Origin: Apus apus
Lineage: Eukaryota; Chordata; Aves; Apodiformes; Apodidae
DNA length: 64,000 bases
Assembly: GCF_020740795.1 (NCBI RefSeq)
Contig: NC_067287.1
Span: 33,969,501 to 34,033,500, forward strand
Direction: 5' to 3'
The translations under genes were made by a program, and so were the position numbers. How positions within the stretch are numbered: the first letter of the stretch is position 1; each line of letters starts with the position of its first letter. Below are positions 1-64,000 of this stretch, one piece after another. Under the pieces are notes generated by a model. The model worked only from the letters and a program-made list of their open reading frames with translations, searched no databases and was not told where the DNA came from.

Positions 1-3000
1 AATCAACCTAAAAATAACCTCTGCTTATGCATTATGTCCTGCAGTACAGTAAATTGCCACAGCCATCTGCATCCCAGACCTCAGATGAACCCTTTCAAGG
101 CATGGTCCTTCCAGAGAAATATCAGCTCAGTATTAATTACAGAAATGTGCACAAAAACTCTTCAGTACAGCCAGTTCCATGACATGAAATGAGCTTTCTT
201 TGGATTGCAAGTCAATGGCAGCCCACAACAAAGCATGTTATAAAGCTATCTGGAGATTGACTAAATAAAGATGAAGATAAAAATCTATACACTGCATTCT
301 AATTTTCTTTTCAACAAAGATTGACTTGAGAAGGGCTAAAATGCTTTTAGCCCTGTTGCCTACATGACTTCGTGTATCCACACATCATAAAAATACTTGT
401 CATTTGATTAGGAGTCAGGAAGAGACAGCAGCTTCTGGAAATTCATGTTGCTTTTCTTCCTCAGCTCCATTCCCTGTTAGTGGAGCTTTTCATACGTCCA
501 GAGGATGATTAAAGGCCGAGATACTTCAGCTCAAGGCACTGATGAGGCACAGAGATGGTGCTCTGGTGTGTTCCTTCCTTCCCAAGGTGAGTTCACGGAC
601 ACACAAATAATTCCTATACCTTCCTGTACTCAAAATTGGGCTTATCCTTCTGTTTATCTGCCATGTTATCACAGTCCTTAAAAAGCTTTCCGAGTGCATT
701 TACAGAGAAGACAACCATTACTAAGAGGTCTGCTGGGTGCTCCCTTGAAAAACAAATCCCTCCAGAACCCAGCAGTTGTTTCTGCCTGTCAGAGGGCCAC
801 GGACTTCATGGACACATTTCCTCATCTCCAGGAGCCCACCCAACAGCCAGGCTTTGGGCAGACAAACCCCTAACTTGCCCAAAGGCACCGCATTTTGAAG
901 TGCCACACTGGTCTCATAAGCTTGCCATGGACACACATATTTTATCTTGCAAATCCTGGAAGTGATGTGTACAGGCTGCAAATTTAACATGAAAAAAGGA
1001 GTATCTCTCACAGATCACCCACAGCCGTGCGAGAGGTACTCATTTGGAATTCTCCAATAATTGTAAAGGGCCCCTTGAGAAGAACAAATAAGCCCTGCCA
1101 TGTTTCCTAATCTTGCTACACTAGTTATAGAGAGAAATGTTCACTCCTAATGATGACACAAAAGCTGCTGTAAGCTTTTCTTCTGCAACGCTGCTGCTTG
1201 TATCAGCTATTATTCAGTTATTCCATCCTAACAGAGAAGAATAATTTTTGTGCTTTTCATTCTTCCTCCCAGAGGGCAACAGATGTAATGACTTATTCCC
1301 TGTCTGGCACATTAAGGCTTGAAAAATTAATGCAGTGCTGCTGAGATTTCCACTTGCCACTTTACTTAGAGTGCCAAAGCTTTGAATTTCAGTGAAAAAA
1401 AAAATAAAGTAATAAAAAGCTTATTTTAAGTTTGTTAATGTACTTGTCTGCTTTAATGCCTTTCTGAGGTTTCCACAACATAAGAATTCCAGTCACTAAT
1501 CTTCCTGAATTTCTTTTGCTTCTAAGCTATTACTCTACTGTCTAATTGAGACCTCTCACATTTCACAATTCTGACATGCCAACTGAAATTTAAATGCTAT
1601 TACCAACCACATTATGGTAAAAAACAAGCAGCTGAGAATACCAAATTAACATAGATATGCTTGCTTGCAATGTTTTATTTATCAGGCCACTCACAAAAAA
1701 TCATCAGCCACATGACTCCTGTCACATACTGCTCTGTACATGCTACCTCATGCTTTAGACCCAGGCTTATCCATTCCTTCAAAAATACTGTCCAGTTACA
1801 TATATTTTGTAAGAGAGAGCAGTAGTTCAAACCAAATTTCACCTGCACTTTATTGCTTTTGGCTCGAACTGTCCCTTTGGAAGCAGCAAGAAAAGCAAAT
1901 ATTGCAGCTCCTGAGTGCAGCTTGCCTTGACACAACATTTGCAGCATCAAACCATAGCCCATCTGGTTGTAGATTCCTTCACAGAGGTTCCAAAGGATGT
2001 TGCAGGCAAAAATGCAGTGTGTATTCCTTTGGAGAAGTGCAGGGGATGGGTTTAAGTAAGCCTATAGGGTTTCCTCTCGATTAGCACTGTCTAATCACTC
2101 ATGTCACACATCTTCAGCAGGCACATCTACAAACTGGCTACCTTTGCAAATAATGAACATACCCATATCAGCTGATTGTAGTGAAAGAAAAAGGCAAAGA
2201 GGGTGCATTGAAGAACACTATGAACAAAATCCGAGCTGGAAACTACTTCTCCTCCAAAAATAACGCAGAAGCTTTTTCTGCCCTCTCCCAGAGAAAAAGC
2301 AATTAAACAAGCCCCTGATTTAGACTTCTTTTGTGCAGAAGGCAGTTCTTAGTGTCAGAAGCTTCACCCAAAAGGACAGGGTGGAAAGCCTCAAACCAAA
2401 TATACAGGTTCAGAATGTCTCAGCAGTTACAGGAAAAGGAAGTCCCAGGCTCTCTTCCCTAGCACTGTAGAGCATTTGTTAATGCTACTGCTTCATATAT
2501 TCCAAGTCTGCAAGCACGGGAACCAGCATGAACTGCACATCAGGCTGTTCTTTCACTCCTCCATCGAGCCACTGGGCTCTCCTTCCCTCCTTAGGTGGAA
2601 ATCATCAAGTCATTTCTCCTTTGCCCTCCAGGCTGCTGGCTGAGCCCCAGAGAGCACTGAGTGTTAAAGAGCGCAGAGTTCATATTTCCAGTCTCTGGCA
2701 GTGCTTGCTCCTTTGCTCCACAGAGAGGGATCTCTGTTTCCTTAAAAGCTGGCTTTGCTGATTCAGGCTTCTTCATCTCGGCAGATTTCAGTTCAGAGTT
2801 TGATCTATCAGCATCAAAGACACCCTTCTGTTCAGAGCATGCCTCAGCGATCAGACAATAAGCAGCAGAAAAGTTTCAAATGAGGCTAGTCGTTCCCCAG
2901 GAGACCCAAGGCAATTAATAACATGTTTTTCTGCAAGGAGCGAAGCTAATGAAGCCTGATTTCCTACACATCTGAGACATTCATCTTCTATCCTCTCTGT

Positions 3001-5784
3001 AAACTCTTAACCCAGTTTCTACTGTAAAATGAGCTCCTCTGCCTCATGCCTCCCATCTCACCTGCCAATCTCCCCTTACCCAATTCCTTCTTTATCTTAC
3101 TGCGACAAACAACCTTCTCGTTCAAACAGTCATCTTTGACAAACATCGTCCACCTTCCTCTGGTTCTTACCAGAACCTCCACAGGGTCCTCCTCTTCCTC
3201 TGTGCACATTGATTTTGCCCATCACTTGCAAGATGACACAAACCGTAACTAGCCCGGAGCCACGTGGGTGCTCGTGAGCCAGCAAACTGCTGCCAAGCAG
3301 AACGAGGAACGTTTGCACCTTCAGCAAAAAGCGTGTGAAAACACACACCAAACTAGCAATTCTAATGAAAACCATCAGCACTTCACAGCTACAAGACCTC
3401 ACTGAACCCACGGTTGCCAAGTTAGGCTGAAACAGGCCTATGAATACAGAAGTTTTCTGGAAGCACTGGACAGGCGAGACAGAAGGAGCAAGAAGAAACA
3501 GTGTAATTGCAAATGTTTTTCTTTGAAATCCAGGCAAACAAAAGAACAGAAGTGTTTCAAGAGATCAGCTGTGACCCTGGCTCAGTCACATCTATTGATC
3601 AGGATCGATAGGAACAACTGCAGTTGTGACTCTGACCATTTTATTTTTTCCGATAAAAAAGAGGAAACTGCAATTTTATTAACACCTGGATCATGATAGC
3701 TGACTGCCATTTAAAATAATTAACATTAAAGTTAGAAGATGAACAGAAGCTGATCAGACTGACACTGAAGAGACTCTAAAAAATTAAAGCAATTTGGTTC
3801 CCCTCAACTGTGTGATTAAACTGGATTTTATTCTCTAGCAAATTAATGGGTAATCACTTTCATTTAGAGTTGCTCACCAGCCTTTTTAAGCCAACATCTG
3901 ACCCAACCTACAAACCAACACACCTGCCATTAGCCAGGATTTAGAACAAGCTGCACAGATTTAAGTGTCCATTATTTATGGAACTACCTAATGACACCTC
4001 CCACCTATTTTCTCAATCAACTGCACTGTACCTTGTCTTCCATCATGTGCTATTGTCAACAGTTTCAAGTGAAATCTAAGCAGACTTTGCAAACTAGTCT
4101 CTCAAGGGAAGAGTTTCCATTTAGCAGGGACATGGAATAGTCTACATGAGAGGTTGCCTACCTTCCAGTCAATGGCTTTCTTACAGGTCATGACATCTTG
4201 TGATTGCTGCTGATTGTAACACCGTCTCATGACTCGTTTGCAGATTTCTCTTTCTTGTTATTATGAAATCAATCCTTCAGCTAAAAAAAAAAAAAAAAAA
4301 AAAAGACCAAATGAGCATAACATCACTAAGAGCACAGCACTGGACAATTCAGACCACAGATTCAAAGAAGTTTGACTTAGTTTTGGTTGGGATATTTTTC
4401 CAGATACAAACTGTCATAGAGATAGAAATCAGCAATATTAACTGCATATTTCTATGCATATACATATATAATTTCATATATCATATATACTAACCAATGT
4501 TGACACTAAGGCATACACCTTCTGCAAAGAACCTGGAATAAATGTCCTAATTTTCTGTAATTCTCCCAGACATACCACACTTACTAAACAGGACTATGGC
4601 TGTCCTGTTGATTTCTGCTGTGATCAATTAAAATTGAGTAAACAGATGTTGCTCTTCTGATCAGGACATTGACACCTTTGTATTTAGTGCTCTAACTACA
4701 GGAATTGCAGAACTGCATCTTCCTCTGAGGAGAGAAAACTTCTGATATGGCTCATTCACACCACTTAAGAGATCTACTTGGAGTCTTCTGTTAAGTTGTT
4801 ATTAAAAAGGAAGATGGTCATGCCCTAGTTTTAAACTAGCTGACCACAGGACCTGCAAATCAGTATGTTTCTTGAAGGTGAACAGAAATACCATTAAACA
4901 GGGAACAGTTTCTTTGTTTATTTTATTTCAAGCTGTGAGCTCGTTCTAAACCAAGGAGAAAAAGACAGATGCAACCAATGGCTTCACTAAGAAGAAATTT
5001 AATACCAACTCAGACAAGGAATCAAAAGCAAAACAAGGTGAAAGGAGAAAAGAGAGAGACCACAAATTAAATAATTTAGTTTATCTCAGTCATGTCCTAG
5101 GTTGACATCTGTCTAGTGCAAAATTGCACTACATTATAGTCATTGACTAGTAGCTTTTGTATTTGTAGAAAATAAATGTTTGTGAGAACAAAGAGATTAC
5201 TTAATTTTCAAGACAGAGTTCTGGCAAATGAATTTCTTAAACATCTGCAAAGCCAAGGAGAAATATTTCACAGCAGCAGTGATGGAAAAGCTCTGACTGA
5301 AGATTTACAAACCATGTGTGAAACTATTTCAGACAGTTCTTAATCACTAGCTTAAAAATCAGCAGGCACTCTGAATGTCACTGGTATCCAGGTGAAAGTC
5401 ACACATATTGCAAAGGATTGTGTTTGGGTTTTTTTTAATTGGCAATGCTTGAAATGGATATGAGAGATTTTGTAGTGTATCAGAAAGGTGCAGAAAACAT
5501 AGAAGTGACAGAGAGCCAACACTGTGCTCCCTGCAGATCAGCCCTTTCACAAAACATGGACTGAAACACTGGAAAAGTTCGAGAATGTTTTGCTTTAAAA
5601 GGTGAGGGAGGGAAATAATATTTTCATCATCAACTCTCTCCAAACTTGAAGAATAAAAAGTCTCTAGAAAAGGGGAGGGAAGAGGAGAGGACACCAAGGT
5701 GAAAAGGAAAAAGGAAACGAAAACAACTTACGGACCCTTCTAAGACCCTACAGTGAAGCTGTTTGTGAAAGATTCCAAACAACC
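1..5784. other. AT-rich intergenic stretch, no gene recognised
   Basis: I see no convincing coding exon, RNA gene or full mobile element here. Open frames are short, lie on both strands and show no recognisable domain. The stretch includes an uninterrupted run of 22 A at 4283-4304 and one weak exon-like segment on the minus strand (4162-4257) described in the findings. If synteny with mammals holds, this is the intergenic DNA downstream of ZNF804A. Confidence 0.6.
4283..4304 (+). repeat. poly(A) run, 22 nt
   Basis: Uninterrupted A22. It could be the tail of an old retroposed sequence, but I see no clear source transcript upstream and no obvious target-site duplication. On the other strand it would be a polypyrimidine tract followed by AG. 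Confidence 0.9.
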
Positions 5785-6165
5785 TCTTTATGATTAAAGG
5801 GACCTTCAACTGTCTGCTCGCATAACCCCCCTGCAATGACCAGGGACACCTTCAACTACCACCTCTGGGCAATCTGTTCCAGTGTTTCACTACCCTCACA
5901 GTAAAAAATTTCTTCTGACTATCTAGTCTGTATCTATCCTCTTCCAGCTTAAAACCATTACCCCTTGTCGTATTGTAACAGGCCCTACTAAAAAGTCTGT
6001 TCCCATCTTTCTTATAAGCCCCCTTCTAAGTATTGAAAGGCTGCAATAAGGTCCCCATGGAGCCTTCTCTTCTCCAGGACGAACAAGGCCAACTGTCCCA
6101 GCCTTTCCTCATAGGAGAGCTATTCCATCACACTGGTCATTTTTGTGGCCTTCCTCTGGAAGCTT
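5785..6165 (-). mobile_element. CR1 LINE 3' fragment, antisense, eroded
   Basis: The plus strand reads as the complement of a CR1 3' region. Landmarks in order are 'agggacaccttcaacta', 'ctgggcaatctgttccagtg', 'ctcacagtaaaaaatttcttct', 'taaaaccattaccccttgtc', then the 'ccttctcttctccagg' and 'tttcctcataggagag' segments. This order is that of avian CR1 read from its 3' end inward. The copy has many substitutions and small indels and lacks a clear terminal tail, so it is an old, 5'-truncated insertion with no coding capacity. Confidence 0.85.
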
Positions 6166-9100
6166 CCCTGCCTCAGGAAACCCTAAGGGACATTTCCAAC
6201 ACAGGCCTGGCATACAGAGGGGATATTTTAAAACACTCAGCACCTAAGCGTTTCAAGAAACCTAAATGAACCAGATTATTTCTTAAAAATACTCCCGGAC
6301 CAGACTCAGCTGGACAATCCTCATGAGCCTGATTGTTTGCTCCAGCTGTCCCCCACAGATGCCTCAGCTCCTGCCACGGAGTGCGGCGGGTTGCAGGGAC
6401 ACAGCTCAGATCCTGCATCAAACAGCCAACACAAGCTTAGGGCAGCCACTGAAATACCTGTTCAAAACAGATTGGCTTTAAAATGAAACAATCCCTGATT
6501 GCTTTTGAAATTCCACCAGCTCTCCTTCAAGCACTTCTTACAACAAAAAATAAATCAAAAAAATATTTCCAGTTGCTACAGGAAGGCACCTGCAGTTTTC
6601 TCTCTCCTTTCTTTCTCTCTTTCCTTCTTTAAGAATAACCAGAACTCGAAAGAACCACAAAATCTTCAATGAGTTCCCTGTTTCTACAATCCAAAACATG
6701 AAAACATTACCTCAAATACAAATATGGCCACGATTCCTACTTAATGGTGTTTCAAAGGAGGCCAAAACAGTCTTAAAGCATAACTAGTTGTACAGACCAT
6801 CACTTGCAACGTGCAGAGCGTTACGGCATAATTTATGTTTATTAGGCTTTGTGAGGTGCAATAAATCATTGTTTTCATTTGCAGAGCATTATTACAGGAG
6901 TGACTGAACTGAAGAAATCCTTCCTCATGGCCTATAGGAGCGAAAGGTTAATGGCATAATGAATTCCCATAAAACAAATAGTAGACTTTCACCATCCTTC
7001 AGCCAGCAGGTGGTAAATTAGCAGGTAATAAAGTGTGCATGCAATCTGCATTCACAGGCCAATAAATAATAGTCAGGGGCTAGTTTTACCTGCTCTACTT
7101 GACAGTGCATTACTGGGAGTATATAGCTCCACAGCAGCTAGGAAAGGTACAGTGAGCCAAAGGGAGCTGATTTTGCAGTAGCCTGACTTTTAGCACTGAT
7201 ATATGTCAGATATTACCAGAGAAGCATACTTAGAATATTATAGCAATGCTCATAAATTCCACATCATGCTATAATCAAGTACTGCTTCTACATGTGGCAA
7301 ATGCACATTTCTGTGGTCCCTTCAGCTTGTGACATTTACTCTGCCATCCTATTAATACTGGTGGCATTTCATTCTGGTAATGGCACAGCAGAGGAAAAAA
7401 AAAACCAACAGCGAAAAACTTAACATGTAGCACCACTCTGAAAGCCAAGAAAAAACCCTCCTAAAATCATAGTCTAACTCTCACTGTGAAAATTAAACAT
7501 GTTATCATTGTACTTCTGCAAATGGACATTAATTATCCATTCAGCCTACAAGACTTGTGTCATGTGTTGATGCTTTCCAGCTACAAGAAATACTGCTACA
7601 TGGCAGTGCACTTAAATCAAGGTATTATTAACATGGAAGTACCTTTTATATTATTATTATTAATTTTGACTGTATCCTTTGCTCTAACCAGTCTCAGCTT
7701 TTCTTTTTCCAGTATTGGAGGAGAGCAGACTCCCAGTTAATTCCCTGTTATTGATGGTTCTGTACTACACAAGTCAGGATACAAGACTTGTGTAAGGGGC
7801 ATTGTAGTGAATCCCAATGCTGAAACTAAATTCAGCAGCTTTGTTGCAGTTGGGTTTTGTTCTGTATTTCCTGGGAAAAGAAGTATTTTCTGACAGGTAG
7901 CTGGAGGTTTGGGATACTATTTGAAATCCTTTCACCCTAAAGAGAAGATGGGTAAGATGTGTGAGGGCATCAGCACATTGGTCTCTCCAGACTGAACAGA
8001 TCATACGGTGACTTGTGAAAACCTCATTCTGAGTCCAATGGACCTTGCAACCCAATCAGCCTCAGAGGCTTGTCTACACTGCAAAATGAAACTGCTGAAG
8101 TAAGCCAAGTGGCACCAACTGAACAAGACCCTAGGTCTCCTCAGGGCTCCAGTGGTCTTAAAACATAATTACTGCTAGGGTTTGATATTTTTTCCTGAAA
8201 ATCACCTGCAGCACAAGGCCTGCAGAGTGGGCAGAGTGCTGCTTCTCTAGCACACGGAGGTGGGAGAGGGAGTCTAGCCTGCTGGGACAGTGATGGGGGC
8301 CAGTGGGAAGAGCTCACACCTCTGGCCAGGCTTCCTAGGGATGCTGTCTGCAACAAGCAGCCCAAATCACTCTCCAGAGTTGCTGCAGAAACTGATCCTG
8401 GGCACAAGTCAGGATAATGTCGTAGCTAATTGCAAAGCCCCCTCTTAAATGTATATATCTATACTTATTTTTACTAATTTTGCTAACTGATTTTATTACA
8501 TTCAGGGCAGTTAATTCTGTGTCATGTAAGTTTACAGGTATCTGCTGAGAGATGAAAAACTCATATTAAAGCTCTTAGCATTAGCACACATAACATTCTC
8601 ATTTGTGAGCTGATTAAAAGGAACAAAATCAAAAAAATCCAACAAAACAGATTAAAAATATTATCAATCAGACCCCAAGTATGTTACTTCTAGCTTTCAG
8701 GAAAACTTTGTCAGAATAAAACTTTAAAAAATTAAAAATTATCCTATGTATTATGGCAGTTGAGTGAGGGTATCAAAAATCACATTTCTCAAAGTGACAA
8801 AACACTACAAAAGCAAAAAAATGCCACCAAATTGCTACATTACACTGCTGTTTTGGTTAGAGTAACAACTCCCCTGTGCAACAACTATAGACAGATCAAG
8901 GAATACCATGCTTTAGTCCATACCATGTTCATTTTCCGTCGTTTGATTTTTCCATCACTCCAGACTCAGTTTAATATTAAGGTTCTGCTTATAGCAGTTT
9001 AAGTGACCAAAATGGCATATGTATATGTAATATGTAATATGTAATACAGGTAAATGGATCATGCTTTTTGTAAAGAAATCTTTACCCAAGGATGTCAGGA

Positions 9101-12100
9101 GGAATTGTTATCATTCACTCTCTGGTCATATTGTTGAAGGGACCTCTCACTGCTCCCATGTCCACATCAGTGCAGGTGCTGGAATTAATAGCGGCTTTTT
9201 AAAGAGTATTTATCACACTTCTAAATAGAGAACATGTGACTCAGCATGGGAGTTCAGGGCTTTTATCAGGTGATAAAATGGGACATTCAGGAGCCCTGCT
9301 GGGACAGGCAACCAGCTTTTAAAAATCCTTTCCTTACGCTCTGCTTTAAAAACCCATAACTGGAATTGGTATAAAAAGCAGAGAGGTGATTGTGGATTGC
9401 AGTGTTGCTCGAATTTTCAACATTGGCTTTTCTACCAGGACCATGCAGCAAGTCTGGGTGCATATAGTTGCACGTATTTTGAAATGGCCAGGACAACCCA
9501 CTCCCTTGCATTCAGCTTATTATTTTTAACCCCTGCTCAAGACAGTTTCTAAGTTGTGGGTTTTTTTTTTAGTAGGACGTAGTTTCCACCTGTGTACAAG
9601 GGTGGAAAAACATTTTGCAGGAAAAATATCCAACCGACCAACGACACATACTTCTTCCTTAGTTTTAGGTAATATCTACTTGTTGTAGACATCATGTTTC
9701 CAAATCATTAAACAAAGCACATTGTTTATGGTATCTTGCAGATATTAGCACCATACTTCTGTTCCTCTGTTGGCTGCGATTCTAAGACCCTCCTGCAAAG
9801 CTGCATCTAGGCTCAAATAATTTTGTCAAGAGAAATGTAACTATATTGCTTGTTGAAACTATGACTGGCACCTCAAAAATCTATCATGGAGCCTTTCAGA
9901 GCTGGGAGCTGAGGACAGGGAGCCATTTTGATGCTGCTGGCTGGAAGCCATGCCCTCAGACACCGGCACGGGGCGGTTGGACACGGCTTCCCAAATGCCT
10001 CCCTTCACTCAGCCCCATCTGCTGAGGTGGCACAGTGCCCACGTCCCTCAGATGGTGCCAGTTCTGCTCCGTGCCAAGCAAAATGAGTTTAGATGGGCAG
10101 TTTGTGAGCAGTCTCTCTTCTATAGAAAGTCCCTCCTCTCCGAGGGCAGCGACGCACAGGTGCCAAATGCCGCTTTACACTTGATTGCATCTGCTGGTCC
10201 TGAGCGTGGCAAAAGTGGAACACCTAAATGGAGATGGTAGCAAAGAGAGGACTCTGCATGTATGCTTGCCAAAAGACAGCCTATGCTCAAACATAAAGCC
10301 ATCAGAACAACACAGGGTATCCAGCTCCATGTTAAACTATACCACCTCAGAAGAGCCTCTTAAGGCTAATTCACAACCGACGATCAGGGAACAAAAAAGC
10401 CATGAGGGAGAAAAGGTCCAAGACACAGTTTTGCACATACCTGAAGGACTATAAAGCACCTGCAACACTATTACCCTTCCGTGATCTCCAGTATGTTTAC
10501 AGTGGAAGAATTAAAAATGTTAAGTTAAAATAAATTCAAATGCAAAGACACATGGAAAAAAAACCCAGCCCAAGTCTCAACTAGAAATTTCTTATCCTGT
10601 CTTCCATTTGCCTGCAGAGATGTTGATGCTCTTCTCATTCTCTTAATGGGCCATCATGTTAAATAGTTGGCTATTTCAGACCTTATAAATAGAAAAAACA
10701 TCACGTTTCTTTCCCTCTAAAGCAAAATATTAAAACCATTTAGACACTCACCTCAAAAGACAAAGGTGTTTACTGATAATTTTTTTCCTGCATTTTCCTC
10801 CCTGTCTGACCTCACTTCGTGATAAGCTTCTGGAATTCATTTTTTTTTCCCCTCAGAGGCTATAAATCATAATGGATTAGAAAGAAATGTCATTTAATTG
10901 TATTTTTTGCAGATCAATACGAGGTTTCCGTTGCATTAAGAACCACATACACACACTAAGAAACAGGCCATCCATAAAAAGGAAACAATGCTGTCTAGAC
11001 AAGGCTCAGAAAGGTGTCCCTGGTGGTGCTCATCAGCTCATTTTTCCCCCTCCTGAGATGGGGAAAAAGACTAAAACAGAAAAAATGTTGCCTCTAGCTT
11101 GCCACTCCCTGGAGAAGTTGTGAGTCCAGGAAATTCTTCCCGTGTTTGTATAAAGAACAATACACAAAAATTTAATTAATACACCCTAGACCAGCTAATC
11201 TCTTCCAGATGCTTTGTTTGCAATAATCAATAAACTCTTCCCAGTTCTTTCTCACTCTCTCTGCCCTTTTTGTCCATCTGTCTCTATTTATTCTACATCC
11301 CAGACCATGAGGATAGACATACTGACTCGTGGCAAAACTTACCCAGCCCCTATTCTGCTCTGGCAAGACCCTGAGGGGACTCTTTGAGCAAACACAGATA
11401 AAGATGCTTCCTACAGTGGCCTATTAGTAATTGGTCATGATAGATGTTAATCTTTCAGAGAGTTTCACCTCTTCAGTTTTGCAGTCTAATTTTTCTTTAG
11501 CTAAGGTTTTCACAAGAGATTTTTCACAGCATTTTTTATAACAGAGGAAGTGTATTATTTTGTTAACACTTTGTATTTCAAGAAAAAAAAAAACTTTACA
11601 AAATCTCTTCTTTTACTCTAGGTGTCTGTAATATATTTAAAATGTTTGCATCTTGTCTGAAAGAAGTGTTATCCTATTCACAGATGAGGTGGCAAGAACA
11701 CAGAGAGGCAGCCAGAGCACATTACTCACCATTTTCTCACCTAAACTGTTTATGAAACTTGCACTTCAAAGGAGAGGAATCCATTGCATGATGATACTGC
11801 CAGGAGACAGCAGGAGACCCACAGTCTGAACTTACATAGAATCCCGGGCAGGGGTGGCTGTGGGTCCCTGGTGAGGTAAGTTAGGGGCCTGAGTGCCTCT
11901 CCAGGTCTTCTTTTAGCTATGCAGTCTGCTCAGTTGATACTGGATGGCATCAGTCATTCATTCAAGGGAAATGTTTCTGTCATTCACCAAGACTTCTGTC
12001 TGCTGAAAGCCTTGTCCTTTTCAAGAACTGTCCCCGACACTTTCCTGTGCTGATCCTGCTAGTCCTTAAATATGTAAACCATTTTGGCACATCCAAGTCA

Positions 12101-14817
12101 TTCCCCCAACTCCCCATAAAGTTCTCTTTCTTCTTCACTTTCTTATTAGGTCATTTTTATCTTCTCAACCTGAGATACACCCATCCTGTCTCCAAAACAG
12201 CTCTGATGAGGCCAAGTTTTAAAACTCGTTTCCATGACCCTATCTCACCCTGAGTCCAATGCTATTCAACTCAACGGGAAGACTAAAAAAAGGTCTTACT
12301 GGTTTTACCAGGAAGTGAATCAAGCATGTGATCTCAGAACTGCTGAAGCTCCTATGTTAATTCCTGGCAGTCCAGCAATATTGAAGCAACACTTAAGTAC
12401 CAATACTGTTTACTTTTAGGCAAGCGTTAGCAGTTCTATTGCTCTCAGAAAGACTTTAGCACATACTTAAATTTAAGGATAAGATGAAGTACTTTCCTGA
12501 GTATATATTACAGCTGCTTTTAATTATAATAATTTGTTCATGTGTCTTTTACACTGTTGCTATATATCACTAACGTTGAGTTGCCAATAGCTGCTAGCAT
12601 TTCTGCTCTTTCAGGATGCTGCTTACTTCATCAGCACAGACTGTGCTGCAGTTTTCATTCTCCCAAACAGCCTGACTTTATGACTCTGTTCATTTCACAC
12701 CTGGCAACACAGAAAATGCAGAGGTAATAGAGGGGAAATCCTTTAACAATCAGTAAAATGACTAGAACTGCAGTGGTGATGTGTGTTATTTTCTCAAGCA
12801 CCAATAAAATGCATGTGAATTTTCAAGGGAACTACAAGTCATTGTTTGCTACTGTGACATGCCAGCATATGCTCATGTTATCATTTAATAATCTGGAAGA
12901 CAGCACTCATCATAGCCCTCACAGAGCCAAATACCAGGAAGGCAGGTGCTGCAATACAAAGTAACTCCATGTGAAAGGTGTAACACGCTGTTGATGTTAA
13001 CAGCAGATTTTATGCAGACATACCTAGACACAAAAGCTCATGAACATATATAGGCATATAAATGCATGCCCTTCTATTGCTTAGAACAGTGAAAAAGCAC
13101 AGAAGAGACTTTTACCTGAAACCTGATGGAAAGCTTAGGCTCTCGAAAATAAATCCAGTAATGGCTTGGTAGAATTTCATGTTTGTGGTTTCATGATGTT
13201 TACTTGGTCACAGCGTCTTCTATCTTAGTCTTCTCTAGCAATGACACATCTCTTCCTGACACTGGAAAGATAAAAGGTATGCTTTTATTTAGGAACATTA
13301 AGTAAAACTAAGCTTTACATTACTTATGCTCAATAAATAATACATGTTTACTAAATGTGAATACATTTTTATTAATTAAATTTGATAAGATTAAATTAAT
13401 AAATTCCTAAAAACTCCGAACTGCTCACATAACAGACATGGGTGAGTATATAAAGCTTTTGGGAGAGAAAAATGTGTTATTTTAGTGATATTTTATATAT
13501 AGTTCTTAACCCATTGCTTCTAATAAAGGCTCTTGCCTTAAAAACACCCTTCCAAAAATGTCATGTGCAGAGAAACAAAGTGTATACTCTAATGACTTTA
13601 TGCCTTCTTTTTTTTCAGGGAAGGGCAAGCCTGTAGGGGCCTTAGGGAAGGCAGGAAACAAATGTCATCTTTCTTTTCATATGATTGTATACCCATGTGC
13701 TTTATGTAATCAGAATGAATACTTCAATTTGCTACATGTTTAGCTGGAAGAATAGAAGGCATATGGAAAAAGGGCCCCAGGGGCAAATGATCTCACTCAC
13801 CTGGAAAACAATGTGTGTGTTAATAGAGTAATTTGTTAATTAAAGATTCTAAGATGTCCACCAAAGTCATTTATTTCTGAATTACCACTTCCTAGAGTTA
13901 AACAAGATCCCTGGTAAAATGTAATTAGAAACTCTATTTTTCCTCTGCCTCAGTTGTTCCTGAGTGCAATCAATTTGACAAGTATCCCAAGAGTTACCTC
14001 AGCAGCAGATGGTCTATGCACAAGCCCAATCAGCACCGTGCACCAAGAACAAAAGAGATAAAACAATTTCACGCCTGTCGCTACAGCTCTAAGATACAGT
14101 GCTGTATTGAATTACCTTCAAATTAAACTCCCTACTGGCAGTGGAAGACAAAACGGGAACAACTGCAGAAAAAAGAATAAATTCTCATTTATAAGACTAC
14201 AAGCACAATGAATTTGTTTTTTTCAGGAATGCTTAAAACATAGGTGCTGTTTTTTCAGCTCGTGGTAGCAAGTATGAGTACTTGGCCATGAGGATCTACC
14301 TAGCAGCAGATTCCCCTGATACCTAGGAATACTTTCCATTTCAACTATGCAGCAGCCCCTTAGAAAACTGATAGCTGACTAGGTTTTTAAAGAAATTATC
14401 AAAGAGTTACTGTGTTCCATGTTGAGAACCCTCCTAACTCTGTTTTGTTCGGTTATAGTTTTTAAAAAGGAACAAACACAAATTACTACCTTGCACTTCA
14501 GATCAGTAATATGAAACAAACACATAAGTAACCCACAGGTGTGTGCTATTCAGCAAAGTCCTAATCTCCCAGGCTTTCCAGGGGGCTTTGCAGGTTGCTA
14601 TGGCAGGAAGAAGGAAGAATTGTTCTGGTAGAAATCACTCTGTTTGGCTCTGACTCCTGCTGCTGCTGCTGTTGGCTGTGTTCCCAGGTTTATCCCTACC
14701 GTGGCACTTGGTCCTCCATCCTCCCTGAGGTAGGAACAACAAAAGATGAAAGAAACTTGTATTGTGGAGTGCTAGGGGCCTGGGGTTGTTTTACAGAAGT
14801 CCAGTTCCAGGTGCAAA
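6166..14817. other. AT-rich intergenic stretch, no gene recognised
   Basis: No supported gene. A slightly GC-richer patch at about 9880-10240 has a 96-codon open frame on the plus strand without recognisable features. The segment around 6790-7110 is rich in homeodomain-type TAAT cores and is listed in the findings as a possible conserved noncoding element. The rest is unique AT-rich DNA. Confidence 0.55.
9020..9046. repeat. short (TATGTAA)n simple repeat
   Basis: About three tandem copies of a 7-9 bp unit (tatgtaa-type) follow a gtatat stretch. This is a minor microsatellite. Confidence 0.7.
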
Positions 14818-14882
14818 ATAGAATAGACTCTTATAGTTGGAGGGGACCTACATGAATCATCTACTCCACCTGCAATGCTGTA
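14818..14882 (-). mobile_element. CR1 3'-end remnant, antisense
   Basis: A tag resembling the CR1 terminus (atagaat…), followed by 'gttggaggggacctacatgaatcatc' in two short parts, then a 'ccacctgcaatgctg' segment. This matches the order of the antisense CR1 3' terminus ('tagaat…ggttggaagggacct…gatcatctagtccaacc'). Only about 65 bases are recognisable, so the assignment rests on a short diverged match. Confidence 0.6.
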
Positions 14883-17800
14883 GGAAGATGGAGCTAACAG
14901 CTTGTTAGGACAGTGGGGAACTGGACACTGCATGGTAGGGTTACTTCTTAATGGAGGAATTTGGCCAAAACTGGTGGCAGATGATGTGTGAGTTACAAGT
15001 TATTACAGCAGAGCTTCCTTTGGAAGAGACATACTGAGGATTTCAATAGCTCCATGGTCTGATCCCCAGGAAAACGATGAAAATCTATACCAAAGAAAAC
15101 TCCCCGTGTATATGGTCATTGGTGTCAGGGATTTCTCGGGCAAATGCATCAATGGAGAGCTATTCTCAGCTACTGGCTGATCTTAGGTGCAAGCATTGCT
15201 TGTCACATGCATACTCTCTTCCAGCAGGTGTTGGTCAGTTTGCTTATAAGGGATTGCTCCTTCAATTAACTAAAGATTGCTCTTTTCATTAAACTTCTAA
15301 ATTTAATGTTATAGAATTTTACAGTTGATATTAAGAGCAAGCTGTTCTCTTTGCGTTTATATGCTCCTTGCCATCTATAAACTTATATTTACAAAAGCAT
15401 AGCTGGTTTTAGTGATTCAATCGCATAAGTACATACTTCTAGACATAAAAACCTAAATCTGCCACTTTAAATTTTGGAATCAAATGCATATTACGCATCA
15501 GGCAGGGAACATACTATGAACTTGAATACTCCTAAGCACTAATCCACTGAAAAATTATTTTGCTGGAGTAAGCACTAAAAGCAGAGTAATTAAACCTGAC
15601 ACAAAAATAATACAGCAGGAAGGTTCGTACTCTAAACACAGCATGTAAGTCGTGGTAGTCCACGAAGGCATATGGTAAATAATGCTATTCTGTATGCCAG
15701 ATAACCAGTATTTCTGAAAAACAGTGACAAAATTCTCAGCATTACAGTAGCAAAACATTACCACGTGGGACTGATACCTTTCTGTGCTGGCCACTCCAAG
15801 TTCAGCAATTCTGACACTTCCCGTCTTCTTTCTGTTTAGTATTTTGTTTTTCCTTTTGGCATTTGGCTTGTCCAGCCATTGAGAGCTTTTAATATCTGTT
15901 CACTCTGCAGCTCCAAAAAGTGTGTTTCTTGACAGAAGAAATTTTTTTCTTCCTAAACTTCCTGGACACTTTGTCATCCCTTTCTTGACTTGAAAGAAAA
16001 ACCACAGTACTCTGTGAACACAACCGTGGGACAACAGAACAGACCCTTGGTTGAATCTAAGAAAAGGAATGCAGTCCTGCCAGTCTGCCTGCCCCCCACC
16101 CCCTACAGAGGGGCTGTCTCGCATAAGACAGCAGGCTAAATCACTGTGATCCTTACCTCAGATAAGAGGTAGGGGCAGGAGGAACAGACAGTTGTGTCAG
16201 CCAAGGCATCAGCCAAGATAAAACTCTGGCGCCAGGCTTGGGGATCTGCACTGCAAACTTGATGACTGGCAATTAGCATGACTTCTGGAACGGGATGAAG
16301 ATTCTGTGGCCTGGGGTTGGAGGGATATGACAAAACAATGGAAACGATTACACCTGAGCAATTTGCATCAAGATCCACACCGGGTCCTTTTCCCTTCCCT
16401 TAATTGATAAGTAATAAGAGCTTGCAAAGGTACCAATCAGAAAATTACTTATGACCTAGCCCCATCTCATCAATTAGTACAAATTACTCCTTGAATCCTC
16501 TGTTTTTCTGGAAGAAGAGATCAACAGCTATCTGGATGGGTCGACAGGCCTGAATCCTCTCTTCTCCCCAAAAAGTGGATGCCTTCTGGTAAGACTTGCA
16601 CCTCTGACTCTGTTAGATGTTTTTATTTTGTCTTTGTTACCTTCACCTCAAATCTATGCAGCTAGTGAATTTATCAGCGGCTATTCAGAACTTGTTAGAA
16701 CTGTCACATCGATACATCATCTTTACTTCGTTTTAAAACTGCCTCAGTGAAAGTACTTGCTAGGGTTCTGAGGTGGGCAAAGTGCTTCAGTGAAAGTCCT
16801 TTTGGTGGGACTCTGAAGCAGCAACCTTGAGAAGCTGTCTCAGTGAAAGTCCTCTCTGGGACTCTGAGACAGGCAAATGTTGTCTTTTTTATGTGACAAC
16901 AACCAAGCATCATTTTTTGACTCCAACAGTCAGATATGGAAGTAATCCAAGAATCCACCACACCCATCAGATTCTCTATATCAAAACTGCCCAAATTATT
17001 TTCTCTCTTTTCCTGCGTCCTGCCTAAGTGTCCTCCCAAATGCCCATTTTGCTTCTGACTGTGGTTAAACAGCAACTCTTGTCCACCTCACAGCCTCTTT
17101 GACCTTGGATGTTCTTCTTCTAAAATCTGGCCTGACAGAATACATTTAGTGCATACCTGACACCTCAAAATAACATGCTGACAATTTCCAAGTTTATTTC
17201 CATAACGTAGACCAATATGCAAGGAGGAAATACTTTAATACCCCTCTCTAAATCTTTGCAAACGATTGTCAGCCTATTAAATGTTATAAAATAAATAAAT
17301 AGGGAAGGTGTTTCTGCAAAGGCCTGTGACTTTGTTTGTGTACAGCTCCCTGACCCAAGCGAAGTCTTTCCTAATCCAATGATTATAAACTGCTTAAATA
17401 TATTTTGCCCATATCTAGGGTTCTCAGAGAAGACTAGGGATATTGATGGGGTACTGATGAGGTGAGAGTGCAAATTTACTCCTGTTGTTGCTCAACAAGG
17501 ACCTTGTGGAAGTCCTTGCATTTCAGTTTTGGTTTTGGGAATAAACCTCCCACCTGCTGCAGTATTTCCTCCCTGCTATTGCCAGCTCATGCCAAGAGAA
17601 ATTGATTTGTTATTACAGCTTGTATCACCATCACTGTCTCCTCCAGATGCAGACTGGAAATTTCCCTGCTCACAAAGTAGTGAGGAGTTTGCAGCAAGCT
17701 GGTGCTGACCAAAAGCTGTGCAGTTATGGGAAGGATTTGGGGGAAGAATAAAAGATTGGAGAGGCCCTCTCATGTTTATAAAGATATTCTGCCACTTCAC

Positions 17801-20800
17801 TAGGAGACGAACAAAGAGGAAGCTGCTCTAGGAAAAAAAGGACAGAGAGAGTTAATGCATCTTCTAGTAACCTGCACATTTCCTTGATAAGGAACAGCAG
17901 GGCCATTGCTGCAGAGGTCTACAGAGCAATCCCATCACATACTGCCAGCTCAGCAATCTCTGTCTTAGATACTGTGTTGCAGAGCAGTATTTGCAAGTTC
18001 AGGCAGAAGTCTAAACATATTAGTTATGCACTAAAATGAAAAGGCTGAGTACAATTACCTTTTCTAAAAAGCTGATGTTTGTGCAAACTAAAATAAAAAC
18101 AGGAGAATACATTTGTGGGCTAAGATGAATCGGTTAATTCCCATTTCTTTGCCTAGGCTGTTTATCAATGGGAAATGCACCTAACATTAAACACATTTTC
18201 ATTTCTTTCTGTGTGGAAATATTTTTAAAGGGAAACCTGACTGAAAACCACAGAGTCTACTCTGCCAATTCAGTCTGTGAACAGTACTTTGAAATATTTT
18301 TCAGGCTACAAACAAACTCTATGTTCTTATGGCTCCTGGCAGAGCAGTCGGAAAACTGATGGCTGGCAAATCAATAAGATAATCTAATTGGACCACAAGA
18401 ACAACTTGAAAATCAAGATGTTGAACCCAAGTCCAGAACAGACCTGCCTCTAGCCTAACTGTATCTTAACCTGGAGGAATGAGAGAGTTCTGAAGACCTT
18501 TGACCCGTTCCTTTTGATAAATACAACTTAAATGTAAAACATTCATTAAAAGTAATAATTTCCTTAACATTCACAAGTGAAAAGGTTTCACTTGGTGGAG
18601 GGAATAAATATATAGCACAATCGGGGTTTGTTAAAACCAATCAACCCTGGATGGAATCTACAGAGATTAAAAAATGTCAGTTGTCAAAAAGGAATGTAAA
18701 GCATTGTAAGCAAAGGGTAAATAAAAGACCTGATCTACCCCAGCAATGCACCCAAGGAAGACTGGATGAAATCATTGGTAATGACACAAATAATGAAAAT
18801 CCGCACATTTGATGTCTTGCAGCGTGTCCTCAGATACAGTCACCTGCTGGTTTTTGCTTCACATGTCACAGATCACTTTTGCAGCAGTGATAACAGGTGG
18901 AGGGAAATACAAATAGAGTTGGACAAAGCCCTTCTTAACCCGGAAAATAATCTAGCGTTGGACTGCCAGCCACCAAAGCCAGATGTGGATTTCTGTGGAG
19001 GCGGCTGTGACGGAGCCTGGGGCAGATGCTGCCTTCTCTGCTCCAAGTGGAGCCTTGGCTGCCCCTGGGGCTTGGGCTGGCTTGGAGCAGTGTCTGAAAT
19101 GGAACCACTAGGGCCTAATGGTGAGTGTGGCTCTGTCTACCTGACTCTTGCAAACCTCTGAGGATGAATGCTCCACCACCTCTCTGAATAACCTCTCCCA
19201 CTACCCTCTGAATTAATTAGATAGATAAATAAGTAAAGCTTCAATAGACATTTTCCTTGAAGCTCTGTCAAAATATTGAGACTTCATTCTCAATGTTTAT
19301 GGACAATTAAAAACAGAGACTTATAAATATTTTTAAATAAAATAGTTGTATAAATGAACATTAAATCAATATAAAACTTCATAAGTAAAATCTATTTTTA
19401 ATGCCATAACATTTAAAAAATAGATTTAATCTTCCTCCATGCATGTTTAATTAAGGCTTTGAATTATATCATCCTGCACTGTTGAGCAATGTTTCCTTGC
19501 GTTGTTGAGCAATGGTTTCACATCACACCAAAGATAAAGGCAACATCAGGGAAGTCTGACTTTTCTCACAGGTTTTGGAATGTTTGTGTTGAAAAACCCT
19601 TGATTGATATTCATGATCTGATACTTAATTATAAGAAACGTATATTAAACGCTTACCCATGTTTTAAATATATTTCAAAATCCATCCTGTTTTATAAACA
19701 GCACATTTAAACAGTTTAAACTAACCAGTACAAGCTACAGTACATTACAATTCACATAACAAATTTAATGACCTGGCTTTTCAGTCAACAGAGAGGATTT
19801 TTTTGAAAGCTGTAACAGCAAGTTACTCCATTCAATTAACGTAGAAGAAGGTAGGACATAAGCATATCAGCATGAAATCAGTCTTCCTATTTGTTCTGTT
19901 ATTCTTCATAATTGGAAAATGAAATATTACTCTAGTATGGATGCTATTATATTAGGAAACAAGTCAGGCATATACATGCAATTTGCTTTATAGGTATTTC
20001 ATATATATATTCTTCTGAGGCAGGTTTGCCTTTTGCTGCAACTGTTAATATTATGGGGGTTTTTAAATTATGATCCATTGACTGAAGTTGATGTAAAAAT
20101 GTGCATCTAATTACAAACCCAAGCACATATTTTATTTCACTTAGCGTTTCATTATCACCACGAAAGTCAATGAGTAGATAAAGCTCTGTCATATAGGTCA
20201 CCTGGTATCTAGAAGGAAGCATCAGTAATTTGCTTTACAGTCTTGATTGACAGGAAAACTGGAAGCCATTCACTACAGATGCCTGTCAATGGATGTATGT
20301 ATAGTGAATAGCACCAAAATCCAAAAGCAGCATTGTTAGGTTCATGAGGCAATTTATGAAGGAAAGTGTTACTTACAGAGAACAGAACTGTTACACTGTA
20401 ACCCCAAATAGCTAGGAGGAAACGCAAGAAACCTTAAATAAAATGTTCTCCACTCATATGTAAAGCCTACTTACTTAATTGCATGGTACAGGGCCTTGTT
20501 AGATTTCAGCCATGCAGAGGCCTTTGGCACTGAGAGAATGTGTAGTTTCTGGGCATTATTTCAGCTGGGAGTTTTTAATCTTTAGTCTATTGCTGGTATT
20601 GTCTCTGTACTATGAAATTCATAATATGAAGCTGAATTTAAGTGAAGTCATTCAAATGAAGTTACGCTCCTGGCAACATATTCTTTAACAGGGTGGGATT
20701 TTGCCTCGTAAGCTGCCACGATCAGCTGTTGCTTTTCTGGTGAAAGAACTGCACAGTACTGTAAGTGGAGGGGGGAAGAACAAAAATAAACCTCCAAGAG

Positions 20801-22293
20801 TTCAAACAAGCAAGACGTGAATAGCACATTAACAGAGAAAGAAATCTCTGCAGTACATGAAACCTGAATTTAGGCAAGGATCTCAAAGTGCAACTGAGAA
20901 AGGAGGAGAGAAACGAGACTACCCACTCTGTTCATAGATTGAATGCCATTTCACAGCAAGGCACTCAAGAGAGTGTGGCCCCCTACCCTGCTTTTTTTTG
21001 TCAGTACCCATTCGTTAGTTAGAGATAACACACTTGAAATGCATGGGGTTTTGTAGAAACTACATCCTTCATTTCTGGAGCTCACAGCTTTGACTGTGAA
21101 TGTCTGAACAACAGGCAATGTGAGTAACTAATAGGGGTAGGAGCTACCCTCCGGTAAGGAATGTTGTCACCTAGTGGGTTCTCTATTTGTAATTGAAAAC
21201 CATTGATTAATTTGTTCAAAATGAAAATGTTTGCTTATAGTGGAGTCTCTTTGCGGAACTCAATTACATTTATAGCAGCTGTGACTACGATCACTCTTCT
21301 AACCCTCAAAAAACAATTAGGGTTGCTGCAAGAGAAAACATTAATCATGACAGAGCAGAACTGATGAAGAGTAGAAGGCAATGAGCATTAAAAGCCTGTT
21401 CAGGTCTCGTCAACTATGCAGCATGCACAGGCTGAAAAGAGGCTGTATAGATCCTGTAAGAACAGGTCGTAACACAAAGATAATGATGCCTGTCACCCCC
21501 AAGCTACACTTTTACACACGGCTAGAAAACACTCATCTTTTCTCAAGGGTTTTACAACTTTTCTGGATAAAGCTGATTTCCAAATATCTGCCTTTTAAAT
21601 ATTGTACATGAAAGTAATTTGTTAGCGACATTAAAAGACATTTAATTAAACTCAAATATACTGCTTTCTCTTTAAGAGCTTCCTTGTATGTACCACTCCT
21701 ATGGTAACCACATGTTCTCCTTCCATCCCACCACAGAGCACCCACGTGGGACAGCAAGATAAAGTGAAATGAGGTACTGCATAATTGAACACACTTTCAC
21801 ATTCTTTCAATACGACTTGATACAAATGCATTTACAGCTTTGGTTGTCATTTTTCAATTTGACAGAAACCTCTACGCAGCAATGATCTACTGCATTTATG
21901 TAGAAAATCACTGGTCATCATCCTGCTGTAAAAAGAGGGTCTTTTAAATATGCAGGATTGCTTATTTTGTACCAGAGCAAACAGCCATCTGAGGGGAAAA
22001 GAATGTCATGTGACATGCCCAAAAGATTTAACTAGATTTTTCTAAGATCAGATGGCTTGACATATACGCTACCTGTTCCGTTGCACAATCCAACATGGCA
22101 TCTCTGAAAATCTGCTGCCAGCCTGTCCTTCCCTACACAGCACCTACAGAAACAAAGGCACACAGTGAGCTGTGGCTTACTGAGTTCAGGCCCCTATTGA
22201 TTCAAGCAGCCATAAGTTTTTCCATAAATAAATCCAGCTTCCTAAAAGAAAAGATCTGTGTTTTTAGAGCTAGCTTCTGTCTTTGATGTTTTA
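14883..22293. other. AT-rich intergenic stretch, no gene recognised
   Basis: No supported gene. The longest open frames are 131 codons (plus, 18766-19161) and 123 codons (minus, 16704-17075). The latter runs through the hairpin repeat described separately and so has a repetitive translation. A short patch at about 19160-19215 faintly resembles the antisense CR1 3' region, but it is too short to call. Confidence 0.55.
16741..16872. repeat. three tandem imperfect hairpin units with compensating arms
   Basis: Three units share the core CAGTGAAAGT(CC)…GGGACTCTG. Each can fold with an outer stem, an unpaired TGAA on the 5' side, an inner AGTCC/GGACT stem and a 6-8 nt loop. Outer arms: unit 1 (16742-16747 with 16768-16773) CCTCAG/CTGAGG; unit 2 (16783-16790 with 16813-16820) TGCTTCAG/CTGAAGCA; unit 3 (16835-16843 with 16864-16872) CTGTCTCAG/CTGAGACAG. 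The flanking arm bases differ between units, yet each pair stays complementary. The inner stem is intact in units 2 and 3 and weak in unit 1. The shared CAG anchors are 43 and 53 bp apart. I do not recognise the family. Confidence 0.75.
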
Positions 22294-22490
22294 TTGTTTT
22301 GTTTTGGGGGTTTTTTTGTGTGTTTTGGTTTTTTTTGTTTGTTTTCTGGTTTTTGTTTTGTTTTGTTTGCGGGGTTTTGTTCTTCCTGGGTTTCTTGGTT
22401 GTGGTGTGGGGGGGTTTTTTGTGGCTTTTTTGTGGGTTTCTTGTTTGGTTGGTGGGTGGTTTTGTTTATTCGGTTGTTTTTTCTCTGTGA
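22294..22490. repeat. T/G-rich low-complexity tract lacking A
   Basis: The plus strand is almost entirely T and G in TTTTG-, GGGTTT- and TTGG-type motifs, with runs of five to seven G. Positions 22294-22467 contain no A at all (174 nt), and C occurs only sporadically. The opposite strand is correspondingly A/C-rich. It gives long chance open frames on both strands (for example Phe/Val/Gly-rich on plus, Lys/Pro/Asn-rich on minus) that should not be read as genes. Confidence 0.9.
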
Positions 22491-24582
22491 AATGTGAAGT
22501 CTTAGGCAGTTTGGCTGCCTGCCTCTGATTAACTCAGGCTTGCCTTGGACAGACACAGAGCACTGGATTGTGGCTGATCACAACTATCTGTTACTGCCTC
22601 GCACAGACCCAGCTTACACCAACTACCACTCTCCCAAACAATTACCAGGCATAGTTTTGCATTTTGAACAATCTGAGGGCCATGCCTTCTCTGTTTGCAC
22701 ACACCCACCGTTCCTGGGGCAGCATAAGAGCCTTGCCACTGGGCCAGCTCTTTCCAGCCTCCAGAAACATTGGGAAGCCCATTCATTTCATTATATCCCA
22801 ACAAAAGGAAACAGTCTGCTTATGAATTCTGCCAGTCTATTAACTGTAAGGCAGTTTCTCCTAGGTGTTGTTTTTTTTCTTACTGCCTTACTAAACAGAA
22901 TTTGGGATGAATGGATATTATACTTTTAAATTTCTACTAAGCAAGATCAGACATAATTTAAGAACTGGATTTTGCATGTTTGTTTCCTCATTAAAATATA
23001 CATCCTTATCATATGTGCATAGAGATCTGTTGCTTGATTCTAGTATTTTTTCAGGTTGTTTTCCCACATCAGTTGTTCCTTCTCCATTTAGAAAAACAAC
23101 TGGCCTGACTGTAAGATGCAGTGAGATATTAATATACAGAAAAGAGAGTTATTTACGTTTAGTGAGAGAGGAACAGGCTTTTACTTTAAAGAACTGTAAA
23201 AAACGGTCTTAAATGTCTTCAGAATATATATTAGATAAAAATCAAGCACTTTCTAAAAGAAGTGCACAGCCAAAATGATGGCTGAATCATTTGAACACTA
23301 ACTGAAACACTAGAGAAATAGATGGTCCTAGATCATTCCTCAAGTCCCGTGAAATGAGGCACGCTTTCTCATGTGCATCATTTCCCTTCCATGCCTTTTA
23401 TTACTCAAACTAAGCAGAGACTAGGACCCCGGTGCTGAAAAATTGATGTACAGTTGAGCTAGTGGCAGAGTGTACGTTGTTGCTCCAAACCTCTGCAATG
23501 TTTATAGACCTTGGCCAGCATTAGAATCTGGTACTAACCTGAACTGCTGCAGAATGCCTCTCAGTTGCTTTACAAGGGTTATTATCTGTAGTTCTTTCAG
23601 AAATTACTTCACTTTGTGTAAGAAGTGCATTAAAGATTAACACCATACATTTCTCAGAATAATTTCAGAAATGAATACGGACTCAATGTGTTAGCAAAAA
23701 TAAATAAATAAATGAAAATCTCTTTTCCTAGCTGAAAACTTCACCAAAGTTATAAGTTAGTAAAATGTACTTCATCTATTGATCAACTCTGTTAGTATGT
23801 AAGTGTACCTATATATATTAATAGGTGATTGCAATTGTTCCAGTATCCTAAAGGAATAGGAGAGAAAAACTATTTCAGTCCAAAGTCACACACCCTGTTT
23901 GTGACTGGGATAAGAATTCAACTTATGAGCCTTCATTTCTATCTTCAAGGACATTCTGCGCCTCAGAATCAGGATCACTATTCAGGATCCTGCATATGTT
24001 CTAGTGTCCAGGGCTGTCTGACAGTAACAGACATTCATTCCTAACCCCCAAAACATAAAGCAAATCTCAGATGTGTGCCAACAATAAGCAGGAAGGGTTG
24101 TTATTTTTTCTCTCCTCTCTGATTTCTGCAATGCCAAATGAATCCCCAGAAATACAGGTATGATTTTTATCTCTTTTTTGACAAGTCAGGTAGCAACAGC
24201 TTTAAAACACACTAATCTGACAAGGAGCATCAGACACAGGGCAGAGAGGACAAAAGAATTGTGTTTAAACTCTCAAAGAAGCAAAAGTTCTTTTTTTTTT
24301 TTCTTTTCCCTGAAAGAATATCTCTTGGGATAAACAGTCATTTTCTTATTGCATAACAGAGAAAGCATATTACAATTTCTGTGTGACTTGAAAGAAAAAA
24401 AAAATTATTTAATATAAAATTAGTTCCTTGTGACAGAGCAGGAGAAATCCAGCTCTCAAAGTTTTCCCTGCTTTCAAAGGAATGATGATTGTGTAAATTA
24501 TTGCATAGACTTTAAAATAAAAACCAATATAGTCATGATTTTCAAAGTTACCAAATTCAGTTTCTCAAAGCAAAATTTCATC
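22491..24582. other. intergenic stretch, no gene recognised
   Basis: Overlapping open frames of 91-129 codons occur on both strands at 22529-22929, but neither shows a domain, a codon pattern or splice sites I can support. The remainder is AT-rich unique DNA. Confidence 0.55.
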
Positions 24583-24725
24583 AAATCATAGAATGCCAGG
24601 TTGGAAGGGACCTCTGTGATCATCTGGTCCAACCTTTTTAGGTAGGAACATGGTTTGGATGAAATGGTTGAGCACCCTGTCAAGCTAAGTCTTAAAAGTG
24701 TGCAGTGTTGGGGAAGAATTTGGTA
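24583..24725 (-). mobile_element. CR1 3' fragment, antisense
   Basis: The plus strand reads 'aatcatagaatgccagg', 'ttggaagggacctctgtgatc', 'atctggtccaacc' in order, the complement of the CR1 3' terminus. It continues about 90 bases into a diverged region ('gttgagcaccctgtcaagc') that corresponds to the adjacent CR1 3' region. This is a short 5'-truncated insertion. Confidence 0.85.
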
Positions 24726-27382
24726 TGGTGAGAAGTCCCAGGAAAGTAACTGGGTGAGAGCCCACGCAGGGCTGTTAGTACACCAAGTACAGTATTCCTG
24801 TACAAATGCTTAGCATGCTAAAACTCCAAGGAAGTGGCTGAGTCGTGAGGCTGATGATTACTGTGATTTTCTTTTTGTGTAAAGAGAAAATTCCAAACAT
24901 TTCTTACACAGCAACACAAAGAGCATCCAGAACTGTTTAAGGGCTTTAGAAATTCCCAACCTACACTTGACAGTAGGAGGCTGTCATGTAGGCCAAGTTC
25001 AGGAGTTTCCTGTGAATGCCCCCAATTCATAATCCAGACCTTGGCTTGAGATTTCGAGTGATATCTTCATAGAATGAAAAACTTCTCAGGCATACTAGCT
25101 CAAGCCACAAACATATATCCAGAGCAGCTCAACCAGCTACATGTATTTTAGGTGAGCTTATGTGAAGTCATGATGACAAGCCAAACCAGCACCTACTTAA
25201 TACTGCTTTAACAGAATACTGAAAAGCTAAAGGTACTCATCCTAGATCATATAGTTGTTATCACATAGCAGGAATCACACATCACTGACTGGCATCATTA
25301 ATGCAGTCCTAGAGGCAGGATGCATATGATAATTCTATGAAAGGAAAAAGAGTCACCTTTTATTAGAACAGGTGAAAATTGTTTGAAGCTGAATTATTAC
25401 AGAGCAAACACAAGCATCCCTATGAAAAATAATCAGTCTGACACAACACTAAACTGAAATGGTCTGTGTGTGTTGTAGGTACACAAAGCCACAGGAAAAA
25501 TGCAACACACGTAAACCATAAGGATCTCAGGTCACCTGGTACCTTAATATGATTGTTTCTGCTGACCAGAAGCAGTCCACTGCGGACAAGCACTCACTGG
25601 GAGAACACCAGTGGGACACAACACTACCCATCTGAGTGATCTCTCAGTGTCAGAAGGAAGATTTCAATTCCTGGGATTTGAAAACAAATTTTCAGTACTA
25701 TTGAGTCTTCCATTATTACCCATTTCTAAGCAGGAAGATCATTCCATCTTATATTTTATTTAAAACATGAAAATTAGCTGCCTAAATTAGCTAATACTCA
25801 GTAGGTACAGACAATTCGCACTATTTCTTCCCAAGCCTATTCAAGGTCCCTTTTCCGTTCCTCTCCCTCTTGCCCACCACTGCCATCTACTTACCCTTGC
25901 TTTTCTCAACAGGGCTGACACTGTGGATCCTTCCATCTCCTCTCCAAAGGCACTCTCCACTCCATCCTGTCATCTAAACCTACGGAGTGACCCAGCAAAT
26001 CCAAACTCTTTTCCATCTAACATCCAGGCTCAGACAGCTACCCCCATAAAACTCAGTTTTGCCTCCCTATAATTTTTGGTCAGGATGATAAAATTAAACC
26101 TTGCTACTTATCCCCACCAGGGCCAGCCTCCAAGGCAATCAAGAACTCCTGATAATGTGAGTACTTGGCATTATGGCTTTAGGATAAAATATGAACTTAT
26201 TTTGCACATTATTTAAATTACCTTACATTTTTTATTTCCACTGTTATTAAACTGTAATGAATTTATTTGTTTATGGAAGTGTGCACTGCATGTCTAGTAC
26301 CATTTTATAATAGCTGGATTTAGAGCCAGACTGATTTCTATCCTAGACATCATTAAACAATTTATTTTCTGTGATAGGGGAATGTGCTCTTGGGCAAGAG
26401 CTCTCCATTAATATGAATTATTAACAATATGTATTTACATGCACCGTGCATTTAAAAGATGAAAAGGAAGCTTGCCAGTTACTCTGTGGAGCTTTCTCCA
26501 CCTCCGAGGCCACTGAATTTCAGTGAGCTGTCTGCTGAGGGGTCACAGGCAAGGAATCCTAGATGACCACTAGTATTTTGCTCTCCTGTTGTTAAAACTA
26601 TATAAAGTGTTACAGAAACAGAAAAAAATAAATTATCTGATTGGCAACACCTGCTTGACCCTCCACTACTTCTTCCTGTTGTGAACCAGCAGATAGCTCC
26701 CCAAAGAAACACTGGGAAGGGGTCTCACCACTGTCATCAGCACACATACAGACGGGTTTTGCAGTCTGACAAGAAGGATATTTTTTTGGAAGTGCAGCAC
26801 TTGAGAAAATGGCATCATTTTTAGCTGTTGCTGCTGACGCATCTGCTTGTGATGTGTCAAGTCGCATCGATCAGCGACGTGAAGCTTCATAACCCCGTGT
26901 GGTAATGAAAAATGAGGGAAAGCAGCAGCTTTGATACTTAACATCACACTGCAAGACAGCAGCAGAAAGTCTCTAAAACATTGAAATCTCAAATAAAAAC
27001 TCTTAAGGTATGCAGCACAGCGGTCACCATTCAGGTTTCTGTACGACTTTGCTCTCTGGGAAAAGCACTCTAAAAGGTGTCAGCTCCTTAAACCTTTCCA
27101 GGTAAATCAGTCCCTGTGCTACTGCAGGATCCATGCATCCCACTGCTCATGGCAATACCCCAAAATACAGTGTCAGGAAATCCACTGCTTGGTATCCAGG
27201 GGTTAATAAGTAACACTACTCCCAAGGAGAACTGAACACAGGGAGGCAGGGGGGAGTCTAGAGACAAATTATCACTGCTCTCTGCAGGCTTGAAAAAGTT
27301 TCTTAAAGCTCTTCAAAACCCCTTGAAGCAGTGCCCCCTTCCACCTGGCCTCTCTTGTATCCCTTTGTTGCCACCCAGTTGA
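24726..27382. other. AT-rich intergenic stretch, no gene recognised
   Basis: No gene supported. I looked on the minus strand at 26400-27380 for further exons of the Y-box relic that begins at 27383 (arginine-rich basic/aromatic islands) and found nothing convincing. The AT-rich, TAAT-rich segment at about 26160-26290 is listed as a possible conserved noncoding element. Confidence 0.55.
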
Positions 27383-27445
27383 CTAAATATTGCCAAATTC
27401 AATCAGTGGCCCCGTGGGGCCCATCATGTTGGTGGCCTTAGGGCC
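27383..27445 (-). pseudogene. Y-box relic exon 5, beginning only, ends at TAG
   Basis: After a ccctgcag acceptor the frame reads GPKATNMMGPTGPLIEFGNI and then TAG (27383-27385). The family sequence here is GAEATNVTGPGGVPVKGSRYA. ATN and GP are kept, and similarity fades after about residue 12. Beyond the stop I see no arginine-rich basic/aromatic islands, so the 3' part is lost or unrecognisable. Confidence 0.68.
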
Positions 27446-27544
27446 CTGCAGGGCCCACGAGGGGATACCATGGGGGTGGGGGGTGGTGACACTAATTTGA
27501 GGTCCTTCCTACAAAAAAAAACTTCCATCCCAGCCCCGAATTAC

Positions 27545-27634
27545 CTTCTTGGCCTCCACCATGTTGAACTCTACAGTCTTGACATCTCCCAGGCTGTGCT
27601 GTTACTTCCAGAGGTTGTTTCTCTTGATGGCTGT
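27545..27634 (-). pseudogene. Y-box relic exon 4 (90 nt) with in-frame TAA
   Basis: The acceptor is caaatgtag and the donor gtaatt. The 90 nt equal 30 codons: TAIKRNNLWK, then TAA at 27602-27604, then QHSLGDVKTVEFNMVEAKK. It aligns codon for codon with TAIKRNNPRK-Y/F-LRSVGDGETVEFDVVEGEK of the family, so the stop sits at the aromatic residue (TAC/TTC to TAA). There is no frameshift. The stop would cut the protein in mid-domain. Confidence 0.87.
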
Positions 27635-27735
27635 CTACATTTGGGGAGTGCCCTCAAAATGTGGGGCAGCCAGAAGGGGAGTATTCCCCCCCAGCACCCC
27701 CCCCTTGGGGGTTTTGGGTGCAGGAGGGTTGTTAC

Positions 27736-27769
27736 GTGGTGAACAAAGATATCCTCCTGTGTGTCATTC
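27736..27769 (-). pseudogene. Y-box relic exon 3 (34 nt, RNP2 segment)
   Basis: The acceptor is ttcccccag and the donor gtaaca. The 34 nt encode the end of Arg, then NDTQEDIFVHH, compared with NDTKEDVFVHQ in Y-box proteins. The phase (one base, then eleven codons) and the length match the family's very short third exon. The RNP2 motif (V/I-FVH) is intact. Confidence 0.9.
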
Positions 27770-28023
27770 CTGGGGGAACCCAAAAAAAAAGAAGGGGGTG
27801 TTAAGGTTTTTTTCTGGACCCCCCAAAATTAGGGCATTTTGGGGGACACCCTAATGCCACATCCAGTACCCTACAAATTCCATCCCATGCAAACAAGGAA
27901 GCATCCTCCCAGGACCTTCCTCCCACCCCTTGAAGGGGACCCCAGAAACCCCAGGGGTGACCCCAAAACCTTCCAAAGCCCTGGGCCCCCCCAGTATTGT
28001 GTGTTCCCTGCTCCCCCTTTTAC

Positions 28024-28087
28024 CTGGTGGAGTAGCCATAGCCCTTGCAGATGCTGAACCATTTGATGGTGGCCAGCACCTGAGTGG
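28024..28087 (-). pseudogene. Y-box relic exon 2 (64 nt, start of cold-shock domain)
   Basis: The acceptor is ccctttccag and the donor gtaaaa. Exactly 64 nt translate as (A)TQVLATIKWFSICKGYGYST(R). It aligns without gaps to the Y-box segment [22 protein letters not shown]. KWF and the GYG of RNP1 are kept, but several residues normally invariant in Y-box proteins have changed (N to S after KWF, FIN to YST). No frameshift or stop. Confidence 0.87.
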
Positions 28088-28468
28088 CTGGAAAGGGGTG
28101 AGGGGATAAATTTTAGGGTGAAAGCCCCCAAATTTGGGTACAGCCTATCCCAAATTCTCGTCACTTTAAGCCTCCCCAGGGGACTTAACGCACAACAGGG
28201 GGAATCCCTAAGCCCCCCCTTAAGGACAAGGGATCCCCAAAAGTGGGGTGGGGATATCCCCAATGCCCTTGTCACGATTGGGGGAACGCCCCAATTCACC
28301 TCCCACCACAGCTAGGGACTCCCTAAACGAAGTGGGGGACACCCTGGATCCCCCATCCCACAAGGATTCTAACTGCCCAAACAGGGAGGAGCCTAAAGAG
28401 CTGTCAGTCAACAGCTGGGGGGCTCAGCTGTCCATCCACAGCCTCAGGTGGGTACCAGGGACCCCGAT

Positions 28469-28560
28469 TGTTAATCAAGAACCCCAAGGGGGTCCCAGAC
28501 CTCTTCCCCAAGACCCCTCTGCTGTCAACCAACAGCCCCAGGGGGATCCCAGACCTTCCC
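28469..28560. repeat. tandem pair of about 54-bp GC-rich units in Y-box relic intron 1
   Basis: Two units begin tgttaatc (28469) and tgtcaacc (28523). Both continue with an aaccccaagggggtcccagacct- or agccccagggggatcccagacct-like stretch in two short parts. A more diverged start (tgtcagtcaacagc) lies at 28402. This is a small minisatellite-like array and may explain the length of the first intron. Confidence 0.6.
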
Positions 28561-28660
28561 ACTGCCCTTCAGCAGACCCACGAGGGAAACCAGAGCCCCT
28601 CAGCTTCCGCACAACTCCCAACCACCATCCCCTGCCCTGGCAGAAGGGAAGGGGCCCCAC

Positions 28661-28892
28661 CGAGCACCTCCTTGGCTGCTGGCACCAGTGTCTCCTGAGT
28701 GGGGTGGAGCGACGGCCCCCGTGGCTCCTGAGGAGGTGGAGGCGATGGCGGGAGCAGCCCTGGAGGGGGCTGGGGGAGCGGGGTGTGGGTTCCTGAGGGA
28801 ACAGCCGGCGATCCTGAGGTGGGAGCAGCCCTGCGGGGTGCTGGGGGGCAGCCCGGGGGGTCTGCATGGCCGGACCCAGGATGGGGCTCCAT
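28661..28892 (-). pseudogene. Y-box relic exon 1 (N-terminal Pro/Ala-rich segment)
   Basis: This is an open frame from ATG (28890-28892, G at -3 and G at +4) for 77 codons plus one base. It begins MEPHPGSG, is rich in Pro, Ala, Ser and Gly, and ends with codons for AAKEVL plus G, before a GTGGGG donor at 28655-28660. The trailing G joins exon 2 CC to make Ala, giving VLA|TQVL. This reproduces the phase-1 junction and sequence of Y-box genes at that point. Low-complexity N-termini are usual in YBX2. The same frame stays open upstream to 29090, but the chosen ATG lies just downstream of the CCAAT and GC boxes. Confidence 0.68.
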
Positions 28893-28930
28893 CCCTGTGG
28901 GGGATGCCTTTGTGGGGAGGTGCCACCCAG

Positions 28931-28953
28931 GCCCCGCCCACTCATCCCATTGG
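28931..28953 (-). promoter_or_regulatory. CCAAT box followed by GC box, minus strand
   Basis: Read on the minus strand, CCAAT (28953-28949) is followed 9 bp later by GGGCGGGGC (28939-28931), a consensus Sp1-type site. Both lie 40-60 bp upstream of the proposed Y-box ATG. Order and spacing fit a TATA-less CpG-island promoter firing leftward. Y-box proteins were named for binding an inverted CCAAT element, so autoregulation is conceivable but untested. Confidence 0.55.
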
Positions 28954-28996
28954 TTCACCCGCGAGAGAGCCGCGAGGGGATTGGATGGGCAGTGGT

Positions 28997-29002
28997 CACG
29001 TG
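28997..29002. promoter_or_regulatory. E-box CACGTG
   Basis: A perfect palindromic CACGTG, the class bound by MYC/MAX, USF or TFE-type bHLH factors, lies about 105 bp upstream of the proposed Y-box ATG. The sequence alone does not show which factor, if any, uses it. Confidence 0.4.
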
Positions 29003-29069
29003 GTGGCCGCCTGCAGGCGAGCCAGGGCAGGGCAATGCTCACCAACGCCCAGCGCCGCCCTCTCGCCTC

Positions 29070-29087
29070 ATTTGCATAGATTTGCAT
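29070..29087. promoter_or_regulatory. two adjacent octamer motifs ATTTGCAT
   Basis: ATTTGCAT occurs at 29070-29077 and again at 29080-29087, 10 bp apart and in the same orientation. This is the consensus POU/Oct octamer. A third copy lies at 29165-29172. Three exact octamers within 103 bp of GC-rich DNA are unlikely by chance. Confidence 0.6.
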
Positions 29088-29164
29088 CATCTAGGCCGGG
29101 GGAAAGGGGGGTGGAGGGGGGTACAGGTTGGAGGCCTCGCTCTGTAATTAGTCTCATGGAGCTC

Positions 29165-29197
29165 ATTTGCATAGAGCGGCACGGTTGCCACGGCAAC
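29165..29197. promoter_or_regulatory. octamer plus RFX X-box palindrome
   Basis: An exact ATTTGCAT (29165-29172) is followed 11 bp later by GTTGCCACGGCAAC (29184-29197). The latter is a two-arm RFX X-box (GTTGCC/GGCAAC, 2-bp centre) differing at one central base from the ideal GTTGCCATGGCAAC. RFX factors, notably RFX2, drive ciliary and spermatogenic genes. This fits a germ-cell Y-box gene, but the functional link is inference. Confidence 0.65.
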
Positions 29198-29350
29198 GCG
29201 GCTCCCTCACGATGGTGGGAGCGGATCCTCCCCCCCGTGTCCCAGCCTGGTGCTCCCTCCAGATTCCATCAGGCTACATCGGCGCCGACGGCCGCGCCAG
29301 GAACGCGCCAGGGTCCCTTGTAACGGCGACGGGTTCGAACGCGTGGTACT

Positions 29351-32300
29351 TACTCATTCGTGCCAAGGGTGCCCAGCTCCTATCCACACACCGCTCCTTT
29401 CTACAAGTCCACTTTCAAAAGAACTGCTGCTTCTTTGTTTTGTGAGGGGGTTTTTTGAGGTAAAAAAAAGTCATTATTTTCTCTTCAAATCTCATTCACA
29501 GCAAACAAACACCACTGCTGATGGAACAGTAACCTTCTTTAATTCGCATAAATAATATTCTATCCATCGTGGATTCACATTTGCAGCTTACTTAATTATT
29601 ATGGTTTTCTCTACATGGATCTGCACGTTTTGACCTTAGCTCAAGGACCACTGATATATTATTATACCTAAGTATTGTATGAATGTAGTCCCACTTACTA
29701 AAACCTTCCAAATGAGCCTGTACAGCCAGAAAACTTTTCTAACTGTTTGGTTTTTTCTTTTCTTTGGTATCAGAATAGAAGGTGCACACAGGTGTTTCGA
29801 AACACTGATGATACAGAACTGAAACTGTAAAGATACTGATTTAAAATGGATTACTTTTCTTTAGTAGATTGTGCTCTTCATAATACCTTATGAAATTATT
29901 ATTTGACTGAAAAGAATAAGTATTAGGGAGTTTAAATAAATAAAGAGCCCTACTGCCCCAGGTCAAAACAAATCCTCAATAATATTAATGGCAAAGCTTC
30001 CTTTGACTTCACTGGTTTCAGAATTTCACCAACAAGTCAAAATTCAGACTCAGGGTCGAAATTCCATCAACCTTTTATAAAATCCAGACAATAAAACACA
30101 CGCTTGAAGCAAAAATAAGCCTTGTAATTCTTAAGAGTTGGTACACTCATTTTTGCAGCTTGAAGTAATAAAAAAGTCTGGTTCCTATTCATAAAAGATA
30201 TAAATCCCAATAAACTCTTATAGACTCACAAACAGAAAAACAGAAAACTTTATAGTGTTCCTGAAGTACAGAGGAGAAGGACATAAAATAATATACAAAA
30301 CCATGCCTACTGCAAACATCAAACCTAAGTGATCTATAAAATAACATACTCATTTAGATAGTAAGCCATGTTAATTTAAAAATATCAAATGATCTTTATA
30401 CAGTAAAAATGTCTTTGCTTTCCATAAAGAGAGTTAAGATAGCTTTGTAAAACTTTACGACAGGTAGGTAGGCATATTGCATAAATATGTGCACTGCTAC
30501 ATATATACAAGTCTTTAGGCAATGTACAGTCATGGAAACCAGAAAATGAATGTGTGGAGTTTAGAACAAGTAGACTATGAGCACCACAGTAAAATACCCA
30601 GTAGATTAAAATTTGCCACTTGAATTTTAAACAAATAACTGTCTCCAAAATACATTCAGATGGTCATAACTTATTGCCTTAATCTGGGAAAACTAACAGA
30701 ACCCTTAAGGTTGCAACATGATTGATTTTTGGTTGGTACAAATCAACGGAATTCTACCAATGTCAGAAGTTGTACCTTGATTTACACCAGCTGAAAGTCT
30801 GGCCAAATATACTTAAAACGGTGTTTTAAATGCAGCATAGAAAGTAAATATTATCATCACGCAAACCATGTGTTTTTAAAAAACTGTACCATTATAGAAG
30901 ATGAACTCAACAAATTACAGCCATGTTGCATATTGCATAACAAGCACATCATCATGTATAGTGACATATTAAAGAGAAATGGATGTCCCAATGGTCTTCT
31001 GAAACTTAATGTGAATATCATATAGAAAGGAGGATTTTCAAAAGTGTAAAAGCTTACTAACTGATAAAAAATTAACATTGCAAGTAAAGACTGCTTTACT
31101 TCATACTGATTTAATTGTTTGATTGCAGCGAGTGATAAAAAAAGTTCTGACTCAATAATGCTCTGTAGAAGGTGTTTCTTTTACCACTATTTATGGTTCC
31201 TACCTCTGCAACTACCCAGCGCTCGCTCCTGTAGAATCTGAAATCTGGTCATTTCTCCCCAGCAATTAAAAGCTTGTGTATCTTCTATTTTGTGAATGAA
31301 ACCAAATAAACAGTTTGATTATTTGCATGTATCGGTAGCAGTAAAAAAAAAAAAAAAATTAAAAAAATCAATATACTCACAGACAGCATAAGAGAGTTTG
31401 AATATTCCACACTGCCCATCACAGGGCAAGGCGATCGTGTTCCTTAGTGCCCGGAAGCTCCTCTAGACCATAAATGAGACCATTACTCTCTGGCTCACAT
31501 TACCTGAGAAAGGCTGTGTCCCCAGGAAGGTCATAGTCTGCACAGACTGCAACTTCTCAAGGGCTGAAAACAAGGTACTTCTCATCTCCATGGAACAGAT
31601 TAACTTTTCGAGCATTTTCCTGCAGAGCTGTTCTGGAATATCACTTAGCAACATCTATAACCTCATTAAGGTTTAGGTCTGAAGGTGTAATTCTTGCACT
31701 TCAGGGGCACCACTTTTACTGTTTATACTGGAATAACAGGGCAATAATTCTAAAAATTGGCAAACTGGCCAGGAACATGGACACACTAGACCTGTGTAAA
31801 TTTGAAAATTCAAGAGTAAATTAACTAGGTTTAACAAATTTGGCGGATTATTTAGCATTTGCAATAATTTTTACTTATAAATTATACTACTCAGTTACAG
31901 AATAAATATACACATTTAATGTAAAATACCAGATAAAACATGAAGAACTACCCTTATCTACCTTACTAAAAGTCACATGTCTAACAATAAAATAGAAACT
32001 CAAAATATTATTTTATTAGGTAATTTCATTTAGCATGTTAAATTTTGAACTTCACTTGTGATTAATTTTTATATTGGTTTTACTTTTACATATGAAGTGA
32101 CATATACAAGCAGTACTAGCATTAAAGGAAATACCATATTAGAAAATTATTACATTGGATGGTTATTAGTCTTTTATTGTAAGTAGTTTATACACTATTG
32201 AAAAGCAATTACAGTAGATAATAAATAATTTTATATGCAAGGTCTTAAAACTGTTTAACAACTTAAAATAGAAATATAAATAATTTAAATTGTACTAAAA

Positions 32301-34274
32301 GATAAAAATTCAAAGCTGTTGGAATATTTTATTGGAAAAAAATGTGGACTTCTAAGTTAATACGTTGGATTTTTCAATGAACGTTGTGACTGAAAATTTT
32401 AAATTGGTGATTTTTAATCTCCTGTCAGGTACAAATGTATGGATGTGCTAAGGTGAAATCAGCTGTCCTACATGTTTTTTTTTTTTCAAGTGTACAGCTA
32501 TATAATTAGATGGATTTTGCCTTTGAGAAGACATCAGAACCCAGGGGACTGTCTGCACTGAGTACAGCAGAGGATGGCAGAAAGGCAAAAGCCAGAGCAT
32601 GTCAGCTGAGGTGGGAGATGGAGCAGCCAGCACACGCCTCCCAGCTTCAAACAGAGATTCCTGTGCTTGGCACCTGCCTGTGACAGGAGGTAATGAGGAT
32701 GTACAGATTATGTAGGCATGCTGCTGAAATAAAGGAGGAGTATAGAGTCGCTCTTATGCGCTGTTTTTCAGGTACCAGATAAATGGGCATTCACCTGAAA
32801 TGACAACTAAAGAAAATGTACCTTCCTTGTGGCATTGCAGGGATAGATGCTCAGCAACACCCCGCTCTGTGCCACAGCCTCAGGCAGGGGATCCAAGCCA
32901 CTCTCCAGAACCAGGCTGATTACTGCTCCTGTGTCTCAACTTTTTCCTTATTCACATAGTTTAGCCCTTGGTAACTGCACAACATGGAAAACTTGCATCC
33001 CTTGAGTCGCTGACACCGTCATCATAGTGGCAAGATGTCATCTACTATAGTTTTAATATTGAATTATACTGAAGCTTGCAATATTGATACAGATAAGTTC
33101 TAATGCTATAGCTGCAGAAAATAATAACCAGGTATCTATGCTTTAGGATATAGTATTACTTTCAAACGGTAAATTTCTGTAGCTATTAATATGCAATGTA
33201 TATTAATAATATTCCAAAAAATTACTATTCTTTCAGTTGAACTGTATATAATTTTATTACACTATATAAAAAGAAGTGATTAATTGGAGAGCTAGCACCT
33301 ACCTTTTATTATGGCGGGCCTACCTCTAGCACTAACAGTCATGCTGCAAATCCTTAGCTTCACTCATGATGACACTTCATTTTACCTCAAAGAGGTGGCT
33401 CTATCTCAGAACCACTTCTGGTTTTATTCTGGGCCATCGCAGGTGTGGGTCTGATATATCTCATACTACAGCAAATGGGAAGATTTCTCTGGCTAAAGCT
33501 GAGTGAGGTTCAACACCAATAAAAAAGGCTGCAGAGGTAGGGAGAATTCTCTGAAATACAGTTAGAAATAATGGCAGTACATTAGTATTATCATGACTCT
33601 CTATTCTACGCTATTTTATTTCTTTCCCAAAACGCTCTGGGAAAGAGAGAGGTGAAGAGAGGTAAGAATCTGAATCAAACCCTGGTGGGTTCACCATGCA
33701 AAGCTCTTCCTGACCTCCCCATCATGCTCATGAGCTCTTGCTATCTTCATATGCTGCACAGGCAGCGAGGACCTCACTCTGACAGATCCCTCCCCCACCA
33801 GTGGATGTGTGCACTCAGGGAAAGCTGGCTTGATGGAACCAAGGCCTTGCCTATGCTCTACCCTTCTGCTAGAAGCAATATTCCCTTGAAGTCAAATTGA
33901 CCTTGATCTTTTCCTTCCCCACTGCCCTCTCCACTGCCCCCATCATTGCTGTTATTTTTGTTACATCATCTTTTTTGTCTTTTAGTAGAAAAGAGATAAG
34001 CTCCAGCAGTCAGCAGTTTGTGCACATACTACAAGTAGGCAAAATTTGTCACAGTGACATGAAACCACTAACACAAACAGATCTATTACCCTTTCTCTCT
34101 TGCTCTGTAAGACAGCTGCCCTCAAGGTATTAGCCTCTCAGCCTCCCTGATAAATCACTGATGTAGAGGAAACCTGATTATCCCAACATAGCAGGAGTGG
34201 GGGATGCTATTCGTCCGCAGAAGAACATGGAAGAACAACATCCACGAGGCTTATAATGAAAGATTTTTGATATA
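29351..34274. other. AT-rich intergenic stretch between Y-box relic and ZNF804A 3' end
   Basis: No gene, RNA gene or CR1 element recognised. The DNA is very AT-rich, especially 31860-32400 and 33040-33290, with many TAAT cores. A T-rich or A-rich run lies at 31342-31368. Base composition drops abruptly from the neighbouring CpG island. Confidence 0.55.
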
Positions 34275-34293
34275 CTTAAGTAGTTAACAAAAA

Positions 34294-34299
34294 TTTATT
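34294..34299 (-). terminator. AATAAA polyadenylation signal, probable ZNF804A
   Basis: A perfect AATAAA on the minus strand, about 450 nt after the ZNF804A stop codon. No transcript evidence is available. Confidence 0.45.
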
Positions 34300-34505
34300 G
34301 CAAGAGATAGTTTGTCACTAGATTTACAGTTTCAGAGAACATAGTACAAAACATAGTGCATCGGCTTTGTCTAAACATTAAATAGGTGCAAATACACAAA
34401 GATTAAAAATAAAAAAAAAAGGTGAATACTTTACAATGTAAGTTATAGAACTATAAATATATTTTATATACATTATACATATTTTCTAAGACATGATTTC
34501 ACTTA

Positions 34506-34528
34506 CATATATATATAGAGAGAGAGAG
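34506..34528. repeat. (AT)n(AG)n microsatellite in ZNF804A 3' UTR
   Basis: About six AT units are followed directly by about seven AG units. This is a compound dinucleotide repeat, likely variable in length between individuals. Confidence 0.85.
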
Positions 34529-34749
34529 TTCATATTAGTATCAGACTATTCAGTGCTTTAATTATAGTATAGGTCTGAACTTTACGTGAAGGTTTGCATC
34601 GTTATACTTACAGTAAATGTTTCCCAAGGAACGAGGAGTTTTAACCAGTTTATTTCACAGAACCGTTTTGGCAGAGCCAAGGGGACTGCGGAAATAGCAG
34701 GACCTTTTAGCTCAAGGCTCCTTCCACCAACATCCCCGAGGAGCCTGTC

Positions 34750-37700
34750 CTAAAAGAGGGGCTGCAGGGGGATGACAGCCGGATGTGGAGACAGCAGGGA
34801 CGGGAAGACAGCGTGAGGCAGAGGGGCCAAGGCCAGCTGGGTGGGGTGCAGGACCGAGGGCGGCAGCAGCGGCGGCAAATGTGGCGGGGCGACGAAAGCC
34901 GTGTGGCCCCCAGGACAAATCCTTGGTCCTACTGGTAGATGAGGTAAAGGTGCTCTGGAAAGAGCCGGGACCTGGGAGACGAACTGCTGGTGGGGCTGGA
35001 GAAACTTCAACGTGCTGGCGGCGGCGTGTTGCTGCAGGACAGTGTGGTGGATGGTGGTAATGGAGGTAGAAGAGAGCGGTGGCTGCAAGGGCAAGGGCTG
35101 CAGCGGGGAACTGGGGGGCTGGATCGCTGGGGAAGGGAAGGCGAACTTCACTTTGTTGGCCAGCATGTTTTGGGGCATGATCTGCTGATACGCCTCAGAT
35201 GGGAGATCTTTGAATTTTTCGTGGTTGTCTGGAGGGAATATCAACGTCTGATCTGGCAGGGTGAAGGGGGCTATTAACTGCTCGGTAGTTAAAAAGGTAT
35301 GGCTATTTACATGTGCTTCTTTGAACGGCAAGGGCGGTGGGCTGCTAAATATGCCTGGATGACACGGTACCCATTCACTGGTCACCTCATTTATTTTCTC
35401 ATGTGGTAGAGACTCAGCCAATTCGTAATGGCAAAGACTGGACCTAGGAGGAACTTGTTCCAAATGTCTGTTGGGGAGCGGAATTTTGTAACGAGCTTGA
35501 TTTTCACGACTGTTGACATTTTCTTTTTTCTTCTCATCCTGCAGAATATCCTGCACGCTGGCAGCTGCTGGAGCATTGTGCTCAGGAACAGAAGCAGCAG
35601 AACCTGTGATGACATCAGAAAACGTACTCGGAGTGCTCTCCATCGCTGTGCACCCTGTCAGTTTGTCCTTTTCCAGCACATGTGAACTATCAGTTTCTAG
35701 ACACGACTTGCTTTCTTCCAGCTGCATTGTTTCTTCTGTATCTTTTGCTTGATCAGCTTTAGGATCCACATTAGTTTCCTCTAGACTGTCTTGAGTCAAG
35801 AAGTCCATCAAAGTACTTGAAGTAGAACTTGCAGAATTTTCTTTGGAAGTTTTGGAGGTCTCACTTTTTGCATTCCTGTCAAGGAAAATGTGATGGATTC
35901 TAGTTTTCCTTCTCCTGTGTTTGCCTTTTGCCTTGTGATGTGTACCTAAAATATGTGCTTGCCTTAGATACTCGTCTGCTGATAACGTCTGACTGTATGA
36001 GCTTTCATCTGATGAAGAGGAGCAGGTATGTTGTCTCCGCTTGCGGTGGGATTTTTCAGGTTCCTCTGTCAGAAGGCTGTAAACTCTTTTTATGGACTGG
36101 TTTTGACTGGGGCTCTTCTTCTCACTGCTGTGTCCTAAACATTTATGCTCTGGACTACAGCTCAGCCTCCTGACTTTGCAGCTACAACATTTTTTAGAGT
36201 ACCTTAAGCTGTGCCTCCTGGAACTCAGAGCCAGCTGCTTCGCCTGCCTCCGAGAGCTTGCTTTGCTCTTTCTGTGCACTCGTTTACAACCACGGTGGCC
36301 ACTATTTTTTGTAGCCCAAGCATGACACCAGTCTCTGTCCCCATATGCATAATCTGACATAGAGATGGCTCTCTTTTGACCATTTTCAATGCCAAGTTGT
36401 TGATGTGACTGCTGTATCTCACCTGCAGCGAGCCAGATATTCCCTGCATCATGTCTGCCCCTCTCGGGATTATTTTGGAGGAGAGGATATTTATTTTCAT
36501 CTCCATAACTAACTTCTTTCTCACTCACTGGGGACATCTCCATTTCTGCCACTGATGTGTCTCCACAGTGATGATGATGAAAATGACAATGACATAATCT
36601 TCTTCTCCTTTTCCGTTTTCTACTTTTGTGAAGCCATTTTGCATGGCTTTTTTTGATCCAGACTTTGTTGTATTTCTCGTCTATCACAGTGTTTTGTCCT
36701 AAGGAATTTTTAGAAATGTGATACTTTTCCTCTTTTCTAATCCTGAATGACTCATCCAAGGGCACTTTATTTTGATTTTTTGCAAGATGATGATTTCTGA
36801 TGAGGGAAGCATCACTTATAAGGGGTGTCGTATAGTTGCACACATTTTTGTTCGTTTCTGTTTCATAATCATGACAATCTGAAGGAGGTTTATTTGTAAA
36901 ATCCAAGACTAAGGTAGAGTTGGATTCGGTTTTATGGTGCACGTGAGGTATGTTAGGCTGATGCTTGGGCTTTTCGTGGCTGTCGCTTGCTCTCGATGAT
37001 TTGAAATCAAAATACAGAGGATTACAGCTGTAAGAAATGGATGGGTCTGTCCTTGTGTAAATTAACATTTCTGATGGCCACTGAAGAACGTTTGATCCAT
37101 GTTTGCTAAGAACAGGAACAAAGGGCTCACAAGGTCTCTTGCGCACGTCCGGTTTGCTCTCTGGAGCTCCACTACCACCTTCGTCAGGTGGCAACGGAAC
37201 CAATGCATCTGCCCCCGGATTTTTTATTTCAGTTTCAGTTGTGGATGAATCACTGTTCCTGTCTTTATCATTCTCCTCCGCAACATCCTGCAGAGATAAA
37301 CAATCCTCCACGACTGCCTGTGTGAGAGCCTTGGTTGCCTGCAGCTCATAACTGCTGCAGTCCAGGGGCAGGACCTGAGCACCGTCTGCAACCATGGGCA
37401 GCGTCTGCTCTGGTAGGTCTGCTGTACTTACATCAATACCATAGCTCTCCATGTCCAAGGACACTGGTTGCTTTGAATGGGACACTGCAAGAGTTAATTC
37501 AGGACTCTCTAGAACCCCGGTGTCTTCACTGGCCAGCTCTTTTGACTCCTGAGCTTCAGAAGCTTCTGCTGGGTCAGTGCATTTTTCTACGAGTGGGTGA
37601 AAAGAGTTATGTTTCTCCTCAGGGCTCAGGACTATTTCTGCTGCTGCTGGAGACTGAAGGGTACAAGCTCCTGGAACAAACCTACTTTTTCTGCTCAATC

Positions 37701-38047
37701 CGTGCTCCACGGACGATTCATCGTTATATTCATAGAAAACAGCAGCTGAAGACTCCAGTTTGACTGCTGCTTTCTTAGGAAAAGCAAAAGAGAACCCAAC
37801 TCTATGTCCTTGAGTTCCTTGAACTTGATCTCCAAATTTGTTAGCGTCGGATTTATCACTACATGCATTTCCAGGAGTGGAAGAAGTAACGGAAGCCACG
37901 TCTTTGCAATTCTGGGCATCTTGCATTAATGAGCAGCTGAAATCCTGCTTGTTGGCAGGATCTATGGCAGCACTTGGTGGGATATCATTGCAATGATCTT
38001 GCACTGTCACTGTCGTGGATTTGAACATTGGCCCACTTCCAGGAGCA
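34750..38047 (-). CDS. ZNF804A: zinc finger protein 804A, last coding exon (exon 4)
   Basis: The acceptor is cttcctag; the first base completes a split Cys codon with exon 3, then APGSGPMFKSTTV follows. The exon stays open for 1098 codons and ends in SPHPAVIPLQPLF-stop. Stretches I recognise from vertebrate ZNF804A, in order: GFSFAFPKKAAVKLESSAA, SRKSRFVPGAC, CEPFVPVLSKHGSNVLQWPS, SYSCNPLYFDFKS, RKRRQHTCSSSSDES, SSLCHYELAESLP, ITTIHHTVLQQHAA and LLSPHPAVIPLQPLF. ZNF804A is a nuclear C2H2 protein linked to transcript regulation and to psychiatric risk in humans. The exon encodes no zinc finger. It has basic clusters (RKRKRRRR next to a His/Cys-rich stretch at about 36560-36635; RRRK at about 35910) that may act as nuclear localisation signals, and a proline-rich C-terminus (34750-35300). 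The poly-Ala run I recall after QQHAA in human is absent. The frame extends 50 codons into intron 3, which is read-through. Confidence 0.96.
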
Positions 38048-40911
<2,864 letters not shown>

Positions 40912-40929
40912 TTATGCAAAGCTGTTCTG

Positions 40930-41230
40930 TAGCCTGTCAACCCCTCAGAAGGTGCTGCTTGCTCGCCAGGCAGTTCTTCTGCCCCAGATGCTGGACATGG
41001 CATTTGTCACTGCTGATCCATGGGAGGTCCCTGTCAGCCCTTTTCTGCAGCCTACCAAGGTCTCTGTGGACCTGCCCTGCCACATTATCAGATTGGTATT
41101 CTCTGCAAAGCTCCTGAGAGTGCTCTGTCCTGTCATCCAGGTCATTAGTAAGGATGTTAAAGGGTCCTGTCCCAGCAGGAATCCCCAAGGAATGTAATGG
41201 CCAGAGGAGTCTGGTAGTTTGAAATGGGAA
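40930..41230 (-). mobile_element. CR1 internal (reverse transcriptase region) fragment, antisense
   Basis: The plus strand is the complement of the CR1 ORF2 region around the RT C-terminal half. Landmarks are 'agatgctggacatggcattt', 'cttttctgcagcctaccaagg', 'ctctgcaaagctcctgagagtg' and 'catccaggtcattagtaagg' with 'atgttaaa'. The order matches avian CR1 read 3' to 5'. Frames are broken and both ends are missing, so this is an old internal fragment within ZNF804A intron 2. Confidence 0.8.
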
Positions 41231-42436
41231 GATCATCTCTTCAGAGGAGCTTGTTTTCTGCTCTCATTGGTGGCTGACACAGCAATTAAGCAGCCACTGA
41301 GATTCAATCCAGTATCTAATTTGCTTTTGTCTCCAGCCTGTTTCTTTGGATAGAAGTACAAATGCACAGCTCTGTTTATCCAAACAAAAGGGGCTTTTGT
41401 TTTCTTTATATCACAGACGAAAAACATGCAGAGACTTTTCTAATCCTTCATGTAACAAAAAGAACTTTGGTAGGTCCCAAACCCCATTGGTGTATCATTC
41501 AGTTGTTCAGCATGGCTCACAGTCCAGATGACATCAACTTATGAGATAGTGATCTCATAATTCTGGGACAAACCCAGTAACTTGCCACCATTTTCATGTC
41601 CGAGGCCTAAGAGCTGGCCACGAACAGGGGCTATGTGGATTTGTAAAAGCAATAATTCTAACACCAATTTTTTCAAGCAGCATTGACAGCTTTTCATCTC
41701 ACTGATAGCACATGTTAGATACACAGGTAATGGAGTTTGCAGAACTCTAGAAGCACTTTTTCCCCTACTCCTATTCCATTTCTTATTTCACTCTTTTGGT
41801 ACTTTTTTTCCTATTCACAGAAAAACAGCCTTCACATAACATCATTAATTTAAGCACTGGATTTATCTTTACCATTTTGGGTGATACTAATGCTATCTTG
41901 GCAGTCTATTTAATGCCAAGAAACATAAAGGTAGAAACATGCTGAGAAAGCAAACAAATGTCTGCAGAAAAATGAGCATTACTCTTTATTTTCAATTTTT
42001 GCATTATTTTTCCAACAACTGGATATTCCTTTGAAGACACTCTTGACAGATAAAGAGAAGTAATTTGAAAGGTAATAATTTCTACCATTTGCATTTTCTA
42101 GATAGAGCTATTAGTTTTCATGTGCTAATGCAGTTTAAGGTCATAAATTCACAAAACTGGATGGATGGAAGCTTTTTTCCAAAGAAAAAAAGTTTGAAAT
42201 ATGAAGGAACCTAGTGTAACATATTTTATTTCTGAGTATTCATGCTTTCCTAAAGATAGTATGATACTGACTTTGCTTCCCACCAGCCACTCCTGAAACG
42301 CAAAGGATTTCATTTCACAGGCGACAGTTCTGAGCACTCAGAATACCAGAGAAGGGATCCAGTTTGCTCCTCCCCACTTCCAGCATTCACACACAGGATT
42401 TAATTCCATTTTGCAGAGCTCAGTAATACCTCCTTT

Positions 42437-42457
42437 CCCCCCCCGCACCCCCCCCCC
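42437..42457. repeat. C-rich tract (G-quadruplex potential on the minus strand)
   Basis: A run of C interrupted once by GCA: eight C, then GCA, then ten C. The minus strand, which is the ZNF804A sense strand in intron 2, therefore has two long G runs. Confidence 0.8.
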
Positions 42458-43107
42458 AGTGGGTAAGAAGTATGCAACAAAGCAGCAGCAGAAAGAGATC
42501 AAAGGGTGCTTTTTCACAGGTTAAAAAGGAGAAGCTGAGGTGTGTACAAATCCATAATCACCCTCCAGCAGCAGCAGCACTTTACTGTAATTACTGGGAT
42601 GATTATGATCAGTGATTTGATTCTGACCAGATTTTGACCCCTTTTCTTTTCTGGCTGCAAGTTAGCAGGGCTCCATGCCGTCGAGAGTGCTGAAGCTAAC
42701 ATGACTCCTCGTTTCAGGGTGTGAGTAGGGTCTCACTCACAGGGAACAGGGACAATGCTGTTAAAGGAAGTTGTATGTGACCTTGGAGGCACAGAGATGT
42801 ATCATGCCTAGCATTGCCAAGCAAACATCATCCTACCAATCTGAGCCTCTCGTCAGCCTGATCAGTCATTATCTATTTAGCACATACCAGAGCTAGTCCA
42901 GAAGAACCGTTTACAATTTTTAAGTAATTAAATTGTTCCCCTTCATTGCTACAAGTAGGTGTCAACATGTAAGACACAGGAGCCTGGCAGAAGTTGTGTG
43001 TGCACAGCTTTCGTGTCAGGCCGTCTGCTCTTCTCTTCTGGAGAACTAGTCATTCCAGAGCTCCCCTTCTGTTAGGGCCTCCTGACAAATACACTGCCCC
43101 TTTCCTG

Positions 43108-43720
43108 TGCAGGCCAATGGCATCCTGGGGTGCATTAGAAAGGGTGTGGTTAGTCGGTCAAGAGAGGTTCTCCTCCCCCTCTGTTCTGCCCTGGTGAGGC
43201 TGCATCTGGAGTATTGTGTTCAGTTCTGGGCCCCTCAGTTCAAGAAGGACAGGGAACTGCTTGAAAGAGTCCAGCACAGAGCTACAAAGATGATTAAGGG
43301 AGTGGAACATCTCCCTTATGAGGAAAGGCTGAGGGAGCTGGGTCTCTTTAGTTTGGAGAAAAGGAGACTGAGGGGTGACCTCATCAATGTTTACAAATAT
43401 GTAAAGGGTGAGTGTCAAGAAGATGGAGTTAAGCTTTTTTCAGTGATGACCAGTGATAGGACAAGGAGTAATGGATACAAATTGGAGCATAGGAGGTTTA
43501 AGGTCAATATCAGAAAAATTTTTTTTACTGTGAGAGTGACAGAGCACTGGAACAGGCTGCCCAGAGAGGTTGTGGAGTCTCCTTCCCTGGAGACATTCAA
43601 AACCTGCCTGGACGCCTTCCTGTGTGATGTACTCTAGGTGACCCTGCTCTGGCAGGGGGGTTGGACTAGATGATCTTTTGAGGTCCCTTCCAACCCCTAG
43701 GATTCTGTGATTATGTGATC
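43108..43720 (+). mobile_element. CR1 LINE, 5'-truncated, open ORF2 C-terminus
   Basis: A sense-oriented CR1 3' end. The frame 43107-43637 stays open for 176 codons and carries the CR1 ORF2 C-terminal signature: [57 protein letters not shown] and the terminal FLCDVL. A short 3' UTR follows ('ctagatgatc', 'aggtcccttccaacccc') and then a degenerate ATTCTGTGATTATGTGAT tail. It closely matches the antisense copy at 47895-48500, and both are truncated within about 20 bases of the same point. Opposite in orientation to ZNF804A, inside intron 2. Confidence 0.93.
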
Positions 43721-45200
43721 CGTAAGGATTATACCTAGGGAATTCCTGAGGACTTTATTCAGCAAGTACATATGTATGATTGGAACTTGGTTGTAGACCA
43801 CAGAACACGCACCAGGTGCAAATTGTTTTAAGGCCTGATTAGGCAGTCTCCAAAAATACTATTTCCTGTACATAAAAGGTCATCTAAGTGGGAAAATGTG
43901 TTTGTACTTTTGCATATTTCAATTTTTCCATTTGTCTTTATTTAGCCATCTGATAAACCACCATCACCTGTCTTCCCTTACTGCACTTAGTCATGCTAGT
44001 GATTGCTAGCACTGCATTTATTCAGCCTTATGTTTGTATTTTGTTGGGTTTGCTTGTACTATGCAAAGGAAAACAAGATATTACCCAATTACATGTAAAC
44101 TACCATTAGTCCATGCATCTGAGCCTCACTAGGCTCCCACAAAGCCTGTTCAGAATTTTTTAAAAAGTGTGCTTTATTCCTAAAAAGCATCTTTTTCTTA
44201 ATGTTTTTATGCCTTTCCATGCAGCAGAGCTATTCACTAATGCTAACTTGCATCATTGGTTTAATGCCTGTTATGGTTTTTTTCGTGGATCAGTAAGCAA
44301 ATAATTAGCAGGTAGTCACACAGTATTCTGTATTTTGCTCTGCTTATGAACCAGCTCAAAATGTGTAAGTCTTAGCAAGCAGAGTTCAACAAACAGTTCA
44401 CAATGAATAATTAAATGACATGTCTCCAAGAAAACCTAATGCCTTCATCATTATCCTGATACACTCTGTTGCCATCTTGAACGTGCAGAGCACACATCAC
44501 AGTTGTTTTGCAAAGGACTTCCCCAAGTGCAGAGCAACAGGAAGCCTGACCCTGATTCTCCAGCCTTGCAATGGCATCCTGCAACTTGGCCAGAAGCTGC
44601 ATTATTTTTTAAAAAAATCTAATTAACAGTGAGCCTGAAGCAGAAATACTCCACCTATTTCTAATGAACTCCACTGGGAATCTTACTGCACACCTGGTAC
44701 AACACGCTGAGCTGAGGTATGCAAGTCCAGACAGGAAGGAAGACTTTACCAGCTCCCATGTGTCTATGCAGGGATGGAACCATACAGGAGCAGACCTCAT
44801 GAGGTCCAAACTCAGGTCTGGCTGTATTTCAGTCAGAGGCATCCAGCTCAGGTGTCCTCAGGATTGACACAGAAGATACTCATAAAAAAAAAATAATCAA
44901 AGAAATCCTAAATGGACTTAACAGTGTGACTCCATTTCTGGTTACCACCATTGTCTTTATTTCCCCATTTCTACTACATTAGCCAGTTCATCTCAGCAGG
45001 CCACTTGTCAAAAAGCTCATGCCAAGTTTCCATAAACTCCCCAGTGTTTTGTAACATAGGAAAACACAAGCCCAGATCCTGCTGCAGGAGGCAGGTGCTT
45101 CAAGACCTCTGCAGATCAAAGCTTCTCAAACACAAAGACACATTATGGCGTGAAGTGTACATCTTACATCGCTGTTACAAGCTTCCTGCCACCTTGCCAA

Positions 45201-45247
45201 GTGGTTGGTTTTGTTTTGGGTTTGGGTTTTGTTTTGTTTTTTTTTTA
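45201..45247. repeat. T/G-rich low-complexity tract
   Basis: GGTTTTGTTTTGGGTTTGGG-type sequence ending in a T run. One of several compositionally similar tracts in the window. Confidence 0.8.
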
Positions 45248-46530
45248 ACTCAAGGTATAAGCATCTGTAACATCAGCACTTCAAACTAAAGGTCTTAAAA
45301 AGATGGAGAAGACAGTAATTAATAAATATCCTCAGGACACAAAAGGCTGAATAGTGAAACACAATGTACCTGATTACGATGATATCAGGTGATAAAATGA
45401 GGAGAAAAACCCAGAAACAAAACCAGCCTCAAAAAAAGCATTTTTTACTTCGAAATATTTAGTATTATCAGAACTGACTCTGAAGTAAAGCAGTGAAACT
45501 TTTAACAAAGTTTTTGAAACTGAAGGGGAAATCGTTACAAGCACCAGGATTGAGACAGGCTCCCTGTAGCATCAGTATCCCACATAAAACCAGCCCTTCT
45601 CCCCAGCACAAAGGCATCATCTAAGGGCTGCTTATCCAAAGAGGCACTCACAAACTACTCGTGCAACGCTTCTCTCTCTAGTTTAGGAACAACTTTAACA
45701 GGGTCAGGAACCAATGGGAACAGTTTTGTAACAGCAGGAGTCAGAAAGATGCCTATCAGGGGATTTCAGGGCAGTGCAGTTCAGATATTATTATGTTAAT
45801 TTGCTTTTGACCTTAGATTACCAATTAAATTACATGGACTTTTACAATGTTGAAAATAGGGAGACTATTAATTCATTTTCTGATTAATGGAAGCATAAAA
45901 TTACAGAACTTAACAGCCATGACACCAAATTCTGCTTCTTTACTGTCTTTTTATGTTATCAGGAAAAATGACTGTGTTCCCAGCAGTGGCTGAATCATGA
46001 ATGTAAGCAGTTGTTAACTTTTAAAAAACAACTCATCAAAGTAAAACTTCCTTTTCTTGCTCAAAGCACTAAAACATCAAGTCTTTGTTGTACACCTTGC
46101 AATTCCTATCACAGCTCTTTTCCCATTCAGATTCTCCTGAAAGGTCAGATACAGCAGAGTCTAAGTATTGGTGAACAACCAGAAGCAAAGAACAAGCCTG
46201 CTCCTACTGCCCTTCCCCAACCAGCCACAGCAGCGTGAGGCTGAGACCATGAAAACATGGGATATTCTGTCCTATGCCTGTGTCCTAAATCCACAGGAGC
46301 TTCCTCCTGCTCCTGTGCTGCCTATAACTCCATTCGCACCCTGCAAGGAGCTCCAAGTCCACTGCAGCTTCATCCTGCCCTGCAAAAGTTTGTGAAGTAC
46401 CTAAACGTGGCAGCCATGGGTTGGTAGTTCAGTGCTGCTGCGGAGGTGGCAGAAAAGTGGCATTTAGATTTATTGAAAACATTTATTCTCTCTAAATCTG
46501 TACAAAACCACATTTTTATTAGTAAATAAA

Positions 46531-46620
46531 GGTGGTTTGTTGTTTGTTTTGTTTTGTTCTTTAACTTGTATTCAGTTTGTGGGTTTTTCGAGTTTTGTTT
46601 TGTTGTGTTTTGTTTGTTTT
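46531..46620. repeat. T/G-rich (GTTTT)n-type tract
   Basis: Two blocks of GTTTT-type repeats (46531-46560 and 46575-46620) separated by a short mixed stretch. They end about 130 bases before a CR1 insertion. Confidence 0.8.
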
Positions 46621-46749
46621 AACCTGATTCCTACTTTATACAGGGATTAAATAGGAGTATTGCTTAGCATCTGGTGATTATTCTAGAAGCTACTCCCCTT
46701 TTTCTGAATCTCACGTGACTGTTGTCAACATACTCCCTCTTAACTGAGT

Positions 46750-47886
46750 CTTCCTCAGCTTCAGCGAGGCTTTTGACCCTGTCTCCCATAAAATCCTTCT
46801 GGATAAGTGTGAGTTAGTAGACCGGACAGTGAGATGGATCAAGAACTGGCTAAACAATAGAGCCCAGAGGGTTGTGATCAATGGTGCAGAGTCCAGATGG
46901 AGACCTGTGACTAGTGGTGTTCCCCAGGGTCAATACTGGGCCCAGCCTTTTTCACTATCTTCATCGATGACATGGATGAGGGGATAGAGTTTGTCCTCAG
47001 CCAGTTTGCTGATGACACGAAGATGGGAGGACTGGCTGGTACACCTGAAGGCTGTGCAGCCGTTCAGCAAGATCTAGACCCAATGGAAAGCTGGGCAAAG
47101 ATGAACCTTATGAGGTTCAACGAGAGTAAGTGTAGAGTCCTGCACCTGGGGGGAAAAAACACCATGCACCAGTAGAGATTAGGAGTTGACCTGCTAGAAA
47201 GCAGCCCCATGGAGAAGGACCTTGGGGTCCTAGTAGACAAGAAGTTATTCATGGGACAGCAATGTGCCCTCGTGGCCAAGAGAGTCAATAATATCTTGGG
47301 ATGTATTAAGAACAGTGTGGCCAGCAGGTTAAGGGAGGTTCTCCTCCTCCTCCTCTACTCTGCCCTCAGAAGACCACATCTGGAGTATTGTGTCCAGCTC
47401 TGGGTTTCCCAGTTCAAGAGGGACAGGGATATGCTGGAAAGAGTCCAAGGGAGGCTACAAGGATGATTAAGGGAATGGAACACCTGTCATATGAGGAAAG
47501 GCTGAGAGACCTGGGGCAGTTTTGTCTTGAGAAGACTAAGAGGGGACCTTATTAATGTCTACAAATATCTGAAGGGTGGATGTCAAGAATGGGCCAGTCT
47601 CTATCCAGCGATGACCTGTGAGAGGATGAGGGGAAATGGCACCAAGTGACAACACAGGAAGTTCCACCTCAACATGAGGAAAAACTTCTTTCCTGTGAGG
47701 GTGACAGAGGCCTGGGACAGGCTGCCCGGAGAGCCTGTAGAGTCTCCTTCTCTGGAGAATTTCAAGACCCATCTGGACACATTGGTTAGTGATGTCCCCT
47801 TGGTGTTCCTGCTGCAGCAGGGGGCTTGGACTTGATGATCTTCAGAGGTCCCTTTGCAACCCCTGTGATTCTGTGATTCTATGAAA
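46750..47886 (+). mobile_element. CR1 LINE, 5'-truncated, with reverse transcriptase remnant
   Basis: The longest CR1 copy here, about 1.1 kb. Broken frames encode CR1 RT motifs in order: FDPVSHKIL-like, 'WIKNWLN', a GVPQG-type segment, the catalytic-loop region SQFADDTKM (about 47000-47030, the [FY]ADD box), WAKMNLMRFNESKC, then the C-terminal region. It ends in CTGTGATTCTGTGATTCTATG repeats at 47864-47886. Several stops and frameshifts show it is inactive, and it is more diverged than the copies at 43108 and 47895. Its tail abuts the antisense copy that follows. Confidence 0.92.
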
Positions 47887-47915
47887 TGAGACAGTTTCAT
47901 AGAATCACAGAATCA
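47866..47915. repeat. perfect 21-bp inverted repeat at the CR1 tail-to-tail junction
   Basis: The left arm 47866-47886 and right arm 47895-47915 are exact reverse complements, separated by 8 bp (TGAGACAG). The arms are the terminal tail repeats of two CR1 elements in opposite orientation. The homology continues outward imperfectly for about 600 bp on each side. Confidence 0.95.
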
Positions 47916-48500
47916 TAGAATCCTAGGGGTTGGAAGGGACCTCGAAAGATCATCTAGTCCAACCCCCCCCGCCAGAGCAGGGTCACCTAGAGTACATCAC
48001 ACAGGAATGCATCCAGGTGGGTTTTGAATGTCTCCAGTGAAGGAGACTCCACAACCTCTCTGGGCAGCCTGTTCCAGTGCTCTGTCACTCTTACAGTAAA
48101 AAAATTTTTTTGGATATTCACCTTGAACCTCCTATGCTCCAATTTACACCCATTACCCCTTGTCCTATCACTGGTCATCACTGAGAAGAGCCTAACTCCA
48201 TCTCCCTGACACTCACCCCTTACATATTTGTAAACATTGATGAGGTCACCCCTCAGCCTCCTTTTCTCCAAGCTAAAGAGACCCAGCTCCCTCAACCTTT
48301 CCTCATAAGGGAGATGTTCCACTCCCTTAATCATCTTTGTAGCTCTGAGCTGGACTCTTTCCAGCAGTTCCCTGTCCTTCTTGAACTGAGGGGCCCAGAA
48401 CTGGACACAATACTCCAGATGCGGCCTCACCAATGCAGAATAGAGGGGGAGGAGAACCTCTCTTGACCGACTAACCACACCCTTTCTAATGCACCCCAGT
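47895..48500 (-). mobile_element. CR1 LINE, 5'-truncated, antisense, open ORF2 C-terminus
   Basis: The complement of a CR1 3' end, starting with TTTCATAGAATCACAG at the tail. On the minus strand a frame stays open for 163 codons (48478-47987). It carries [57 protein letters not shown] and the terminal FLCDVL. It differs from the 43108 copy at only about a dozen residues in 160. Truncation is at 'ctggggtgcattag' near 48500. The open frame and similarity suggest a relatively recent insertion, placed directly against the 3' end of the older CR1 on its left. Confidence 0.93.
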
Positions 48501-51500
48501 TTATTGCTTCTTTAGGTGAATTTCGGCCTGACAAAGTGACAATGTACTCATTAGATAAACACTTGCCACACCAACCCAGATGAGCTGAGTATTCTTTTGC
48601 AAAGTGGATTAAGCTTAATCAATTATAAATAATAACTGAACAATCAGAGGTTCTGTAACACCTGTCAACACTCAAATGGGGAACGAAACATGCCATTTAA
48701 AGTTGAAAACATTGCTTACTAAGACATAAAATACATATCTTTCTGTCTTAGGTTGTTTGTGAGGACATACATTTTTCTGTTCTACAAGTGGAGACTCTTC
48801 ACGCAGCATGACAGGGCTGTGTCTCTTCACTTGCACTCTGGTCTGCCATTCAACATGCTCTCCATGACCATATCTTTCATATTATTTAAAAATAAGAAAT
48901 AAAAAAATAAAAAAATCTCCCTTTGTAAAGACTAAAGAAAAAACTAAAGCTCAAGGAAAAAAATACTATAATGCAAGAACACCTTACCCTGTTAGTGCTC
49001 CAACCCTTCCTTAGGAGGAGTTAAACAAGGCAATTTATTTCTACAGAAAGGAGAAATAGATTTCTCAATGAAATTAGTAATTCTGCAACTCAAATAGGCA
49101 GGCTAAGTAAGAAATTAATAAACAATCTTTCTTTGTGTTGTTTTTTTTTTCCTTTCTGCTAGTAAGGAATTACTGCTACAATGTATTCCTGCACTAGAAG
49201 AGAAACTGGGGGGCAATTTAACAGCAGCCTGAAAGTGTTGGATGGGATAGGGAGTTAACACAGCAGAAGGAGTCACTTCTTGCTAGTTGCAGGGAAAGCT
49301 TCCTCCTCGCTGAGGTGATGCAGCCCCAGAGCACATCATCTACAGGCACTGTGGCATCTTCAGCCCCATGGAAATTCAAGGCATGGCTGAAGAAAAATCC
49401 TTGTCTTACTCAGTGATTTCCTGCAGGTGAGCAGGAAGCCAGCAACTCCTTCAAACCACTAGTTTTACAATTTCTGTCCTAAGCAGTGAGTTATCCCCTC
49501 ACCTCACCGGTGTATGGACTACACTGGCCACTCTCTTTTCAAGAGGCCTTTAATAAGGTACATTGATCTAGAGCTGCCTTATGATGAACTTCAGGTTTGT
49601 TGCAAGTTCTAAGTTGCTTCTAACTGCCTCTGACTATAGCTGTATGCATCTCACTTTAAGCTGCAAAACTTAAACCCTTTCCTGAAAACAGAGAGCTCCA
49701 CAAATATGCAACAGAACCACGTTCTGTATGATGGGATATTCAGCCCTCCAGATCACAACGAGCATTCAAGTTGTGAAAAATAGCTTCCTCTTCTATTGCT
49801 ACCACAAATTGCAGCCATAAAGATGATCTCTTAATATCAGAAGAAACACAAAACCCACAGATAGAGATAGATGCAGGATTTTGAAATAGTAAGTCCTTGG
49901 ACTCCAGAGTATTCCTGAATACGTAGATTCACTTGATGTGAAACTAGGCTCTTCTTCCAGCATGGTCATGAGCACCATCCCAGACTGTGAAAGTGGGTAT
50001 GAATCAGGAGGAAGGAAAGGCTAGGATTGTTTTATCTGCCCGTCGTGGTTCCAAAGGGAGGCAGGTGACGAGTAGATCAGCTTTTTCATAATTCGAGGGG
50101 TTTTTAATTTAACTTTAAATGAATTGATGTAATGCAAATGTTCATAGACAAGGACAACTTGCTCAGGACCACACTCGAGCAATTTGCAGTGGTTCAGTTT
50201 GTTCTGCAGAGTGCAAAAAAGTATTGCAGAACCAGCTTTTACAACCAGACCCTACAAATACATACTAAATATACGTATTGTGACATACAAGTTAAAACTC
50301 ACATTGTTATTTTCTACTTTCAAATTAAAAAAATCTGAAATTATTTTATAATGAAAGACAACTGGTTTTTGAGACTACTTCATACTCATATATGAAGCAT
50401 CTTGTTCAAGTGTCTGGAGTTCAGTCACATTTTCCTGTGTAATTTCATAGAAAAAAATAAATGAAACGAGATTAAATTGAAAACCAAAACCAAATGAAGG
50501 CCTGTTTTCAAAATCATGAGGAAAATCAGAATATTAAATATTTTGCACACTTGCACATGTAATATACATGAAAGCTAATTATCTTTGATGAAGATCTTAC
50601 TAGTTACTCTTGATTAGGTGACTGCAAAAAATACACACTGGGGCAATGGAAGGAATAATAAATCTTTCTTTGCTTTCTGTTCAACATTTTACCTTCAGAA
50701 ATTACCTGCCAGAAAGAGACACACACTTAATTATGTGATGATTAATGCCCTTCCTAGCATAGTAAGCTGTTTTCTTTGACATTCTGGTGCCTGCTCATCC
50801 TCCTTTCCAGTGCAGGGGGCTGCAGGATTCAGATAGCACTGTGGCTTTCAGTTGAACCAAGGCTCCAGGGCTTTGACAAATAACAGGTTGTGGAGCTTAA
50901 ATTAAGGCTTTTGTGGCTTTTTGGGTTTAGATAACAAAGTTTTCTAAAGTTGACTAAATGGCCACAGCATTGCCATTGTGCAAAAACATTGTTTTAAGCC
51001 TGCAGAACTGCTGAGTGTTGCCTACCCAGTATTTCCCTGCCACAGCCAAGCCCACGTGTAACAGCAGCCTGGTCTTATTGCAAGCTGCAGGGTATTTTTT
51101 GTCAGCTTCAGCAAAAATCAGCAGAATACTCCATAAATATTAAGGTCAAGACCAAAGAAAACAGCAGAGAAGTACAGAGTTAGCATCTTACCCATCAAAT
51201 TAATTTTACCAGATAATGAAAAGAACACAAAGCTGACACACACTTGTGCAGCTGGGAAGTGGTTCCATATGCTAGTCTCTAATTTAAAGGTATTTATTTT
51301 AATGACTCTAGGTCTAATTCTGCTTCTCTTGAAGTCAATGGAGAAACTCCCACTGGGCTCAGGGAGAGCAGAGGTTTTTAATTCAGCATGGAAATACTCA
51401 GTAGCACTTAAGGGAGCATCTTCAGTCGCAAAGATTAAAGACAAGATGGGTACCCATCACTTCTTTGAGGACACTTCACACCCACTCCTGCACCATTCAG

Positions 51501-53527
51501 GACTCTTAACTAAAAAAAAAAACAACAACTAAACCAGGTGGCCCTAAGAGTGGGGCTGCCCTCGGAGGCCACAGCTCCTCTTTGCTGCTCCACAGGGACA
51601 AGCCAGCACGGATAGTCTCAGACATGGTGTGCCATCCCGTGGGCCCACAGCATTATCTGCCACCTTCACTTCACTGCAGCAGTGATGTTTAAGCACCCAG
51701 AGCACTTCCGAGCACAGCATGTGCAATATTTTTCATGTTTGACAGTTCTGCAACCACAATATTGACACAGTGAGGCACTGCCTCCTGGTATTTTCAGTCA
51801 CTGAGTGCCAAATGCTGATGATGTTTTATTCTCTGGCCAGTTACAATTTCCCACACATAAATAACAAAGAGCTCCACAACATCCCTTCTCAACTCTATTC
51901 AGAAAGTTTTAAGATACTGGGAAAATTCTTGTTTAAGCAGCATCCCTCTTCCATAAATCATTTCACAGAAGCAATTAATTCCTCAACAAGAAGCCCTTTC
52001 AGAGAAAGGTCAGCTCTATACCTCTTTGGAGAGAGGAATACAGGATTTCCTCTTAGAATGACTTTCTCTTGGGAGATGATAAGGCCATGAAATAGATGGC
52101 TCCATCAACACATAACCATTGGGTGGCTCAGCTACTAAAGTTGCCTTTTTCTCATTTTGGAGACTGTTTTTCTGTTTCCTACATCAGCGGCGTATTGGCA
52201 GCTCTGACATCTTTGAGACTTCACCCAACTCTTCACTACGGTGCCCTCCAACACCTACTGGTGTCTATTGTGACCCACCAGCTTTTCACCTTGGTCAAAA
52301 AGGTTCACTGGGTCTCCAGCACTTAAGTTCCCTGTAGGATCATGCTGCTGTTCTGATCATTCCTCCTCCTTTCCTGAAGGAGGACACAATACCCTACAAT
52401 ACCTTGTGTTCGACGAGCACACTGAAAATGACAAGCAGAAATTTTGAGTGTATCTCTACAACGTGCACAGTGACTGAAAGTGAGGAATTAGTATTTACAG
52501 TCAGGTTCCCTAAGGGCTATTTTCCATAATCCTTGAAGGATACTCTAATAACTCTTATGAGCTGAAGGAGATACATGAATTCCCTCACAGTTAGCTCTTT
52601 CTTTTAATTCTTTATGTCAGAGCTAAATCATAATCGCTTTCCCACCTCAGTTTTATATTGGATCACTGAGCCGTTCAAAGCCTCTCTTCACAAATTGCTT
52701 CTCATCAGCAGGATCTGGTCCTTGCCAGAGATTATCCCAGGACCATGACAAGCTTCTTCAAAGAATATATAAAATGTGACCAATGGAAATTGAGACAAGA
52801 ATGGCCCTTTGTAAATTGTGACACATATCGCACAGGCACAGCTCACTGGCACAGACAAAACCTGCTACCCTTAAGCCAACCTTTAATACTACTCACCCAG
52901 ACTCCTCTGAGGGGGAAAGAAAAAAAGAGATTAAAGAGAAAAATTATCAAATATGAAGTCTGCACCTCACAAGGCAAAATGAATTCATATCGTAATTTGA
53001 TTTACGCTTTCATTTTCAACTGTTTAAGTGCAGGATGTTGTAAAGTACCTTTGATAACATGCCACGGACGTCATTGTGAGGTGCTGGTAGCAAGTGGCTA
53101 TGAGAGCACATGTCTCTATGTGTGTCTTCTACTGCATCATTGCTTTTGCAGGCTGAAATCTTAGTAACTGTAGAGCAAGGATGCAAGTGTCACCACTTTG
53201 TGTTAATCAAGTATTACGTTATCAGTACATGGCAGCTTGGAGACTGCTGAGGGGAACCAGGAGTGGAACACACACCCTCACAAGGACAAGCTCAAGGTCA
53301 CAGCAGAGGCCTTGGAGGTGGAACGAACAGGATGAGAGCAGGGTCACAGGGCTATAAACAACTCACTGGTGCTCAGTTACTGCTTGCTAAAGGAATGCGA
53401 CTTTAAAATATGCATAAAAGTGGGTTCAGGGCTTAAAAGAAAATGATGCATCCAACACACTATACATAGCAAATTTTACCACAAAATGCAATTGGAAACC
53501 ACTGGAGCACATATTTGTGTTAGGAAA

Positions 53528-53868
53528 TATTGGAGTCCCTCTCGCATGAGAGCAGGCTGGGAGGGCTGGGCTTGTTCAGTCTGGAGAAGAGCAGGCTCTG
53601 GGGAGACCTTAGAGCACCTTCCAGTGCCCGAAGGGGCTCCAGGAAAGCTGGGGAGGGGCTTTTTACAAGAGCATGGAGGGACAGGCCGAGGGGGGAATGG
53701 TCTCAAACTGAAAGAGGGCAGATTTAGATTAGATACTAGGCGGAAATTCTTTCCTGTGAGGGTGGTGAGACACTGGCACAGGTTACCCAGGGAAGCAGTG
53801 GCTGCCTCATCCCTGGAAGTGTTGAAGGCCAGGTTGGATGAGGCTTTCTATGATAATTATATTTAAAT
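53528..53868 (+). mobile_element. CR1 LINE 3' fragment, sense
   Basis: The plus strand carries CR1 3' landmarks in order: 'gagagcaggctgggagggct', 'gttcagtctggagaagagca', 'ggggagacctt', 'ttctttcctgtgagggtggt' and 'ctggcacaggttacccaggg', 'tgttgaaggccaggttggat'. A 126-codon frame through it is mostly open. The terminal tail repeats are missing. It belongs to a different, older CR1 subgroup than the copies at 43108 and 47895. Confidence 0.9.
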
Positions 53869-55311
53869 GACCCCAAATAGACCCCAGAGTGAGGAGAAGG
53901 AAACCATAAAATTTCACCCTCTTTCTGTCACACAAGGAGGAATAAACCACCAATACCACATGCCCCACATGAAGAATCAATTGTGCTAAGAGCTTGCAGT
54001 GACACCTCTTCTATCTTCTTGTGAGGACTTTAACACCAAAAAAGGACCAGACACTAGAAAGGTTACATAGGTCCATATCATTATCAGGAATGACCTCTTG
54101 TGATGAGACAATTTTTACTGCTAACTGCCAGTATAATTCTAATTAGCCTAAGATTAATTGTATTTCAGTAAGCTGTTAGGACTATAGCTAAACTAACAGC
54201 AAATTCTCAGCTTTGCATGTCAGGTGTGGTTTTTTCACCCACATAACTGCAAAAGGTGTTTGGTCAGGTAAGTCAGCCTCGAGAACCTGCTGAGCATGTG
54301 ATGATGGGTACAGCAGCTCCAGCTTTCTGTTTTTATGTGACCCAGAAGCAATTCATAGCAGCATTCCCCCCCCTCATTCAGATAAGAACCTTTCAGGAGA
54401 TAATTTGCCTCTGATTAAGAATCACTAGGAGATTAATAAAAAAATCATTAAGTAATAACGTCAAGCTCATTACCAAATGGAAATGTACCCAAATCTCAGT
54501 CCCCAGTCTTAAAGGCAGAAGAAAGCAGTTCCTAAGAAAAACTGACAATAATCCTTTTCCACCTTTTCTGGCTGATAACAACAGCCAGGATAGAAACACA
54601 TGGACTCTCATGAGTCAGGTTCTGATGAACAGGTGAGCATCGCATGAGGAAGACAGCACAGAGACCTATGGTGCTAAACTCTGAAATCCAAACGGCTACA
54701 TGCTGAAGCTTTGATGAAAAGAAGAAAAAGAAGCCCATAAAAAGCTACCTATCTGACACATAAATAACAGGGGCAATTAACTGGGTGGACCTTCTGTATA
54801 TCTCAGAAGACAGATTTAAAATGGCTGTACTCAATGTGAAGGTATTCCTGGATAAAACATTGCCACAGAAAATGGAAAGTAAGAGCAGAAGCTTTATCAT
54901 CTCAAGGTCAGTGTAACTGTATGTTTAGGAAAGTTTAAAAAAAAAAAGTAAAAAAAAAAAAGTGTCTTACTCTCTTTCCCAACAGCAAACTCAAAGAAAA
55001 ACAGAAGTACTCTGCAACTAAAAACTACTGGTGTGAGCTATGAAACCCTTGCCCCCTCTTCTTACAAAGACCAGAAGAAATAATCTTATTCTGAGAGCTC
55101 CCAGCCCCACAAACAAACCTCTCACCATCCTCAAGCACTTCACAAGCATTGCTATAGCACTCCACAATTAATAAGGATTTACAGACCCAATTCTCTACTT
55201 TTGTACAAGATTTACACTTCTCAGTTGAAACAGCTATTGTTGTTGGTCTGTAATTTGGCAGGAGAACACTTTGAGTGACCACAATATTTTTATGGTTCTG
55301 ATTCTCCAAAA

Positions 55312-55401
55312 TGTGTGTGTGTTTTGTTTTTTGTTTGGGTTTTTTTGTTTGTTTGGGTTGTTTTGATTTTTTTGGTTGGTCGGTTTTGGTTTTTATTTTG
55401 G
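55312..55401. repeat. T/G-rich low-complexity tract
   Basis: (TG)n followed by TTTTG- and TTTGGG-type sequence; positions 55312-55365 contain no A. Similar in composition to the tract at 22294. Confidence 0.85.
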
Positions 55402-58400
55402 CAACTACACAAATTTCCTTCTTTCTAGATCATCTTATGGGCATTTTAATGAATCACAGGTGAGAACCTTACCACCAAGTTGCATTCAGATATCTTTATA
55501 TACTTCTTTCCCTATGGATAGCTATAAAAAATACAGAAGCAAACCATGGCATTTCTTTCTATCCTACCAAAAAAACTTGGCTGTTTTCTTCCTTGGAAAC
55601 CTAGATATTTCAGATACCTGTTCTCAGTCTTCACAGCATCCCTTAAAAGAGGCTGATCTTAAAATATACTTGTGACTTAAGGTCCCCACATTGCTGCTCC
55701 ACAATATCTTAGCAGTATCCTGCAGTGCTCTCTGGACTAGGATAGGAAAAAAAATCTGTAAGACACTTGCCTTTCCCTGCCACATCCTCTCCTTTTTTTT
55801 TTTTTTTTTAGCAAAATTGCCACAGACAATACTTAGGGAAGGTCGGAAGAACACAACTTCACACGAGTATCACTTTTCCTCTCTGCAGATCTTGAATACA
55901 TTGTTGGAATTCTCCCTTTTAATGGTATCAAAGTGACTCATCCTTTACGAAGGTCTTGAATCTGTTCATCAGATTGTCATCCCCAAAAACTGTTTCTTGC
56001 CTGCTTGTGTAGGATGCAACTACATAATCATAGAAGGGCTTAGAAAATTTCTCAAGTGCCAAAGCTCGGAAAGTTTCCAAAAGAAAACCTACACTCTTAA
56101 CTCTAACTCAAATATACACACATTAAAATGTTTTCTATTTCCAGCCAAACACAAGATTGAGCAGAGTGTTATTTCTAATATGCAGCACATAAGCTGAAGG
56201 AACTGTCCTTACCAGTGTGCCACAAAACTAGGCTACATCAGCACATGAGCACATGGTACAGCGGGTGGTGAGCACCTCAGTAATTGAAGAGAAGCATGGC
56301 CAAGCAGGCTTTAAACAAAGACAATCAGGACCTATACACCATTTCTGGCTCTGACTCAGGTTTATTGTACAGTCCCAGTTACAAAACAAAACAGCCTGTC
56401 CTTCAAATGCTGCCTGTAAAATCGAGTTAGTGTGAAGCAGCTGCCAGGAGAAAACATTCAGCCGTATCAACACTTGATCTGATTTCTGATTTGAGAATAT
56501 TTAGGAAGGCATGCAACTTGCATGACCCATTTCATGTTGTTTTGTCTTACTGCAGAGGCACAGAGGTGCTTACACATGAGGATTAGCTAGAGATCGGCCA
56601 AGTCACACATCACTGCTAACGAATGGCAGGAGAACGGTTCACAGTTGCATCATCCAAAACATTTTTTCAGTTGTAGCAGGCAAACATGGGGGTTCTTTCA
56701 GGACCATTTGGCATTCCACTGTTCTGCAAAGGCAGTGCCAGATGTTGGTTTGTGCACCAAAGCCTGTGCCTGGACTTGGTCAGACCTTCCTGAATTTTGA
56801 GGAATCAGGTCCCCGGGTAAGCTGCCAGCAGCCAGCTCAAGCTCCTTCTTGGTCACACTGCCCAAATGAGAGCTACTGGTATTAAAAGAAATAGCTTGCT
56901 GAAACATCCCTGAAGATGGAAGTGAAGTAGCATCCCCTTAGTTCTAATAATTTGGTTGTAACAATTATGCAGTGTTTTCTGTTCTCGACAGTTTTTATTA
57001 ACATACAGCACTTCATAGCACAGGGATAAACTGAATGCAGCTCTGCCTTGAACTAACATCCTAGGCTGAGGACTTTGCTCTAAAAATTAAGAAGGGTAAT
57101 CAGATTCTGGGTGAAAAATTGCAAATGACCATCCTTGCAGAATAAAATCAGCTTTTACACTGATAGCCTCCCAAAACATGGACTAAAGATTGCATTGAAA
57201 AAAGGACACTCAATATAAAAGATAAGGACTGCTTAAGCAGTTTTGCATCAGCTTTAGTTCCTCTCCCATTAAAATTGTGATATTTTGCAGTGTTAGAATT
57301 CCAAGCTTCTGTTCAATGGGCAAAAGTTGAAGTGTATGAACAAAATCAGTGACCACCTACTTTGGGATGGCTGGCTGCCTACCTGATGCACACAGCTCCT
57401 CTGAAGGCGAGCACAAGGTGGGCCTCCCCATCCAACACATACACATTGCAGCAATAGAAGTCCCCAGCACTTCTCACTACTGAAACCAGACCTAGTGTTT
57501 TCAACCAGGGACAAAAACATTCTGATATGATTACAGGGAGCAGTCTCACACCCTTTACAAGCAGATATATTAGCACAGCTCAGACTTGTGTTCCTCTTTT
57601 AGCAGACGTTGTGGAACAAATCTTGTGAGCCTGCAAAGAGCACGCGTCACGTTGATGCTGTCAACTCTCCCTTCTGCCCGGGGCGGTATCACTAGCAATA
57701 AATCATCCTGTTTGAGATTCCTTCTGACTCTCAAGACAGCAGCTGGCATCCTGCATGCAGCACATCTGCAACCTGTGTCCAGACTGCTGCTCAGTGCCAA
57801 GGAAAGCCTTGCCTTTGCCCCTTCCACTCTGGAGACATTCTCCAGGCACTGAAAAGCTACAAAAGAGCTTAACTCTACCCACCTGCAGCAAGTCAATGGC
57901 CGGTGAGATGTAAACTTTAGGGAAGACTAAGTCATGTTACTTTTAATGGCCGCTCACATTTCAAGTAGTTGATCCTCATGTACAGCTCCTCAACTAATTC
58001 TGGTCTTTCAGAATGGTGCTCTGAATTGGATTGATGATGGAAATGTCTTCCATCTTCTTGTTCTTAATCCTTAAGGTAACGGGAGAACCTGGGGCGATAA
58101 TCATATTTTTCAATAACTGGTATTTCTAGTCCCTTCTTTTTGGGGACACAAGGCTGGCAGTTTGGTTTCCCAGGCTTAGCCCAATTGGAACATGAAAAAC
58201 TGTAATTATTTGTGGGTTTGATAGTTTTACCTTTTGCTTCTAGACATTCTGGATGTAGTCATAGATTTAATTACACCACCTCAGAAGAGGCTACTATACT
58301 TAAGAGTCAATGACTTGAGAAGGAACCCTTCACTGGCCTCTCCCACTTACTATGTGCTCCCCAAATTACAGTCACTTCACCATCTTCCAGGTCAGAGGGA

Positions 58401-61400
58401 GAAAGCATATTCTGGTACTGTACATTCAGCAAGTGGAAGAAAAAGCTTTGCCTTTAACTGGTGTTTTTTTCAGTGGGATCTCCTTAGTGCCAGGTAATCA
58501 TACCCTTCATCTCCTGCCATGTAAACCAAATACAGAAACCAGTGATTTCAGGTGGCTCATGTACTTGTACAGTACAAGTATTTTCATTTAATGAAACCGT
58601 ATCTTTCCAATAGCAATGAATTCCATAGTACAACAATTGCTTTTTATTCTTTTCCAGGTGCTGGGGTTGAGGAGTCCACCTGTACCACCTAATTCCTCGG
58701 TGAAACACAACCACCCTTGGCTTAGATGGCAGCAGCTGATGATGCACAGCAATTACACCTCCCAGCCAGGATGGGATGAGAAGAAGCTGCAGGGGTGGGT
58801 GTTACTGTAACAGAATCTAATTATCTGCTTGGATTTTGTCCAGGACATGACTGAGTTACCACCCTCACTCCTAAGAAAACAGCCTGAGAACAACTACCAC
58901 GATGGTCAAAGTCTCTGTTTTATACCTTGAAGGCAGCAACTCCTGCAACACAATTACATTGCTCCAATCCCCACTCAAAGCAAGAAGTACCTCCCGTTGA
59001 AGTACCATCACGTCCTGTAGCACACAAATGTTAATTAGCAGTCTTTTTTTAGAAATTATGAGATGCTCTAGTCCTACACAGTGTGAGATTTGATGAGATG
59101 AGGGCACTGGGTGGTATAGCTAATAAATCAGTTTACTGTACAACCACATTTCTTTAATAAAGAGCAAATACCTGAGGCTTAGTAAAGCAAGAGCCCCAGG
59201 CGTTCACTTGCAAATCAAAATGCTAGATTTCATTTTTTTGTGGTCTCTCTGAAACAGGGAGTGCTGACCTACTGCTGGTCATTAGAGAATGCTCTCCTGT
59301 CAGGGGTCAATGCTAGCCATAAACTTTGATGTCAGAGTTAAAAAACACAGAAGAGTTGAGTGGCAAGGCCGTTATGGGAGAATAACCAGTACAGTTTTCA
59401 TGAGGGAATAACTTCTAAAAGCTGTCAAGAGATGTCAAGATGTCAGGCCAGGAAAAGAGCCAGCACAATTAACATTCCCTATTGTTTCAATCGACTGGGA
59501 AGGAAAAAAAACAGGATTTATTTTGGTCAATTACAAGTTAATAAATGGGAGTGTCAGTTCCTCTGTAGAGCACTCATTAAAGCACACTAAAGGCCAAAAC
59601 TTCTTACAGTTTCTGTCACGGTAGGCAAAACACTACCATTATTTTATATTTCGAGCAATTTTGCTGCCAATGACAGCAGTTACACACGGACAAGAAAACA
59701 TTTTCCTTAGCAGCATACAAGCAGTTTAGTTTGCAGAAATTATTTGTGCCCCCAGAAGTGACTGGTATTTCAGATTTTTATTGTGAGTACTGTGTATTTT
59801 TTTAATTATTATGTGTATTTTATTTTCCAAACAGCTCTGAAGAACTGGCTTTGGCTTCACCCGCTCACCCTATGTAGTGGACCAAGAAAAGATGCTTACA
59901 CTGCTTGAACCTTGTTATTCTCATTTTTGCCTACCTAACAATAAATTACAGCTCAAATATTTACCATTTAGATGGTATCTCAAGGGACCTGCAAAGGAGT
60001 CAAACCTCGCCAGGCATACCCGCAGGGGAAGGCACAAAAGTCCCTTTATAGCAGTGAATCTCCACTGTACGATGAGCAGGTAGAGAACTTTGAATTTTAT
60101 CTGAAATCCCCTCTAAGGGAAGCAGAAGCTTCCAAACCCAGCACTTTTTAACACTCAGTTTTTTTCTGGTCAGTATTGCTTAGGGAAAATTACATGACAT
60201 TATGTTTGTCTTGTTGATCTTCCTGTTAATGAAGGCAAAGATAAGAGTCATCATCTATTCCAGCTTCCCTTTGGTCACGGCCAGGCAGGTGTGCACAACC
60301 AAAGCAAGATACCCCAACACTGTTTGAAAAGAAAATCCCCTGCCCACAGAGCCATTTGCAAAAGAGTAGCTATCATTTAAGACATTGTCTACCATTATTT
60401 AATTATCACCCCACCTCATAATCATAAGGGAGGTTGCTCAACACCTACAGTTTTAAGGCTGCCCAGCTCTCACCTTTGCAAATCCTATTGTTCAGATGTT
60501 GTGGGAGCTTCGCTTGGTCAGCCACTCCTCCTCACTTGCATTTTTTTTTTGACTTAAGAAGAAAAAGGATCCTAAAATAGGCTGGGGTATAGCATATGCC
60601 TTGCAGGAATTTTGGCATGAAGTGGGTGGCCATCTGGTTCAGGCCTGACCTACTTCTAAGCATCTGAACACAAAAACCAACTTGCAAATATTCCCCGTAG
60701 AGTACTATTTTGAGCTGTTAATCCCCCAGTGATTCCACCTGGTCCTCAGAAACCTTCTTTGCAGTTAAATTATTCCAAAAATGCATCAACTGTATGCAGA
60801 GAAAAAAAGAAAAACCCTAGTTCATGTTTTAGACTTGGCTGAAGGCTCCTAGAATGGTTGAAGGACTTGAAGGCGTTTCAGCACAAGCTGCCACTGAACC
60901 GCAACTAACACACGCAGAACAACAGGAATTACAGTTGCTGAAGTAGCATTGGTCTGCCTAAAGAAATGGCAGCACTAGCTGAGTGCTTGAGGCAAACACC
61001 TTTTCCTTGGATTTCCCTGAAGTGAAGCCCTGGCTGTGAGGAGGTCCTGCTGTCCTGCTGCACGCAGGGTGCAGAGCAAGCCGGAAGCGGCACCACGGCT
61101 GCCGGGCATTTTGTTTGTCTCCTCACATCTCTTCACAACATGGAACACTGATTGCAAGGTTGTGTTTCCTCAGCATGTCAGAATCACTGCTGAAAAAGGA
61201 AAAAGCCTCCTTCTGAAATGAAAGGAGGACTGATTTTGCATGGATCAGCAAAGACTGTCATAATTAACCTAAGGTGTCCTGCGGCTGGTACTGAAAAGGT
61301 TGTGCAGCTCTTCCCAGTGCAGAATGAACTCTCACATGTAACCCAGCATGCACGAGCTGCAGGGCCTAAAATGTCATTCTAGCAGAGCTCCTAATGAATA

Positions 61401-63185
61401 AAAAACCCAGTATCCTGAAACTCTTCTTTTGGTAGCAAATAGAAAACTCCAAGGTGGCTTCTGCAGCCAAAAGATGCATTAGGATATGCAGGATGCCTCA
61501 AGAATGGTGTACTGGAACACTCTGTTATTTCCTGTCTTCACATCCTAACTATTATGTCCATTCTTATCTTAGTTCTGAAAGGAAAAAAAACTCCTTTCTT
61601 TTGCAACAGGGTTGGCCAAACAGCAGAAACCTGACCAGTGCCAGTACAGTGAGGTAAAGTTTAAAATTATCCTCAAGTTCGGCAAAGTTACAAGCAGAAA
61701 TGTTTAGAAGTTGAGTTTTAAAAAAATAAGGTGAACTGAAATTTGTAAATAAAAAGAGTGAGAACCACAAGGGTAGAAATGCATGCAAATAAGAAAAATG
61801 TGCTGAATAAACCCTGTTTCTTCGTGTCCCTTGCTCCTCCCTCCCTCTTGATGTTGGCCCTGTGTTTTCCCCACCCCTGAAGAATCATACTTGACCTAGA
61901 TTTGGAAATCAACTATAATTTTTTTTGGCATGGAAATGTAACATCAGTGATTTATCAGGTTGATCTGGATATTGAAAAGGTCAGAAAGGAGAAGGCTACA
62001 ATAATACAAAACAGAAAAAAATGTAAAGAACTGAGGATAAATATGCAGTGTCCAAGCTCAGGAAGGGCTGCACCTGGGTAAGGCTACTCCTGAATTTAAG
62101 AACAGACTCCTTGTGGAATGAGAAGTGTCAGTGCAGGGGTTAATGCTCTGTTTGCAGGCTATTAGTGGGACAGATAGGGTACATACTTCTCTACTATAAT
62201 TATATTTGTGCTATAAACACCTTTTCAAAAAGAAACAAGCCAATTAGTTAATCAAACATTATTACAGAACAGAATTTCCCAAACAAGAAAAACAGAAAAT
62301 GTCACGCAGTGTCTTTTCTCATGTAATTGCTAAGGCAGGAATGCAGTGATCCATCTTTTTAGTAATGAGGAAACAGAATGTTAGTTGGCAACAAAATTGG
62401 ATTTTGCAGTATTAATATTTTACTCAAGAATATCCTTATCTAACCTGCCAGTACAAGTTTTGAGCTGAGGAGTGCCTAAATATTTTTGTGACACTGATAC
62501 CAATCAAGAAGCCAGTTTCTGGGATTAAACCTGAGAGGTAAAAAAAATCCAAACAGAAGGAAACCAGATTTTTGTTTTCTTTCATTTTGGCAACAGTGTG
62601 TGAAGTTTCTCCTGAAATAAACTGAAACAGTCATAAGTAACAGAAATTAACACCTTAATTGTAAAACACATTCTGTAAAGCAGAGTGAAGACTACCTTTG
62701 GCAGCTTTCCCATCCAGACCCTCTCTTCCTGCAGCCATCCAGCTCCCACTTGTCACCTCCCTCCACTTCATTCTGCCCACAGCTGGGAGGTGTTTGCCCA
62801 AAACGCCAGCCCAAGGGATCTCCCCACCCACCCGGGGTCACCCCAAAAGCAACCCTTGGCCACCCACCAGCCAAACACAAAGCCCCACCTGGAAGCTTCT
62901 CTCCAGCTTTACACTCTGGGCACGTCCTTACATCGGCAAGGAGCACAGGCACTCAGTCCTGTTTCCCTCCCCCTTCTTGCCCCCTGTGCTCCTGCCACCT
63001 TGGCAATCTTGACTTCCTCTTCAGAGTAACAGCAGCAGGGTTGTGGGTTTTTTAAAAGGAGCACAAAGCCTGTTGCAATACTCTGCTGCAACACTACCAG
63101 TAGTGCTGAACTATAATAGGTCAGGTGATGACACTTATTAGTATCATTGTCAGCCTAAATGCTCAAAGCATAGAAGCTCTTAACT

Positions 63186-63224
63186 AAAAAAAACCAACAA
63201 ACAACAAACAAGCAGACCAACCAC
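63186..63224. repeat. A/C-rich low-complexity tract
   Basis: AAACCAACAAACAACAAACA-type sequence, the complement type of the T/G tracts elsewhere in the window. Confidence 0.75.
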
Positions 63225-64000
63225 AAGAGACCACTAAATAATGCAATATTCATGGAAATAAAACAGAAATACACGGATAGAGCAGCATGTGCTTGGAAGA
63301 GAAGGGGGTAATTTTGGGGTTGTATGTGTCTTATAAATATACTTATATATATGAACACATTTGCTCGTGTTCCCTTAATATTTAAAAATGCTACAAAGTT
63401 GACTATCTTTTACTGAGGGGAAAAAATAATTATAGGAAGAAGTGCCAAGTTACCTTCTGGGAAAGCAATAATGGCAGTAAGGGTCACACAAGACCAAGTC
63501 AAGCAAAAATTTCTAAATCCTCTTCTGTGCTCGCTTAAAATTTGGAAACTGAAGACTGGCTACCCATATGGACATAGCAAGAAGTTGCTCTCTCTTGATG
63601 TGAGAAACAAGCTGAGGTAAGGGAAGGGATCAAAAATGTCTCCATTCCAAGAAATTCAGCTGCAAGAATCCAATCTGATATCAGAAGTGACGAATCACTT
63701 AGCGACAAAGAGAAGATGCACTGAAACGTGTTGCAAAGAATTTTTTTAACTTGCAAGGAATGAAACAAAAGGATGCTGCAGGTGATTCCCACCCCAGTTT
63801 CCCACAAGCTCAGCCCAACAGCATGCAAGGGTCACGCTGTCCCAAACAGGGTATGAATCCTTCCTGCTGTCTGTCCCCTCTGTCCTGCCAGACACACCCC
63901 CCCTTGGTTACACAAGATACCATGGGCTTGGCACCAGGACAGTCATAATGGCATCCTCCTGATCCAACACCAGACTAAGCGGTGCTTGAAAAAGTGATTT

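Follow-up and report, generated by a model that had tools for sequence, protein, structure and literature searches.

A truncated, intron-bearing Y-box pseudogene, most likely derived from YBX2, in the genome of Apus apus

Vertebrates have three Y-box genes (YBX1, YBX2 and YBX3), and dead copies of Y-box genes exist as processed pseudogenes. Mouse MSY2, as described in passages of PMC7226217, packages and stabilises stored mRNA in germ cells, in oocytes above all, and the same passages give a Pro/Ala-rich N-terminus as a family trait of Y-box proteins. The dot-chromosome genes of birds have repeat-filled introns according to the excerpted text of PMC12954441, where chicken SLC2A4 is assigned to dot chromosome 35. 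Several dot-chromosome genes (IRF9, CARMIL3, PLEKHA4 and TPPP2) are reported in excerpts of PMC12954441 and PMC12220609 to have moved to unrelated places. With regard to lost genes, the excerpted text of PMC12954441 states that no pseudogenes were met, and that of PMC12220609 reports none of IRF3 or IRF9. Among the literature matches listed, there is no description of a bird YBX2 or of a Y-box gene beside ZNF804A.

Here, we describe a Y-box gene relic on the minus strand of a 64,000-nucleotide stretch of Apus apus DNA (the window), part of contig C7 in an assembly of 110 contigs and 1.10 Gb. The original prediction for this DNA held that minus-strand pieces of 64, 34 and 90 nt with GT/AG borders encode successive blocks of a cold-shock domain (CSD) in the right phase, and these pieces are present as exons 2 to 4 of the following structure:

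Exon 1, 28661..28892, minus strand: 232 nt from the ATG; Pro/Ala-rich N-terminal stretch ending AAKEVL-G, then gt
Intron 1, 28088..28660, minus strand: 573 nt; contains a decayed tandem of about 54 bp at 28429-28556
Exon 2, 28024..28087, minus strand: 64 nt; encodes (A)TQVLATIKWFSICKGYGYST
Intron 2, 27770..28023, minus strand: 254 nt
Exon 3, 27736..27769, minus strand: 34 nt; encodes NDTQEDIFVHH
Intron 3, 27635..27735, minus strand: 101 nt
Exon 4, 27545..27634, minus strand: 90 nt; encodes TAIKRNNLWK, a stop, and QHSLGDVKTVEFNMVEAKK
In-frame TAA stop in exon 4, 27602..27604, minus strand: 57 nt ahead of the exon 4/exon 5 junction
Intron 4, 27446..27544, minus strand: 99 nt
Exon 5, first part, 27383..27445, minus strand: 63 nt including a stop; GPKATNMMGPTG, after which homology is lost and a TAG follows

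All five exons (28892-27383, minus strand) are bounded by GT/AG. Two features go beyond the original prediction, namely that the relic breaks off within exon 5 and that a CpG island lies at its 5' end. The decayed tandem in intron 1 was reached by none of 500 shuffles and none of 109 control segments, the closest of which fell one match short of it; TRF did not call this tandem (28429-28556). Exon 1 also holds a 30-nt repeat (28747-28776 and 28818-28847, 87% identity), the two copies of which are read in different frames because their spacing is 71 nt. In exon 4, the codon right after the stop ends in AG when the sequence is read at 27599-27604 on the minus strand (TAACAG/CAC), and a putative acceptor at this point would bypass the stop in frame at a cost of 12 codons, the stop included.

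A tblastn search of the whole window with the YBX2 cold-shock domain, which had been proposed as a check, gave three collinear minus-strand matches with raw scores of 75, 59 and 81, all above the top single score of 53 in 60 dinucleotide-shuffled windows. When joined, the pieces matched the Pfam CSD family (E 1.9e-15), and the best solved chain was the YBX2 chain 7f3i, presumably the human one (E 5.9e-28, 100.2 bits), with YB-1 chains reaching at most 96.3 bits. Two single-exon queries run alone gave no Pfam match, and a protein database search with the joined pieces returned six candidates, none with an E of 0.001 or better, this search being little informative on birds. Neither a tRNA search nor Rfam at gathering thresholds found anything. 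YBX1 and YBX3 of the same genome have intact domains and internal exons of exactly 64, 34 and 90 nt, and exons 2, 3 and 4 of the relic equal theirs in size, AG/GT borders and phase. The end of exon 1 likewise agrees with the exon-1 end candidates of both genes, so that the borders, on which the original prediction could have failed, coincide exactly with Y-box borders. By its cold-shock domain and its 64/34/90 exon plan, the relic belongs to the Y-box (YBX) gene family, and it is a pseudogene of that family, with no working status, because the TAA at 27602-27604 breaks the frame of the domain. The claim of a decayed, DNA-level and intron-bearing copy rather than a retrocopy holds, as four introns with their borders are present; a processed pseudogene is ruled out by these introns.

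Searching the genome with the YBX2 domain yielded 11 matches in all. Two of them on C1 and two on C21 (81-96% identity) read as YBX3 and YBX1, respectively, whereas the two larger pieces of the relic were recovered at E 0.2 and 1.0 only. Pairs on C4 and C22 are presumably of LIN28 type from a reading of their translations, and the translation of the remaining match (C4:8530879) bears no recognisable relation. A search with the CSD family gave six matches, of which we take the four on C24 to be CSDE1-like and those on C15 and C1 to be CARHSP1/CSDC2-like, again from their translations. In a DNA search of the assembly with 27383-29420, which passes over simple repeats and very common words, the matches were the relic itself and exon 4 of YBX3 at 73%; no second copy of the relic was found, which argues against a similar DNA copy elsewhere in the assembly. 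Nor did the YBX2-domain and relic-DNA searches find an intact YBX2 elsewhere in the assembly. An equally decayed further copy might escape the domain search, since the exons of the relic itself reached only E 0.2 and 1.0.

Silent sites were used to place the relic among the paralogues. The YBX1 and YBX3 domains of the same genome are equal at 73/73 residues, yet at only 16/31 fourfold third positions, which shows silent sites to be close to saturation. With each of the two genes, the relic has 42/73 residues in common, and its fourfold third positions equal those of YBX1 in 3/18 and those of YBX3 in 6/18 cases. A recent neutral copy is expected to retain about 81% of fourfold bases, and the probability of the observed counts under such a copy is 6e-9 for YBX1 (3/18 or fewer) and 1e-5 for YBX3 (6/18 or fewer). 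Among degenerate codons with an equal residue, the agreement is 19/41 between the relic and YBX1, 17/41 between the relic and YBX3, and 37/72 between YBX1 and YBX3. Because its silent sites match no better than this, the relic represents a third lineage whose split is about as old as that between YBX1 and YBX3, and it is distinct from both. With three Y-box genes in vertebrates, a third old lineage would by elimination be YBX2, which is the most likely identity of the relic.

The original prediction had arrived at a YBX2-type gene from its wording, and this part of the argument proved weak, whereas the silent sites lend the assignment a new footing. Residue likelihoods, from a comparison made without any reptile or bird YBX2 sequence, favour YBX2 over YBX1, YBX3 and FRGY2 by 1.5-2 log units across 77 codons, and speak against it by 0.4 log units across 73. 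A hypothetical YBX2 parent with four residues partly picked from the relic fits at least 6 log units better by construction and is no evidence. Two of three YBX2-like residues are present (Arg in IKRNN and Thr in ATN), the third (Phe in RKF) being the stop, and the VLAT wording is common to the relic and YBX3. In the alignment to solved chains, the stop occupies the single position at which YBX2 and YB-1 differ by Phe and Tyr. From that alignment, we equate the stop column with site 99 of PMC7226217, where, in the passages concerned, YB-2 has Phe and YB-1 has Tyr (Phe99/Tyr99). The stop would thus speak mildly against a Phe parent, since a Tyr codon can become TAA in one step and a Phe codon only in two.

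The base composition and introns of the relic suggest where its source may have lain. Its GC3 is 0.78, compared with 0.59 and 0.34 in YBX1 and YBX3 of the same genome, and introns 2 to 4 measure 254/101/99 nt, as against 3112/2079/223 nt in YBX1 and 1680/4924/172 nt in YBX3. At 573 nt, intron 1 falls between its counterparts in YBX1 (349 nt) and YBX3 (3768 nt), so that in this intron the relic is not compact relative to YBX1. From the GC3, the short introns 2 to 4 and the decayed intron tandem, we infer a dot-chromosome origin; these features recall dot-chromosome genes without proving an origin there. Human YBX2 presumably adjoins SLC2A4 and EIF5A, and an EIF5A probe found nothing better than E 1.2 in the window, so the idea that this might be the ancestral bird YBX2 locus was not borne out. 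The EIF5A family has one match in the assembly (C9:21829088-21829231), which reads as EIF5A2-type, so that an EIF5A of the type neighbouring human YBX2 was not seen there. Besides EIF5A, the usual neighbours of YBX2 include NEURL4, GPS2 and ELP5. In a Neuralized search, C14 had two matching stretches, C16 had one and C5 had three, of which two make up complementary portions of a single domain; from their translations, we read those on C14 as NEURL1B, those on C5 as NEURL1 and that on C16 as NEURL2. No six-repeat (NEURL4-like) gene was seen in the assembly, although an intron-split gene could escape this search, and searches for GPS2 and ELP5 gave no match in the assembly and none in control genomes either. 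The canonical YBX2 block may be lost or unassembled.

The long exon beside the relic (34750-38211, minus strand) has a stop-to-stop frame of 1153 aa and is ZNF804A in the naming of the original prediction; the frame had no match in Pfam (E 0.001) or among solved structures (E 0.1). Stretches that read as CR1-like LINE fragments lie at 43086-43637 (plus), 46748-47841 (plus), 47987-48511 (minus) and 53447-53866 (plus), and Pfam gave one weak reverse transcriptase score on these four, under the curated cut-off. Among the listed repeats (20 of 21 direct families), there was no convincing pair for a target-site duplication.

Upstream of exon 1, the relic retains the following features, of which the promoter-like motifs are motif matches alone, scored without a shuffled control and listed by the minus-strand position of their 5' base:

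CpG island at the 5' end of the relic, 28904..29489, no strand: 38 CpG, observed/expected 0.73, GC 0.60
Promoter-like motifs (putative), 28934..29172, minus strand: the region holding the matches below
GC boxes (putative), 29060 and 28939, minus strand
CCAAT (putative), 28984 and 28953, minus strand
CACGTG (putative), 29002, minus strand
Octamers ATGCAAAT (putative), 29172, 29087 and 29077, minus strand

Scanned in 200-bp steps, the window has four merged stretches that meet island criteria. Over its full length, 28904-29489 alone among the non-coding stretches continues to do so, since 3093-3443 then drops to a GC of 0.48 and an observed/expected ratio of 0.57; the other two, 34705-35303 and 37113-37341, coincide with the long coding exon or with its end. 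Methylated CpG decays fast, and the intact island therefore points either to low germ-line methylation or to a divergence that preceded the arrival of the copy. Residual germ-line promoter activity is what the island would suggest, and the relic may still be transcribed. Identical 14-mers (CTCATTTGCATAGA) at 29067-29080 and 29162-29175 bear the octamer and resemble what we take to be the H2B box of histone promoters. Because of the octamers, histone probes were run against the window, and no histone gene was found (best E 0.40 for H2A and 0.63 for H2B).

In our judgement, the relic is probably a DNA-level, 3'-truncated and relocated copy of a third Y-box gene (most likely YBX2) that has become a pseudogene. 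Since the three paralogues have almost the same domain and their protein likelihoods scarcely differ, a duplicate of YBX1 or YBX3 instead of YBX2 might be considered, but it is very unlikely: for a recent copy, lnL is -205.8 with YBX1 codons and -215.3 with YBX3 codons, whereas the YBX2 protein combined with free codons reaches -178.8 (a more flexible model than those with real codons), and outside the exons a blastn search with an E limit of 1 found nothing beyond short, scattered matches. Misassembly or chance resemblance, which might be raised because a single assembly was examined, is extremely improbable in the face of the solved-chain match (E 5.9e-28), the shuffled control and the exact exon borders.

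Two further accounts are compatible with a truncated YBX2 pseudogene and are versions of its history. The homology of the relic stops inside exon 5, and the C-terminal domain with its alternating charged clusters was not recognised: probes for this tail reached a best E of 0.51 over the 3.45 kb that end at 27450, and a best E of 0.046 in the whole window, on the opposite strand within the relic. With the stop present and no intact parent found in the assembly, the truncated piece might have been dead on arrival and never functional, its island a leftover. This course is possible, if on the unlikely side, as its changes correspond to about 0.2-0.26 neutral substitutions per site and hence to an old event, after which methylated CpGs should be gone, and yet the island has 38 CpGs, in contrast to the CpG-poor gene body. 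The kept borders and the lack of indels fit poorly with long, purely neutral decay. There are no indels in 234 coding nt (P 0.003-0.1 under neutral decay, assuming 0.05-0.1 indels per substitution and 0.20-0.25 substitutions per site), all 16 of 16 splice-border bases survive (P 0.02-0.05 for the same range of substitutions), and four neutral models produce harsher replacements than those observed (P 0.02-0.08). Together with the intact island, these values would suit a long-lived, short and fast-evolving CSD-only germ-cell protein that died recently. That account is rather unlikely, however, as each conservation signal is modest and the locus was selected for its intact look, and the single stop agrees with the number expected under neutral decay (four models, mean 1.0-1.2). 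What we take to be the four nucleic-acid-stacking positions of the domain stay aromatic, but this is also the outcome in 15-24% of neutral simulations, and the change of arginines to Cys, Trp and His resembles unconstrained decay.

For a relocated YBX2 pseudogene, the source would have been a compact, GC-rich YBX2 gene, from which a DNA segment with exons 1-4, the beginning of exon 5 and the CpG island of the promoter would have moved, presumably out of a GC-rich, dot-chromosome-like place, and come to adjoin an unrelated gene (ZNF804A, if the original prediction named it correctly). The relic lacks the C-terminal domain, its cold-shock domain is no longer under strict constraint, and exon 4 holds the stop; owing to this stop, translation of a spliced mRNA would end after about 120 residues, which would make the transcript a candidate for nonsense-mediated decay. 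A bolder version, speculative and unlikely, would have YBX2 escape its dot chromosome in truncated form, serve for a time as a CSD-only germ-cell protein and die, leaving a promoter still unmethylated and transcribed in the germ line, with the relic as the last trace of YBX2 in this genome.

If only a dead piece of YBX2 remains, the lineage handles its stored germ-cell mRNA without YBX2, presumably via YBX1 or YBX3. The relic would also be a datable fossil from a gene block that, in the excerpted accounts, is said to vanish in birds without pseudogene traces. The order of escape, decay and loss would thereby become testable, with a bearing on the rescue of genes by relocation from dot chromosomes.

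Compared with known systems, the relic is like YBX2 (MSY2, contrin, FRGY2) in its cold-shock domain, its exon plan, its IKRNN and ATN wording and its Pro/Ala-rich N-terminus, but differs in the stop within the domain, in having no recognised C-terminal domain, in sharing only 47/77 residues and in sitting beside an unrelated gene. Y-box processed pseudogenes are likewise dead, whereas the relic alone retains four introns and a promoter island. With the relocated bird dot-chromosome genes (IRF9, CARMIL3, PLEKHA4 and TPPP2), as portrayed in the excerpts cited above, it has in common that it is intron-bearing, GC-rich and in an unrelated place; those are reported as present genes, while the relic is truncated and dead. 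It thus represents no new type of system and joins the relocated GC-rich genes and gene relics of birds.
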